From: Janibacter limosus
GTDB taxonomy: Bacteria > Actinomycetota > Actinomycetes > Actinomycetales > Dermatophilaceae
DNA: 64,000 nucleotides
Direction of reading: 5' to 3'
Assembly (NCBI RefSeq): GCF_004295485.1
Contig: NZ_CP036164.1
Span: 2,232,001 to 2,296,000 of the forward strand
The translations under genes and the position numbers were made by a program. Every line of letters begins with the position of its first letter. Position 1 is the stretch's first letter. Positions 1 to 64,000 of the stretch are shown here, piece after piece. Below the pieces are notes generated by a model. The model saw nothing but the letters and a program-made list of their open reading frames with translations, was not told the origin of the DNA and searched no databases.

Positions 1-570
1 GGGGGTGGGCTCGCCCTTGGCGCGGGCCAGGACGGAGGCGCCGAAGTTGTCCATCTGGGCGCCGGCGTCGTTGATGTAGTACTCGGCCGTGACCTCGGCA
101 CCGGAGGCGGTGAGCAGGCGGCGCATCGAGTCACCCAGCGCCGCCCAGCGGGTGTGGCCGATGTGCAGCGGCCCCGTGGGGTTGGCGGAGATGAACTCGA
201 GGTTGACGACGTGGCCGGCCATCGCGTCGTTGCGGCCGTACCCGGCACCCGCCTCGACGATCGCCCGCGCCAGCGCACCGGCAGACGCGGTGTCGAGCGT
301 GATGTTGAGGAACCCCGGCCCGGCGATCTCGATCTCGGCGATGCCCTCGTGGGCGCCCAGGCGCTCGGCGACGACCGCGGCGACGTCGCGCGGCTTCATC
401 CCCGCGGGCTTGGCCAGCTGCATGGAGACATTGCTCGTCCAGTCCCCGTGGCCCTTCTGCTTGGGTCGCTCGACCCTGAGCTCGGTGGGCACCTCGACGC
501 TCAGCTCGCCGGCCTCGACGGCGGCGGTCAGGGCGGCACGGATCGCTGCAGAAAGCTCTTCGGGGGTCAC
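1..570 (-). CDS. argS: Arginyl-tRNA synthetase, N-terminal part (cut by window edge)
   Basis: Class I aminoacyl-tRNA synthetase that charges tRNA-Arg with arginine. The visible 190 residues start MTPEELSAAIRAAL and hold the N-terminal tRNA-recognition domain (KGHGDWTSNVSMQLAKP, GPGFLNI). The Rossmann core then begins with FISANPTGPLHIGHT, where the ATP-binding HIGH signature is at residues 136-139. The GTG start at 570 is the first that keeps the conserved N terminus. The rest of the gene, including the KMSKS loop, lies to the left of the window. It is divergent from tRNA-Arg(CCG), about 95 bp away, so the enzyme and one of its substrates share a control region. Confidence 0.95.
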   Translation of the reverse strand, partial: MTPEELSAAIRAALTAAVEAGELSVEVPTELRVERPKQKGHGDWTSNVSMQLAKPAGMKPRDVAAVVAERLGAHEGIAEIEIAGPGFLNITLDTASAGALARAIVEAGAGYGRNDAMAGHVVNLEFISANPTGPLHIGHTRWAALGDSMRRLLTASGAEVTAEYYINDAGAQMDNFGASVLARAKGEPTP

Positions 571-620
571 GGTCGCCCAGTCTAGGTGCGCGGGCGCCAT
601 GCCCGTCGCGGCGGTCGATT

Positions 621-649
621 CTCGGGACGGGCCACGCCGGTGCTAATCT
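621..649 (+). promoter_or_regulatory. Possible promoter of tRNA-Arg
   Basis: A -10-like TAATCT lies at 644-649, 15 bp before the mature tRNA 5' end, which fits a short leader. No good -35 hexamer is seen at the right distance. It is a weak prediction, made mainly because a stable RNA gene must have a promoter in the short argS/tRNA gap. Confidence 0.3.
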
Positions 650-664
650 CACCGGGCACATCCC

Positions 665-737
665 GCCTCCGTAGCTCAGGGGATAGAGCACTGGTTTCCG
701 GTACCAGGGGCCGCAGGTTCGAATCCTGCCGGGGGCA
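665..737 (+). tRNA. tRNA-Arg (anticodon CCG)
   Basis: A 73-nt cloverleaf. The acceptor stem GCCTCCG pairs with CGGGGGC (one G-U), followed by discriminator A. The D arm is GCTC-AGGGGATA-GAGC. The anticodon stem-loop is CTGGT-TTCCGGT-ACCAG, giving anticodon CCG, which reads CGG codons. The T arm is GCAGG-TTCGAAT-CCTGC. CCA is not encoded. The last bases of the gene are repeated 500 bp downstream, which marks this 3' end as an integration site. It is divergent from argS. Confidence 0.95.
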
Positions 738-742
738 CGTTT
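726..742 (+). repeat. Left copy of 17-bp direct repeat at the tRNA 3' end (att-like)
   Basis: CTGCCGGGGGCACGTTT covers the end of the T arm, the 3' acceptor strand and five bases beyond. An identical 17-mer sits at 1226-1242. Duplication of a tRNA 3' end around foreign DNA is the usual trace of tyrosine-recombinase integration, so the two copies are read here as attL- and attR-like ends. No integrase gene remains between them. Confidence 0.75.
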
Positions 743-793
743 GTCCTGAGTCGCGACATCGTTTACACGGTGTCGCGGCTCAGGACTTTTTTT
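743..793 (+). terminator. Strong intrinsic terminator after tRNA-Arg
   Basis: A 19-bp imperfect stem starts at GTCCTGAGTCGCGAC and closes with GTCGCGGCTCAGGAC at 786. It is followed by seven T (787-793). Its arms contain the ATGTCGCGACTCA sequence that recurs at 819-833 and 1099-1220, so the terminator was brought in with the inserted element rather than being native to the tRNA. Confidence 0.85.
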
Positions 794-842
794 GTAGGTT
801 CGCGTGGGTTGTCGTGGATGTCGCGACTCATGGGGTCAAGGA

Positions 843-1085
843 TCACGACGGGGGTCGGGTCGGGGGTTCGTAGTCGCGGTCGGGGTCGATGTGGTGTTCG
901 GCCAGGACTTCGCCGGTGGCGGCGTGGCTGGTGATGACGTGGGTGTCGTGGATGAGCATCAGGACGGGCTGTGCGGCGTGGGCGCGGCCGATGCCCAGGT
1001 GGCGTAACTTGCCGGCGTAGCGCAGTGACACGGTGCCGGTGGCGGCGATCTTGTCGGTCGGAAGCGCCACTCGGGTTCGGCGACA
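843..1085 (-). pseudogene. IS481-family transposase, C-terminal remnant
   Basis: The readable frame holds the C-terminal beta-rich tail typical of IS481 integrase-core transposases: GTVSLRYAGKLRHLGIGRAH, then PVLMLIHDTHVI and ATGEVLAEHHIDPDRDY. The DDE catalytic core is absent upstream, where the sequence turns into short repeats, so this is a dead fragment. It lies inside the 500-bp segment bounded by the duplicated tRNA end. The family call rests on my memory of IS481 tails such as GKVTLRYAGRLHHLGIGRAH. Confidence 0.75.
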
Positions 1086-1095
1086 GACTTGGAGT

Positions 1096-1219
1096 GTCAA
1101 CGATGTCGCGACTCACCAGTCAACGATCACCACCACGATTTCGTCAACGATGTCGCGACTCACCAGTCAACGATCACTCGCGGATCTCGCGCCCCAACCT
1201 GTCAACGATGTCGTGAACT
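1096..1219 (+). repeat. Tandem copies of an IS-end-like 35-bp sequence
   Basis: A 35-bp sequence starting GTCAACGATGTCGCGACTCA is present intact at 1096-1130 and 1143-1177, with a shortened copy at 1201-1219. The core ATGTCGCGACTCA also occurs inverted in the hairpin at 746-780 and directly at 821-833. The pattern fits repeated nesting of IS481-type terminal repeats, leaving scar copies after deletion of the bodies. Confidence 0.7.
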
Positions 1220-1225
1220 CGCACA

Positions 1226-1242
1226 CTGCCGGGGGCACGTTT
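1226..1242 (+). repeat. Right copy of 17-bp tRNA-end repeat (att-like)
   Basis: Exact second copy of the tRNA-Arg 3' end sequence, offset by 500 bp. It runs straight into a T-run and a GC-rich hairpin (1245-1278), which looks like the original downstream context of the tRNA gene. Confidence 0.75.
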
Positions 1243-1244
1243 TT

Positions 1245-1278
1245 CGAGGGGCCGTCAGCACCTGCTGGCGGCCCTTCG
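1245..1278 (+). terminator. Hairpin, probable ancestral tRNA terminator
   Basis: GGGCCGTCAGCA (1249-1260) pairs with TGCTGGCGGCCC (1263-1274) with one G-U pair. It lies directly after the second copy of the tRNA end. It may now act from the other side as the terminator of the DUF2231 gene, which ends at 1309 on the minus strand. Confidence 0.55.
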
Positions 1279-1308
1279 TCGTTCCCTGCGCCGCCCCCTC
1301 CCGCCGGA

Positions 1309-1779
1309 TCAGCCCGCCCAGACCGCCCGAGCGCCGGCGTCACCGGTCTTGAAGACGAGGAAGATCACGATCAGGCCCACGATCGGCAGGACAACCCGAA
1401 GGGGTGTGACGAGTGCGCCGTACCGGGCAGCTCGGTCGGAGCGGCCCTCGAGCGGGGTGATGACCGGCAGGACCCACCACGCGACCAGCGAGAGCAGGGC
1501 CAACACCCACATGGACGCCTGGAGGCGCCCGGCCCACATCTCGTGCACCTCGATCAGCTGGCTGCGTTCGCCGAGCGCCTCCTTGAGGCTGTCGCCCGAG
1601 GCAGCAGCGACATAGGTGGCGAGCGCGCCCACGACACTGGCGACGAGCAGGGGCAGCCGGGACCACCACCGCCACCTCGGCGCCAAGCCGTAGGTGATGG
1701 CCAGGAGTGCCGCAGCCGGTGCGAGCACGACGACGAGGTGGACGACGAGCGGGTGCAACGGGAGTCCATTGAAGTTCAT
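1309..1779 (-). CDS. DUF2231-type membrane protein
   Basis: 156 residues with about four hydrophobic segments and the DUF2231 opening NGLPLHPLVVHLVVVLAPAA, where the HPLVVH histidines follow the start. The middle loop is polar (SGDSLKEALG, EVHEMWAGR) and the end is strongly hydrophobic (VVLPIVGLIVIFLVF). The family's function is not known; some members sit near heme or copper proteins. ATG 1779 was chosen because the family begins just before the HPLxVH motif; the frame is open 79 codons further upstream but codes for nothing family-like. The next gene on the strand (metS) is 184 bp upstream and separated by a terminator. Confidence 0.75.
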   Translation of the reverse strand: MNFNGLPLHPLVVHLVVVLAPAAALLAITYGLAPRWRWWSRLPLLVASVVGALATYVAAASGDSLKEALGERSQLIEVHEMWAGRLQASMWVLALLSLVAWWVLPVITPLEGRSDRAARYGALVTPLRVVLPIVGLIVIFLVFKTGDAGARAVWAG

Positions 1780-1907
1780 GCCGGTGAGGCTAGGCCTGCC
1801 GACCTGCACACAACCTGTCCATCGCCACCCGGGGGAAGGGGGCCAGTCCCCCCGAGCCACGCACCACCCTCCGTGGTGGGGGGGGCAGGGAGGGAGCACG
1901 GACATGA

Positions 1908-1952
1908 CGAAGGGGGGCGAGCCGGCCTCGTCGGCCGGCGCACCCCCCTTCG
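1908..1952 (-). terminator. Terminator after metPS
   Basis: Long GC-rich hairpin: GAAGGGGGGCG and AGCCGGCC pair with GGCCGGC and CCCCCCTTC around a short TCGT loop, 11 bp past the metS stop. No T-tract is seen. A second smaller hairpin (CACCACC...GGTGGTG-like, 1861-1879) lies beyond it. Confidence 0.6.
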
Positions 1953-1963
1953 CCCGGGTCCGT

Positions 1964-2107
1964 CTACAGGTCCCGGTGGATCTCGACGTCGCGGATCTCC
2001 TCGGCGGACGCGTCACCGCGCTTGTTGAGGTTGATGATCGCCGCGACCAGCCCGCCCCAGATGGTGAGCATCGCGATGATCATCATGATGATGGCCGTCG
2101 TGGTCAT
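1964..2107 (-). CDS. metS: MetS-like small subunit of methionine/alanine importer
   Basis: A 47-residue protein, MTTTAIIMMIIAMLTIWGG at the start, with one membrane helix (residues 4-25) and a short charged cytoplasmic tail (NKRGDASAEEIRDVEIHRDL). In Corynebacterium glutamicum MetS is the small partner needed by the sodium-coupled transporter MetP. The ATG overlaps the metP stop codon as ATGA (2104-2107), so translation of the two is coupled. The position, size, single helix and tail all fit the MetS-like family. It is too short for routine ORF calling. Confidence 0.88.
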   Translation of the reverse strand: MTTTAIIMMIIAMLTIWGGLVAAIINLNKRGDASAEEIRDVEIHRDL

Positions 2108-3657
2108 GCCTGCTCACCTCCGTCGACGAGCGCCTCGGGTTCGTCCTCGAGGGAGACCCCACCGCGCCACGGAAGCAGCGAGATCGCGATGGCGATGAGG
2201 GGCAGCGCCACGACCATGCCCCAGCCGAAGACGTTGAGCAGCTGGGCCGGGTAGTCCTCGTACGGCGCGTCGAGCTTGTCGGTGAGCGCCTGGTAGAGCA
2301 TGACGAGGAGCAGGATCGGGATGACGACGGCGATGAGCGCGGGCCACCAGCCCTTGAGCTTGATCGAGCCGATCGCGTCGAGGTGCTGGCGCAGGATCGG
2401 CAGCTTGCGGAAGGCGTAGGTAATGGCCAGCATCAGCACGGCTGCGACGGCGATGATGCCGAAGGAGTTGACGAAGGCGTCCATCGTGTCGAGGACGTAC
2501 AGGCCACCGGTGGTGGAGAACATCAGGATGCTCACCACGGCCATCGGGACCCCGACCACGAAGGTCGCCGCGGTCCGGGAGATGCCCACCTTGTCGCGGA
2601 CGGCCCCGATGACGACCTCGACGATCGAGATGAGCGAGGTGATGCCCGCCAGCACGAGCGAGACGAAGAAGAGCACACCGATGACGACACCGCCCGGAGC
2701 CTCGTTGATGATCGCGGGGAAGGCGATGAAGGCCAGACCGATGCCTCCACTGCCGAGCACCTCACCGACCTCGCTGCCGGCGGCCTGCGCCATGAAGCCC
2801 AGCGCCGCGAAGACCCCGATGCCGGCGAGCAGCTCGAAGCCGGAGTTGGAGAAGGCGACGACCGCACCCGAGCCGGTCATGTCGGTCTTGCGCGAGACAT
2901 AGCCCGCGTAGGTGATCATGATGCCGAAGCCGACGGACAGGCTGAAGAAGATCTGACCGACTGCGGAGATCCACACCCCCGAGTCGGCGAGCGCACCCCA
3001 GTCGGGGGTGAAGAAGGCGTTGAGCCCCGCCCCCGCGCCCTCGAGGGTCAGCGACTGGATGACCAGGACGACGAAGGCGATGACCAGCACGGGGATGAAG
3101 ACGACGGCCGTGCGGCCGATGCCGGTCTGGATGCCCATGGCCAGGACACCGATCGTCACGGCCCAGACGAGGATCATCGTGATGAGGATGCCGGGGACGA
3201 AGTCGAAGGTCGGCCCGGGAGTGTCCGCGGCCTTCAGGTACTCACCGAAGAAGTACTTCTCCGGGTCGCTTCCCCACCCCTTGGTGAAGGAGAGGGCCGC
3301 GTACTTGCTCGCCCACGCGAGGATCGCCGCGTAGTAGACGGCGATGACGATGCAGATGAGCACCTGCCACCAGCCGAGCCACTCGGCACCACGGTGCAGC
3401 CGGCGAAGGGAGAGCGGGGCCGACCCGCGGAATCGGTGACCGATCGCGTAGTCGAGGTAGAGCATCGGGACGCCGAAGAAGACGAGCGCGATCAGGTACG
3501 GGATGATGAAGGCGCCTCCACCCCCTTCGTAGGCCACGTAGGGGAATCGCCAGATGTTGCCCAGCCCGACGGCTGATCCGATCGCGGCGAAGATGAAGAC
3601 CTTGCGCGAGGAGAAGCCCTCTCGGGGCTTGACCTTCGTGGTCTCGGTGCTGGACAT
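2104..3657 (-). CDS. metP: Sodium-dependent methionine/alanine transporter, NSS family
   Basis: 517-residue neurotransmitter:sodium symporter (SNF/LeuT fold) with about 12 membrane helices. The signature GSAVGLGNIWRFPYVAYEGGGGAFIIPY is in helix 1 (first half IGSAVGLGNIWRFPY), with FSLSVGFGIMITYAGY in helix 6. It imports amino acids using the Na+ gradient. The MetS partner immediately downstream points to methionine/alanine. ATG 3657 is preferred: AGGAG sits seven bases before it, and the frame upstream has no family similarity. The PucR-type regulator is 82 bp upstream on the same strand and may be cotranscribed. A short inverted repeat (TGGCG-TG-CGCCA, about 3715-3726) in that gap could be an operator or terminator. 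Confidence 0.9.
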   Translation of the reverse strand: MSSTETTKVKPREGFSSRKVFIFAAIGSAVGLGNIWRFPYVAYEGGGGAFIIPYLIALVFFGVPMLYLDYAIGHRFRGSAPLSLRRLHRGAEWLGWWQVLICIVIAVYYAAILAWASKYAALSFTKGWGSDPEKYFFGEYLKAADTPGPTFDFVPGILITMILVWAVTIGVLAMGIQTGIGRTAVVFIPVLVIAFVVLVIQSLTLEGAGAGLNAFFTPDWGALADSGVWISAVGQIFFSLSVGFGIMITYAGYVSRKTDMTGSGAVVAFSNSGFELLAGIGVFAALGFMAQAAGSEVGEVLGSGGIGLAFIAFPAIINEAPGGVVIGVLFFVSLVLAGITSLISIVEVVIGAVRDKVGISRTAATFVVGVPMAVVSILMFSTTGGLYVLDTMDAFVNSFGIIAVAAVLMLAITYAFRKLPILRQHLDAIGSIKLKGWWPALIAVVIPILLLVMLYQALTDKLDAPYEDYPAQLLNVFGWGMVVALPLIAIAISLLPWRGGVSLEDEPEALVDGGEQA

Positions 3658-3739
3658 GCTCACGCTCCTGATCGACGTCTGAACCCCAGCATGCTCCTGC
3701 ATCCGAGACATATGTGGCGTGCGCCACGCCGATCTCCCC

Positions 3740-4906
3740 TCAGGGGACCTGCCACGCCCGTCGCACCGACATGGCCGTGAGCACCACCAGCAGCTCGGCG
3801 CGCACCACCGGGTCCTCGAGCTCGTCGGACAGCAGGTCCTTGAGCCGGTTGATCCGATGGCTCACGGTCTGCGGGTGGACACCGAGCGCCTCCGCGACGC
3901 TGGGCCGGTGGCCCCACTGCCGCAGCCACTCCAGGAGGGTCTCCAGCAAGATCGTGCGCTGGTCCTCGGGCACGTCGTCGAGATCGTCGAGGTAGGTGCG
4001 CCGCAACGACTGGATGACGACCCGGTCTGCGCTGCAAGCGATCTCGAGCATGCGGTCATCGGCGAAGGTCAGCTCCTCGTCCCCCGCGATGAGCTGCGCG
4101 CGGTGAGCGAGGTCGAGCGACCGGACCGAGTCGAGCATGTGGACCGCTGGCCCGACGGCGCACCGATGACCCGCGAGGAGGGGGCGAAGGGTGGTGGCCA
4201 GCTTGTCCTCGGCGATCGGGTGGAGCAGGACGACGTCGCGGGCGCGGGGGTAGTGGGCGAGGACGCACTCCGACTCACGACGGATGGTGGCAGCGGCCTG
4301 CGGCGTGGTGATGATCGCGGCGATGACCGCGTCGTCGTCCCAGCCGCACGCGCGGGCGAGGGCCACGGCGCTGCCGTCGCCGTGCAGCAGGGCCCCACCC
4401 AGGCGCCGCGTGTGCGACTCCTCGTCGGTCTCGGGCTGCTGCGCGCCTCCCGCGTACCCGAGCCGGGCCGCTCGGACGACGAGCTCGCCCCCCTCCGCCA
4501 GGCGGTCGAGGATCTCCACCACGCCGTCGGGGTCGACCCGCGGGCCGGAGACGAGCGCGCGGTGGACGTGCTTGTGGGTCAGGCGGTTGGCCACCCTGAT
4601 GGCGGCCTCGAGGTCGTCGAGGGGCAGCGAGCCCCGAGCACTCTCGGCGCCGACTGCGACGAAGACGCCGGCGGGGTCGCACACCGACTCCACGTCGTCG
4701 GCGACCACCGCGTCGAGCATGACGCCCACGGTCTCCCGGACATCCGTGGGCCAGTGGTGCCGCGCCGGCAGCGGGTGGACGCCGCAGGCCTCCCCTGCCT
4801 GCTCGATGAGGATCGGCACGAGCTCGTCGAGCAGCTCCTCGCGTACCTCTCGCAGCCGGTCAGCCGCCCGCGTCATCCCCTGGTCCATCGTGGCGCGCTC
4901 CCCCAT
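3740..4906 (-). CDS. PucR/CdaR-type transcriptional regulator
   Basis: About 388 residues. The C terminus has the PucR C-terminal helix-turn-helix (RPSVAEALGVHPQTVSHRIN, followed by RLKDLLSDELEDP), and a GGDEF-like ligand module precedes it. Such proteins activate purine, amino-acid or other catabolic genes in response to a metabolite. It is encoded just upstream of metPS on the same strand, which suggests it may respond to or control amino-acid uptake. ATG 4906 (MGERATMDQGM) is a likely start; ATG 4888 is equally possible, and the frame stays open to 4984. Confidence 0.85.
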   Translation of the reverse strand: MGERATMDQGMTRAADRLREVREELLDELVPILIEQAGEACGVHPLPARHHWPTDVRETVGVMLDAVVADDVESVCDPAGVFVAVGAESARGSLPLDDLEAAIRVANRLTHKHVHRALVSGPRVDPDGVVEILDRLAEGGELVVRAARLGYAGGAQQPETDEESHTRRLGGALLHGDGSAVALARACGWDDDAVIAAIITTPQAAATIRRESECVLAHYPRARDVVLLHPIAEDKLATTLRPLLAGHRCAVGPAVHMLDSVRSLDLAHRAQLIAGDEELTFADDRMLEIACSADRVVIQSLRRTYLDDLDDVPEDQRTILLETLLEWLRQWGHRPSVAEALGVHPQTVSHRINRLKDLLSDELEDPVVRAELLVVLTAMSVRRAWQVP

Positions 4907-5189
4907 ACCGTCGTGTCGCCCTCCGGGGACCCTCCCCGTCGGGTGCTGATTATCAACGCAGGCGGACCCACGAGGAACTGTCACCGCGTGACAACGGTGG
5001 CGCGGCCGTTGTGCCTGCGAGCAGGCGACGCGGCCGGGCGCACTCGTCGATGCTTGCCCCGTGCCTGCCGGGCACCGCTGCGAGGCGGGACGGACCCGGG
5101 CGGCCCACGGACCGGCATCGGTGTCGCGCAGTCAGGGGACACATCGCGGCGCCGGTGCCTTCGTGCGTGCGCGACCGAGCCGACCGCGG

Positions 5190-5345
5190 TCAGGCGACGC
5201 CTTCGGCCGTGAGCAGCACGAGCAGCTCCGAGCGCGTGGTCGGGTCCTCGAGGTCGTCGGCCAGCAGGTCACGCAGCCGGTGCAGGCGACCGCTCACGGT
5301 CTGCGGGTGCAATGCTGCCCCTCTCCGCCACGGCGTCCTGGCCGC
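5190..5345 (-). pseudogene. C-terminal ghost of a second PucR-type regulator
   Basis: The minus strand reads LHPQTVSGRLHRLRDLLADD, then LEDPTTRSELLVLLTAEGVA and a stop. This closely parallels the C terminus of the intact regulator ending at 3740 (VHPQTVSHRINRLKDLLSDE, LEDPVVRAELLVVLTA). Upstream of LHPQ the matching codons (DAVAE...) are in another frame, so a frameshift lies at about 5313-5325 and nothing recognisable precedes it. This is a decayed paralog. The rest of the interval 4907-5547 holds no gene I can recognise. Confidence 0.75.
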
Positions 5346-5430
5346 CCGACAGGGGATCAGCGCTGCTACCGTCCAATCATCCGGCCCCGGCTGCGATCAC
5401 CGTTTCGACGTCATGTGGCGTCGAAAGATG

Positions 5431-5470
5431 GCTGTCGCCCCAGGCAATGAGCTGTCGCCCCAGGCAATGA
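5431..5470 (+). repeat. Perfect tandem duplication of a 20-mer
   Basis: GCTGTCGCCCCAGGCAATGA occurs twice in a row (5431-5450 and 5451-5470). It is intergenic, 78 bp before the start of the exported protein. It looks like a recent slippage duplication. Confidence 0.9.
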
Positions 5471-5547
5471 AAGGCGTCCCCTCCATCCGACGAACATCAG
5501 CGAGCTCATCAAGTGCGATCATTTGCTGCCCATTCCAGGAGTCCTCG

Positions 5548-6003
5548 GTGACCAACGTCTCTCGCCGCCACCTCGCCAAGGGCCCCGCGTGGGCCATTCC
5601 CGCGGTGGACATCGCTGCGTCTGCCTCGAGCCTGTCCGCGTCTGAGGCCGACTCCCCCGGAAATCGCGAGCAGCAGCCGATCGTTGTGCAGCCCTTGAGC
5701 TTCGCCCAGAAGATCCAAGGCGCCGTCGCGGTCCCCAGCGGCTGGCCCAAGGAGGGCTACCGCCTGGTGCTGACGGTCTCCCCCGCCGACGCCCCGGCCC
5801 CGCGGGTGACCTCCGTCTCGCTCGAAGACGGCATCCCCAGCACAGTCCTGGACGTCGGGCCCGTCCCGCTGCGTCCCGGCGTGTGGGAGTACGTGTTCCA
5901 GACCGCGTCCTCACCCGCTCCCGACACCGTCAACGTCAACGTCAGCTACACGATCGGCGATGGGACGGCCCGGACCGCGACCATCTTCGTCAGCGGCGAA
6001 TGA
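5548..6003 (+). CDS. Small exported protein with Tat-like signal
   Basis: 151 residues beginning VTNVSRRHLAKGPAWAIPAV. The twin-arginine, KG and WxxPxV pattern followed by an Ala/Ser-rich stretch (DIAASASSLSASEA) is a signal-peptide type common in actinobacterial secreted proteins of the SRRxLAKGAAWxxP form. The mature part is a Val/Thr-rich beta-type domain (SFAQKIQGAVAVPSGWPKEG, VNVNVSYTIGDGTARTATIF). No enzyme motif is seen. GTG 5548 has AGGA 8-9 bases upstream; the frame is open back to 5011 but the extension lacks coding character. It converges with the CBS-domain gene ending at 6055, with a perfect hairpin between. Confidence 0.7.
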   Translation: MTNVSRRHLAKGPAWAIPAVDIAASASSLSASEADSPGNREQQPIVVQPLSFAQKIQGAVAVPSGWPKEGYRLVLTVSPADAPAPRVTSVSLEDGIPSTVLDVGPVPLRPGVWEYVFQTASSPAPDTVNVNVSYTIGDGTARTATIFVSGE

Positions 6004-6014
6004 TCCGCTCCTCC

Positions 6015-6040
6015 GCCGGTCAGGTGACCACCTGACCGGC
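6015..6040. terminator. Bidirectional hairpin between convergent genes
   Basis: Arms GCCGGTCAGGTG and CACCTGACCGGC are perfectly complementary around a 2-base loop. It is 12 bp after the + strand stop (6003) and 15 bp before the - strand stop (6055). There is no T-tract. Confidence 0.7.
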
Positions 6041-6054
6041 ACCCGGGCGAAGGA

Positions 6055-7086
6055 TCACCCCCGCTGGGTGGAGTCCGTCACCTCGCCGACGAGCTCCTCG
6101 ATGACGTCCTCGAGGAAGACGACGCCACGCACGGACCCGTCGGGGTCGACGACGCGGGCGAGGTGGGTGCCGGTGCGCTGCATGGTGGCCAGCACGTCCT
6201 CGACCTCGTCGTCGGGCAGCACGGTCGCCATGCGGCGCAGGCGCTTGCGCGGGACCGGCTCGCTGCGCTCGGTGTCGTCGGCGTAGAGCACGTCCTTGAG
6301 GTGGATGTACCCCGCGAGCTCGCCGGAGTCGTCGACCGTCGGGTACCGCGAGAAGCCGTGCTTGGCGACGAGCCGCTCGATGTCGTCCGGGGTCGCGTCC
6401 CGGGGCACGGTGACCAGGTCCTCGACCGGCACACCCACATCGGCGGCGTCCTTGTCCGAGAACTCCAGGGCGGCGCCGACGAGCCCGTACTTCTCGGACT
6501 CGACGAGGCCCTCGCGGTGCGACTCGTGGACGATCTGGTGGACCTCTTCGGCGGTGAAGGCCGAGCCGACCTCGTCCTTGGGCTCGATGCCCATGGCCCG
6601 CACGAAGGCCTTGGAGACCCAGTCCATCGCGTAGATGATCGGCTTGGCCACCTTCATCACCCACATGAGCGGGGGCACGAGCAGGATCGCAGCGCGCTCG
6701 GGCCCGGCGATCGCGAGGTTCTTGGGGATCATCTCGCCGACGACGACGTGCAGGTACACGACGATGAGGATCGCCAGGCCGAGCGAGGTCGCGTCGGTGA
6801 AGGCGTCGGGCACACCCACGCGCACCGCGATCGGGTACAGCACGTGGTGCAGGGCCGACTCCGAGATCGCACCGAGGAGCACCGAGCAGATCGTGATGCC
6901 GAGCTGACAGGTGGCGAGCAGGACCCCGGTGTGCTGCAGGGCATCGACGGCGATGGCGGCCCGCTTGTCACCTGCGTCGGCGAGCGGCTCGAGCTGCGAG
7001 CGCCGGGCGGACATCGCCGCGAACTCGGCGCCGACGAAGAAGGCATTGGCCAGCAGCAGCACGACGGTGATGAGGACGGTGCTCAT
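6055..7086 (-). CDS. CNNM/CorC-like membrane protein with CBS pair
   Basis: 343 residues. An N-terminal DUF21 (CNNM) transmembrane domain (residues 1-190; MSTVLITVVLLLANAFFVGAEF, GEMIPKNLA) is followed by two CBS domains (about 210-335), ending with VVFLEDVIEELVGEV. The family includes Mg2+/Co2+ exporters (CorB/CorC, MpfA) once called hemolysin-like. It lacks the C-terminal CorC_HlyC domain present in its neighbour. The ATG overlaps the neighbour's stop as ATGA, so the two are coupled and may form a heteromer. Confidence 0.88.
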   Translation of the reverse strand: MSTVLITVVLLLANAFFVGAEFAAMSARRSQLEPLADAGDKRAAIAVDALQHTGVLLATCQLGITICSVLLGAISESALHHVLYPIAVRVGVPDAFTDATSLGLAILIVVYLHVVVGEMIPKNLAIAGPERAAILLVPPLMWVMKVAKPIIYAMDWVSKAFVRAMGIEPKDEVGSAFTAEEVHQIVHESHREGLVESEKYGLVGAALEFSDKDAADVGVPVEDLVTVPRDATPDDIERLVAKHGFSRYPTVDDSGELAGYIHLKDVLYADDTERSEPVPRKRLRRMATVLPDDEVEDVLATMQRTGTHLARVVDPDGSVRGVVFLEDVIEELVGEVTDSTQRG

Positions 7087-8462
7087 GCCGACTCACCCCC
7101 CTTCGTGGCTCCTTCGTCGCGCCGCCCACGCGGAACGTGGGACCCAAGGACATCGCCTTCGTCATCGCTGTGCGCGTGCTCGACGAAGCGGAGCCGATCC
7201 ACGCGACGGGTGTCCATGTCGGCCACGGTGATCTCCCAGCCGTCGATCTGGACGACGTCCCCGACCTCGGGGACTCGGCCGAGCTCGGCCATGATCCAGC
7301 CACCGACGGTCTCGTAGGACGAGCCCTCGGGTACGGGTGCGCCGATGCGGTCGCGCACCTCGTCGGGGCGCCACAGGCCCGGCACCGTCCACACGCCGTC
7401 GCTCACCTCGCGACCGGTGGTCTGGGCCAGGTCGTGCTCGTCGTTGACCTCTCCGACGATCTCCTCGACGAGGTCCTCGAGCGTGACCACGCCTGCGGTA
7501 CCGCCGTACTCGTCGACGACGATCCCCATCTGCAGGCCGGAGTCGCGCAGCTGGATGAGCAGCGGGTCCAGGCGCAGGGTCTCGGGCACGACGACCGGGT
7601 CGATCATCAGCGCGGACACGGGCACCGACTCGCGGCGCTCGTGCGGGACGGCGATGGCCTTCTTGACGTGGACGACGCCGTCGATGTCGTCCCAGTCCTC
7701 ACCGGTGACGGGGAAGCGGGAGTGGCCGGTGCGGCGCGCGAGCGCGACGAGGTCCTCGGCGGATGCGGTCCGATCGATGGCGCTGGCCCGGTTGCGCGGC
7801 GTCATGACGTCGACGGCGGTCTGCTCGCCGAAGCCGAGCGAGCGCGCGACCAGCCGGCCGGTACCGGAGTCGAGCGTGCCGGCCTCCACGGAGCTGCGCA
7901 CCAGCGAGGCCAGCTCGGCGGGGCTGCGGGCTGCGGAGAGCTCTTCCTGCGGCTCGACGCCCATGCGGTGCAGTGCCCAGTTGGCCGACCCGTTGAGGAT
8001 GAAGATCAGCGGCTTGAAGAGGACACCGATGACGCGCATCGGCGTGGCGACGATCTTGGCCGTGCGCAGCGGCACCGAGACCGCGAGGGTCTTGGGCACC
8101 ATCTCGCCGAGGATCATCGAGAAGACCGTCGCGATGATCAGCGCGAGGGCGCTGCCGGTCGACGCGGCTGCGGTCGTGGGCAGGCCCGCCGCCTCGAGGC
8201 CCGGCGTGATCAGCTCCCCCACCGCGGGCCCGGCGATGTACCCCAGCGCCAGGGTCGTGACCGTGATGCCGATCTGGCAGGCGGACAGCAGCGTGGACAG
8301 CGAGCGAAGGGAGGCGAGCACCGGCTTTGCGCCGGCGTCACCGCCATCGACGGCCCGCTGCACGGTCGGCCGGTCGAGGGCCACGAGAGAGAACTCTGCG
8401 GCCACGAAGAGGGCGGTACCCAGCGTGAGGACGAGGGCGAGGACGAGGAGACCGATGGTCAT
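7083..8462 (-). CDS. CNNM/CorC-like membrane protein with CBS pair and CorC_HlyC domain
   Basis: 459 residues. The order is a DUF21 membrane domain (1-200; FVAAEFSLVALDRPT, LGEMVPKTLAV), a CBS pair (about 215-340; VDEYGGTAGVVTLEDLVEEI), a CorC_HlyC transporter-associated domain (about 355-430; VWTVPGLWRPDEV, ETVGGWIMAELGRVPEVGD) and a charged tail. The predicted role is divalent cation (Mg2+/Co2+) efflux at the membrane. ATG 8462 gives the family N terminus directly; the open frame further upstream only translates the GC-rich repeats at 8488-8676. It is the first gene of a two-gene unit with the CNNM protein downstream. Confidence 0.88.
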   Translation of the reverse strand: MTIGLLVLALVLTLGTALFVAAEFSLVALDRPTVQRAVDGGDAGAKPVLASLRSLSTLLSACQIGITVTTLALGYIAGPAVGELITPGLEAAGLPTTAAASTGSALALIIATVFSMILGEMVPKTLAVSVPLRTAKIVATPMRVIGVLFKPLIFILNGSANWALHRMGVEPQEELSAARSPAELASLVRSSVEAGTLDSGTGRLVARSLGFGEQTAVDVMTPRNRASAIDRTASAEDLVALARRTGHSRFPVTGEDWDDIDGVVHVKKAIAVPHERRESVPVSALMIDPVVVPETLRLDPLLIQLRDSGLQMGIVVDEYGGTAGVVTLEDLVEEIVGEVNDEHDLAQTTGREVSDGVWTVPGLWRPDEVRDRIGAPVPEGSSYETVGGWIMAELGRVPEVGDVVQIDGWEITVADMDTRRVDRLRFVEHAHSDDEGDVLGSHVPRGRRDEGATKGGESA

Positions 8463-8487
8463 GGTGAGCGAGATTCTACGGGGAAGT

Positions 8488-8676
8488 CCCCCACGATCCC
8501 TGAGGAGGGCCGCCTCCCCCCACCGATCCCTGCCCTTCGAGACGGCGCTGGCGCGCCTCCTCAGGACCCGGTGGTTGCGCAGCAAGCGCCTCCCCCACCG
8601 ATCCCTGAGGAGGTTGCGCAGCAACCGTCTCGAAGGGATGCGCCCCAATCCCCCACGATCCCTGCCCTTCGACACA
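8488..8676. repeat. Dispersed GC-rich repeat, cluster A
   Basis: Four partial units of the element whose core reads CGATCCCTGAGGAG...GTCTCGAAGGG, in mixed orientation. Two carry CCCCCACGATCCCTG and one is nearly complete (8590-8637: CCACCGATCCCTGAGGAGG, TTGCGCAGCAAC hairpin, GTCTCGAAGGG). The TTGCGCAGCAA part is itself palindromic. The cluster fills the gap between the GIY-YIG stop (8679) and the cation transporter start (8462). Confidence 0.85.
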
Positions 8677-8678
8677 CC

Positions 8679-8963
8679 TCACCCCTTCCACCGGCGACTG
8701 GCCAAGAGCTGGATCGCGTCGAAGTCCCCCCGGATGAGAGCCTCCTTCTTCGCGCGCGACCACCCGTGGAGTTGCCTTTCGAAGGCATAGGCCTGCGTGA
8801 CCCTCTCCGTCTCCGCACACCACACCAGTTCGACCGGCATCCGCTTGCTCGTGTAGGCCGACCCTCCGCCTGCACCGTGCTGTCGCATCCGTGAGGCGAG
8901 GTTGCGCGTACTGCCGACGTAGTAGGTGCCGTCGGCGCACCTGAGCATGTAGACGTGGGCCAT
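8679..8963 (-). CDS. GIY-YIG domain protein (UPF0213-like)
   Basis: 94 residues. The GIY-YIG core reads VYMLRCADGTYYVGSTRNLASRMRQH, with the Tyr-Val-Gly (YVG) and Arg of the fold visible, then KRMPVELVWCAETERVTQAY and the family's AFERQLHGWSRAKKEALI helix. Members of this single-domain group are nuclease-fold proteins of uncertain role, possibly in DNA end processing. The start is ATG 8963. It is flanked on both sides by dispersed repeats. Confidence 0.88.
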   Translation of the reverse strand: MAHVYMLRCADGTYYVGSTRNLASRMRQHGAGGGSAYTSKRMPVELVWCAETERVTQAYAFERQLHGWSRAKKEALIRGDFDAIQLLASRRWKG

Positions 8964-9023
8964 GGGTCGATCCCAGCAGTGTCGGCGGTGGTCGGGTCGA
9001 GCTTTTCCACAGTCGGGGGGTGT

Positions 9024-9338
9024 GGCGGCCCTTCGAGACGCTTGCAGAGCAAGCTCCTCAGGGACCGGGGCGAAGTGGCGCGGCCTCCTCAGGGACCGGG
9101 ACGAAGGGGACGGCCCTTCGAGACGGCCGCGGGCGGCCTCCTCAGGGACCGGGACGAAGGGGACGGCCCTTCGAGACGGCCGCGGGCGGCCTCCTCAGGG
9201 ACCGGAACGAAGGGGGCGGCCTCCTCAGGGACCGGGGCGAAGGGGGGCGGCCCTTCGAGACGGCCGCGGGCGGCCTCCTCAGGGACCGGAACGAAGGGGG
9301 CGGCCTCCTCAGGGACCGGGGCGAAGGGCCGCGCCCGT
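9024..9338. repeat. Dispersed GC-rich repeat, tandem cluster B
   Basis: A run of units built from CTCCTCAGGGACCGG(G/A)(A/G)CGAAGGGG and CCCTTCGAGACGGCCGCGGG. The full unit (about 53 bp) is repeated in tandem, with shorter units interspersed. This is the reverse-complement orientation of the element in cluster A. It occupies most of the gap between the GIY-YIG start and the ABC transporter start, so it lies in a promoter/leader region. It has no open-frame conservation and no unique spacers, so it is not a CRISPR. Confidence 0.88.
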
Positions 9339-9439
9339 CTCCCCCTCAGGGTGGAGCCGCTCTTCATCCGACGGGATGATGTGTGCGCGGGTGTGGGCTG
9401 CGAGGATTGTGGCGACATCAACAGATGAAGGGGACCACC

Positions 9440-10413
<974 letters not shown>

Positions 10414-10414
<1 letters not shown>

Positions 10415-11238
10415 TGATGGGTGCAATCACCTCCGAGATCCGCAAGATCTTCACGACCAAGCTGTGGTGGGGCATGGGCCTCGGCATGGCGATGTTCGCC
10501 TTCCTGCTCTCCATGGGTGCGGCTGCCCTCGTGGGCCTCACCGGGCCCGAGGGCGAGCCTGCTGCCTTCTCCGAGATGACGGGAGCCACGGGACAGGTCG
10601 TCTACACCGCCGGCCTGCTGGGCAACTTCGGCAGCATGACGGCGCTCTTCCCGCTGGCGCTGGGTGTCCTGCTCATCACGACCGAGTACCGGCACAAGAC
10701 CGCGACGGCGACCTACCTCGCCACCCCGCGCCGGTGGATCGTCGCCGTCGCCAAGACGCTCTCGGTGGTCGCCGTCGCCGCCGTCCTGGGTGTCGTGCAC
10801 GTCATCGCCTCCGTGGCTGGTGGCGCGCTGGTCCTCACGGTCTTCAAGGACCAGCCGCTGCTGCTCACCAACGGTGACGTGCTCGCGTCCTTCGGCACCT
10901 CGATCGTCGCGACCGTCGTCTGGGCGCTCATCGGCTTCGGCTTCGGCATGCTCGTGCGCAACCAGATCGCGGCAGTGCTCATCGCGGTCGCCTTCGGCTT
11001 CCTCGGTCAGCTCATCCTCAACATCGCCTTCGGGCTCCTGGGGTGGACGACCGCCGGCAAGTTCATCCCCGGCAACCTCACGACGGGCATGCTCGTCACG
11101 GGCGACCCGACGGGTGGCCTGAGTGCCAGCGAGAGTCCCTACTTCGCCTGGTGGCTCTGCGCGCTCATCCTCGTCGGGTACGCCGCGCTGCTGACCGTCG
11201 CCGGCTCGATCCTGTCCAACCGCAAGGACATCAGCTGA
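10414..11238 (+). CDS. ABC-2 type permease
   Basis: 274 residues with about six membrane helices. The cytoplasmic start (ITSEIRKIFTTKLWWGMGLG) is typical of DrrB/NatB-like permeases. Later segments include LITTEYRHKTATATYLATPR, the conserved loop before helix 3. It is the membrane partner of the preceding ATPase. The substrate cannot be told. The second ATG (10417) would also fit. A hairpin follows at 11294-11319. Confidence 0.88.
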
Positions 11239-11293
11239 GCGGTCGCCTCGACCCGCAGTGAGCGTCCGGGACCGTCCTCCGATCGAAGGGGGG

Positions 11294-11319
11294 CGGTCCC
11301 GCCGTGTCGGGCGGGACCG
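11294..11319 (+). terminator. Hairpin after the ABC transporter pair
   Basis: CGGTCCCGCC pairs with GGCGGGACCG around a GTGTCG loop, 55 bp past the permease stop and about 100 bp before kgd. There is no T-tract. Confidence 0.6.
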
Positions 11320-11419
11320 GGAGTCGGCTAATGGTGTTGGTCACGTTAGGCTTGCCCCGGTGGGTCCGCGGTGACTTCGGGCCCAGATCCTCGACTGTGA
11401 CGAAAGAGGCGTATGCGCC

Positions 11420-15243
<3,824 letters not shown>

Positions 15244-15244
<1 letters not shown>

Positions 15245-15429
15245 TGTACTTCACCGATCGCGGCATCGAGGAGCTCGCGGATCGACGTGGTGAGGAGCAG
15301 GTCACTCTCGAGTGGGTGAGTGACCAGCTCCGCACCTTCGTCGACATCAACCCTGAGTTCGAGACGCCGATCGAGCGACTCGCGTCGTGGCTGGCACGCC
15401 TCGACGACGATGAGCTCGACGACGAGTAA
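15244..15429 (+). CDS. DUF6104 family protein
   Basis: 61 residues, acidic, opening MYFTDRGIEELADRRGEEQV and ending LDDDELDDE. The family is a small conserved actinobacterial protein found after the kgd gene in many genomes; function unknown. Its ATG shares one base with the kgd stop codon, so it is translationally coupled and may act with the 2-oxoglutarate dehydrogenase. Confidence 0.85.
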
Positions 15430-15475
15430 CGTCGGCCCGTACCCGCACCCCAGATCCCCTCAGGAGCACCCCGAC

Positions 15476-16135
15476 GTGAGCGCCCACCCGATGACGGACG
15501 CAGCCGGCAACGAGTTCACCCCCAGCGCGACCTTCGGCACGGAGGACGGGCGAAGGGAGATCGCGCTGGTCTTCATCGGCGACAGCTTCGTCGCCGGTGT
15601 CGGTGACGAGAAGGCGTTGGGCTGGACCGGTCGGGTCATGGCCCGCACCGAGGTGCCCGGCGCCCTCGTCGCTCACTACAACCTCGGGGTGCGGGGTGAG
15701 ACCGCCGGTGGGGTGGCCGAGCGTTGGCAGACCGAGGGCGCGCGCCGATTCCACGGCGTGTCCGAGCGACGGCTCGTCGTGCAGCTCGGTCACGCCGACG
15801 TGCAGGCCGGCACCTCGATCGCCCGGCTGCGGCTCAACCTGGCCAACATCCTCGACGAGGCCTCCAGCCAGGGCGTCGCGGTCTTCGTCGTCGGGCCGCC
15901 CCCGGCCGCCGACGCCGACACCAACGACGCGCTGAGCCAGGTCGTGGAGGCCCAGCGTGACGTCTGCGACCGGCGTGGCGTGACCTTCGTCGACACCTTC
16001 GCCCCCCTCGTCGGACACGACCAGTGGGAGTCCGACATCGCTGCCTCACTCGACGGTGCGCACCCCGGCCAGGCCGGCTACGGCCTGATCGCCTGGCTGG
16101 TGCTGCACCACGGCTGGGGCGAGTGGATGGGCTGA
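15476..16135 (+). CDS. SGNH/GDSL-type esterase-lipase family protein
   Basis: 219 residues. Block I is VFIGDSFVAGVGDEKALGW with the nucleophile Ser in GDS. Block II is NLGVRGETAGGV. Block III is VVQLGHADV, where the family Asn is replaced by His (GHAD rather than GxND). Block V is SLDGAHPGQAGYGLIA with the Asp and His. The product is predicted to be a cytoplasmic or weakly exported hydrolase of unknown substrate; no signal peptide is seen. GTG 15476 has CAGGAG ten bases upstream. It follows DUF6104 by 46 bp and probably ends the kgd unit. Confidence 0.85.
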   Translation: MSAHPMTDAAGNEFTPSATFGTEDGRREIALVFIGDSFVAGVGDEKALGWTGRVMARTEVPGALVAHYNLGVRGETAGGVAERWQTEGARRFHGVSERRLVVQLGHADVQAGTSIARLRLNLANILDEASSQGVAVFVVGPPPAADADTNDALSQVVEAQRDVCDRRGVTFVDTFAPLVGHDQWESDIAASLDGAHPGQAGYGLIAWLVLHHGWGEWMG

Positions 16136-16185
16136 GGCGTTTCGCGACCGCTGCCGCCATGACGCTGCCGCCCCTGACGCCCATT

Positions 16186-16225
16186 CGAGGTAATGGGTCC
16201 GTCTATCCGGTCCCCACTACCTCGA
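16186..16225. terminator. Hairpin between convergent genes
   Basis: TCGAGGTA(A)TGGG...CCC(C)ACTACCTCGA forms a long imperfect stem 50 bp past the GDSL stop. It also faces the 3' end of the decayed DUF559 gene on the other strand. Confidence 0.5.
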
Positions 16226-16308
16226 CCGCTGATACCTCCACTCGCGCGTGCGTGGTGCCGAGAGATGTTGTCCAGCGCCCGGTCAGAGCAAAGGGCGTTG
16301 CCCACCTA

Positions 16309-17120
16309 GTCCATGAATGCCTCCTGGTCGAGGCGCCAGCCGATGACGTTGATCCGCAGCACCCGGTCACCGTCGATGACGACCTGGTTGGCGCGAAGGG
16401 CGTCCGCCGCCCCTGAGAGTCCCCACAGGTGACCGGCGCCGTCGATCTCGACGACCAGCCCGTACTCCTCGAAGTAGACGTCGAGGTACACCCGACCGTC
16501 TCGCCCCTGCCGAACCGCCTGTCGCGTCGGTGTCGGCAGGCCACGCTCGACACGCTTGAGCGAAGTCCAGCTCGCTCAGCGAGCGTGGCCCACCGGTGTC
16601 GGCCACGAACTTGACGGAGGAAGGCACGGCGTGTCCGTCCGCGCACCCGCCGCTGGCCTCGAGCAGCTGCTCCCCCGTGACGAGTCGCTGCTGCACGGCC
16701 ATCGCCATGATCGTCGCGGCAGCCTTGTCGCTCACCGCTCAGTGCGCCGCCCGGATGGCGGCGACTGCAGGTGTGGTGCGCGGGATGCTGGCGCGACCAG
16801 CCTCCCCGTCGACGCGGCGGATGACCTTGTGCACGCGGACACCGTCGCGCCGATTCGCATCGTGCGGTGGAGGACCGAGACGTGGACGAGATCATCAGTC
16901 CACCCCCTGAGGCCGGCGAACTGGAGGGCGCTGACCCCTCCACCAGGGCAATCTGGTGTCCGACCTCCCACACCGCCCGCCAGCATCGCGCCGTCGGACC
17001 CAACGGACCGCTCCGCACGGCGAAGGACTGCGTGCCGTGTCGTTCCCACCGACCTGCAGCCACTTGACGCGCAGCCTGCTGACGGCTGATGCCCATGGCG
17101 CGCAAGAGCGCGTGGTTCAC
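16309..17120 (-). pseudogene. Decayed gene of the AbiEi-N-like / DUF559 type
   Basis: Pieces of one protein appear in order on the same strand but in different frames. The N-terminal winged-helix part is VNHALLRAMGISRQQAARQV, then RWERHG (from 17120). The middle has VSALQFAGLRGWTDDLVHVS and, near 16735, SDKAAATIMAMAVQQRLVTG. The C-terminal VSR-like DUF559 nuclease fold is VYLDVYFEEYGLVVEIDGAGH (split here: VYLDVYFEEY, GLVVEIDGAG) with RVLRINVIGWRL. At least three frameshifts separate them. Intact relatives are common, often multicopy, actinobacterial proteins of unknown role. Confidence 0.75.
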
Positions 17121-17303
17121 GACGAAGTCCGTGTCCTCAGCAACCGCGCACGACCCGGTGGTGGCGAGCGAGAGGTGTCTCTTTGGTTGCCTTTCTGGTC
17201 ATGGCAGCACCTTGGTCACGGGAGGCCGCTTGCCCATGCCTCCTCCGCTACCGGTGGACAACCACCACCAGGTTGACGGACGTGCGGACTACCCAGCTCT
17301 GGT

Positions 17304-17365
17304 GATTCGAGGTACCTCCGGACGAGGCGTCAGCGACCGAATCGGTAGTCCGGGTTCCTCGAATC
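17304..17365. repeat. Imperfect 62-bp inverted repeat
   Basis: GATTCGAGGTACCTCCGGAC (17304-17323) is nearly the reverse complement of AGTCCGGGTTCCTCGAATC (17347-17365). The 380-bp stretch 17121-17499 around it holds no gene and is less GC-rich than the rest of the region. It could be an element end or a terminator facing the pseudogene. Confidence 0.55.
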
Positions 17366-17423
17366 GGTATGGATCGCGCGCATCGTGCCCCGTCAAGCAG
17401 GCCCAGGTGATGAGGTCCATCGA

Positions 17424-17481
17424 CTTACGTGCCTTAGATCGCTTTATGCAATCTAGATAAAGCCTTCTAAGGCATGTAAAG
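17424..17481. promoter_or_regulatory. Nested palindromes before the AAA+ ATPase gene
   Basis: The outer arms CTTACGTGCCTTAGA (17424-17438) and TCTAAGGCATGTAAAG (17466-17481) are near-perfect inverted copies, 9 bp of them exact (TGCCTTAGA/TCTAAGGCA). Inside them GCTTTAT and ATAAAGC form a second pair. The outer right arm ends 18 bp before the GTG start. The stretch is AT-rich. It is likely an operator for a dimeric regulator or an RNA hairpin in the leader. Confidence 0.6.
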
Positions 17482-17499
17482 TCCGTTTGCATGTAGGCC

Positions 17500-18723
17500 G
17501 TGACCAATCCGTACACGCCCAACGCAGGTGCTGAACCCCAAGCAGTCGTCGGCCGAGATGATCAGCTCGAGTCCTTCGACCTGCTCCTCGCAAGGATCGA
17601 GGCGGGCCGAACGGAGCAGTCGATGATCATCACGGGCCTGAGGGGAGTCGGCAAGACAGTGCTGCTCGGACAGTTCCGCACCAAGGCCTTGGCCCGTGAC
17701 TGGGTCGTGGTCGAGCTCGAAGTCAGCAAGAACGACGAGGCCGACTTCAGGCGAGACATCAGCAGCCGCCTCCGTACCGCTCTCTTCCAGTTGTCGCCCA
17801 AGGCGAAGTGGACAGACCGCTTCCGGCATGCAGCCGCGGTCTTGAAGTCCTTCACCGTCAGTGTCGACTCCGCTGGCACGTGGTCTGCTGGCCTCGATGT
17901 CGAAGCTGCTGAGGGATTCGCAGATCACGCAGACCTGGCCCTCGACCTGACCGACGTCCTCCTCGCTGTAGGCGAGGCAGCATCTGAACGAGATCGCGGG
18001 GTCGTGCTCCTCTTCGACGAGGTTCAGTTCCTCAACAAGGAACAACTCGAGGCCGTCATCGAGGCACTGCACAAGATGGTCCAACGCAAGTTGCCGATCA
18101 CCATGGTTGGCGCTGGCCTACCGCAGATCGCTGAGTTGGCTGGCGACGCAAAGTCGTACGCCGAGCGCCTCTTCAAATTCCCCGCGATCGGGATGCTGGC
18201 TTCCGGTGACGCACGTGAAGCGTTGGCTCGACCCGCTATGGACGAGGGCATCGAATATCACGAAGCCGCCCTGACCACAGCCGTGGAGCTGACGGGCGGC
18301 TACCCCTATTTCCTCCAAGAACTTGGCTATGCGGTGTGGACTGTGGCAGAAGGACCAACGATCCACGAGGACGATGTCCGTGCGGCAGTCCCAGGGTATG
18401 AGACCAAGCTCGACGAGTCGTTCTTCCGCGTGCGACTCGACCGCGCGACCGAACTACAGCGCGCATACCTGCGCGCGATGGCGCAGCTGGGCCCCGAACC
18501 TCAAAAGGCATCCGTCGTGGCTGAAGCCATGGGACCAGAACGAAGTTCCGAGAACCTCGGACCTACACGAGCAGAACTCATCAACATGGGACTGCTCTAT
18601 ACGCCCGAGCACGGCTACGCAGCTTTCACGGTCCCTCACTTTGACCGCTTCATCCTGCGCGCCATCCCCGAGCTCGTGGTGCCACCCCTCAAGAGACGTC
18701 CACGTCGGAAGAACCCGGACTGA
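17500..18723 (+). CDS. Stand-alone AAA+ (ORC/MoxR-like archaeal-type) ATP-binding protein
   Basis: 407 residues. An AAA+ module has Walker A GLRGVGKTVLLG (residues 46-57), Walker B VVLLFDEVQFLN (about 168-179), a sensor-1 region (PITMVGAGLPQIAELAGD) and the ELTGGYPYFLQELGYAVW motif seen in bacterial ATPases with a winged-helix C terminus (about 300-395). Relatives are often called ATP-binding proteins and some occur in defence islands; the substrate is unknown. Codon use is less GC-biased than in its neighbours. It sits between a pseudogene and the polysaccharide locus with its own palindromic leader, which suggests an acquired single-gene module. The start is GTG 17500. Confidence 0.8.
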   Translation: MTNPYTPNAGAEPQAVVGRDDQLESFDLLLARIEAGRTEQSMIITGLRGVGKTVLLGQFRTKALARDWVVVELEVSKNDEADFRRDISSRLRTALFQLSPKAKWTDRFRHAAAVLKSFTVSVDSAGTWSAGLDVEAAEGFADHADLALDLTDVLLAVGEAASERDRGVVLLFDEVQFLNKEQLEAVIEALHKMVQRKLPITMVGAGLPQIAELAGDAKSYAERLFKFPAIGMLASGDAREALARPAMDEGIEYHEAALTTAVELTGGYPYFLQELGYAVWTVAEGPTIHEDDVRAAVPGYETKLDESFFRVRLDRATELQRAYLRAMAQLGPEPQKASVVAEAMGPERSSENLGPTRAELINMGLLYTPEHGYAAFTVPHFDRFILRAIPELVVPPLKRRPRRKNPD

Positions 18724-18783
18724 GGGGACAGCGGACCGAATACCGCGCCCCCAAAGCAATCAGCGTGCGCGGAGCGAGGGGCC

Positions 18784-21310
<2,527 letters not shown>

Positions 21311-21345
21311 GGGCTCAGGCTAACGAGTCCCATAGGGTGACCTGC
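21311..21345. promoter_or_regulatory. 35-bp divergent rmlA/rmlCD control region
   Basis: The two starts are only 35 bp apart. TAGGGT (21333-21338) is a -10-like box seven bases before the rmlA ATG, which would give a leaderless rmlA mRNA, although AGGGTGA could also be its ribosome site. CATGGG and CCCATAG are inverted around the gap. The minus-strand promoter must lie inside the rmlA reading frame. Confidence 0.45.
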
Positions 21346-22215
21346 ATGCGAGGCATCATTCTCGCCGGGGGCACAGGTTCCCGGCTGCATCCGATCACCT
21401 TGGGCATCTCGAAGCAGTTGGTGCCCGTCTATGACAAGCCAATGATCTACTATCCGCTCAGTACTCTCATGCTGGCCGGCATCCGCGACATCCTGATCAT
21501 CACCACGCCCCATGACGCGCCTCAATTCGAAAGTCTCTTGGGTGACGGATCGCAGTTCGGCGTATCGATTTCGTTCGCGCAGCAGCCGAGCCCAGATGGT
21601 CTCGCTCAGGCCTTCCTCATCGGCGAGCACCACCTCGCCGATGGCCCCGCTGGCCTCGTGCTGGGCGACAACATCTTCTACGGTCCCAGCTTGGGCACGC
21701 AGCTGCGGCGGTTCTGCGACATCGACGGAGCAGCCGTCTTCGGCTACCAGGTTGCCGACCCGAGGGCCTACGGGATCGTCGAGTTCGATACGCAGGGTCG
21801 CGTCTTGTCCCTCGAGGAAAAGCCACGGGAACCCAAGAGCCGGTTTGCGGTCCCGGGGCTGTACTTCTACGACTCGACCGTGGTTGATCGCGCCAAGCAG
21901 GTTCGCCCCTCAGCCCGAGGTGAATTGGAGATCACCGACCTGAACCGCACCTATCTCGACGAGGGTCGCCTCCACGTCGAGGTGCTCCCCCGCGGCACGG
22001 CCTGGCTCGACACCGGCACCTTTGCCGCGCTCAACGACGCGAGCAACTACGTGCGCACCCTCGAAAACCGCCAGGGCCTGAAGATCGGTTGCCCCGAGGA
22101 GGTCGCCTGGCGCATGGGCTTCATCGACGCCGACGGTCTGCGCGAGCGCGCCGAGCCCCTCGTCAAGAGCGGCTACGGCCAGTACCTCCTCGACCTGCTC
22201 CACCCCGGTCCCTGA
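21346..22215 (+). CDS. rmlA: Glucose-1-phosphate thymidylyltransferase
   Basis: 289 residues. The nucleotidyltransferase signature is [16 protein letters not shown], followed by [28 protein letters not shown], the EEKPREPKS loop and the GTAWLDTGT segment. It makes dTDP-glucose from glucose-1-phosphate and dTTP, step 1 of the rhamnose pathway, and is normally feedback-inhibited by dTDP-rhamnose. ATG 21346 is preferred over GTG 21337 because AGGGTGA precedes it and the family starts MRGIILAGG. The stop codon TGA belongs to the first repeat copy of cluster D (GGTCCCTGAGGAG). Confidence 0.96.
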
Positions 22216-22294
22216 GGAGCTTGCGCAGTGGTCCCTGAGGAGCTTGCGCAGCAAGCGTCTCGAAGGGCAAGCGTCTCGAAGGGCAAGCGTCTCG
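22206..22294. repeat. Dispersed GC-rich repeat, cluster D
   Basis: Two copies of GGTCCCTGAGGAGCTTGCGC (the first cut short), then AGCAAGCGTCTCGAAGGG repeated with GCAAGCGTCTCG ends. The element lies between two convergent genes and overlaps the rmlA stop. The complete copy folds as CTTGCGCAGCAAG, so it probably acts as a transcription stop for both genes. Confidence 0.88.
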
Positions 22295-22882
22295 CTAATC
22301 GAACTGCCGCTCGAAGGCCACGATCTGCTCCACCGCCGCGTCCACCTCGGCCGCCATCCGGTCGAAGGCCTCCTGCGGTCGGCGGTAGGGGTCGGCGATG
22401 TCGTCGGCGCCCTCGATGACGCGCGTGCGGCCCCGCTCCTGCGCCAAGTGCGAAGGGAGCGCGGCCCACCGCTCCTCCGCAGTGGTCAGGCCGGCCAGCC
22501 GCTCGCTCCACGACTCGCGCTCGCCGGCTGCCGTGAGCACGCGAGCCGCCTCGGTGAGTGTGTACGTGCGCTGGAGGTAACTCGGTACGTGGGACAGCAC
22601 CGCCCCGCGGTGGGCTGTCTCCATCGTCAGGACGAGGTCGACGTCCGACACAACGTCTCTGGACACGCGACGCGCGGCGAAGCCCGCGGCGTCGATGCCC
22701 CTCCCCCGCAGAATGCGGGCGCTACCTTCGGCCACCGGCTCCCCCACGAGTGCGGCCGTCCCCGCGCTCGACACCTCGAAGACCCCTGGGCGCACCGAGC
22801 CCAGCCCTTCCTGCAGCACGAGCTGGGCGAAGGGGGACCGGCAGATGTTGCCCGTGCAGACGACGAGGAGACGCACACTCAT
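22295..22882 (-). CDS. Low-molecular-weight protein-tyrosine phosphatase (Wzb-like)
   Basis: 195 residues. The P-loop is VVCTGNICRSPFAQ (C-x5-R) at residues 8-15, and the general-acid loop is DIADPYRRPQEAF. It is probably a cytoplasmic tyrosine phosphatase. In polysaccharide loci such enzymes reverse tyrosine phosphorylation of a chain-length kinase, but no Wzc-type kinase is seen in this window. The start is ATG 22882; ATG 22891 (MEGMSVR) is an alternative. It is divergent from the beta-propeller gene. Confidence 0.88.
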   Translation of the reverse strand: MSVRLLVVCTGNICRSPFAQLVLQEGLGSVRPGVFEVSSAGTAALVGEPVAEGSARILRGRGIDAAGFAARRVSRDVVSDVDLVLTMETAHRGAVLSHVPSYLQRTYTLTEAARVLTAAGERESWSERLAGLTTAEERWAALPSHLAQERGRTRVIEGADDIADPYRRPQEAFDRMAAEVDAAVEQIVAFERQFD

Positions 22883-22997
22883 GCCCTCCATCCTCCCGCG
22901 AGCCGACGTCGTTGGGCGGGCGGGCACCGCGATCGGTCCACGTCCGCGGCAACTAAGATCCACCGTGGCCAACCCACCAGCGCTCGGAGCACCAGAG

Positions 22998-25940
22998 ATG
23001 AGGAATACCGCCCGTGTGGCGCTCACCGGCATCCTCGTGGTGGTCGTCGTCGCCGGGCTGGCTCTGGTCCACCTCCACGACGACCCACCGGTCCGGCACC
23101 TGGGCGCGTCGGCGTACGACGACTTCGAGGCGGGCACGCCCGAGAGCCACGGCTGGACCTTCGAGCAGCCACCCCAGGGCTCCGTCCGCCGATCCACGGA
23201 CGAGGCGTCCTCTGGCGACCACTCCCTCCTCCTCGACGACGCGTCGGGCACGGGTCGCGCCCAGGCGACCTGGTCCCTCTTCGCCACCTCCGCCGGCCGC
23301 AACCACTACGTGAGCGCACGTGCCTTCCAGACCGGCACCGACCAGCAGCTGCGGGTGCGGTGGATCGACGCCTCCGGCCACACCCTCGGCTTTGAGACGC
23401 GCACGACCTCAGGCGCCGTCGAGATGTGGCAGCGCGTCTCGCTGGACCTCACCGCCCCCGAGGGCGCGCGCTACGGCGAGCTGCAGATCGCCTCGGGCTC
23501 CGACGCGCCGGGCCGCACGTGGTGGGACGACGTGCGGGTCACGGACTCGGCGATCCCCGACGCGAGCCTCGAGCAGTCACCCGGTGACGACGGCTCCCTC
23601 CGCTCGTGGCAGACGACCGGATCCGGAGGGGCGAGCGCCATGCGCTCGTCCGACCGGGCCCGCCTCGGCCGCTGGTCGCTCTTGCTCACCGACGCCACGC
23701 CGAAGGGGGCGACGAGCGCGACGAGCGAGCGCACGCGGGTCGACCCGGGCGTGACGTACACCTTCCGCGGGTGGGTGCACCCGGTGAGCGGCACGACCGC
23801 CGTCGACGTGCTCTGGTACGACGCCGAGGGTCGCGAGGTGGGGACCCGGACCATGTCGGGCGCGCGCGCCGCCGGGCGCTGGAGCCTCGTGACCGCCGCC
23901 GACGTCGTCGCGCCGCACGACGCCCACTTCGCCGCGGTGCGTCCGCGCACCTCCGTGGCCGGGACCGGCACCGCGTCGTGGGATGCGTTCTCCCTGGCCC
24001 CGACCCCGGCGGCCGAACCCCTGGACTTCTCGACGACCGACCTGGGAACCCCGCTGCGGGCCTCGGCACGCACGCGCACGAGCGCTCCCTTCGTCAAGGA
24101 CGGCCGGGTCAAGGTCGCGACGCTCGTCACCGGGGTGCCCACCCGGCTGCAGGTCCTCGACCTCGAGACGGGCGCGCTCGAGGACCGGGTCGAGCTGGCG
24201 GGCATGACGACCGGCCAGACCGTCGTCGTGGGCCGCGACGGCCGGCTCTACGCCGGCGGCGACGGTGGCCACCTCTACCGGTGGACCCCCGGGGCGGACT
24301 CCGCCGAGGACCTCGGGCAGGTGACCGGCGGGGCTCGCACCGTCTTCGACCTGGCCGTGGCACCCGACGGCACGATCTGGGGCGGCAGCTACCCGGGCGG
24401 TGAGCTCTGGCGGGTCGACCCCGACTCCGGCGAGATCACGAACCTCGGACGGGTGCGACACGAGCAGGAGTACGCGCGCAGCATCGCCGTCGACGATCGC
24501 TACGTCTACGTCGGGGTCGGCACGAGCCAGCCGGCGATCGTCCGGGTCGCGATCGACGACCCCGACGACCGCACGGTGATCGCCCTGCCCGGCCGGGCCA
24601 CGCAGGGCGTCCTCAGCGAGCTCGAGCTCCTCGGACGCTACCTCGCGGTCAAGGTGCCTGCGGGCACCAACGCCGACGGCTCCCACCGGCCCACGGAGCG
24701 CCGCCTGTACGACCTCGAGCGGCGCACCTGGGACGTCCCGGTCAATGCCGCGGACCAGCTGCCCACGCCCCTCGACAGCCGGGGTCGGTTCCACTACGTC
24801 GTCTCGCGCCACCTCGTGAGCATCGACTCCCGCACCGGACGCTCGACCACCGGCCCGGCGGCGACGCCAGCGATCGGACAGCGCCACGTCGTGCGGGCGA
24901 CCATCAGGGGAAGGGCCTCCGAGTGGCTGCTCGTCGTCGACCCGACGACGGGAGACGTGGTCGCCCACGACCTCGAGAGCGGTCGGGAGGACACCTTCTC
25001 CCTTCGTCTCCGTCCCGAGGCGCTGCCGACCAAGGCGCTAGCCGAAGGGAGCAACGGCACCGCCCTGGTGGGCGGCTATGCCGGGCCCCAGGTGGCCATG
25101 GTCGACGCCCGCAGTGGCGCACTGCGCCCTGGCCTGACCACGGGTGCGCCACCCACCTTCGGCGAGGTCGAGGGCGGCACGACCCTCGGGGGCGTGAACT
25201 ACCTCGGGACGTACACATCGGCCCACATCTGGCGGCTCGACCCATCAGAGGGCGGCGGCGACCTCGTCGAGGTGGCAGCGCTCGGGAAGAGCCACGACCA
25301 GGATCGTCCGACGGCATGGGCCACTGACGGAGACCGCGTCTTCTTCGGCACCGTGCCGAAGTACGGCGTCCTCGGCGGCGGCATCGGCACGATCCAGGGC
25401 GGCCGGATGACGCGGTTCACCCGCGGCGTCGTGCGCGACCAGTCGGTCGTCTCGCTCACCGCCCGAGACGGGGTCGTCTACGGCGGCACGTCCCGGTGGG
25501 GCGGTCTCGGCGCGACCCCGACGACCCCGAGCGCGCGGGTCTTCGGCTACGACCCGGTGTCGGGCCGGGTCACGTGGTCGGTCGCCCCGGCCGAGGGGGC
25601 CCAGTCACTCACCGTCACCGTCGGCCCGCGGGGCACGATCTGGGCGGCCGACGGCGGGACCCTCTACGAGCTCGACCCGACCGACGGGCACACCCTGCGC
25701 TCGATCACCGTCGACCCCACACCCGTCGGGGACAGCCCGACCTTCCGCAGCACCGACCTCGTGACCCACCGGGGGTACCTCTTCCTGCGGACCAACGGCC
25801 GGCTCTACGCGGTCGACCCGATCAACCTGCGCACGGCGACACCGGTCTCCGAGGGCGTCACCGCGAGGGGCATCGTGCGGGCCGACGACCGGCTCGTCGT
25901 GGGGGCGAGCGACCACGTCCTCGCCGTCGACATCCGGTGA
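22998..25940 (+). CDS. Exported beta-propeller protein with two lectin-like domains
   Basis: 980 residues. An N-terminal membrane segment (VALTGILVVVVVAGLALV, residues 6-24) is an anchor or uncleaved signal. Two beta-sandwich carbohydrate-binding-like modules follow (about 40-180, DDFEAGTPESHGWTF and WWDDVRVTDS; about 185-335, SLEQSPGDDGSLRSW and SWDAFSLAP). About 345-980 is beta-propeller-like, with repeats such as VVVGRDGRLYAGGDGGHLYR, VAPDGTIWGGSYPGGELWRV and VGPRGTIWAADGGTLYEL. It faces the outside of the membrane and may bind or sense surface glycans. No catalytic motif is seen. ATG 22998; a GTG at 22966 is also in frame. Confidence 0.75.
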   Translation: MRNTARVALTGILVVVVVAGLALVHLHDDPPVRHLGASAYDDFEAGTPESHGWTFEQPPQGSVRRSTDEASSGDHSLLLDDASGTGRAQATWSLFATSAGRNHYVSARAFQTGTDQQLRVRWIDASGHTLGFETRTTSGAVEMWQRVSLDLTAPEGARYGELQIASGSDAPGRTWWDDVRVTDSAIPDASLEQSPGDDGSLRSWQTTGSGGASAMRSSDRARLGRWSLLLTDATPKGATSATSERTRVDPGVTYTFRGWVHPVSGTTAVDVLWYDAEGREVGTRTMSGARAAGRWSLVTAADVVAPHDAHFAAVRPRTSVAGTGTASWDAFSLAPTPAAEPLDFSTTDLGTPLRASARTRTSAPFVKDGRVKVATLVTGVPTRLQVLDLETGALEDRVELAGMTTGQTVVVGRDGRLYAGGDGGHLYRWTPGADSAEDLGQVTGGARTVFDLAVAPDGTIWGGSYPGGELWRVDPDSGEITNLGRVRHEQEYARSIAVDDRYVYVGVGTSQPAIVRVAIDDPDDRTVIALPGRATQGVLSELELLGRYLAVKVPAGTNADGSHRPTERRLYDLERRTWDVPVNAADQLPTPLDSRGRFHYVVSRHLVSIDSRTGRSTTGPAATPAIGQRHVVRATIRGRASEWLLVVDPTTGDVVAHDLESGREDTFSLRLRPEALPTKALAEGSNGTALVGGYAGPQVAMVDARSGALRPGLTTGAPPTFGEVEGGTTLGGVNYLGTYTSAHIWRLDPSEGGGDLVEVAALGKSHDQDRPTAWATDGDRVFFGTVPKYGVLGGGIGTIQGGRMTRFTRGVVRDQSVVSLTARDGVVYGGTSRWGGLGATPTTPSARVFGYDPVSGRVTWSVAPAEGAQSLTVTVGPRGTIWAADGGTLYELDPTDGHTLRSITVDPTPVGDSPTFRSTDLVTHRGYLFLRTNGRLYAVDPINLRTATPVSEGVTARGIVRADDRLVVGASDHVLAVDIR

Positions 25941-26049
25941 GCCGGGAGTGACGAGTGATCCCACATGACGTCCAGAGTGACCCACGTGACGATAGAGCCT
26001 GCCATGATGGCCTGCGGATGAGTCCGCCCGCCGAGCGAAAGGTCGCCAC

Positions 26050-27891
26050 GTGAGTGCATCTCGCGCCCCCCTGCGTGCCAGTCGCCGCGGCCCTCTGGCC
26101 GCGTGGGCCATCGTCGACCTCATCATCTGGGCGGTCGCCCTCGTCGCCGCCACGATCCTGCGCTACGACCTCGACGTCACCCTCGTCGACAAGGACCGGC
26201 TCGCCATGGCCGTGGGCGGCGTCGCGGTGATCCACCTCGTCCTCGGCATCCTCATCGGGCCCTACCTCGTCCGGCACGAGCCGGGGTCCTTCGAGGAGGT
26301 CTACTCGGTGACCAAGCTCGTGGCGATCGTCGGTGCGGTCGTCATGGTGCTGAACTTCGCCTCCGACCCGATCTTCGTCCCGCGCTCGGTGCCGGTCACC
26401 GCCGCGGCCATCGCCCTCGTCGGGATGTTCGGCGCACGATTCGTCATCCGCGCCATGCGCTCGGGCACGGGCCCGCACGTCGACGCGAAGCGGGTCGTCG
26501 TCTTCGGCGCCGGCGAAGGGGGCCGCCAGATCGTCCGCGCGATGCTGCGGGACCCCGACAGCCAGATGCACCCCGTGGCGATCCTCGACGACGACCCCCG
26601 CAAGCGCCGGCTGCGCATCGACGGCATCCGGGTGCGCGGCCGCCGCGAGCACCTCGGTGCCGTCGCCGACCGCGAGGACGCGACGACCCTCGCCATCGCC
26701 GTCCCGAGCGCCACCCCCGAGCTCTTCATCGACCTGCGCAACCGGGCCGCCCAGGCCGGCCTCGAGCTGCTCGTGCTCCCGCCGGCGTCCGAGCTCATGG
26801 GCCGCCCTGCCACGGAGAACCTGCGCACCATCGACCTCAGCGACCTGCTGGGCCGCCAGCCGGTCCAGCTCGACGCGACGGCGATCGCCCGGTGCGTCAC
26901 CGGTCGACGCGTGCTCGTCACCGGCGCCGGCGGCTCCATCGGGTCCGAGCTGTGCTGGCAGATCGCCAAGTACTCCCCCGCGCACCTCGTCCTGCTCGAT
27001 CGCGACGAGACCGCGCTCCAGGCGACCCAGCTCAGCCTCACCGGTCGCGGGCTCTTCGAGGGCGACGACATCGTCCTCGCCGACATCCGTGACGCCGCCC
27101 GGCTGCGCGAGGTCTTCGACGCCCACGCCCCGCAGGTCGTCTTCCACGCCGCGGCCCTCAAGCACCTCTCGATCCTCGAGAAGAGCCCCGCCGAGGCGTG
27201 GAAGACCAATGTCCTCGGGACGCTCAACGTGCTGCGCGCGGCGCAGCGCTCGGGTGTGTCGACCTTCGTCAACGTCTCGACGGACAAGGCCGCAAACCCC
27301 ACGTGCGTCCTCGGGTACAGCAAGCGCCTCACCGAGCGGCTCACCGCGGGATTCGCCCGGCAGGGCCGGGGCACCTTCGTCAGTGTGCGATTCGGCAACG
27401 TGCTCGGCTCACGCGGCTCGGTCATCGGGGTCTTCACCGATCAGATCGAGCGGGGCGGGCCGGTCACGGTGACGCACCCGCAAGCGGAGCGGTTCTTCAT
27501 GCTCGTCGAGGAGGCCTGCCAGCTCGTGCTGCAGGCCGCGGCGGTCGGTCAGCACGGCGACGTCATGGTCCTCGACATGGGCCAGCCGGTGCGGATCAAC
27601 GAGGTGGCCAACACGCTCATCTCGCTGTCGGGACGCCAACATGTCGACATCGTCTACACGGGCCTGCGCCCGGGCGAAAAGCTGCGCGAAGAGCTCTACG
27701 GCGACGGAGAGACGATCCTCGGCTCGGGTCACCCCCGCGTCTCGCACGTGCCCGTCCCGGGCATCCGGCCCGAGGCACTCGAGCACCACCAGGGTCCCCC
27801 GGACGACGAGGCCCTCGTCCTCATGCTCGAGCACGTCGGTGTCGCACCGACCCCGGCGGTCAGGGACGACGCGCTGCCGCACCTGTCGTGA
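26050..27891 (+). CDS. CapD/FlaA1-type membrane nucleotide-sugar 4,6-dehydratase
   Basis: 613 residues. Four membrane helices (1-140) are followed by a CoA_binding-like Rossmann domain (VVVFGAGEGGRQIV, about 155-270). A cytoplasmic short-chain dehydrogenase domain comes next (RVLVTGAGGSIGSELCWQI; HAAALKHLSILEKSP; VSTDKAANPT; SVRFGNVLGSRGSVI; TGLRPGEKLREELY). It most likely makes a UDP-4-keto-6-deoxy-N-acetylhexosamine for the polysaccharide. In the catalytic S-M-K motif the Met position reads Leu (VLGYSKR instead of the usual MGASKR). The start is GTG 26050 with GAAAGG upstream. Its stop overlaps the next start (GTGA). Confidence 0.9.
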   Translation: MSASRAPLRASRRGPLAAWAIVDLIIWAVALVAATILRYDLDVTLVDKDRLAMAVGGVAVIHLVLGILIGPYLVRHEPGSFEEVYSVTKLVAIVGAVVMVLNFASDPIFVPRSVPVTAAAIALVGMFGARFVIRAMRSGTGPHVDAKRVVVFGAGEGGRQIVRAMLRDPDSQMHPVAILDDDPRKRRLRIDGIRVRGRREHLGAVADREDATTLAIAVPSATPELFIDLRNRAAQAGLELLVLPPASELMGRPATENLRTIDLSDLLGRQPVQLDATAIARCVTGRRVLVTGAGGSIGSELCWQIAKYSPAHLVLLDRDETALQATQLSLTGRGLFEGDDIVLADIRDAARLREVFDAHAPQVVFHAAALKHLSILEKSPAEAWKTNVLGTLNVLRAAQRSGVSTFVNVSTDKAANPTCVLGYSKRLTERLTAGFARQGRGTFVSVRFGNVLGSRGSVIGVFTDQIERGGPVTVTHPQAERFFMLVEEACQLVLQAAAVGQHGDVMVLDMGQPVRINEVANTLISLSGRQHVDIVYTGLRPGEKLREELYGDGETILGSGHPRVSHVPVPGIRPEALEHHQGPPDDEALVLMLEHVGVAPTPAVRDDALPHLS

Positions 27892-28856
27892 GCGACGGCT
27901 CTCACTCCCTCCTGCCCGCTCTGGGCGCCGCTGCCGTCACCGCCGCCGCCGCCCCCTTCGTGCGGGCCGGGCTCGTCGCCATCGACATGCTCGACGTGCC
28001 CAACGACCGCTCGTCCCACGCTGCGCCGATCCCTCGGGGCGGCGGGGTGGCCTGCGCGCTCGGCGTCGCCACGGCGGTCGCCGCCCACCCGCACCCGGCC
28101 CCCGGCCGCGAGCTCGTGGGCGTCGCGGCCCTCACTCTCGTTGGTCTCGCCGACGACCGGCGCGGCCTACCGGCCGTGGCCCGGCTCTCGGCTCAGCTCG
28201 CGGCCGGTGCCCTCGCAGGGTCAACGGGAGCGGCTGGAATCGCGCGTGGCGCGGTGGTCGTCCCCGCTGCGGTCAACGTCGTGAACTTCATGGACGGCAT
28301 CAACGGGATCTCGGGCCTCACCGCCCTGGCCTGGGGTGCCCACGCCGCGCGGGTCGAACCCGACTCGCCCTCCGGCCAGGCGGTCGCCGGTGCCGGGCTG
28401 GGCTTCCTCCCGTGGAACCTGCCCCGTGCGCGTCTCTTCCTCGGCGACTCCGGCAGCTATCTGCTGGGCTCGCTCGTCGGGACCTCGATCACCCGCGCCG
28501 AACCCCGGGTCGCCGTGCGCCTGGCCCTGCCGCTGGCGCCGTACCTCCTCGACGCAGGGGTCACCCTCGCCCGCCGCGCCCTCGCCGGACGCGACCTCAT
28601 GGCCGCGCACCGGGAGCACGCCTACCAGCGACTCGTGCACGACCACGGGTGGTCGCACGTGCAGGTGGCAGGCGCCCACGCCCTGCTCGTCGCCGCTCTC
28701 GGGCGGGCTGCGCGTCGGCTGCCGCTGCCTGCGGCGACGGTCGTCGCCGTCGGCGTCGGGGGCGCGTGGGCGGCCGGCCCGGAGATCGTCACCTGGGCGC
28801 GTCGGCGGCGGGCTCGGGTCAACTCGAGGAGTCGCCGACCGACGGCGACGAGCTGA
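27888..28856 (+). CDS. WecA/TagO-type phosphoglycosyltransferase
   Basis: 322-residue polytopic membrane enzyme. Family marks are DVPNDRSSHAAPIPRGGGVA, the VVNFMDGINGISGLTA motif, RLFLGDSGSYLLG and the cytoplasmic AHREHAYQRLVHDHGWSH loop (HRxHxYQ). It transfers a sugar-1-phosphate (often HexNAc or a deoxy derivative) to undecaprenyl phosphate and so starts the repeat unit. It is coupled to the dehydratase that probably makes its substrate. Its last 38 bp overlap the convergent SGNH gene. Confidence 0.9.
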   Translation: MSDGSHSLLPALGAAAVTAAAAPFVRAGLVAIDMLDVPNDRSSHAAPIPRGGGVACALGVATAVAAHPHPAPGRELVGVAALTLVGLADDRRGLPAVARLSAQLAAGALAGSTGAAGIARGAVVVPAAVNVVNFMDGINGISGLTALAWGAHAARVEPDSPSGQAVAGAGLGFLPWNLPRARLFLGDSGSYLLGSLVGTSITRAEPRVAVRLALPLAPYLLDAGVTLARRALAGRDLMAAHREHAYQRLVHDHGWSHVQVAGAHALLVAALGRAARRLPLPAATVVAVGVGGAWAAGPEIVTWARRRRARVNSRSRRPTATS

Positions 28857-29985
28857 GCTGGTCGGTCGTCGGGTCCGCCGTCCCGGAGTCACCCTCCGAG
28901 GTGGTCGACGTGTCGTCCGAGGGCGACTCGGTGGGCTGGGGCGGCGGGTTGTAGGTCGACGTCGGTGCAGGCGGCACGTAGGTCGGCTCGACGGGCGCCT
29001 CGGGCTCGACGGGCGCCTCGGGCTCGACGGGCGCCTCGGGCTCGACGGGCGCCTCGGGCTCGACGGGCGTGGTCTCGGTCTCGGTCAGGGTGTCGGTGGG
29101 CACCGGCTCGGTGGTCGTCTCCGTCGTGGGCTCGACCGGGGGCACCGCCTCGGTCGTGGAGGTCAAGCTGGGCGCGGCCTGACCCGCGCCGATGAGCCTG
29201 GCGAGGACCGTGCGGGCCCAGAGGTCGGAGCCCTGAGCGGTCAGGTGGGTGTCCTCCCACTCCGAGCGCAGCTCCTGGCCGCTCGCCTTGGAGAAGGCGT
29301 GGTGCACGTCGATCGTCGGGACGCCGTTGCGCTCGGCCCAGTCGCGCTGGCGCTTGCGCACCGTCCGCCCCGAGCCGTCGGCGGCGTTGGGGCCGAGCAC
29401 GAGGGTCACGGTCGCCTTGCGCGCCTGGCCCTTCACCTTCTTCAGCAGGTCGTTGAGATCGCGGTCGAGCCCCTTGGTCGAGGTCGGGTGGTAGCTGATG
29501 ACGACGACGTCGGTGTTGCGCGGCAGGAGGAAGCGCAGACGGTTGGTCGCATACGACGGCGAGCTGCCCTTGACCGACCCGTTGCGGATCCCCAGACGCT
29601 TGCCCTCGCCGTCGCCGGAGGAGGATTCATACTTCGTCGGGTCCTGCGGGTCGAGTGCGCTGTAGTTCACCCGCCGGTGCCGCTGTGCGGCCTGGGACGC
29701 CATGCTCTGGACCCAGCCCCCTTCGCCGACGCCTTCGTCCCCACCGAGGACGGTGACGAAGGGGTCCTTGTCGTCCTTGAGGACGGTCCGCGGTTGCGCG
29801 AACTCCGGCTTGTCGGAGGTCGACGACGAGCTGTTGCTCGGCTCGGCGGAGGTGGACGAGGAGTCGTCGAGAGAGGTCAGGTCAGGGCCGCCCTGCAGCC
29901 AGGCGACCAGGCCCACCACCAGGGCGAAGTTGATGAGGACCACGACCAGACCGATCATGACCCCCGACAGGCGTTCGCGTCTCAC
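28819..29985 (-). CDS. Membrane-anchored SGNH-hydrolase-like protein with PVEPEA repeats
   Basis: 388 residues. One N-terminal helix (MIGLVVVLINFALVVGLVAWL, about 10-30) is followed by a Ser/Thr linker and an SGNH-like domain (about 65-255). The domain ends in EWEDTHLTAQGSDLWART, which supplies the usual block V Asp and His. Where GDS is expected the sequence is VTVLGGDEGVGEGGW, so the nucleophile Ser is not evident. The C terminus is Pro/Glu/Thr-rich with four PVEPEA hexads and a Ser-rich end, probably an extracellular stalk. The start is GTG 29985 (RRERLSGVMIGL). Polysaccharide O-acetyl hydrolase or related roles are a guess. Confidence 0.7.
   Translation of the reverse strand: MRRERLSGVMIGLVVVLINFALVVGLVAWLQGGPDLTSLDDSSSTSAEPSNSSSSTSDKPEFAQPRTVLKDDKDPFVTVLGGDEGVGEGGWVQSMASQAAQRHRRVNYSALDPQDPTKYESSSGDGEGKRLGIRNGSVKGSSPSYATNRLRFLLPRNTDVVVISYHPTSTKGLDRDLNDLLKKVKGQARKATVTLVLGPNAADGSGRTVRKRQRDWAERNGVPTIDVHHAFSKASGQELRSEWEDTHLTAQGSDLWARTVLARLIGAGQAAPSLTSTTEAVPPVEPTTETTTEPVPTDTLTETETTPVEPEAPVEPEAPVEPEAPVEPEAPVEPTYVPPAPTSTYNPPPQPTESPSDDTSTTSEGDSGTADPTTDQLSSSPSVGDSSS
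28986..29070. repeat. Tandem 18-bp repeats encoding PVEPEA
   Basis: GGGCGCCTCGGGCTCGAC is repeated four to five times without change, coding on the minus strand for repeated Pro-Val-Glu-Pro-Glu-Ala. The perfect DNA conservation suggests that copy number changes easily. Confidence 0.9.
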
Positions 29986-30087
29986 AAGGCACCAGTATGA
30001 CTCACCGGGCACCCTGGGTCGTCGACCCGGGCGACGCGCACTAGGTTGTGCACGCACGTGTGTTCCATCGGGGGAGGCTGGGTCGAA

Positions 30088-31941
30088 ATGTCGATGTCCA
30101 CTGCGCGGACCGCGCTCTGGCACCTGCGACGGGGCGGCCTCTCGCAGGTGCGCACCTGGCGGCGCCGCCAGCGCCTCGGTCAGGGCGGCGTCGTCGTCCG
30201 CCGCGATGAGGCCCTGCCGGAGTGGCCCCTGCCGGACCGCCCCGTGCGCCGGCCGGACCTGCGCGTGGGGGTCGTCCTCGACGACTTCAGCCGGCTGGCC
30301 CTCGCGCCCGAGTGGACCCAGGTCGAGGTGACCCCGGCGGCGTGGGAGTCGCAGGTCGCCGAGGGGATCGACCTGCTCTTCGTCGAGTCGGCGTGGCACG
30401 GCAACAGTGGCACGTGGCGATACCAGCTCACCGGCCCCTCGGCCCCCTCCCCCGCGCTGGTGGCTCTCGTGGAGCACTGCCGGGCGGCCCGGGTGCCCAC
30501 CGTCTTCTGGTGCAAGGAGGACCCGGTCCACTTCGACGACTTCGTCGACACCGCCGCCCTCTTCGACCATGTGCTGACCACCGACGTCGAGATGGTGCCG
30601 CGGTACCGGGAGCGGCTCGGTCATGACCGCGTGGGCGTCATGGCCTTCGCCGCGCAGGAGCGGATCCACAACCCGATCCGACCGCAGCAGGGCCACGCCG
30701 AGCGCGACATCGCCTTCGCCGGCATGTACTTCGCCCACAAGTACCCCGAGCGGAGAGAGCAGATGGATCTGCTCCTCGGTGCCGCCGCCCGGGTCTCGCC
30801 GCGGATGGAGCGGGGGCTGGAGATCTTCTCGCGCTTCCAGGGCGGGGACCCCAACTATCAGTTCCCGGCCCCCCTGGACGAGCACGTCGTCGGCTCGTTG
30901 AGCTACCGCCAGACCCTCACCGCCTACCGGGTCTTCAAGGTCTTCCTCAACGTCAACTCAATCGTCGGTAGCCCGAGCATGTGCGCCCGTCGCGTCTTCG
31001 AGATCTCCGCGTGCGGCACGCCAGTGGTCTCGACCCCGAGCCCGGCGCTCGATGCCTTCTTCCCCGACGACGAGGTGATCCGGGTGTCCGAGCCGCAGGA
31101 GGCGGAGTGGATGCTGCGGGCGCTCGTGCGCAGCCCGCTGCTGCGCGACCGCACGGTCCACCTCGCCCAGCGCCGGATCTGGCGCGAGCACACGTATGCC
31201 GCGAGGGTCGACGACGTCCTGCGTCGGGTCGGCCTCGAGCAGCACGTGCGGCAGCCGCGCACGGTGACGGCCCTCGTCTCGACCAACCGGCCGCACCAGC
31301 TCGAGCACGTCATCACCCAGGTGGCACGGCAGCGTGACGTCACGGTCCAGCTCGCGCTGCTCATGCACGGCTTCGACGATGAGGCTCGGGTGCGGGAGCT
31401 CGCCGCCAAGCACGGCATCGAGGACCTCGTCGTGCTGCACGCCGACCAAGACGTCCTCCTCGGCACCTGCCTCAACCGGCTCGTCGATGCGGCCAGCGGC
31501 GACGTGGTGGCCAAGATGGACGACGACGACCTCTACGGCGAGTACTACCTCTTCGACAGCCTGCAGGCCCTCGAGTACTCGGGGGCGGACGTCGTCGGCA
31601 AGCAGGCGCACCAGATGTACCTCGAGAGCCAGTCGGCGCACCTCGTGCGCTTCCCCGAGCGCGAGCACCGGTTCACCGACTTCGTCGCCGGACCGACGAT
31701 GGTCATGCCGCGCTCGGTCGCGCTCGAGCATCGCTTCCCCGACGCCCAGATCGGCGAGGACACCGGGCTGCTGCGACGCGTCGTCGAGACCGGTGGTCGG
31801 ATCTACTCCGCCGACCGCTTCGAGTTCGTCCAGGTGCGCCGCGGAGCCGGTGAGCACACGTGGGATGCGAGCGATGCGGAGATGCTGGCGAACGCAGATG
31901 TCCAAGGGTTCGGCACGACGGACGGAGGTGGGTCTCGATGA
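30088..31941 (+). CDS. Two-domain glycosyltransferase: CgeB-like plus GT2
   Basis: 617 residues. The CgeB/DUF3880-like GT-B part (about 57-380) has LLFVESAWHGNSGTW, VPTVFWCKEDPVHFDDFVD and CARRVFEISACGTPVVST. A GT-A (GT2) part (about 391-617) has VSTNRPHQLEHV, the metal-binding KMDDDDLYG (about 476) and GEDTGLLRRVVE. It adds sugars to the lipid-linked glycan in the cytoplasm. ATG 30088 has GGGGGAGG nine bases upstream; the ORF is open from 30046. Its CgeB part is closely similar to the middle of the giant glycosyltransferase at 41432. The stop overlaps the next start (ATGA). Confidence 0.85.
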   Translation: MSMSTARTALWHLRRGGLSQVRTWRRRQRLGQGGVVVRRDEALPEWPLPDRPVRRPDLRVGVVLDDFSRLALAPEWTQVEVTPAAWESQVAEGIDLLFVESAWHGNSGTWRYQLTGPSAPSPALVALVEHCRAARVPTVFWCKEDPVHFDDFVDTAALFDHVLTTDVEMVPRYRERLGHDRVGVMAFAAQERIHNPIRPQQGHAERDIAFAGMYFAHKYPERREQMDLLLGAAARVSPRMERGLEIFSRFQGGDPNYQFPAPLDEHVVGSLSYRQTLTAYRVFKVFLNVNSIVGSPSMCARRVFEISACGTPVVSTPSPALDAFFPDDEVIRVSEPQEAEWMLRALVRSPLLRDRTVHLAQRRIWREHTYAARVDDVLRRVGLEQHVRQPRTVTALVSTNRPHQLEHVITQVARQRDVTVQLALLMHGFDDEARVRELAAKHGIEDLVVLHADQDVLLGTCLNRLVDAASGDVVAKMDDDDLYGEYYLFDSLQALEYSGADVVGKQAHQMYLESQSAHLVRFPEREHRFTDFVAGPTMVMPRSVALEHRFPDAQIGEDTGLLRRVVETGGRIYSADRFEFVQVRRGAGEHTWDASDAEMLANADVQGFGTTDGGGSR

Positions 31942-33776
31942 CCGTGGCCCCGCAGGATGCTGCAGGCGGCAGCGGCGGGATCGCCCCCGGGACGGTCATC
32001 GTCGTGGGTTCCCTCGACGGGCTCCCCCGGCCCGCAGCACTCACGGCCCTGAGCTCTGGCGTCCACGCACGTTGGTCCCGCGGGCCGCAGACGGCGGAAG
32101 GTGCCGACGGGACGGTCTCGCTCGACGGCGTCACGATCGCCGACGGCCGGCTGCTGCGCTCCGGCGCTGAACTGCTGCAGGTGTGGGGTGGTCGTGAGCC
32201 TGCTCCCTTCGCCCACTGGTGGGGTCGGCACGCCCGCCAGGCCTCCTGCGCGTACGTGTGGCACGCCCCGACCGAGCGGCTCGTCGTGCTGCCCGACGCC
32301 CTGGGCGGGGCCACCGTCTTCGTCCACGAGGTCGGCGGGGTGCAGGTCCTCTCCTCCGACTACGCCGCCCTGATCGGCATGCTCGACGACCTCGGCCTGC
32401 GGCCGGAGAAGGACCTGATGTACCAGGTCGAGCGCACCGTCTTCGGGAGCGGCGGTCTCTACGAGACGAGCCATGTGGGTGGGCGCCGGGTCCCGACCTT
32501 CACCCACCTCGACATCACGTCGGGCGGGCTGCGTGAGGTCCGTTACGACGTGGCGCCTTCCCTCGACGAGCCGCGCAGCTACTACGAGGGCCTGGCCACG
32601 GTGCGGGCCGACGTCCTCGACTCGATCGCCGTCATCGCCGCGGCTCCGACCGAAGAGCGCATCGCTCACCTCACCGGCGGCTTCGACTCGCGCATGGTGC
32701 TCGGCGCGATCCTCGAGGCCGGTGTGCAGGACCGCTTCGAGTTCTTCTGCAGCGGACCGCCGGAGTCCCGCGACCGTGAGGTCGCCGACGGGCTGGCCCG
32801 CACGCTGGGTCTGGTGCGCTCCGCGTCGGCTGGCCTGGTCCCGCAACACGTGGGCAGCTTCAGCGACCAGCAGCTCGCCCTGCTCGGGTACACGGCGGGC
32901 ATGTCCAACGTCGGGCCGACCGGCACCGAGGACCCCCTCGACGTCATCGCGGCCGGCGGTGGCTACGGCGAGCTCTTCCGCTCCTTCTACACGCACGCCA
33001 TCACCGGGCAGGGTCCGGCTCCGTGGGCGGACGGGCGCGCTCTGATGACCGCGATGGTTGGCTCGGCTCCCGACCAGGGCATCCTCAGCCCACGCGCCTT
33101 CGACCTGCTCGCCGGGCGGCTCACCGACGTGCTCACCAGCATCCACGAGTCAGGCGTGCCCGCCGACTTCGTCGGCGACGTCTACTACTCCGACGTGCGC
33201 AACCGCTACCACATGGGCGCCACCTCGCTCAGCTGGAGCCGTGTGGGGGCGCGGGTCAACCCGCTGTACTCCGTCAGCGCCCTGCAGGCCGCGTGCGAGC
33301 TGCCCGGGATGGCACGGCGGGCCAACGTCCTCGGGTACGACCTGCTCGAGTCCTTCGGCCACGACCTCTCGCGCTACCCCTTCGACAAGGACCGCTCCTC
33401 GATCGAGTACCGGCGACAGCGACGACCGCGGCTTGGCCTGCCCTTCCCCGAGGGCCAGGTGACCTGGTCGGTGAAGCCCGCGCGTCCCACCAGCGGACCC
33501 GCTCCTGCACCGATGTCGGCAGAGCGCCGCGAGATCGTGCTGAAGCGGGCAAAGGCGCTCGACATCATCTTCTGGCAGTCGGTCAACCTCGAGTCGACCC
33601 AGGCCGTCCTGCGGCGCGTGATCGAGCAGACCGACCTGAGCACCTACGCCGAGGTCGTCAACGTGTCGTACCTGCAAGACCTGGCCCGCACGGGCACGTG
33701 GAACCGCAGTAGGGTGCGCCACCTGTACTGGGCGAGCACGATGCTCATGTGGTTCGGAGACGAGTCGCGGCTGTGA
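31938..33776 (+). CDS. Asparagine-synthase-like PP-loop protein (no glutaminase nucleophile)
   Basis: 612 residues. An N-terminal region (1-200) resembles the Ntn-type domain of asparagine synthetases (LVVLPDALGGATVFVHEVGG, VLSSDYAALI) but has no Cys2 nucleophile. The ATP-pyrophosphatase domain has the PP-loop LTGGFDSRM (residues 244-252), then GGYGELFRSFY. It would activate a carboxylate by adenylation and pass it to an amine or ammonia. In polysaccharide loci such proteins may amidate uronic acids. It is coupled to the upstream glycosyltransferase (ATGA). Confidence 0.75.
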   Translation: MTVAPQDAAGGSGGIAPGTVIVVGSLDGLPRPAALTALSSGVHARWSRGPQTAEGADGTVSLDGVTIADGRLLRSGAELLQVWGGREPAPFAHWWGRHARQASCAYVWHAPTERLVVLPDALGGATVFVHEVGGVQVLSSDYAALIGMLDDLGLRPEKDLMYQVERTVFGSGGLYETSHVGGRRVPTFTHLDITSGGLREVRYDVAPSLDEPRSYYEGLATVRADVLDSIAVIAAAPTEERIAHLTGGFDSRMVLGAILEAGVQDRFEFFCSGPPESRDREVADGLARTLGLVRSASAGLVPQHVGSFSDQQLALLGYTAGMSNVGPTGTEDPLDVIAAGGGYGELFRSFYTHAITGQGPAPWADGRALMTAMVGSAPDQGILSPRAFDLLAGRLTDVLTSIHESGVPADFVGDVYYSDVRNRYHMGATSLSWSRVGARVNPLYSVSALQAACELPGMARRANVLGYDLLESFGHDLSRYPFDKDRSSIEYRRQRRPRLGLPFPEGQVTWSVKPARPTSGPAPAPMSAERREIVLKRAKALDIIFWQSVNLESTQAVLRRVIEQTDLSTYAEVVNVSYLQDLARTGTWNRSRVRHLYWASTMLMWFGDESRL

Positions 33777-33901
33777 GCACCCATTCGATCGCCATCCTGC
33801 CCCGGCTGCCCTTTGGAGCGAACCCAGGGTCTGGGCCTGGCCCCTCTAGTCACATTCCAGCCGATAACGTGGCCAGACGTCCCTTCTAGGAGTAGTAGCA
33901 G

Positions 33902-34315
33902 ATGACCAAGCGCATGAGGTTCAGAGTCGACCCTGACGTGCCAGTACGCCGCTGGCAAATGGCCCTGACCTTCGGAGACGACGTACCACACAGTAAGAGC
34001 GCGGTGGTCGTCGTTCACCCCCGCGACCCTGACGGTGAACCCATTCACTCCTTGCGTCGCGAGGGATGGTTCTACAGCGAACGCTTCGACGCGAACTTCG
34101 CCTACTTGCCAGCTTCCCCGCCCGGCCAGGAGATTCTGCTCCCTCCGCAAGAGTCGGACGTTTACGTCTCGGAGATCGAGGTCGAAGTGAGGCCGTTCAA
34201 TTCACCACAGCTAGATGTCACTACCGTTGGACCGTTGATCTTCCTCCCGATGGACGACGACGCGCCAACGGAAACAACCGTAGCGGCATACCTCGCGGAG
34301 GAAATCGATGACTGA
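33902..34315 (+). CDS. Hypothetical protein, first gene of the lower-GC cassette
   Basis: 137 residues, MTKRMRFRVDPDVPVRRWQM at the start, then FGDDVPHSKSAVVVVHPRD and an acidic end. It looks like a soluble all-beta domain; I recognise no family. AGGAG sits nine bases before the ATG. Its end overlaps the next gene by 8 bp. It carries many A/T-ending codons. Confidence 0.65.
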   Translation: MTKRMRFRVDPDVPVRRWQMALTFGDDVPHSKSAVVVVHPRDPDGEPIHSLRREGWFYSERFDANFAYLPASPPGQEILLPPQESDVYVSEIEVEVRPFNSPQLDVTTVGPLIFLPMDDDAPTETTVAAYLAEEIDD

Positions 34316-36362
34316 CCTGGACGCTTCTGTTGTAATCGGGTTCAAGGACTGGGGTACAGACCGGCTGGCCAGATGCGTCTCGTCAATCCACGCCTCGCTT
34401 TCTGGTCACCCTCACGAAGTCATCGTCTCTGATTACGGTAGCGAAAACGCCGAGGCAGTCCGCGCAGCCGCCGAAGCGGCCGGTGCGACCGTGATCCGCA
34501 CTGAGACGGACGGGACGTGGTCAAGCGGCAGGGCCCAGAACGCTGGATTCGCCCATGCCACAGGGCGGGTGTTCATGAACACCGACGCTGACATGATCTT
34601 CACCCCGCACGCACTGGCAAGAGTCGTCGAGCGTCTGTCCGAAGCCCCGTCCGAGGCCATTATTCTGCAGTCACGAGATCTCCCATACAGCGTCACGGAA
34701 CAAGATTTGTTGGATCCGGATTGGCAGGACCTTGCGACCGTTGCCACGGTGCGCCCTCGATGGGGGTGCGGAGGGTTGGTCGCAACCCACCGCGACACGT
34801 ACCTGAAGTTGCGTGGCTACGACGAGCGCATGCACACGTACGGTGGCGAAGACATCGACTACCTCAAGAGACTCCGCAGATCTGGGGCCACCATCCACTG
34901 GCTCGACGAGCCGTCGGTTCGCATGTACCACGTGTGGCACCCTTCGACCAGTGCCGCCGCCGCGCAAGACCCTGCAGCCACGGCCGCCATAAAGCGGAAC
35001 AGAGAGCTCCACACGAACGACAACACCACCGTACGCAACGTGGTCCGGTGGACTCACCGTCACCCTGAAGCGCCCCCGGTGGTGAGCGTCATGGTCAACT
35101 GCGAGGAGTACACGGATCCATCCGACGGCGCCGTCGAGATCTCCACGTTGCTGGGCCAGACATTGACTGACATCGAGATCGTTCTGGTCGGGGGCGATTC
35201 GTCCTGGCAGAGGTTCTTCAACGATCCCCGAGTTGCAGTGGCTCCTCGGCTGGATGACGGCTGGGTAGCTGCTATCAAGCACTCACGCGGAACCTTCATC
35301 ACTTTGCACGCCCGACGTCAGCTCCACGTCAGCAATCGCCTCGAGCGACTCGTAAACCTCACATCAACCTCTGGCCGCGCAATCGCAGACTCCACGGCAA
35401 TGGTAACCAGATCGTCCAGCGGAGTTTTCTCCCCCGTCGCGGCCTCGATCCTGAACACCTTCCCTAATCCATGGAGTTCTGTCCTCATCCCACGTCAGAA
35501 CGCTCTCGACGGGCTTTCGGGCGCACAGTCAGGGTCCCCCGAGGATCTCTTGTACGCAATCCTACGGGGCGGTGTTTTCATAACCGCAGAAGAAGCGCTG
35601 GGCAGCGTGTTCACGGCTCCAGCCGAGATCGAACTCCAGCAGGACCTCGCCAAGAGCGCAGACTCCCGCCGACGATTGGAGTGGGGCGGCAGCGACAAAT
35701 CTTGGCTCGACAATTTCCAAATCGCGGGCCACCTCGAGCCTGCCACCAAACTTGCGGCCGAAACCTACGATGAGCAGTACGACTTTATCCTCGTCACGCC
35801 CTCTGCGCACGATTTGGCCGTCGAGGCAACCTCGAAACTCTCAAGCGGGCTGATGAGATCTACGCTAGTGACAGACGGTGAAGGCACCGAGTTGTTCTCG
35901 ATCGTCAGGCATTCGGGCCTGTCATTCGCCGACGTATCGCTGATGCGGTCAACCCGCGAATCGACCGTTCTGGGAGAAGCTACTGCTCGTAGCCGCACCT
36001 CGATGGCAACCGTCGACGATTCAACAGAAATCGATGTCGTCATGGACGAATGCAGCAGGATCTACACGAGCGACCCCACTGCGGCCACTTGGATAGTCGT
36101 CAGTTTCGCGAACGACTCAGGGATCGCAGGAGTGTTCCACGGGTTGGAACGCATGTCGGGCCTGACCTGCGTTCTTCGACGCGACGTGATCGACGAATTC
36201 TCACATCACCGCCTTGTCATGGCCGCCCTGGAGAACAAGAGTGACGGAATTTCAGCCTTGAACCGAGTACGTGCCATAGCCCCAGCTGGTGCAAGCGTCG
36301 AACTTCGATGCCGCCCAGCAGTCATTTCGCTTTCCCAGTTGACTAAGGTAGATGCTCGATGA
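34308..36362 (+). CDS. GT2 glycosyltransferase with a second, degenerate GT domain
   Basis: 684 residues. The first GT-A domain (about 5-235) has VVIGFKDWGTDRLARCVSSI, MNTDADMIF (DxD metal site near residue 93) and the acceptor motif THYGG-like YGGEDIDYLKRL (about 178-189). A second GT2-like region (about 262-400; VVSVMVNCEEY, LLGQTLTDIEIVLVGGDS) lacks a clear DxD. The C-terminal 280 residues are unassigned. It is probably a polysaccharide chain-elongating enzyme. Its stop overlaps the next start (ATGA). Confidence 0.8.
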   Translation: MTDLDASVVIGFKDWGTDRLARCVSSIHASLSGHPHEVIVSDYGSENAEAVRAAAEAAGATVIRTETDGTWSSGRAQNAGFAHATGRVFMNTDADMIFTPHALARVVERLSEAPSEAIILQSRDLPYSVTEQDLLDPDWQDLATVATVRPRWGCGGLVATHRDTYLKLRGYDERMHTYGGEDIDYLKRLRRSGATIHWLDEPSVRMYHVWHPSTSAAAAQDPAATAAIKRNRELHTNDNTTVRNVVRWTHRHPEAPPVVSVMVNCEEYTDPSDGAVEISTLLGQTLTDIEIVLVGGDSSWQRFFNDPRVAVAPRLDDGWVAAIKHSRGTFITLHARRQLHVSNRLERLVNLTSTSGRAIADSTAMVTRSSSGVFSPVAASILNTFPNPWSSVLIPRQNALDGLSGAQSGSPEDLLYAILRGGVFITAEEALGSVFTAPAEIELQQDLAKSADSRRRLEWGGSDKSWLDNFQIAGHLEPATKLAAETYDEQYDFILVTPSAHDLAVEATSKLSSGLMRSTLVTDGEGTELFSIVRHSGLSFADVSLMRSTRESTVLGEATARSRTSMATVDDSTEIDVVMDECSRIYTSDPTAATWIVVSFANDSGIAGVFHGLERMSGLTCVLRRDVIDEFSHHRLVMAALENKSDGISALNRVRAIAPAGASVELRCRPAVISLSQLTKVDAR

Positions 36363-36967
36363 AGTTCACAATGGCTGTCGACCGCGTGCGAACAGTGTTT
36401 CACTGCACGGGCGAGGAATTCGACGGCGTGCCGCCAATTCAACGCTTCGACGTGGGCGCCCCAGTGAAGTCGATGACGCCGGACCGGACAGCGGTCGCAC
36501 TTGCGATGCTGTTCCACCCCTGGATTGCCGGGACGATAGTTTTCCCCGAGGCAATATCACCACTCGTCGCCAACCGGATTACTCAGTTTTTCGGCGCACG
36601 AACCACCTTGCCGAGTCCAGTTCGTGGGGGAGATTGGCCAATCCTCCCAGGCGCTCGCCGCATCCGCATCACGACGCCTGAGACGGAATCACCTTCGCGA
36701 ATGAAGGAGCATCTGCTCAGCCTCACTTCACTGGCTCGTCAGGAGTCCTTCGCATCGGCGCCAGATCGCACGGCAATCCCCAGCTCCCTCTACCTCCTTC
36801 GGCCACCTGCATTGGAAAACGCACATCAAATCCAACTTCTCGGCCTGGGCGCTCTCTTGGCTGCCGATCTGCAGGGACGCATCCTCGTCACCGATCGCGC
36901 GCATGCTCTGCCGCCCGAGGTATCGCTTCTTCTGGATTCCGTCGGACTTGGCCTCGCGGGAGCGTGA
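36359..36967 (+). CDS. Hypothetical protein, coupled to GT2
   Basis: 202 residues, MKFTMAVDRVRTVFHCTGEE at the start; moderate hydrophobicity (LAMLFHPWIAGTIVFPEAIS) but no clear membrane helix. No family recognised. The ATGA overlap with the glycosyltransferase before it and the 3-bp gap to the next one place it firmly in the same transcript, so it may be an accessory or partner of these glycosyltransferases. Confidence 0.65.
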   Translation: MKFTMAVDRVRTVFHCTGEEFDGVPPIQRFDVGAPVKSMTPDRTAVALAMLFHPWIAGTIVFPEAISPLVANRITQFFGARTTLPSPVRGGDWPILPGARRIRITTPETESPSRMKEHLLSLTSLARQESFASAPDRTAIPSSLYLLRPPALENAHQIQLLGLGALLAADLQGRILVTDRAHALPPEVSLLLDSVGLGLAGA

Positions 36968-36970
36968 ACG

Positions 36971-38203
36971 ATGACCGCTGAGCCACGATTGGTTATCACC
37001 TACAATTTCCCACCGTTCTCAGACGCTTCTGCGGTCACGGCAGCTAAGCGGATTGTTGATGCGGGTGAGGACGTTCACGTCGTGATGCAGGACTTGTCCA
37101 AAGTCCGACCGCGCGATGAAACGCTTTGGCAGTTGGTTGCGCCGTTCGTTCAGGAGCGCCACATCCTGCGCGGACCCGTCCAGTTCTTGACTTGGTCCTC
37201 CTTGGAGTCCTTCATCGATCAGGGCCTCGCCAGACTGATCGCCAAGGGCCCCTTGAGCAGGTACGACAGAATGTACTCGCGAACCATGTGGCCACATTCG
37301 CACTTGCTGGCCGGAGCGATTCGGGTTAGGTCACCCAAGACGACGTGGCAAGCGGAATTCTCGGACCCGCTGTTATGGCACGTAGACGGCAAGACCCGGC
37401 ACAGTCCGACGTTGCCGCACAACAAGATGACAAGAAGTCTCGTTCGCGCACTGCCCGCACGATACCAACGCCTCTTGGGCGATCGGCCCGAGACTCTCCA
37501 GCTTGTGCAGTTCCTCCCGTTCGCGCTCGCGGACGAGATCATCTTTACGAACGACCAACAACGGGAGTTGATGCTGGGGGACCTGCCAGATGGACGAATG
37601 GCAGACGTGGTCTTCCAGAAGAGCGTTGTAAGTGCGCACCCGACCCCACCGTCTTCGTGGGCGAATCTGGCCGACGGGCCGGGGCCAGAGGACAATGGAC
37701 GCGTCCACTTCGGATATTTCGGAAGCCTCTATCCCAATCGCGGCCTAGGCGCGCTGTTGGAAGCTATTCGCATCCTGCCGCCCAGCGACCAAGACCGCTT
37801 GAGTGTTGACCTATTCACCCCGAATGTCACCCAGAGCGAAGGCGTCATCAAACGCATGAAGCTGGGCGACATTGTCCACGCTAAACGAGCACTGCCCTAC
37901 ACGCGATTCATGTCTGTGGCCGCCAAGTACGACTATCTGCTCGTGTTCGACACCCAGGGCGGAGATTTCCCCGTCGCAAATCCGTTCCTGCCGTCCAAAA
38001 TCAGCGACTATCTCGGAACGGGCGCAGAAGTAATGGTGGTTGTGGCTCCAGGCAGCGAACTGGAGAAGCGCGCGTACGAGTATGAGGCGAGAGTCGGAGA
38101 CGTGGGATCCATCGCACGTTGCTTGGGGCGCGCCATCCGGTCGCGGTCCTCGGAGGTCCCTCGCCCCGTCACAAGTGGCCAAGCAATCTCAAGTTCCCGC
38201 TAG
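36971..38203 (+). CDS. GT-B fold glycosyltransferase (GT4-like)
   Basis: 410 residues. The N-terminal Rossmann half opens LVITYNFPPFSDASAVTAAK, like GT4 enzymes. The C-terminal half has VHFGYFGSLYPNRGLGALLEA and a donor-binding stretch NPFLPSKISDYLGTGAEVMV, corresponding to the PxKxxEYxxxG region of GT4. It is predicted to use a nucleotide sugar in the cytoplasm. The closest class of substrate is unknown. ATG 36971 lies 3 bp after the previous stop. Confidence 0.78.
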   Translation: MTAEPRLVITYNFPPFSDASAVTAAKRIVDAGEDVHVVMQDLSKVRPRDETLWQLVAPFVQERHILRGPVQFLTWSSLESFIDQGLARLIAKGPLSRYDRMYSRTMWPHSHLLAGAIRVRSPKTTWQAEFSDPLLWHVDGKTRHSPTLPHNKMTRSLVRALPARYQRLLGDRPETLQLVQFLPFALADEIIFTNDQQRELMLGDLPDGRMADVVFQKSVVSAHPTPPSSWANLADGPGPEDNGRVHFGYFGSLYPNRGLGALLEAIRILPPSDQDRLSVDLFTPNVTQSEGVIKRMKLGDIVHAKRALPYTRFMSVAAKYDYLLVFDTQGGDFPVANPFLPSKISDYLGTGAEVMVVVAPGSELEKRAYEYEARVGDVGSIARCLGRAIRSRSSEVPRPVTSGQAISSSR

Positions 38204-38212
38204 ACTCCAAGA

Positions 38213-39448
38213 ATGCTCACCCACTCCCACTTCGACGTCCAGTGTTGGACTCTGAGGTTCGGCCTCGAAGCCGACGACCGCCATCGGGGCCCTGGGCAAA
38301 GCGGCACTGACATCGGCTTCAAAGCTCAACAGATTCACGTCGAACTTCCGGTAGCCCCCGTCAAAGCTCCGCACCCGGACGCGGAGGCTCTAGCCGTCCT
38401 CACCATCGTACGGCCGTGGATCGGCTCCTCGCTTCAGGTGACTCGAGGCGTCTCGCAAGAATTCCAGGACGAGGTGTTCCGACTGTTCAGGATCGAAGTT
38501 GGTCCAGTGCACAAGTACCTCAAACCACGCAGCCAAGGCAGCGTTCCGGTCCTTTCGTACAGCGCCGGATTCGACTCGACAGCAGCCTCTGCACTGTTTC
38601 CAGAGTTCCCGCACGTTCACCACCGGAGGGTGAGCCACCCTGCCGTTCCGGACCCTGGCACCTACAGAGCGGACGCGATTGAATCGCTGGTAACTGCTGC
38701 CGGTGACCGCGGTCGCGACGTTTATATAACCCGGACCGACTTCGAGCACATCGTCGACCCATACCCATCGCTCCCACATTGGTTTGGATTTGCCGTGGGC
38801 CCGCTGTTGCTCAGTGAGCACTTGGACGCGGGCGCTCTTGTTTTGGGCGGCACGCTCGAAACCAGATACATGGACATGGGTCGTCGATGGACGGGTCCGC
38901 CTCCGACTGAATCGGGAATCGATCCACTGCCCCGACTCGTCGGCATGCCTGTCATGAGGCCACTGGTTGGCATCTCTGAGATTGGAACCATGGAGCTGAC
39001 CCTCAAGTCCGATCTTAAGAACTTCGCTCGGTCATGCGTTGCTGGCAGCGTCGAAGACGCTTGCCACCGTTGCAGCAAGTGCATTCGGAAGGATTTGATT
39101 CGGGCTGTGATCACCGGTGACGCCACGGGGGCCCGCTCCATTCCTGACGATGCTCCAGGCTGGGGTCCGTTTGCTGCGGACCCCCCTTTCTACATGCAAG
39201 CTCAGTACGAGTGGGTGATCGCGCGACTCCCTCGGGAAGACTGGCCAGGTGGGCTGTCACGTCTGGCCACGAAACTCCCCAGAGCCAGCCTGGAACGGAC
39301 CGAGTGGATGGGACGAGCGTACTCACCGGCTGTCGACAGTGCGATCCCTCCGCAATGGCGCGAATTGTCCCGGCAGCGAATTGCGGAGCGACTCGGATGG
39401 ATGCAGGAACTTGACGTGGACCACATGCAAGCTTGGGACCGCACATAA
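38213..39448 (+). CDS. PP-loop ATPase with QueC-like zinc motif
   Basis: 411 residues. The PP-loop is VLSYSAGFDSTAASALF (SAGFDS near 114-119). A four-cysteine cluster C-x8-C-x2-C-x2-C lies at about 274-289 (CVAGSVEDACHRCSKCIRKD), the spacing of the zinc site in QueC-type ATP pyrophosphatases. The remainder does not look like QueC, and no other queuosine gene is near. It may adenylate a carboxylate for amidation or nitrile formation on the polysaccharide. The start is ATG 38213, 9 bp after the previous stop. Confidence 0.72.
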   Translation: MLTHSHFDVQCWTLRFGLEADDRHRGPGQSGTDIGFKAQQIHVELPVAPVKAPHPDAEALAVLTIVRPWIGSSLQVTRGVSQEFQDEVFRLFRIEVGPVHKYLKPRSQGSVPVLSYSAGFDSTAASALFPEFPHVHHRRVSHPAVPDPGTYRADAIESLVTAAGDRGRDVYITRTDFEHIVDPYPSLPHWFGFAVGPLLLSEHLDAGALVLGGTLETRYMDMGRRWTGPPPTESGIDPLPRLVGMPVMRPLVGISEIGTMELTLKSDLKNFARSCVAGSVEDACHRCSKCIRKDLIRAVITGDATGARSIPDDAPGWGPFAADPPFYMQAQYEWVIARLPREDWPGGLSRLATKLPRASLERTEWMGRAYSPAVDSAIPPQWRELSRQRIAERLGWMQELDVDHMQAWDRT

Positions 39449-39550
39449 ACCAGACAGGCTTCACCAGCCTCGATCGTTTGCGTCCCGAGGCACGATACTG
39501 GGCATGGTGGGCCGTGCCCACGGTCGCTGGCTTGGCGCCAGGCACGTGCG

Positions 39551-41305
39551 CTAGATCCGCTCGTCCACCCATTCCAGGAGCCGCGCCTTGCCGACGTCCC
39601 CAATTGAGAAGTCGGAGGACATGTCCCGCTGAGCGTCGCCCGATTCTCCTTGAACCCCTAAGTACGACCCGCGCTTGTGGCACACAATGTCGTAGAAAAA
39701 GTCATGGGGCATGGCTTCTGTAGCCAGTGCTGCGACTTGGACCCCTGACTTACTGAAGGCCAGGTTCGAGAGCGCTGCGCCCATGTTGCCAACCACCACT
39801 CGAGCCGCTTTAAAGGTGGCTACCTGCTCCAGAAAGGTCATCTTTTCAGGGTTCACGAATTCAAACCCTCGGGCGCTCAGACTAGACACGATTCGATCTT
39901 CGTCCAGCAGGCGCCGACGACCATATGCATTCCTGCTGACGTAGATCCGTTCAGAGCCCGCTGGTTCCACCGTTCGCGTTACATGCTCTAGGTACTGGAT
40001 TGCTTCGGGCGCCTTCGATGTTGGATGCCATGACAGGCTACCCAGAACACCCAAGGAATCGAACTCCCAAGGGCCCTCACCTACCCACGCAACGTCGTCG
40101 CTCCCAAAGCCCGCAAGCTCGAGACAATCGGAAACGACGGCCTTCATGGGTCCACGCTGCTCCGAAACGATCAAAAGGGGCTTATCGCGCAGATTCAAGA
40201 CTGGGAGGAGGCTCAATTTGGCGAATGCGTCGACGAGCCAATGTCCGTAATTGCTGTCCCAGGCGCTCTTGAGAAAGACCGGTGTTCGACCAGCACGCTT
40301 GGGCCCTTCTGAGGGATCGAACTTGCGTCGGGCCACCCATCTCGTGGCTCCTGCTTGCCGATCCATCCCCTGATATTTTGGCACATTAGCAATGCAGTTG
40401 ATGGACTCCTCGAGAATTTCACCCGAGGAGGTCAAGACGGCTGCCCCCAGCGTAGTGGCGTTTTCGAGCACGCCGCTCGACACGGTGCCGAGGTCAACTG
40501 GAGACTGGTGAATGATTCGGTCAAATGAGGCTACAACGTTGCCATTTGCCCCGTACAGTTCGCCTCCTATCCGGTCGTACGGCGTGGTTCGCACCGAGGA
40601 CGCACCCCGGACGATCCTGTCCAGCGAAGCACGCCGCCACGTCTGACCTGCGGTCGGCTTCTTTCGGATGATCACAGCATGGCCAATAAGAGTCACGGAC
40701 TCGAACGTCTCACGGCAGTAGGCCTCGAACTCTGAGCGCGGGGGGTCTGCCACTACACCAGCGACGAAGCCCCTCGCAATTTGAGCCACATAGTCAAAGG
40801 CCGATTCAGGATGCCCTCCCGAGTAAGTGTCAATGTAGGACCCGAAACTTGTGTGGATATCCTCGACCACATACACCCCCCCTGGTTCAACAACGGGGTA
40901 CAAGATTTCGAAACTGGTGATCTGGTGACCCCACCTGTGTGAACCATCCTCAATTATTATACGGGGGGAATATCTGTCAGCGAGCGAACCAATGAAATCA
41001 AGGTCCCCTTGGTCACCTAGTTCGACACGGATCCGGCCACCTTCGAGCTCCTTGCATGCTGGGCTGATGTCTACCCCGACAATCTGTGCGTTCGGAAAGT
41101 ACTCCTCCCACATGCGCGTTGATGCGCCCTTGTGGACGCCAACCTCGAGGACAGTCATGTCCTCGTTCCGGAGGTGCGCCACGTGCTGCTCATAGACAGT
41201 GAGATACCCGTGATACTTGGACGACTTGTCCGTCCCTGCCCTCAACCCAATCGCGTCGAGGTCCCCTGGGGCTTGGACGGGTGGCGCTGAGGTGGTGTAG
41301 CGCAT
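39551..41305 (-). CDS. Fusion of SAM methyltransferase and GT61 glycosyltransferase
   Basis: 584 residues. Residues 1-235 are a class I methyltransferase of the CmcI/MycE-like type (AGTDKSSKYHGYLTVYEQH; VLEVGVHKGASTRMWEEYF; IIIEDGSHRWGHQI). From about 250 a GT61 (DUF563) domain follows: SNYGHWLVDAFAKLSLLPV, ERIYVSRNAYGRRRLLDED and RVVVGNMGAALSNLAFSKSG. In most GT61 enzymes the last motif is GxHGA; here His is Met. It probably adds and methylates a sugar in one polypeptide. ATG 41305 has GGAG six bases upstream. It runs opposite to its neighbours. Confidence 0.8.
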   Translation of the reverse strand: MRYTTSAPPVQAPGDLDAIGLRAGTDKSSKYHGYLTVYEQHVAHLRNEDMTVLEVGVHKGASTRMWEEYFPNAQIVGVDISPACKELEGGRIRVELGDQGDLDFIGSLADRYSPRIIIEDGSHRWGHQITSFEILYPVVEPGGVYVVEDIHTSFGSYIDTYSGGHPESAFDYVAQIARGFVAGVVADPPRSEFEAYCRETFESVTLIGHAVIIRKKPTAGQTWRRASLDRIVRGASSVRTTPYDRIGGELYGANGNVVASFDRIIHQSPVDLGTVSSGVLENATTLGAAVLTSSGEILEESINCIANVPKYQGMDRQAGATRWVARRKFDPSEGPKRAGRTPVFLKSAWDSNYGHWLVDAFAKLSLLPVLNLRDKPLLIVSEQRGPMKAVVSDCLELAGFGSDDVAWVGEGPWEFDSLGVLGSLSWHPTSKAPEAIQYLEHVTRTVEPAGSERIYVSRNAYGRRRLLDEDRIVSSLSARGFEFVNPEKMTFLEQVATFKAARVVVGNMGAALSNLAFSKSGVQVAALATEAMPHDFFYDIVCHKRGSYLGVQGESGDAQRDMSSDFSIGDVGKARLLEWVDERI

Positions 41306-41431
41306 CAGTACTCCGAGTTCTGTTAGCAAGGCTCGCCGACAACCTACTGGAGAAGGGCCGCCGCGTCTGCCGGTCGGAGGTTTCCATACTACCGTGTGCC
41401 TCGACCGCTGCGATCAAGGAGACAGTGCACG

Positions 41432-44400
41432 GTGCATGACGACGAGAAGTCCGACGACGCGGCCCTGTCCCGTCAGTTGCTCGAGGAGATCGCAGCCAAC
41501 CCAGAGGCGGTTCTGGCCGAGCTTCAGGACCTACGGCGCCGCGCTGCGAAGGGCAAAGGCCTCAGGTCCAAGCTCGAGGCGACGCAATCCAAGGTGGAGG
41601 CTGTCGAGACCAAGCGTTCGGGCGCCGTCGCACGGGCGGAGGCCCTCAAGAGCGAATTGGCAAGCGCCAACGCTGCCCTAAACGCCTATCGGGCCGAGAA
41701 CAAGCGGCTCAAGGAAGACCTCCAGAGGGTCCGCACCTCCCGCTCCATGAAGGTCGGCAAGGCGCTCACCTCCCCCGGTCGGGTCTTCAAGCCCGGCACC
41801 AAGCCGGCTCCCGCGGCGACGGCAGAGACCACCCCTTCGTCCCTGGCGCCGACCCGGCCCGCCGCGGCCACACCTTCACCCGAGCAGTCCCCCGCGCAGC
41901 CCGCCACGCCCGCCCCAGCCTCGAAGAAGTCGTACGACGAGCTGCTCGCCGAGCTCGCGGAACGCCCCTCCACCGGCAACCTGGTCCACGCGCTCAACCG
42001 CGCATGGTTCGGCCTCGGGTCCATCACCGAGGCACACCGCATCGCCTCCGAGCACCCCGAGCTCGTCGCGAGCCTCGATGCCAAGCAGCGCATCTTCGTC
42101 GACCGCGCCGTGGCCGCTCACCGGGTGAGTCTCGAGGGCATCCCCGTCCCCCCGCGCTCGAGCGGGGCCGCCTACGTGCCGGAGCCCAGCCGCCTGCTCT
42201 ACTGCGTCCACTCGACGCCCGCCTACAACACCAACGGCTACTCGACCCGCACCCGCGGTGTCGCAGCCGGCCTCGGCGACGCGGGCGTCGACGTCTCGGT
42301 CGTCGCCCGCGTCGGCTATCCCTGGGACAGCCAGGTCGACAAGAAGGCGCCCAAGGCCCACCGTCAGGTGAGCACGCTCGACGGTGTCGACTACACCCAC
42401 CTGCCCGGACCGCGCCTCGGCTCCACGCCGATCGACCACTACATCCTCGCCTGCGCCGACGCCTTCGTGCGGGAGGCCCGGCTGCGCCGCCCTTCGCTCA
42501 TCCAGTCCGCCTCCAACCACGTCACCGGTCTCGCTGCGCTCATCGCCGCGCGGCGCGTGGGTGTTCCCTTCGTCTACGAGGTGCGGGGGCTGTGGGAGGT
42601 CACCGAGGCCTCCGGCAAGCAGGACTGGGAGCAGACCGAGCGCTACCAGCAGCAGGCCGACTTCGAGACGCTCGTAGCGACCGAGGCCGACGCCGTCCTC
42701 GCCATCACCGAGGAGACCCGGCAGGAGCTGATCCGTCGGGGCGTCCCCGCCGACAAGATCACCCTGGCGCCCAATGCCGTCGACCCCGGCGTCTTCGTCC
42801 CGCTGCCCAAGGACGAGGCATACGCCCGGCAGCACCGCGTGCGCACCGACGTGCCCGTCATCGGCTTCGCCGGCTCGATGGTCGGCTACGAGGGTCTCGA
42901 CCTGCTCGTCGACGCCGTCGCCCTCCTGCGTGACGAAGGGGTCGACACCCAGCTCGTCCTCGCCGGCTCCGGCGCCGCGGAGCCCGCGCTGAAGAAGCAG
43001 GCCGACGAGCTCGACCTCGGTGACACCGTGCGCTTCGTCGGGCGCGTCCCGGCGAGCGAGATGCAGCGGATGATCAGCCTCTTCGACGTCATGCCGTGCC
43101 CCCGCCGCTCGCTGCCCGTCACCGAGATGGTCTCGCCGCTCAAGCCCCTCGAGGCCTTCTCCTGCGCCAAGGCCGTCGTCCTCTCCGACGTCTCGCCGCA
43201 CCGCACCCTCGCGGGGACCGAGGGCGAGCGCGCCGTCATCGTGCCGGCGGACGACGCCCGCGCCCTGGCCGACGCCCTCCGGCCGCTCCTGGCCGACGAG
43301 GACGCCCGCGCCGACCTCGGCCGCCGCAGCCGGCTGTGGACCCTCGACGAGCGCACCTGGCTGCACGTCGCCGAGGCCTTCCGCGACGCTCACGCCCGCG
43401 CGACCGCGGTAGTCGCTGCCCACGACGCCACCACCGACCGTGACCTGCGGTCCCTGCGGGTCGGGATCATCGCCGACGAGTTCACCACCGAGACGCTGCG
43501 CCCCACCTTCGACCTCGTGCCACTGGACCGCCAGGGGTGGCGCGACCAGCTCGACGGGCTCGACCTCGTCTTCGTCGAGTCTGCGTGGAAGGGCAACGAC
43601 GGCCAGTGGCTGCGTGGAGTCGGTCGGTATGACGACGACGAGCACGCCGACATCGTCGCGCTGCTCGCGCGGGCCCGCGAGCTCGGCATCCCCTCGGTCT
43701 TCTGGAACAAGGAGGACCCGGTCCACATCGAGCGATTCATCGCGACCGCCTCGCTGTGCGACCACGTCTTCACCACCGATGCCAACTGCGTGCCGCGCTA
43801 CCTCGCCGCCGGGGTGGGCACGGTCCGCACCGCGTCGGGGCTGCCCTTCTACGCCCAGCCGCTCATCCACAACCCGCTGCCCGGCGCGCGCACCTACGAC
43901 CCCTCCGTCGCCTACGCCGGGACCTACTACGGCGAGCGCTACGCGGAGCGCTCCGCCGAGCTCAGCCGCCTGCTCACCGTGGCCCAGCCCTTCGGCCTGG
44001 CGATCTACGACCGCCAGGCGGCGATCCCGGACTCGCCGTACCACTTCCCCGCGATCTTCCGCGGCAACGTGCGCGGCTCGCTCCCCTACGACGAGGTCAT
44101 CGACTCCTACAAGTCGCACCTGGCCAACCTCAACGTCAACTCCGTCGCCGATTCCCCGACGATGTTCTCCCGACGGGTCGTCGAGGTCGCCGCCTGCGGT
44201 GGTGTCGTCCTCTCGGGCCCCGGCCGCGGCATCGGCGAGACGCTCGGCCCGACGATCCCCGCGACCAACGACTCCGACGTCTGGCGCGCCTCGCTCGGCC
44301 TGTGGTCCCGCGACCCGCAGGCACGCCTGCGCGAGGCCTGGCGCCAGATGCGCACCGTCCTGCGCTCGCACACCGTGACGAGCGCGATGCTCCTGCTGAC

Positions 44401-45937
44401 CCGCACCGCCGGCATCCCGACCCGCGGTGACGTGCCGCCCACCTACGCGGCGATCGTCGACGACTTCCGCACCGACGTCCTCGACTCGCTGGCCCGCCAG
44501 TCCGTCCTGCCGACCCGGGTCCTCGTCGTCGGCGACGCCGAGGCCGCCCGCGAGCGCCTCACCCACCTCGGGGTCGACGTGCACGCGTGGGACGGTCGCG
44601 GTCTCTACAACGCGATGACCGCCGACTACGTCGTACGCCTCGAGGAGCCGGTCGCGACCCGCACCGGCATCGAGGACCTGCTACACACCCGCAGCTTCGG
44701 CAACTGGGAGCGGATCAGCGGCGCCGTCGACCCCGACCACGCGACCGGCGACGCCTTCGCCCACGAAACCCGGGCACCGATGTCCGGCCCCGCCATGGTC
44801 CACCGCAGCGTCATCCGCACGCACCACCGGAGCCCGCGCCCCTACGAGGCCGGTCTCGAGCAAGACGACGCGAAGGGTGTCCACCTCACCCTCCCCGCGG
44901 CCTCGCCCGGCATCGAGCACGGCACCACAGACCCGATCGACTTCGGTCGCCCGACGCGCCACCTCAAGGTCGTCGTCGCCGGCCACGACATGAAGTTCGC
45001 CCGGGCGATGATCCGCGACCTGCGGGCCACCGGCCACGAGGTCGAGATCGACGAGTGGGCCGACCACGTCAACCACGACGAGGAGCGCTCCAGCCGTCTG
45101 CTGCAGGGTGCCGACGTCATCGTCTGCGAGTGGGGCCTGGGCAACGCGGTCTGGTACAGCAAGCACCTCATGCCGGGTCAGCGCCTCGTCGTGCGGGTCC
45201 ACTCGCAGGAGCTGCGCCGCCCCTACCTCGCCTCGATCAAGCACTCGGCCGTCGACGCCTACGTCTTCGTCGGCGACCTCATCCGCGACGCGGCCGTGGC
45301 CAGCCATGGCGTTCCAGCAGACAAGACGCACGTCGTGCCCAATGCCGTCGACCTCGACGGTCTCGACCTGCCGAAGTCCCCGGGGGCCGAGACGACCCTC
45401 GGACTCGTCGGCATCGTCGCCCGGCCGAAGCGGCTCGACCGGGCCCTCGACGTGCTCGAGGGCCTGCACGCCCGCGGCCTCGACCACACCCTGCGGATCA
45501 AGGGCAAGACCCCCGCCGACTACCTGTGGATGGCCCAGCGCCCCGACGAGATGGCGTACTACGACGAGCAGTTCGCCCGCATCGACCGGATCAACGCCCA
45601 GCGTCCCGGGGCGGTCGTGCTCGACGGCCACGGCGACGACATGGCGCAGTGGTACCAGGGCATCGGCGTCGCCCTGTCGACGAGCGACTTCGAGTCCTTC
45701 CACCTTACGGTCGCCGACGGTGCCGCGTCGGGCGCGCTGCCCGCGCTGCTCGCCTGGCCGGGCTCGGACCTGATCTACCCACGCGAGTGGATCAGCCCCG
45801 ACGTGGAGTCCATGGTCGAGCGGATCGCCACCGCGCCCCGCGACGGCGAGGCCTTCGCCGAGCAGGCCCGTGCGGCCTTCTCCCACGAGCGGACGACCAC
45901 CCAGCTGACCGAGATCATCACCGGAGGCACCGCGTGA
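41432..45937 (+). CDS. Giant four-module glycosyltransferase
   Basis: 1501 residues. An N-terminal coiled coil (about 5-100; LRSKLEATQSKVEAVETKRS) precedes a Pro/Ala linker. GT4 module 1 (about 255-655) has YNTNGYSTRTRGVAAGL, GFAGSMVGYEGLDLLVDA and MVSPLKPLEAFSCAKAVV. A CgeB-like module (about 669-990) has LVFVESAWKGNDGQWLRG, SVFWNKEDPVHIERFI and SRRVVEVAACGGVVLSGP. A short GT2 relic (about 1000-1155) has lost its DxD. GT4 module 2 (about 1177-1501) has GIVARPKRLDRALDVLEG and STSDFESFHLTVADGAASG. It is likely a cytoplasmic polymerising enzyme. GTG 41432 has AAGGAG ten bases upstream. The stop overlaps the next start (GTGA). Confidence 0.85.
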   Translation: MHDDEKSDDAALSRQLLEEIAANPEAVLAELQDLRRRAAKGKGLRSKLEATQSKVEAVETKRSGAVARAEALKSELASANAALNAYRAENKRLKEDLQRVRTSRSMKVGKALTSPGRVFKPGTKPAPAATAETTPSSLAPTRPAAATPSPEQSPAQPATPAPASKKSYDELLAELAERPSTGNLVHALNRAWFGLGSITEAHRIASEHPELVASLDAKQRIFVDRAVAAHRVSLEGIPVPPRSSGAAYVPEPSRLLYCVHSTPAYNTNGYSTRTRGVAAGLGDAGVDVSVVARVGYPWDSQVDKKAPKAHRQVSTLDGVDYTHLPGPRLGSTPIDHYILACADAFVREARLRRPSLIQSASNHVTGLAALIAARRVGVPFVYEVRGLWEVTEASGKQDWEQTERYQQQADFETLVATEADAVLAITEETRQELIRRGVPADKITLAPNAVDPGVFVPLPKDEAYARQHRVRTDVPVIGFAGSMVGYEGLDLLVDAVALLRDEGVDTQLVLAGSGAAEPALKKQADELDLGDTVRFVGRVPASEMQRMISLFDVMPCPRRSLPVTEMVSPLKPLEAFSCAKAVVLSDVSPHRTLAGTEGERAVIVPADDARALADALRPLLADEDARADLGRRSRLWTLDERTWLHVAEAFRDAHARATAVVAAHDATTDRDLRSLRVGIIADEFTTETLRPTFDLVPLDRQGWRDQLDGLDLVFVESAWKGNDGQWLRGVGRYDDDEHADIVALLARARELGIPSVFWNKEDPVHIERFIATASLCDHVFTTDANCVPRYLAAGVGTVRTASGLPFYAQPLIHNPLPGARTYDPSVAYAGTYYGERYAERSAELSRLLTVAQPFGLAIYDRQAAIPDSPYHFPAIFRGNVRGSLPYDEVIDSYKSHLANLNVNSVADSPTMFSRRVVEVAACGGVVLSGPGRGIGETLGPTIPATNDSDVWRASLGLWSRDPQARLREAWRQMRTVLRSHTVTSAMLLLTRTAGIPTRGDVPPTYAAIVDDFRTDVLDSLARQSVLPTRVLVVGDAEAARERLTHLGVDVHAWDGRGLYNAMTADYVVRLEEPVATRTGIEDLLHTRSFGNWERISGAVDPDHATGDAFAHETRAPMSGPAMVHRSVIRTHHRSPRPYEAGLEQDDAKGVHLTLPAASPGIEHGTTDPIDFGRPTRHLKVVVAGHDMKFARAMIRDLRATGHEVEIDEWADHVNHDEERSSRLLQGADVIVCEWGLGNAVWYSKHLMPGQRLVVRVHSQELRRPYLASIKHSAVDAYVFVGDLIRDAAVASHGVPADKTHVVPNAVDLDGLDLPKSPGAETTLGLVGIVARPKRLDRALDVLEGLHARGLDHTLRIKGKTPADYLWMAQRPDEMAYYDEQFARIDRINAQRPGAVVLDGHGDDMAQWYQGIGVALSTSDFESFHLTVADGAASGALPALLAWPGSDLIYPREWISPDVESMVERIATAPRDGEAFAEQARAAFSHERTTTQLTEIITGGTA

Positions 45938-46683
45938 GCACCGACGACCAGGACCGCGTCCGCACCTTCATCTACGGCAGCTGCGTCTCCCGGGACACCC
46001 TGGAGACCATGGGCGACACCCACGAGCTCATCGCCTACGTTGCACGCCAGTCCGCGGTGAGCGCCGGCCACCCGGCCGAGGGCGTGTGGTCGAAGCTCGA
46101 GCCCATCGAGTCCCCCTTCCAGCGGCGCAACGTGCAGGGCGACATCGAGGGTGATGCCCTCACCCAGCTCGCCCGTCGGGCCGACGAGGTCGACGTGCTC
46201 GTCATCGACCTCATCGACGAGCGGGGCGGGGTCGTCGAGGTCGGCGGCGGCTACGTCAGCCGCCTCGCCGAGCTGTGGCGGGCCGGCGGTGCCGAGGCCA
46301 CGAGTGACGGCCACCAGATCGACTTCGGCACCGACGAGCACTTCGCCTTGTGGTCCCCGGCGATCGCCCGGCTCGCGGCGGAGATCGACGAGCTCGGCCT
46401 CACCGACCGGGTCGTCGTGCTCGAGACCGCCTGGGCCGACGCGCTCGACGACGGGGAGTCCCTCGAGGCCAAGGAGTCCGGCCTGACGCCCGACGAGGCC
46501 AATGCTCGCTACCGCCGCTACTACGACCGGGTGCGCCGACTGGGCTGGCAGGTCGTCACCCTCCCCGCCGAGCTCACCGCGTCCACCCGCGAGCACCAGT
46601 GGGGCGCCAGCCCCTTCCACTACACCGCGCAGGCCTACGGGCACCTGGCCGCGGGTATCCGCGACGCCGTCAGCCCAAGGTGA
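45934..46683 (+). CDS. DUF6270 protein (SGNH-like)
   Basis: 249 residues. It opens with the DUF6270 signature TFIYGSCVSRDTLETMGDTH, followed by YVARQSAVSAG and FQRRNVQGD. It ends HQWGASPFHYTAQAYGHLAAG, with the His of an SGNH-like block V. GSCVS would hold the nucleophile Ser/Cys position. These proteins accompany teichoic-acid or capsule genes and may be glycan acyl-/phosphoester enzymes; no activity is proven to my knowledge. It is coupled to the giant glycosyltransferase and overlaps the convergent DUF6270 gene by 14 bp. Confidence 0.8.
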   Translation: MSTDDQDRVRTFIYGSCVSRDTLETMGDTHELIAYVARQSAVSAGHPAEGVWSKLEPIESPFQRRNVQGDIEGDALTQLARRADEVDVLVIDLIDERGGVVEVGGGYVSRLAELWRAGGAEATSDGHQIDFGTDEHFALWSPAIARLAAEIDELGLTDRVVVLETAWADALDDGESLEAKESGLTPDEANARYRRYYDRVRRLGWQVVTLPAELTASTREHQWGASPFHYTAQAYGHLAAGIRDAVSPR

Positions 46684-48952
46684 CGGGCGCCGAGGCACGC
46701 GAGACCCGTGAGCCGCTGGCGAGCATGACGAAGACCCTGACGACGTAACGTCCGGGATCGACCCGCCAGAAGGTATGTGTGCGGGGCACGTCGTAACCGA
46801 TCATCTCGACCCGCTCTGCCCCGCGGAAGAGGTGGTAGGCGACCCGTGCGCCATGGGGCACCGTGACCCCGACGACGATCGCCGCCGGGCCCGAGGGACC
46901 CACCGATATGACGACCCCGTCGCCTCCGACGTCGACCCCGCCGAGGTCGGCCGCCGGGGCGGTGCGTCGGACCAGCTCGGCGGCGATCGCGCGCTCGGTC
47001 TCGTCGTCGAAGTGGAAGGGAGCAGGCCCCCACCGGTGCGGGTCACCCGCCCGGGTGAGCAGGTCACGGCCGAGCACTGGGGTGCCGACGATCTCCTCGA
47101 CGCTCGCAATGTAAGGCCGCATCGCAGCATTGCCGGCCTCGGCGTCGAGGTCGAGGCTACGGCCGGTGAGTGCCCCGTCGGTCGTGAGCACGGCCCATGG
47201 TGGCGCCAACAGGACGGTACGTCCGAGCAGGCCGGTTTCCTCGAGGAGTGCTCGCCACCGCACGAGCGCCTCGCGGAAGAGCCTCAGGTGATCGTCGGAG
47301 CCGAAGGGGACCAGTCGAGCGCCCACCGGAGGCGCACCGTCGCGGTGCAACCCGAGCCACTCGACGGTGCGAGTCGTCACGCCACCGTCTCGGTGGACGA
47401 AGATGCCGAGGCGCTCGTCGACGAGGTCCTGGACGAGCAGGTCGGTGAGCGGAGCCATGGCCCGCACCTTGTCGGGCAGTGCACTCGCGTGGTCGGCCTC
47501 GAAGACGCGCCGCTGGAAGGCGCTCGACAGCTGGTCGTGCTCCGGAGGCAGCGGCACCGGGGAACCGAAGGCGCTCACCAGGCTCTGGCGCGCCTCGTAG
47601 GCCACGAGCGAGATGTCGCTCGGCAGGTGCTCGCAGGCGTCTCGAGAGACACAGCTACCGACGACGCCGATCCCCCGCTGGGCGGTGACGGTGAGCGGCA
47701 CGGTCACCGAGTCGACGGTGTGCCCATACCAGTCCCGCAGGTGCACGGTCGCCGTCAGCGCACCGGGAGCCGCGATGGCGATGCCGGTCGGCGGGACGTC
47801 GCGCCACGACACCCGCGCGGCCCAGGCGATCTCGACCTTGACTCGCACGGGGTCGGTGAGCAGCTCGGGTCGGCCCAGCCACACCCGCACGATGCCGCAC
47901 TCGTCTTGGGTGACCCGCAGCCCGGCGCGCAGCAGATCGACCGATCCCCCACGCAGGTCGACCGGCAGCTCGTCGTGCGGGGGCACCGGCGCAAGGCCGC
48001 GCGAGCGCAGTTCGGTCGCGATGCGCCGGGAGTCGGCGCCCGCACGAACCATCGCGAGGAAGGCCGCCTCGAGCGTGGCGCGCGGTGGCACCGCGTGCCC
48101 CTCACCCATGTCGGCGACGAGCCAGCTTTCCCTGCCGCCGGACCACAGGCCGTCACCGAGGTCGGCGAGGTCGGTGCGGTCGAGGTAGGGCCCCATGTGG
48201 TCGGCGACGTGCGAGTCGGTCGCGTTTTGCAGGACGAGGAGGCGTCCCCCTTCGCCGTGTGTGGCTATGGGACGCCCGACCGCGGCCAGGTCGATCCCGG
48301 CCGCACGGGCTCGCTCCTCCCGCTGGTCGACCGTCTGGCCGCCCAGCGCGGGGCGGGACAACCCCAGCGCGGTCGCGAGGTAGGCATCGGCGAAGGGCGG
48401 CAGGTAGCGCTGGATGTCGGTCTGGGGGTTCCACACGAAGGCCGACGTGGGCACCCGCGCACGGCGCAGCTGCTCGAGTGCCGCGAACCCACCGCCCGAC
48501 CCACCGACGAGCAGCAGCTCCTGCCCCCACCGGCGGTGGGCCAGCTCGAGGACACGGGCGATCGTCTCCTGCGCGTGGTCACCAGCCCGACCCGCGTACC
48601 AGCCGAGCGTCAGGTCGGTGTCGGCGGCGACGAGCGGGTCGGAGAAGGCGAGGTATCGCCCGCCCGCGAGCTTGCCGAGGTTGTGCCCGGAAAAGAAGGG
48701 GGGCGTGTGCTGCGGACGGCTCGGCATGGCGCCGCCGAAGAAGACGGGGATACAGGTTTCGGCGTCTCCGGCGCGACCGCCGACGATGACGTCGAGGTGG
48801 TCACCGCTCGGGAGCCGGATGATGTCGACGCCGCGCTCGAGGGTCGACCGGGTGACGAAGTCGTCGATGCTCGCCCACGCGCGCACCGGGTCGTACCTCG
48901 TGTAGTCGGCACCACTCGGTCGCCACCCATCCGGCAGGACTGGCTGGGTCAC
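46670..48952 (-). CDS. Alpha/beta-hydrolase - DUF6270 fusion
   Basis: 760 residues. Residues 40-320 form an alpha/beta-hydrolase-like fold with the nucleophile elbow LLLVGGSGGGFAALEQL and a later His in DMGEGHAVPPRA. About 330-425 is a beta-rich linker. DUF6270 runs from about 432 to 670 (GIGVVGSCVSRDACEHLPSD; YEARQSLVSAFGSP; HRWGAPFHFDD-like end RWGPAPFHFDDETERAIA). A final beta-sandwich is at 680-760. It is last in the transport operon and coupled to wzt (GTGA). It probably modifies the exported glycan; whether inside or outside is unclear, as no signal peptide is seen. Confidence 0.78.
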   Translation of the reverse strand: MTQPVLPDGWRPSGADYTRYDPVRAWASIDDFVTRSTLERGVDIIRLPSGDHLDVIVGGRAGDAETCIPVFFGGAMPSRPQHTPPFFSGHNLGKLAGGRYLAFSDPLVAADTDLTLGWYAGRAGDHAQETIARVLELAHRRWGQELLLVGGSGGGFAALEQLRRARVPTSAFVWNPQTDIQRYLPPFADAYLATALGLSRPALGGQTVDQREERARAAGIDLAAVGRPIATHGEGGRLLVLQNATDSHVADHMGPYLDRTDLADLGDGLWSGGRESWLVADMGEGHAVPPRATLEAAFLAMVRAGADSRRIATELRSRGLAPVPPHDELPVDLRGGSVDLLRAGLRVTQDECGIVRVWLGRPELLTDPVRVKVEIAWAARVSWRDVPPTGIAIAAPGALTATVHLRDWYGHTVDSVTVPLTVTAQRGIGVVGSCVSRDACEHLPSDISLVAYEARQSLVSAFGSPVPLPPEHDQLSSAFQRRVFEADHASALPDKVRAMAPLTDLLVQDLVDERLGIFVHRDGGVTTRTVEWLGLHRDGAPPVGARLVPFGSDDHLRLFREALVRWRALLEETGLLGRTVLLAPPWAVLTTDGALTGRSLDLDAEAGNAAMRPYIASVEEIVGTPVLGRDLLTRAGDPHRWGPAPFHFDDETERAIAAELVRRTAPAADLGGVDVGGDGVVISVGPSGPAAIVVGVTVPHGARVAYHLFRGAERVEMIGYDVPRTHTFWRVDPGRYVVRVFVMLASGSRVSRASAPVTLG

Positions 48953-49806
48953 GAGGTGGCCTTCCGGCGGGCCCGACGACCTCGCGGCTCGGCCAGGGAG
49001 ACCCGGGCAGGGGTGTGCCGGGCGATGGTGCCCTCAAGGACTCCGCGGGCCTTGTCCGTGTCGCCCTGAGCCTCGCACCACGCCCACCACCGGTAGGCCC
49101 GGGCGGTCTGCTCGGCGGGCCCGTCGGAGATGATCTGCCCCTCGTGCAGCCAGATCGCGCGGGTGCACATCTCCTCGATGACCTGCGCTGCGTGCGAGAC
49201 GAGGAAGATCGTGCCGGCCTGCTCGCGGATCTTCCTCATCCGCTCGTCGCTGCGGGCCTTCGTCGCCGCGTCACCCGTGGCGAGAGCCTCGTCGATGAGC
49301 AGGATGTCGGGCTGAGCAGCAGCCGCGATGGCGAAGCGCAGCCGCGCCCCCATACCCGAGGAGTACGTCTTCATCGGCCGGTGGATCGCCGGCCCGAGGG
49401 CCGCGAGCTCGAGCACGTCGGGCACGGCGGCCTCCGCCTCCTTGGGCGTCAGGCCCATGGCGAGCAGGCCGAGGCGCACGTTGCGGCCGCCCGTGAGCTC
49501 CGGCTGCAGCGCGGCGTTGACCCCGAGGAAGGTCGGGGTGCTCGTCGCGAGGACGGAGCCCGAGGTCGGCGGCTCGAGACCGGCGATGATCCGCAGGAGC
49601 GTCGACTTGCCCGAGCCGTTGTGGCCGAGGATGCCGATCGTCTCCCCCCGGCGGGCGACGAGGCTCACGCCCCTGAGCGCGTGCACCCGGGTCGCCCGTC
49701 GCCAGAGGCGTCGGCGGTGGCCGTCGTCCTCCTCGGCATTGACCCGATATGTCATCCGCACGTCCTGGACGACGACGCTCGCGTCGGTGATGAGCGGGTC
49801 ACTCAC
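48949..49806 (-). CDS. Polysaccharide ABC exporter, ATP-binding subunit (Wzt/TagH-like)
   Basis: 285 residues. Walker A is GILGHNGSGKSTLLRIIAG, the signature is TYSSGMGARLRFAIAAA, Walker B is ILLIDEALATGD, and the switch His is in FLVSHAAQVIEE. The NVRLGLLAMGLTPKEAE region is characteristic of Wzt/TagH/KpsT ATPases. The short C-terminal extension lacks a Wzt carbohydrate-binding domain. It drives export of the lipid-linked glycan with the permease before it. The GTG start overlaps the permease stop by 8 bp. Confidence 0.93.
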   Translation of the reverse strand: MSDPLITDASVVVQDVRMTYRVNAEEDDGHRRRLWRRATRVHALRGVSLVARRGETIGILGHNGSGKSTLLRIIAGLEPPTSGSVLATSTPTFLGVNAALQPELTGGRNVRLGLLAMGLTPKEAEAAVPDVLELAALGPAIHRPMKTYSSGMGARLRFAIAAAAQPDILLIDEALATGDAATKARSDERMRKIREQAGTIFLVSHAAQVIEEMCTRAIWLHEGQIISDGPAEQTARAYRWWAWCEAQGDTDKARGVLEGTIARHTPARVSLAEPRGRRARRKATS

Positions 49807-50686
49807 GGCCGTAGTGCTCCTCTCCGTGCCAGAAGAAGAGGAACCCGAAGAGCGGCGTGATGATGGCCCACGCGGCGAGGACGACCCACAGCCGCAGGTC
49901 TCCGGGCTGTGAGTAGAGCAACAGGTCACGTGAGATCTCGAGGACGCAGTACAGGGGATTGAGCTGCGAGATGGCCATGACGAGCGGGTGACCGTCGCTG
50001 ATCTTCTCGATGGAGAACATCACACCCGAGCCGTACATCCAGATCCGGCTGATGAAGGAGACGGCGACCTTGGCGTCCGGGACGAGCGCACCGAAGCGGG
50101 CGGCGTAGAGGGCCAGGCCGGTGTTGAAGAGGGTCTGCAGGAGGAAGACGACGGGGAAGAGCAGCCACCACCACGAGAGCTGCGCGCGGGGCGGGATCGC
50201 GAGGATGAGCACGACCATCGTCGCGATGACGGGGAAGGTCGACAGGGTCTCGCGCAGGGTCCCCGCCAGCGGGATGACGGCCCGGGGGAAGGCGAAGGTG
50301 CGGATGAGGTTCTTGCCGCTCTGGATCGCCGACAGGCCGCCGGTCAGGCACCTGGAGGTGTAGCCGAAGAGGAAGATGCCGATGAGCAGGAACCCGACGA
50401 AGTTGTCGATCCCGTCTCGGGCGCCGAAGACGATGCCGAAGATGACGAAGTAGGTGAGCCCGTCGAGCAGCGGCCGGCCGATGAGCCAGAGGTTGCCGAG
50501 CAGGTAGTCCTTGTTGGAGGTGGCGCTCTTGGCCCGGGAGTCGGCGACGATGAAGGCCCGCCGGCGCCACAGCTCCGCGAGGTAGGTGGGCAGCGAAGGG
50601 CGTCGCCCGACGGGGACGAGCCCTCGCACGTCGACGTACTCCGTCGACACGGGCTGTCCCTCGATCTGCGCCTGCACCGACGTCAT
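49799..50686 (-). CDS. Polysaccharide ABC exporter, permease (Wzm/TagG-like)
   Basis: 295 residues with six membrane helices. It has the Wzm/TagG cytoplasmic start (FIVADSRAKSATSNKDYLLG, NLWLIGRPLLDGLTYFVIFG) and SGKNLIRTFAFPRAVIPLAG. It forms the membrane channel with the Wzt-like ATPase. The ATG overlaps the glycosyltransferase stop (ATGA), so glycan synthesis and export genes are coupled. Confidence 0.93.
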   Translation of the reverse strand: MTSVQAQIEGQPVSTEYVDVRGLVPVGRRPSLPTYLAELWRRRAFIVADSRAKSATSNKDYLLGNLWLIGRPLLDGLTYFVIFGIVFGARDGIDNFVGFLLIGIFLFGYTSRCLTGGLSAIQSGKNLIRTFAFPRAVIPLAGTLRETLSTFPVIATMVVLILAIPPRAQLSWWWLLFPVVFLLQTLFNTGLALYAARFGALVPDAKVAVSFISRIWMYGSGVMFSIEKISDGHPLVMAISQLNPLYCVLEISRDLLLYSQPGDLRLWVVLAAWAIITPLFGFLFFWHGEEHYGRE

Positions 50687-53658
50687 CCGCTCACCTCCGC
50701 ACCCACCAGTGTGTCGTACAGACCGGCGTACCTGTGCGTCAGGGCGGTCCACGTCCGGGTCTCGGCGAAGGCCCGGCCCCGCAGGCCGAGGTCGGCGCGC
50801 AGCGTCTCGTCGCCGGCGAGGCGCACGAGAGCCCGGGCGAGGTCCTCGGGGTCCTCGGGTCGCACGAGCAGGCCGCTGCCGGGGGTCTCGACGATCTCGG
50901 CGAGTGCGGGCAAGTCGCTCGCGACGACGGGGCGCCCCACGGCCATCGCCTCGATCGGCTTGAGCGGCGTGACGGTGCGGGCGACGTCGACGTCGCGGCG
51001 CGGCACGGTGAAGACGTCGAGGGCCTGGTGCCACAGTCGCGCGGTGCCCCGAGAGACCCGCCCCGGGAGGACGACGTGCTCGGCGAGTCCGAGGCTCTGC
51101 ACCTGGTCCACGAGTGCCGGGCGCGCGACGCCGTCGCCGACGATCGCTCCGCGCACGTCGACCCCGGCCTCGCGGGCCAGGGCGATGGCGTCGACGAGGG
51201 TCGACAGGCCCTCGTAGCCGACGATCGACGAGACGGTACCGACCCAGACCCCGTCCTCCGGCAGCTCGAGGCGACGACGGGCCAGGTGCGCGGGCGGCGC
51301 GTCGACGAGCAGCGTCGCGTCGACAGCATTGGGCACGATGGTGATCCGGTCGGAGGGCACCCCGCGCTCGACGAGGTCGTCGCGCAGGGCCTCGGAGAGG
51401 GTGACGACGGCGTCGGCCGCGCACGCCATCTCGATCTCGCGGGCCCGCCACAGCGCATACCGCTCGCTCGCGAGTGCGACGGCGTCGGAGCCGTCGGGGC
51501 GCGAGGTCGCCCACGTCTTCTCCAGCTGCCCCCGCACCTCGTAGACCCACGGGACGCCGAGCGCGGAGGCGGCCGCCTGGGCGACGAGGGCATTGGGGTA
51601 GTGCGTCGTCGCGTGCAGCACCTCGGTGCGCGAGCGCGCCCCGAGGTCGACGACGCCGCGGGCCCACAGCCCGAGCCGGTCCTCGAGCATCTCGGGCAGC
51701 CGGGGCGCGAGCACCCGGTGGTAGGGCACCCCGTCGACGAAGTCGGTGTGCTGCGCCCCCGGGACCCCAACGGTCACGGGGTAGCCGGGCCGGGTGATGG
51801 CCCGCGCCCGGATGCCGGCCGCCGTCTGCGCCTGGAGGATCGCGTGGCTGCGCAGGGCGTACCCGGAGCCGGTGTGCGGGAGCGAGTTGGTGAGCAGGTG
51901 GGTGACGCTGCGGCGGCGGGCCCGCTCACGCCGGCCCGGCGTCGGGGGCACGGCGAGACGGTGCCCCGGGGTGAGGAGCCGGCGCTCGGACCGCAGCCGC
52001 TCGGCCTGGCGCCGGTCGCCACCGCGGTCGCTCGACGAGAGCGCGTCGATCGCCCCCGAGATCTCGCCGTCGGACCACAGGGCGCGTGAGCGCAGCCTCC
52101 CTTCGCCCGCGGTCGTGCCCGAGACGATGAGCTCGAGCTCGTCGCGCAGGCGCGAGGGACGGGCCCGCTCGAGCAGGGAGCGGGCCTGCTCCGGCCGGTC
52201 GGCGAGCACGTGCCCGAGGGCGGCCGTCGTCGGGCTCGAGCCGAGCCGGGCAAGCGGTCCGGCGACGCGGTCACGGATCCGGCCGGGCAGCCGGCGCATG
52301 ACGAGGACGCCGAAGGAGATCGGGTCGTCGCCGACGTGCTCCACGGCCGTGGCCGCGAGGAGCGAGGCGTTGTCGGTGAGGGCGGCGAGGCGCTGCCCGG
52401 CGCTGACCCCGCGCTGCCCCACGGCGACGTGGAGCTCGCCGAGCAGGCCGAGGTACTGCTCGCCCGTGATCGGGCGGCGGGCGTGCAGGTCGACCCAGCT
52501 CTTGGCCCGGGGCGAGGGCGCCGGCGGGTGCGGGGCACGGGCGAGCCGCACCCAGAGGTCGGCGAGGGCGCGCGCGTCGCCCGCGGGCACGACGTCACCG
52601 GCACCGGCGTCACCGATGACGTCCGCGGCCTCGCCCGAGACGCTCGCGCTGATGTGCATGCCGGCGTCCATGAGCTCGTAGACCTTGGAGGGGATGGTCA
52701 GCTCCAGCCCCGGCCAGGCGCGCAGCATGACGAGCGCGGTGTCGGCCCAGGCGTAGTGGTCCGGCACCTCGGTGCGCGGGACAATGCCGAGCAGCTCGAC
52801 GTCGACGCCGGCCGCGGCCGCCTCCTGCTGGACGAGGGCCCGCCCGGCACCGCCGCCGACGACCCGCAGGCGCACGGTGACCCCGGCCTGCGCGGCCAGT
52901 CGGGCGGCCTCGACGGCCGTCTCGAGACCCTGCGCGCGGCCGACGGTGCCGACGTAGACGACCCGCAGCTCACCCTCGAGCGGACGCGTCGGCAGCTCGA
53001 GCGGGGCCTCGAAGGGGTGCGAGGCGTTGCGCACGACCCGCACGTGGCGAAACCGGCGCTCGCGCAGTCGCTCGGCAAAGGAGTGGGTCGTCGTCACGAC
53101 GACCGACGCCCGGCGCTGCAGGACGCTCGTGCCCACCGCGGCGACCCGGGCGAGCGAGCGCTTGACGTGCTGGCGGCCGGTGACCCGCTCCCCGTCCCAG
53201 CGGTCGATGACGGCGAGGAGGTCGGGCCAGGCGTCGCGCATCTCGAGCACGAGCGGGCGGCGCATGAGGCGGGAGACGACGACACCCGAGATGAGAGAAG
53301 GGAGCGCCGGGACGGTCGTGATGACGACGTCCGGCCGCGCGTCCCCGGCGAACCGTCGGGCCAGCCAGACGGAGTGGGCCGCACCGATGACCTGGTCGGT
53401 GAGCAGCGACCAGACCGAGCCGGTCGTCGTGCGGTAGGCCGCCCGGTGGACGACCTCGCCGTGCGAGCCGCCGTGGACCGTCCCCGCGACGAGACCGGCG
53501 GCCTCGGGCCAGACCCGGCCGCTCGGGTAGTGGGGCACCGGGGTGATGACGGCGACGTCGTGGCCGTTGGCGGTGAACCACTCGACGAGGCCCTCCCAGC
53601 GCTGCTGCGGGGCACCCATCTCCGGCGGGTAGTGATGGGTCAGCAGGAGGACGCGCAC
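50683..53658 (-). CDS. Double GT4 glycosyltransferase
   Basis: 991 residues. The N-terminal GT4 (about 1-395) opens VRVLLLTHHYPPEMGAPQQR, with VVYVGTVGRAQGLETAVEAA and LTIPSKVYELMDAGMHISAS. A helical spacer lies at about 400-585. The C-terminal GT4 (about 590-985) has LPHTGSGYALRSHAIL, VGTVSSIVGYEGLSTLVDAI and TVTPLKPIEAMAVGRPVVAS. The second half resembles module 1 of the giant enzyme at 41432. It would add two sugars to the glycan. GTG 53658 follows GGGGAGGT closely; the frame is open to 53766 but the extension is not family-like. It is first in the export operon. Confidence 0.88.
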   Translation of the reverse strand: MRVLLLTHHYPPEMGAPQQRWEGLVEWFTANGHDVAVITPVPHYPSGRVWPEAAGLVAGTVHGGSHGEVVHRAAYRTTTGSVWSLLTDQVIGAAHSVWLARRFAGDARPDVVITTVPALPSLISGVVVSRLMRRPLVLEMRDAWPDLLAVIDRWDGERVTGRQHVKRSLARVAAVGTSVLQRRASVVVTTTHSFAERLRERRFRHVRVVRNASHPFEAPLELPTRPLEGELRVVYVGTVGRAQGLETAVEAARLAAQAGVTVRLRVVGGGAGRALVQQEAAAAGVDVELLGIVPRTEVPDHYAWADTALVMLRAWPGLELTIPSKVYELMDAGMHISASVSGEAADVIGDAGAGDVVPAGDARALADLWVRLARAPHPPAPSPRAKSWVDLHARRPITGEQYLGLLGELHVAVGQRGVSAGQRLAALTDNASLLAATAVEHVGDDPISFGVLVMRRLPGRIRDRVAGPLARLGSSPTTAALGHVLADRPEQARSLLERARPSRLRDELELIVSGTTAGEGRLRSRALWSDGEISGAIDALSSSDRGGDRRQAERLRSERRLLTPGHRLAVPPTPGRRERARRRSVTHLLTNSLPHTGSGYALRSHAILQAQTAAGIRARAITRPGYPVTVGVPGAQHTDFVDGVPYHRVLAPRLPEMLEDRLGLWARGVVDLGARSRTEVLHATTHYPNALVAQAAASALGVPWVYEVRGQLEKTWATSRPDGSDAVALASERYALWRAREIEMACAADAVVTLSEALRDDLVERGVPSDRITIVPNAVDATLLVDAPPAHLARRRLELPEDGVWVGTVSSIVGYEGLSTLVDAIALAREAGVDVRGAIVGDGVARPALVDQVQSLGLAEHVVLPGRVSRGTARLWHQALDVFTVPRRDVDVARTVTPLKPIEAMAVGRPVVASDLPALAEIVETPGSGLLVRPEDPEDLARALVRLAGDETLRADLGLRGRAFAETRTWTALTHRYAGLYDTLVGAEVSG

Positions 53659-53754
53659 GCCACCTCCCCGACAGTCATGGGCGACATTGTGCCCGACGCA
53701 CGCACGTGCCCTGCGCACCTCCGGGACGTGTCCATCCAACACATGAACACCAGT

Positions 53755-53782
53755 TTGGACATCCATAACTTCTCGTTATGCT
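53755..53782 (+). promoter_or_regulatory. cysDN promoter with overlapping palindrome
   Basis: The -35 is TTGGAC (53755-53760) and the -10 is TATGCT (53777-53782), with a 16-bp spacer. A perfect palindrome CATAAC-TTCTC-GTTATG (53764-53780) covers the spacer and most of the -10, as expected for a repressor site controlling sulfate activation. A GTCCA...TTGGAC inverted pair (about 53730-53760) lies just upstream. Confidence 0.65.
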
Positions 53783-53813
53783 CCGAGGGTTCCGTCCGAA
53801 GAGAGGTTCCCTC

Positions 53814-54728
53814 GTGCCCACTGCTGCCCCACAGGCCGCCCTGACGCACCTCGACGTCCTCGAGTCCGAGTCGATCCACATCATCCGTGAGGTCGCCGCA
53901 GAGTTCGAGCGCCCCGTCCTGATGTTCTCCGGCGGCAAGGACTCGATCGTCATGCTCCGGCTGGCCGAGCGAGCCTTCGCGCCGGCCAAGATCCCCTTCG
54001 GTCTGCTCCAGGTCGACACCGGATTCGACTTCCCCGAGGTCCTGGCCACCCGCGACCGCTGGGTCGAGCGACTGGGGATCGACCTGCACGTCGCGTCAGT
54101 CGACCAGGCCATCGCCGACGGCATCGTCATCGATGACGGCAAGACCTCGCGCAACCGCCTGCAGATCGGCACCCTGCTGCACGCCATCGAGGAGCGCGGC
54201 TACACGGCTGCCTTCGGCGGAGGGCGGCGTGACGAGGAGAAGGCCCGCGCCAAGGAGCGCATCTACTCCCATCGCGACGACTTCGGCCAGTGGGACCCCA
54301 AGAACCAGCGGCCCGAGCTGTGGTCGCTGTACAACGGTCGCATCCACGAGGGCGAGCACATGCGCGTCTTCCCGCTGAGCAACTGGACCGAGCTCGACAT
54401 CTGGCAGTACATCGGTCGGGAGCAGCTCGACATCCCCGAGATCTACTACTCGCACCAGCGGCGGGTCTTCGAGCGGGACGGGATGCTGCTCACCGCGAGC
54501 GAGCACAACCCCCTTCGCCCCGGAGAGGTCGCGAGCGAGCGCACCGTGCGCTTCCGCACCGTCGGCGACCTCACGCTCACCGGCTGCGTCGAGTCCACCG
54601 CCGGCACCGTCGAGGAGATCATCGACGAGATCTCCATCGCCCGCCTGACCGAGCGGGGCGCCACCCGTGGCGACGACCGGTTCAGCGAGGCCGCCATGGA
54701 AGACCGCAAGAAGGAAGGGTACTTCTGA
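53814..54728 (+). CDS. cysD: Sulfate adenylyltransferase subunit 2
   Basis: 304 residues. The PP-loop is VLMFSGGKDSIVML, then GLLQVDTGFDFPEV, AFGGGRRDEEKARAKERIYS and LSNWTELDIWQYI, all typical of CysD. With the GTPase CysN it makes adenosine 5'-phosphosulfate from ATP and sulfate. GTG 53814 has AGAGG seven bases upstream and gives the usual length; ATG 53778 is part of the promoter palindrome. Its stop overlaps cysN (TGATG). Confidence 0.95.
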   Translation: MPTAAPQAALTHLDVLESESIHIIREVAAEFERPVLMFSGGKDSIVMLRLAERAFAPAKIPFGLLQVDTGFDFPEVLATRDRWVERLGIDLHVASVDQAIADGIVIDDGKTSRNRLQIGTLLHAIEERGYTAAFGGGRRDEEKARAKERIYSHRDDFGQWDPKNQRPELWSLYNGRIHEGEHMRVFPLSNWTELDIWQYIGREQLDIPEIYYSHQRRVFERDGMLLTASEHNPLRPGEVASERTVRFRTVGDLTLTGCVESTAGTVEEIIDEISIARLTERGATRGDDRFSEAAMEDRKKEGYF

Positions 54729-56089
54729 TGAGTGCCGACACCCTGACCACTACCGACCCTTCGAGGCTCGTCGCTGGCGCTCCTAGCACCTCAGGGAGCG
54801 GGGTATCCACGGACCTCGACCTTGGCCTGCTGCGCGTCGCCACGGCCGGGTCCGTCGACGACGGCAAGTCGACCCTCATCGGGCGCCTGCTGCTCGACAG
54901 CAAGGCGATCTTCGAGGACCAGCTCGAGGCCGTCGAGGCGACGAGCAAGGCCAAGGGGCATGATCACACCGATCTGGCGCTGCTGACCGACGGGCTGCGC
55001 AGCGAACGCGAGCAGGGCATCACCATCGATGTGGCCTACCGCTACTTCGCGACCCCGCGTCGCAAGTTCATCCTCGCCGACACCCCCGGGCACGCGCAGT
55101 ACACGCGCAACATGGTCACCGGCGCCTCGACTGCCGATCTCGGGCTTGTCCTCGTCGATGCGCGCCACGGGCTCACCGAGCAGTCGCGCCGGCACACCGT
55201 GCTCCTGTCGCTGCTACAGGTCCCGCACATCACCCTCGTGGTCAACAAGATGGACCTCGTCGACTACGACGAGGCCGTCTACACGCAGATCCGCGACGAC
55301 TTCCTCACCTTCGCCGAGCAGCTCGAGGTCCCGGCCGTCGCGACCTTCCCCATCAGTGCGCTTGCCGGGGACAATGTCGTCGCGACCAGCGACGCGATGC
55401 CGTGGTACACGGGGACGAGCCTGCTCGAGCACCTCGAGACCGCCGAGAACGCGGACCTCTTCGAGTCGAAGGGAGCCCGCTTCCCCGTGCAGTACGTCAT
55501 CCGCCCGCAGCAGGGAGAGCACCGGGACTACCGCGGATACGCCGGCCGCGTGGAGGCCGGGACCTTCACCGTCGGGCAGGAGGTCGTCGTCCTGCCCAGT
55601 GGTGTGCGCACGAGCATCGCCGGCATCGACACCCTTGATGCCACGCACGACCAGGCCCTGACGGGTCAGTCCGTCACCCTGCGCCTCGCCGACGAGGTCG
55701 ACGTCTCACGTGGTGACCTCATCGCAGACGCCGAGCATGCACCCGAGGTCACCCGCGAGGTCACCGCCACGATCTGCTGGATGACGACGGGCGCGCTCCA
55801 CAGCCGACAAAAGCTGCTCCTCAAGCACACCACCCGCACCGTAAAGGCCGTCGTCGACGGCCTGGGTGCACGCTTGGACGTCAACACCCTCGAGCGGGAC
55901 GGCGAGGCCAGCGAGCTCGGCCTCAACGAGGTCGGGACCGTCTCCCTACGACTGTCGCAGCCGCTCGCCGTCGACGCCTATGCGACCCACCGGGCCACAG
56001 GGTCTTTCATCCTCATCGATCCGGCAACGGGCAATACCGTCGGTGCCGGGATGATCTCTAGCACCCACGGGGTCGAGTACACGATCTGA
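54728..56089 (+). CDS. cysN: Sulfate adenylyltransferase subunit 1 (GTPase)
   Basis: 453 residues. The elongation-factor-like GTPase motifs are GSVDDGKSTLIGRLL (G1), REQGITIDVAYRYF (G2), ILADTPGHAQYT (G3) and VVNKMDLVDYD (G4), then beta-barrel domains (VQYVIRPQQGEHRDYRGYAG). There is no fused CysC (APS kinase) domain. It couples GTP hydrolysis to APS synthesis by CysD. Only 4 bp separate its stop from the convergent NTP_transf_5 gene. Confidence 0.95.
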   Translation: MSADTLTTTDPSRLVAGAPSTSGSGVSTDLDLGLLRVATAGSVDDGKSTLIGRLLLDSKAIFEDQLEAVEATSKAKGHDHTDLALLTDGLRSEREQGITIDVAYRYFATPRRKFILADTPGHAQYTRNMVTGASTADLGLVLVDARHGLTEQSRRHTVLLSLLQVPHITLVVNKMDLVDYDEAVYTQIRDDFLTFAEQLEVPAVATFPISALAGDNVVATSDAMPWYTGTSLLEHLETAENADLFESKGARFPVQYVIRPQQGEHRDYRGYAGRVEAGTFTVGQEVVVLPSGVRTSIAGIDTLDATHDQALTGQSVTLRLADEVDVSRGDLIADAEHAPEVTREVTATICWMTTGALHSRQKLLLKHTTRTVKAVVDGLGARLDVNTLERDGEASELGLNEVGTVSLRLSQPLAVDAYATHRATGSFILIDPATGNTVGAGMISSTHGVEYTI

Positions 56090-56093
56090 TCGG

Positions 56094-56936
56094 TCAGCGA
56101 CGCAGCGCGCGACGGATCCGCACCCACAGGACCTGTCGCGGGCTGTGGTACGGCACGCGGTGTGTGTCTGCCCAGAACCGCGCGATGTCGGGGCTCAGTG
56201 TCAGCTGCTGCCAGATGACCCGGGGCGCTTGGTGGGGCGCTCGGAGCAGGATGTCGAGAACGAGTTCGAGGCCACCGTTGCGAGCGCCCCGTCGCAGCCA
56301 GCGTCGGTAGCCCGCGGGGACGGGACCAGTGGCCGACGGTCCTCCGAGGCCCTCGATGAGCAGCGTGGCGGTGTGACGCGAACCGATGGTCTCCGAAGCC
56401 CGCGCCACCTCGCTGACGTCAACCGGGACGGCAGACTCGACCACCCTGCTGACCGCCGCCTTGCGACGATCCCGGGCCAGCGCCTTGATCGCGTTGAGCG
56501 CCTCGATGATCAGTGCATCCGGGACCCCGACGGTGTGCACCGGCTGGCCAGCCAGCACGACCTCGACACGGCGCGACCACAGGTGCTCGAAGGCGTCGTC
56601 GGCCAGCATCCCCGAGAAGTGATGGTGCAGGTCCAGCGTGGCCGGGAAGCGCTCATGTCTGAAGGTCGTGGAGTAGATGATGTCGTCGAGTGCCGGGGGA
56701 AACCAGTGACTGATGATCGACCAGCCAGCGCTCGCCAAGGTCTCGGTGGCCACTGCGCGGTCGCCAGCCGCAACCATCAGGTCGATGTCGTTGCTCTGTC
56801 TCGGCCTACGCACACCCAGCTCGACGAAGGCCGGCCCCTTGATCACCAACGAGCGGATGCCTGCCGCTGACAGCAGCCGCTGCAGGTGCACCGTGCCCAG
56901 CGGGACGGCCTCGGCGAGGGTCAGCGGCTCACTCAC
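56094..56936 (-). CDS. NTP_transf_5-type nucleotidyltransferase family protein
   Basis: 280 residues. The core reads SLVIKGPAFVELGVRRPRQS followed by NDIDLMV, matching the KG...SDIDL active-site pattern of the NTP_transf_5 group, with LDLHHHFSG further on. Such proteins commonly sit beside PqqD-like proteins in exopolysaccharide and peptide-natural-product loci; their substrates are not known. The GTG start overlaps the PqqD-like stop (GTGA), so it is last of a coupled three-gene set behind malic enzyme. Confidence 0.75.
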   Translation of the reverse strand: MSEPLTLAEAVPLGTVHLQRLLSAAGIRSLVIKGPAFVELGVRRPRQSNDIDLMVAAGDRAVATETLASAGWSIISHWFPPALDDIIYSTTFRHERFPATLDLHHHFSGMLADDAFEHLWSRRVEVVLAGQPVHTVGVPDALIIEALNAIKALARDRRKAAVSRVVESAVPVDVSEVARASETIGSRHTATLLIEGLGGPSATGPVPAGYRRWLRRGARNGGLELVLDILLRAPHQAPRVIWQQLTLSPDIARFWADTHRVPYHSPRQVLWVRIRRALRR

Positions 56937-57198
56937 GTAGCGACCTCGATCAGGCCGGCCGCACTGATGCTGCGGACGAACTCGTCCCGAAGGTCCTCCC
57001 CTTCGTCCTCGACGAGGTCGGTCGCGAGCGCGAGCAGCTCGGCCTCCGAGTGGGGTTCGTCCGCGATGGCCTTCCACAGCTCCGCGAAGGGGGTCGGCAC
57101 GATCATCGGCTGCGCCAGCGGGTCGCGGGTATCGATGAGCGCGACGCGTTGGGGCTCGGCCGCCACCCAGGCGATGCCGTCGGCGACGCGCCAGCGAG

Positions 57199-57202
<4 letters not shown>
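56933..57202 (-). CDS. PqqD-like small protein
   Basis: 89 residues. The winged-helix PqqD pattern is visible: RWRVADGIAWVAAEPQRVAL at the start, then LWKAIADEPHSEAELLALA and DEFVRSISAAGLIEVA. PqqD domains bind leader peptides in RiPP pathways, but many PqqD-like proteins pair with nucleotidyltransferases in other settings. It is coupled to malic enzyme upstream (ATGA) and to the nucleotidyltransferase downstream (GTGA). Confidence 0.72.
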
Positions 57203-58359
<1,157 letters not shown>

Positions 58360-58471
58360 GGCAGACAGACCTCGGAAACTCGTGGAGCAGATGTTGGGCG
58401 GCCCTGTGGCGACCGGGTGAGGTCACGACGGGCGGCTGGTGAGCCGCGATCATCTTCCCACACGTGGCTTC

Positions 58472-58536
58472 GAGGCTCGTACCTCGCACCTCAGCCAGCG
58501 TGGGAGGCTCCTACCTCGCACCTCAGCCAGCGTGGG
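58472..58536. repeat. Two tandem copies of a 32-bp GC-rich repeat
   Basis: GAGGCTC(G/C)TACCTCGCACCT followed by CAGCCAGCGTGGG occurs at 58472-58504 and 58504-58536, differing at one base. It fills the gap between the divergent malic enzyme and metalloprotease genes. The element is distinct in sequence from clusters A-D but similar in style. Confidence 0.8.
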
Positions 58537-58645
58537 TACGTGTGTGTCACCATCTACCTACGCCGCACCTCGGGGCCTCGCCCCTCCCCCTTCGCACGAC
58601 GGTCACTGCGGCTGGTGCCGCCGACTCTTTGCCCGGAGCCCACTG

Positions 58646-60643
58646 ATGCGCAGCCGCCGCCTCGTCCCCGCAGTGCTCACCGCCGCCCTGGCCCTCACGA
58701 CCGCCGCAGCCGCCCAGGCCGACGACGCGACGACGACCGAGGCACGGGTCCGGCTGACCGGCGAGCTGATCAAGACCTCCGTCGAGCACCGAGGGGACAA
58801 GCAGTGGCTGGCCGTGCGCGTCGGCGACGAGCTGGTACCCGTCAGCGGAGACGGTCTCGAGCACACCCCGCCGCACGCGCAGGTGACGCTCGACGTCCGC
58901 GCCCCGCAGAGCGTCGTCACCGCCGCGCAGACCGGGAGGACCCTCACCGTCCGCTCGGCGGGCAAGAGCCCGACCAGTCACCGCCTCGACCAGGCCGCCC
59001 TGCGTGCGGCGTCCGACAGCACGCCCGCCACGTCATCGTCGACCCTTGGGGCGGCGAGCACCGACGTCGCCATGTCACCGGACAGCGCCCCGCTGGAGGT
59101 CGCCCAGGTCGTTGCGGCCCAGGAGGCGAGCAGCGCCGACTACGTGCCGGCCACCCGTCGCATCACCTATGTCGAAGTCACTCCCAGGGGCATGACCCGC
59201 GAGCCGATCACCCTCACCCCCGCGACCCAGCAGGTCGCCGCGAGCAACGCCTACTGGCGCGACCAGTCCCGCAGCGAGCTGCGCATCGGCGCACCGACGA
59301 CGATCACGCGTTACACCTCCGCCTTCGCCTGCGACAGCGACCCGATGAAGCTGTGGAACGAGGCGATCAGCAGGACCGGCTGGGCGTGGACCGACAACTC
59401 CAGCCTCGTCCTGAAGCTGCCCTTCGCCGCCGGCCCAAGCTGCGGGTACGGCCTCGGCTCCCTCGGCGACACCCCCAACTCCCCAGGCGTCCTGCACGTC
59501 TCGGACATCGCGGCGCCCGTCCTGGCCCACGAGCTCGGCCACAACATGGGGATGGACCACGCCAACTCCCTCGTCTGCACCGACCGCGACGACTCCCGCT
59601 ATGACAGCGTCAACGATTGGTGGACCACCTGCGACGAGGCGCAGTACGGCGACGCGCTCGACATCATGGGCCCTTCCTTCCCCGTGGACATGCCGATGCT
59701 CTCGACCCCGCAGGCGCTGCGTCTCGGGCTGCTCCCGAGCGCGGCGGCCGTGCCCGTCGGCTACGGCACCACGCGCGTCACGCTCAAGCCCCTCTCCGGG
59801 CTCGAGGGCACCCGAGCCGCGGTCATCAGCAATGTCAGCACCGGCGTGCAGTACTGGGTCGAGTACCGCACCCGCACCGGACGCGACACGACGGACCCCC
59901 GGGTCCAGGACACCGGGGTGCGGGTACTGCGCACCAGCCCACTGTCCGGCTCCGTCCTGCTCGACCCCACCCCCACCGGCACCCTCGACAACCAGTCGGC
60001 TCTGACAACCGGGCACACCTTCAGCAGCTACGACGGCAAGGTGCGCGTCACGACCGAGTCCGCGGGTGCCGGCGGCGCCGTGGTGCGCATCGACAACACC
60101 TCGCGGCTGCCCGGCTTCACCCGCACGACCTCCCCGAGGATCGCTGGGACGCCACGTGTCGGCCAGCTCCTCACCGCCTCCACCGGCTCGTGGTCGCCGA
60201 CTCCCTCGCGCTACACCTATCGGTGGAAGCGCAACGGCGCCAACATCTCCGGCGCGACCCAGCGGACCTACACACCGACCACCGCCGACGCGGGCCGCAA
60301 GCTCAGCGTGCGGGTCGAGGTGACGAGGTCCGGCTACAGGACCGCGTCGGCCACCTCCGCGAGCGTCGGGATCCCGATCCATGCGACCACCCGCCCCTAT
60401 CTCAACGGCACCTTCCGCGCAGGCCAGACCATCACGGTCAGGGCGGGCACGTGGACCCCGCGGCCGACCAGCTACAGCTACCAGTGGTACCGCAACAACG
60501 TCGCGATCGCGGGCAGGACCGGCACGACCTACACCCTGACCAGCAAGGACAAGGGCACGCGCATCCACGTGCACGTCACCGCCCGCCGCACCGGATACGT
60601 GACCGGCGCGGCGATCACGCTGCGCTCGACCGTCGCCAGCTGA
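58646..60643 (+). CDS. Secreted metzincin-type zinc metalloprotease with Ig-like repeats
   Basis: 665 residues. A Sec signal peptide is at about 1-29 (MRSRRLVPAVLTAALALTTA, AAAQADD). A pro-region is followed by the catalytic domain with zinc site HELGHNMGMDH (residues 295-305, HExxHxxGxxH) and a Met-turn in ALDIMGPSFP. Two C-terminal Ig-like repeats (about 491-575 and 579-665) carry GTPRVGQLLTASTGSW and NGTFRAGQTITVRAGTW with YRWKRNG/YQWYRNN. It looks like an M11/M12-type secreted peptidase that binds a surface. ATG 58646 is preceded by GGAG. One base separates its stop from the convergent HD gene. Confidence 0.85.
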   Translation: MRSRRLVPAVLTAALALTTAAAAQADDATTTEARVRLTGELIKTSVEHRGDKQWLAVRVGDELVPVSGDGLEHTPPHAQVTLDVRAPQSVVTAAQTGRTLTVRSAGKSPTSHRLDQAALRAASDSTPATSSSTLGAASTDVAMSPDSAPLEVAQVVAAQEASSADYVPATRRITYVEVTPRGMTREPITLTPATQQVAASNAYWRDQSRSELRIGAPTTITRYTSAFACDSDPMKLWNEAISRTGWAWTDNSSLVLKLPFAAGPSCGYGLGSLGDTPNSPGVLHVSDIAAPVLAHELGHNMGMDHANSLVCTDRDDSRYDSVNDWWTTCDEAQYGDALDIMGPSFPVDMPMLSTPQALRLGLLPSAAAVPVGYGTTRVTLKPLSGLEGTRAAVISNVSTGVQYWVEYRTRTGRDTTDPRVQDTGVRVLRTSPLSGSVLLDPTPTGTLDNQSALTTGHTFSSYDGKVRVTTESAGAGGAVVRIDNTSRLPGFTRTTSPRIAGTPRVGQLLTASTGSWSPTPSRYTYRWKRNGANISGATQRTYTPTTADAGRKLSVRVEVTRSGYRTASATSASVGIPIHATTRPYLNGTFRAGQTITVRAGTWTPRPTSYSYQWYRNNVAIAGRTGTTYTLTSKDKGTRIHVHVTARRTGYVTGAAITLRSTVAS

Positions 60644-60644
60644 C

Positions 60645-61910
60645 CTATCGCCGCGACTCCAGCGCGCGCTCGAGCGCGGACACGACCTCTGGGTCGTAGT
60701 CGTAGCCCAGCCCGAGGTGCAGCCGCTCCAGCGCAACGCCCCGGGCCCACGGCGAGCGGGCCCCCTCGGTGATGTCGTCCCACGCGTTGGCGACACGCAC
60801 GATGCGGGAGGGAAGGGGGATGTGCTCGCCGAACTCGCGAGTGCGGCGGAAGGGGGTGCCGACGTGCGCGACGAGTGGCGCCACCGAGGCCAGCTGCGGG
60901 GCGCCGGCGATGACCCTCCGTGCGGCCGACGCCATCTCTTCGACCTCGGCGGCACTCGCGTAGATCGTGGCGCCCCCGCGCAGGGGCTCGGTCAGTCCGA
61001 GCTGCCCGATGTCGTGGAGCATCGCCGTGCGCTCGACCTCGTGGAGACCCACTGCGTCGAGGTTGAGCTCCTGCCCGATCAGACACGCGATCTCGACGAC
61101 ACGCCGCACGTGCCCCACGCGCGTGAGCTCGGTGACCTCGGTCAGTCGGGACAGCGCCTGGAGGGACTCGTCGAGCGACTGGCGGATGGTCACGACGCGG
61201 TGGACCGCCACATAGCTGAGGAGCACCGGGATGGTGAAGAGGGGGATGGCAGCCCAGTCGACGATCCGGCTGGCCAGGGCGATGAGGGGGCCCGTCGTGA
61301 CCGTCGCCGCCGAGACACCGGCGACCGGCCCGATCTCGGAGCCGAGGATGCGGGCGAGGGAATGCCCCTCGACCCACCACGCGACGGCACTGTCCAGGAC
61401 ACGCTCGACGACTCCACCGGCGGCGGCTGCTGCGAGCAGACCCATCGCTCCCAGGCCACGATGCGTGTCCGCGGCGAAGGCCCAGTCGACGAGGGTGCTG
61501 CCGTCGACGCTCACCCCTCGCGCGCACAGGCAGGCCACCGCCATCCCGATGAATCGTGAGCCCAGCGAGCCCTCGACGACGGACCGTCCGAGGATCCGCG
61601 CGATCAACCCTCCGAGCAGGATGCTCAGCCAGACGACGGCAAGGACGGTCGACGCGGTCGGCCTCTCCCCCCACTCCGCCAGCGGCATGAGGATCAGCCC
61701 CAGTGCGGGCGCCGTCGTCAACGGTGCGATGACTCGCCGAGAGATCCTCACGGGCAGCTGCTCGCCGATGATGATGGCCAGGACGGCGGCAACCGTCAGT
61801 GGCGTGACCATGCCGGGCGTGATCTCGCCACGCACTGCAGCGATGGAGCCGATGAGCACGGCCACGACGAAGAGGAGCAGACCCGGGCGCCGTCGGAGCC
61901 AGGAGATCAT
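60645..61910 (-). CDS. Membrane HD-domain protein, second of a pair
   Basis: 421 residues. About six membrane helices (1-230; GLLLFVVAVLIGSIAAV, AAVLAIIIGEQLPV) precede an HD-GYP-type domain (about 260-420). The first half-site is intact: TAMLHDIGQLGLTEPL carries the HD pair. The second half (normally HHExxDGxGYP) is lost and reads VAHVGTPFRRTREFGEH. HD-GYP domains hydrolyse c-di-GMP or related dinucleotides; this one alone lacks ligands. The ATG overlaps the stop of the paired gene (ATGA). Confidence 0.78.
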   Translation of the reverse strand: MISWLRRRPGLLLFVVAVLIGSIAAVRGEITPGMVTPLTVAAVLAIIIGEQLPVRISRRVIAPLTTAPALGLILMPLAEWGERPTASTVLAVVWLSILLGGLIARILGRSVVEGSLGSRFIGMAVACLCARGVSVDGSTLVDWAFAADTHRGLGAMGLLAAAAAGGVVERVLDSAVAWWVEGHSLARILGSEIGPVAGVSAATVTTGPLIALASRIVDWAAIPLFTIPVLLSYVAVHRVVTIRQSLDESLQALSRLTEVTELTRVGHVRRVVEIACLIGQELNLDAVGLHEVERTAMLHDIGQLGLTEPLRGGATIYASAAEVEEMASAARRVIAGAPQLASVAPLVAHVGTPFRRTREFGEHIPLPSRIVRVANAWDDITEGARSPWARGVALERLHLGLGYDYDPEVVSALERALESRR

Positions 61911-63127
61911 CGGGCCGTCACCCGGGGCAGCTGGTCCAGCTCCAGGGCTCGCCTCAGCGCTGCGACGCACGACGCGTCGAGGCTCTTGCCGACCAGCGCC
62001 TCGCAGTGCCTCACTGCCCTGTCGGGCGGCAGACCGCTGGCGACGGCATCGCCCCACGTGTCCGCAACCGCGACGACGCGTGCGCCGATCGGGATGTCCT
62101 CGCCGATCAAGCCCTGCGGACGGCCCTGGCCGTCGACCCTCTCGTGGTGGGCCGCGATCAACGACATCGGTCCGTCCAAGAACTCCACCGAGCCGAGGAC
62201 CCGCTGAGCGGCTGCAGCGTGGTCGCGGCGCACGATCGCCTCCGGCGCGCCCTGGAGGGCAAGGTTGCCCACGTCGCGCAGGCGCGCGGCCGTCGTCACC
62301 TCGTCGACGGCGACGGGCGTCAGGCCGACGCCGGTGGCGATCGCGGTGGCCGCGCCACCGACGAGGCGAGCCTCCTCCGCGGCCCCGGGCTGCCGCAGGT
62401 CGAGTGCCACGACGAAGGGGTTGAGCACCTCGTGACGGATCGCCCACTCCGAGGAGTGGGTGTGCAGGCCCCACTGGATGACGAGGATCGAGGGGAGGAA
62501 GAGCACGGCCGAGACCCAGCCCAGCCCAGCAGGGGCCCAGAGCAGGACCAACAGGTATGCCGCGAGCGCGTAGCTCGCGTAGGGGGATGAGATCTGACGA
62601 ACGACATCGGTGAAGATCGCGCGCATCGAACCCGCAGAGCTCAGCTGGATCACGCCAGCGAGGAGCACCGCGTTGACGAGACCGGCGCTCACGGACGCCG
62701 TCGTGATCTGCACTGCCAGCAGAACCGGCTGCACACCTTCCCGCGCCGTGGTGACAGTAGTCCCGCCGACGAGCCAGTAGCCCGCGGCTCCCGCCAGCAC
62801 GTAACAGACACGTTGGCTCACGTTGAACCACCGCTTCACGGGCTCATTGCGGTCCAGCAATACCGGCAGTCCTGCAACCAGCGCGGCGCCGAACGGACCA
62901 AGGAGCGGGATGGAGGCGATCTGCACGATGCCGGAGACCGAGATCTGGACCGCACCGATCGCTTGGGGTCTTCCGACGGCTGCGATCCCAGCAACGACGA
63001 CCATCGCGATGAACCAGCTCAACTGCTGGGGTGGTCCAGCGGACAGCCACGCAACGATCAAACCCAAGATGGCGAGGGCAGCGATCGACACGACGTAGTC
63101 GCGCGTCGCCCTCGCCAGGCCAGGCAC
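61907..63127 (-). CDS. Membrane HD-domain protein, first of a pair
   Basis: 406 residues. Several N-terminal helices (YVVSIAALAILGLIVAWLSA and others to about 220) precede an HD-GYP-type domain. The HD pair is replaced (ARLRDVGNLALQGAP, with RD), but the second half is kept as IAAHHERVDGQGRPQGLIG, close to HHExxDGxGYP. This is the mirror of its neighbour's loss. The start is taken as GTG 63127; GGAGG lies unusually close to it, so initiation may depend on coupling to the GADWA gene 29 bp upstream. Confidence 0.75.
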   Translation of the reverse strand: MPGLARATRDYVVSIAALAILGLIVAWLSAGPPQQLSWFIAMVVVAGIAAVGRPQAIGAVQISVSGIVQIASIPLLGPFGAALVAGLPVLLDRNEPVKRWFNVSQRVCYVLAGAAGYWLVGGTTVTTAREGVQPVLLAVQITTASVSAGLVNAVLLAGVIQLSSAGSMRAIFTDVVRQISSPYASYALAAYLLVLLWAPAGLGWVSAVLFLPSILVIQWGLHTHSSEWAIRHEVLNPFVVALDLRQPGAAEEARLVGGAATAIATGVGLTPVAVDEVTTAARLRDVGNLALQGAPEAIVRRDHAAAAQRVLGSVEFLDGPMSLIAAHHERVDGQGRPQGLIGEDIPIGARVVAVADTWGDAVASGLPPDRAVRHCEALVGKSLDASCVAALRRALELDQLPRVTAR

Positions 63128-63156
63128 CCTCCGAGGAGGGTCGTCGTGCTCGATGC

Positions 63157-63528
63157 TCAGGCGTTGCCGAGTGCGCTTGACCCGGTAGCTACCGGGGCGG
63201 CCCAGTCGGCACCATCATCTTGAGAAGCGGCCCAGTCGGCACCGTCATCTGTGGAAGTGGCCCAGTCGGCACCGGCCGGACGCATGGTGCGCCAGTCGAA
63301 GCTGAGACCGAAGGGCAACGCCCAGTCGGCGCCATCATCCTGGAGTGCAGCCCAGTCGGCTCCAGCCGGATGCATCGTGCCCAAGTCGAGGCTGAGGCCA
63401 AAGGGCAGTGCCCAGTCGGCGCCGCTCCTCTGCTGCGCCGCCCAGTCGGCACCGCCCTGGGGCGTGAGAGGACCCGACAGGGTCAGTGCCAAGGTCGTCG
63501 CGCCCACAAGGGCCATGATCTTCTTCAC
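63157..63528 (-). CDS. Small exported protein with seven GADWA repeats
   Basis: 123 residues. A signal-like N terminus (VKKIMALVGATTLALTLSG) is followed by seven GADWA pentapeptides at residues 26, 36, 56, 66, 86, 96 and 106. The spacing is 10-20-10-20-10-10. The 10-residue units have the form GADWAxxxDD. The 20-residue units read GADWALPFGLS(L/F)D, then T-M-(H/R)-PA. The upstream frame (to 63897) is not coding. I know no family for it. It is first of a likely operon with the two membrane HD proteins. A multi-copy peptide precursor or a repeat scaffold are the obvious options. Confidence 0.75.
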   Translation of the reverse strand: MKKIMALVGATTLALTLSGPLTPQGGADWAAQQRSGADWALPFGLSLDLGTMHPAGADWAALQDDGADWALPFGLSFDWRTMRPAGADWATSTDDGADWAASQDDGADWAAPVATGSSALGNA

Positions 63529-63658
63529 GTTCCTATGATGCCATTGATCTGACCCGGGACCCACCCCCAGCGCGAGGGCAATCCGTGGACTCGTGACAGA
63601 ATGCCTCGTTGTTACATCTCCTGCGCACGGTGGGAGAGCCCGTACGCAAGGAGTCACC

Positions 63659-63733
63659 ATGAGCAAGCGCGCCCGCAAGCGTCGCTCCCGCAAGGGCAAG
63701 TCCGCCAACCACGGCAAGAAGCCCAACGCCTGA
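63659..63733 (+). CDS. Ribosomal protein bL37 (24 residues)
   Basis: 24 residues, MSKRARKRRSRKGKSA then NHGKKPNA, nearly all basic. It matches the actinobacterial large-subunit protein bL37 seen in mycobacterial ribosome structures (KRGRKKRDRKKKNANHGK-type, ending PNS). AAGGAG lies six bases before the ATG, and a strong hairpin follows at 63752. It is too short for routine gene calling. Confidence 0.9.
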   Translation: MSKRARKRRSRKGKSANHGKKPNA

Positions 63734-63751
63734 GCTGGCACCACCCACGCA

Positions 63752-63783
63752 GGGGGTCGCATCCGGTCACCGGAGCGACCCCC
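63752..63783 (+). terminator. Terminator after the bL37 gene
   Basis: GGGGGTCGC (63752-63760) pairs with GCGACCCCC (63775-63783), with an inner CCGG-TCA-CCGG stem. It lies 18 bp past the stop and is followed by TTCGTC. Confidence 0.8.
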
Positions 63784-63951
63784 TTCGTCATGCCCGAAGA
63801 CGGACACCGACGACTCGGCCGGTCCCCGGCCCGGACCACACGACGGGAATGAGGCGCCCCCCCTTCGCCGTTGAACCACGCGAAGAGCCACGACCACGTT
63901 CAGGAGTCCAGGTGCTCGTACTGCACGCCGGAGAGCGCACGGCCACCCCGC

Positions 63952-63957
63952 TAGGGT
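63952..63957 (+). promoter_or_regulatory. -10 box of a probably leaderless transcript
   Basis: TAGGGT ends eight bases before the ATG at 63966, and no ribosome site fits between. This is the usual layout of leaderless actinobacterial mRNAs. The -35 is not clear. Confidence 0.5.
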
Positions 63958-63965
63958 GGAGTGCG

Positions 63966-64000
63966 ATGACTGATCCCACGACCGACGAGACGGCTGCCCA
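63966..64000 (+). CDS. Start of an unidentified gene (cut by window edge)
   Basis: Only MTDPTTDETAA can be read before the window ends. The Thr/Asp-rich start gives no family. It is called because a -10 box stands at the right distance and the terminator of bL37 lies upstream. Confidence 0.5.
   Translation, partial: MTDPTTDETAA

Follow-up and report, generated by a model that had tools for sequence, protein, structure and literature searches.

The protein of 123 amino acids with seven GADWA units that is encoded in the window (the whole stretch of 64,000 nucleotides analysed here) looks like a genus-specific, tandem-amplified form of a widespread and unannotated microprotein with an aromatic tail. 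The microprotein gene, its selection and its linkage to a gene for a membrane protein with an HD domain are firmly established by our data.

Results

The repeat microprotein occupies 63157..63528 on the (-) strand, with a GTG start at 63528 and a stop at 63157. Hydropathy places a hydrophobic N terminus at about residues 1-21, and the scan found a single hydrophobic stretch, best at residues 4-18. The seven units (63199..63453 (-); residues 26-110) start at residues 26, 36, 56, 66, 86, 96 and 106, giving spacings of 10, 20, 10, 20, 10 and 10, and are followed by a tail of 13 residues. ORF reading and hydropathy therefore confirm the length, the signal-like N terminus and the unit spacing given in the original prediction, which also described 20-residue units sharing GADWALPFGLS; both such units do start in this way and finish with PA. 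Because the codons of the glycine (GGT, GGC, GGA) and of the last alanine differ between copies of constant residues, and because a protein 72% identical lies at the equivalent position in another species (L004/L006), the repeat is not due to chance.

No match to the protein was found in Pfam or NCBIfam (E<=1) or in PADLOC (E<=0.01). A single match in PHROGs (E 0.43) was taken as chance. The expectation that the GADWA repeat belongs to no described family held in these libraries. Used as a query, the protein matched 2 of the 16 genomes of the genus, its own among them; two extra matches in its own genome (E 0.06-0.09, in long frames) were ignored. We found no paper describing the microprotein in the open-licence literature, from which subscription papers are mostly absent.

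Downstream of the repeat gene and on the same strand lie two adjacent genes for membrane-plus-HD proteins, a pair of the HdgAB type. HD1 (HdgA-like; 61907..63127 (-)) has a membrane domain at about 62519-63127 (-) and an HD_5 domain at about 61940-62434 (-), and HD2 (HdgB-like; 60645..61910 (-)) likewise combines a membrane domain with an HD_5 domain. Both membrane domains are predicted, with good support, to adopt the vitamin-binding fold of ECF S-components. In the window's genus the HD and GYP signature of the first HD domain is lost: in the window HD1 reads RD for HD and HHERVDGQGRP, with GRP for GYP, so it lacks the intact HD/HHExxDGxGYP of the first HdgAB member. HD2 retains HD and has no HHExxDGxGYP. 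With both signatures broken, the output in this genus may, judging from sequence, be non-catalytic, for example partner binding. Both motifs are present in 146 of the 193 aligned HD1 rows, and by this signature HD1 would be a c-di-GMP phosphodiesterase in most lineages. An HD2 ORF accompanies HD1 at 183 of the 193 loci; among the other ten, three have HD1 ORFs of 960-1054 aa that themselves match HD2 and are possible fusions, and seven end <=520 bases after HD1.

The three genes are tightly packed, as had been predicted for the repeat gene and two coupled HD genes: 29 bp separate the repeat-protein stop (63157) from the GTG of HD1 (63127), and the HD1 and HD2 ORFs overlap by ATGA at 61907-61910. 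The microprotein stop also overlaps a CTG in the HD1 frame (CTGA, 63157..63160 (-)), a candidate re-initiation start for HD1 that is shared by the window, its congeners L006-L010 and L013, and L014. Because the HD1 frame of L006-L009 and L014 lacks any ATG, GTG or TTG ahead of the first membrane helix, HD1 may start at CTGA by coupled re-initiation; in the window the frame also has the GTG at 63127, with GGAGG directly before it. The lack of a usual start in several relatives likewise led us to consider a frameshift fusion of the microprotein and HD1. Both are candidates, and re-initiation is the simpler.

With HD1 as the query, 119 of 149 family genomes matched (E<=1e-20), and the DNA upstream of HD1 was read in 90 of these, with 29 left out. 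At most of the 90 loci a short ORF with a W-containing tail lies upstream of HD1; no recognisable tail ORF was seen at a few (e.g. L023, L070 and L079). Among Actinomycetota relatives the upstream ORFs are often 20-50 aa long and end in aromatic-x-W or a related tail. We define the W-tail microprotein family by a short coding ORF directly upstream of HD1 on the same strand, which the window has, together with a membrane-type N terminus and an aromatic-x-W or V/I-x-W tail. The window falls outside a strict [FWY]xW rule, as A stands two residues before W; its nearest relative has F or L there.

The tails occur as tandem-amplified units that change from species to species. Units in the genus are GADWA x7, G(F/L)DWA x7, SWDWA, N(W/Y/F)EWA, SVDWA x3, NVDWA x10, NIDWA x6 and NVDWV x5, and elsewhere in the family RGWTWTG x2, GWEWGG x3, GYHNWEPKA x5, SVLTWRP x4 and TWWWHP x2 (the tandem-unit table has 21 rows, with L026 left out). 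Single tails are also numerous in the family, for example NWQWGG, VWGWGG, VSWED and VQWNG, and the number of separate peptide ORFs reaches two to four at several loci. That tandem units are alike within a protein and different between species would fit a motif selected for local dose or specificity. The membrane domain was less conserved than the HD domain in 11 of 17 pairs for HD1 and in 15 of 16 for HD2, with values of 60% and 91%, respectively, for HD1 of L018/L031; HD1 of the window compared with that of L006 runs opposite to this trend (79% for the membrane domain, 76% for the HD domain).

In having a polytopic membrane sensor beside the gene for a short precursor, the locus resembles ComX/ComP and AgrD/AgrC, and ComX also has a Trp near its C terminus. 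The microprotein could be pictured as a released, possibly processed peptide pheromone, a quorum signal that the HD pair would sense in neighbouring cells, as the multi-copy and species-specific units, the existence of stand-alone copies and, in some family members, a signal-like N terminus would suggest. We nevertheless regard this as rather improbable. By eye there are no conserved cleavage sites between units, a common form is only about 21 aa long and has no cleavable signal, and the CTGA/ATGA coupling argues for a partner inside the cell. The three-gene operon has no protease or exporter and no prenyltransferase or AgrB-like gene, and its output is an HD domain, not a kinase.

Linkage to HD1 was counted with the strict rule, which asks for an ORF with an ATG or GTG start that ends -200 to +60 from HD1 and has [FWY]xW among its final 12 residues. 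It picked out 52 of 90 loci in the family set, 37 of 68 in the class set and 17 of 35 in the set of named actinobacteria; the three sets share some loci (e.g. L165 and L018 are on the same contig). The corresponding rates in dinucleotide shuffles were 2.0, 3.1 and 3.1%, and the antisense strand gave 2/90, 1/68 and 0/35. None of 41 HD-GYP loci of other phyla qualified; L192, which would, was left out of both its groups. These counts are lower bounds, as they miss V/I-x-W tails and the window with its genus, where A, V, I or a similar residue stands two before W or the end is longer; tails of these kinds were read by eye, not blind.

Profile searches, with profiles built partly from sequences of the searched genomes, gave a similar picture. 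Profile A6 (21 positions, HD1 not used) had 40 places at E<=1e-3 in 394 genomes, and 37 of them adjoin an HD gene of this type: 36 are just upstream of HD1 (with HD1 coordinates among the matches listed) and the 37th (L249) precedes a membrane domain of the HD1 type that is truncated. The remainder comprise two places at contig edges (G198:C33 and G163:C69) and a 13-residue fragment in a longer frame (G326). Genomes that gave profile rows contributed 22 of the 36 places and genomes that gave none contributed 14, of which 11 differ from every row and 3 are identical to one. Across the 149 family genomes profile A5 gave 17 places at E<=1e-3. HD1 follows 12 of these within 300 nt (11 are in row-giving genomes) and 2 after some 660-890 nt (G040 and G085); the other 3 are at contig edges. 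The 60 places of profile A7, in 52 of 396 phylum genomes, include 37 before an HD gene of this type (among the matches listed), 11 in arrays upstream of a GGDEF-type membrane gene, and 1 (G869, L322) upstream of an ORF whose membrane N terminus is similar. Of the rest, 2 fall at contig edges, 1 lies within a long frame and 8 have no visible receptor ORF.

With 37 of the 40 A6 places beside an HD gene, rather than homologs scattered away from such genes, the early interpretation stands in so far as it tied the repeat protein to the HD pair. The multi-copy precursor that it proposed is not supported as the rule: many relatives have one tail, and the seven-fold form is a local elaboration. RiPP-type processing and release from the cell likewise gained no support from the three-gene operon.

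The microprotein extends well beyond the family. At least 143 of 394 class genomes matched the family HD1 query (E<=1e-20), generic HD-GYP matches included. Upstream ORFs in the class read MKKIVSAVEQFLQTTAQWKW, MSKIVSAVEKFLSAQPHWTWEG and MKKLVAAVETYLKGGATWSWH, along with hydrophobic forms ending in GWSWW, and 22 of them align nearly gap-free with E9 and W20 invariant. A search of the phylum's other classes with the HD protein of Desulfosporosinus L203 led to upstream ORFs with a clear ribosome site and sequences such as MKTKIIVLLSSLAALILGGGAGWRW or MKARIYTILTALATLVLAGGARFRF; some loci have two tandem copies (e.g. MARFFKLIFSLVGLGSTVRW). The 30 best-scoring loci of this search comprised 27 scorable and three unscorable ones; a tail ORF of these types was present at 25 of the 27 by eye and at 21 by a stricter script, and at 0 of the 27 on the antisense strand. 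The tandem copies at L305, L307 and L309-L311 are identical or nearly so, and each has its own ribosome site. A similar tail ORF was found at four of eight loci read in other phyla (L203, Desulfosporosinus; L217, Clostridia; L234, Pullichristensenella; L192, Atribacteria), and none at L206, L208, L213 and L237. Some relatives have one Trp or none, with tails such as GGARFRF, GGANFKM and GGAGSRMG.

In the f55 family, similar microproteins form arrays of up to four upstream of a membrane protein with a GGDEF motif (L343, L344, L348-L350, L353 and L354), and Pfam assigned both GGDEF and EAL domains to the two such proteins scanned (L348 and L350). Between the microproteins and the GGDEF protein lies a small membrane ORF, which is DUF5317 by Pfam in the one scanned (L349); DUF5317 also follows the HD gene in L192, L208 and L358. 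Array tails of the f55 type in L343, L344, L350, L354 and others are GAGWKP and GARWKPN. Stand-alone ORFs for GGAHWK-type microproteins, with no receptor gene seen directly downstream, occur at L337, L346, L355 and L356.

The reading frame was under purifying pressure, with an in-frame pN/pS of 0.44 across 21 pairs sharing no sequence (pN<pS in 20 of the 21) and values of 1.10 and 1.55 in the other sense frames and 1.16 in antisense. The ratio was also low before the first W (0.36, 21 pairs), and the chain is therefore selected as a protein and not only for its Trp codons. An untranslated frame, which the original prediction had named as a result that would count against it, is thus not what the relatives display.

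These values bear on the idea that the short ORF is a cis-regulatory leader, whose translation would control the HD gene by ribosome arrest or Trp-codon attenuation and whose product would be inert. Its position directly upstream and the Trp codons near its end are what such a leader would have, and microproteins upstream of an HD gene at L085 and L087 have RTWWWTP tails that we take to resemble trp leader peptides. When 120-nt regions of 33 chosen loci were folded, 9 of the 33 held a strong hairpin (z < -2). The mean z was only -1.32, however, and protein-level selection before the W motif, the relatives with one Trp or none and the tandem copies that each have a ribosome site all count against a leader. 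The hallmarks of a Trp attenuator leader are missing, given relatives without Trp and no special folding in the window (z 0.20), and we consider a leader highly unlikely.

Where the hairpin lies behind the peptide gene, as in some lineages, it would tip production towards the microprotein over the sensor. The unequal amounts that it suggests sit poorly with a microprotein that carries no signal and is only a stabiliser or a constitutive small subunit of the sensor complex. CydX, KdpF and AcrZ are small membrane subunits of this kind in other complexes, and the close linkage and tight coupling to the HD genes, as well as the very short forms, with their single hydrophobic or amphipathic helix, would be natural for a subunit. 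Yet related species have strongly different tail units, amplified to as many as ten copies, several loci have two to four separate peptide ORFs, and at eight A7 places no adjacent receptor was seen. A subunit role retains a modest chance.

Discussion

It is an evenly poised judgement, and the one we work with, that the aromatic tail serves a c-di-GMP sensor with the S-component fold as its dedicated ligand or docking partner, and that the form in the window's genus is tandem-amplified. The N terminus would take the microprotein to or through the membrane, and the aromatic C-terminal motif, in one to ten copies, would be its active part. It would be made together with the membrane sensor pair of the ECF S-component fold. 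In transporters the S-component pocket binds small ligands from outside, and the tail may behave like such a ligand and dock on or into the S-component-like domain of HD1, HD2 or both. The docked tail would then set the activity of the cytoplasmic HD domains, and repetition of the motif would raise its local concentration or valency. We infer the docking, the membrane face, the sense (agonist or antagonist) and the effect on c-di-GMP.

The HD-GYP and GGDEF-EAL outputs both concern c-di-GMP. More tentatively, and with somewhat less than even confidence, we suggest an ancient module in which aromatic tails are the natural ligands of S-component-fold sensors and directly set c-di-GMP turnover, through HD-GYP hydrolysis in most lineages and GGDEF-EAL proteins in one, with diversified and tandem-multiplied tails serving as lineage identity tags.

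In a further reading the product would be a RiPP or resemble a bacteriocin, and the HD proteins would serve in its maturation or in immunity. The ORFs are short and precursor-like, end in aromatic tails and lie next to membrane proteins, and W-x-W does resemble crosslinked motifs such as that of darobactin. The conserved partner, however, pairs an HD-GYP-type domain with a sensor-like membrane domain and is not a known maturase, and the tails lose W in relatives, which leaves this proposal with hardly any likelihood.

The nearest described counterpart of the HD pair is HdgA/HdgB of Streptomyces (6TM-HD-GYP and 6TM-degenerate HD-GYP), which has the same gene order, membrane and HD domains and a degenerate second member; the named Streptomyces loci were recovered with the family HD1 alignment. 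In HdgA/HdgB only the second member is degenerate, whereas both HD domains are degenerate in the window. The Streptomyces-type loci that we read had no convincing upstream W-tail ORF. The available parts of the two reports on HdgA/HdgB record no phenotype or signal (PMC6205966, PMC13232838). As far as the accessible text of the first goes, membrane HD-GYP proteins such as HdgA/HdgB are expressed and have no developmental phenotype, and its authors suggest that activating signals were missing (PMC6205966). The microprotein may be the missing partner or signal of membrane c-di-GMP sensors, and its presence beside most non-Streptomyces relatives read makes it a concrete candidate for the missing activating signal of the HdgA/HdgB type. 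If this is true, peptide ligands would be linked directly to c-di-GMP, the receptor use of the S-component fold would gain a ligand, and a class of ORFs that are too short to be picked up by most annotation would acquire a function.

The predicted membrane fold of the window HD proteins is shared with 5TMR histidine kinases and ECF S-components. Partipilo and Slotboom describe, in the portion of their article available to us, an S-component fold that serves transport and sensing alike (PMC11109136); the phrase 'HD domain' occurs 0 times in its main text. What sets the window system apart from S-component-fold receptors is the HD output and the dedicated adjacent microprotein. Pfam gave no 5TMR-LYT (PF07694) match in HD1 or HD2 of the window or in the relatives scanned. 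MASE9 (PF20972) had no match in either window protein at E<=1, and in the relatives L203 and L192 it matched above the cut-off across the membrane domain.

The surroundings of the operon offer some further observations. Just upstream of the HD pair in L178, L180, L184 and most of L141-L151 is an RsrA-like anti-sigma ORF, which suggests a conserved chromosomal place. Convergent with HD2 in the window is a large ORF (58439-60643 (+)) with the metalloprotease-like motif HELGHNMGMDH, whose reprolysin matches are weak and below the cut-off. Divergent from the microprotein operon is an ORF of 24 aa (63659-63733 (+)) that matches the NCBIfam model of ribosomal protein bL37 (48.4 bits, cut-off 30), and traces of a bL37-like gene are visible by eye, in antisense, upstream of several relatives.
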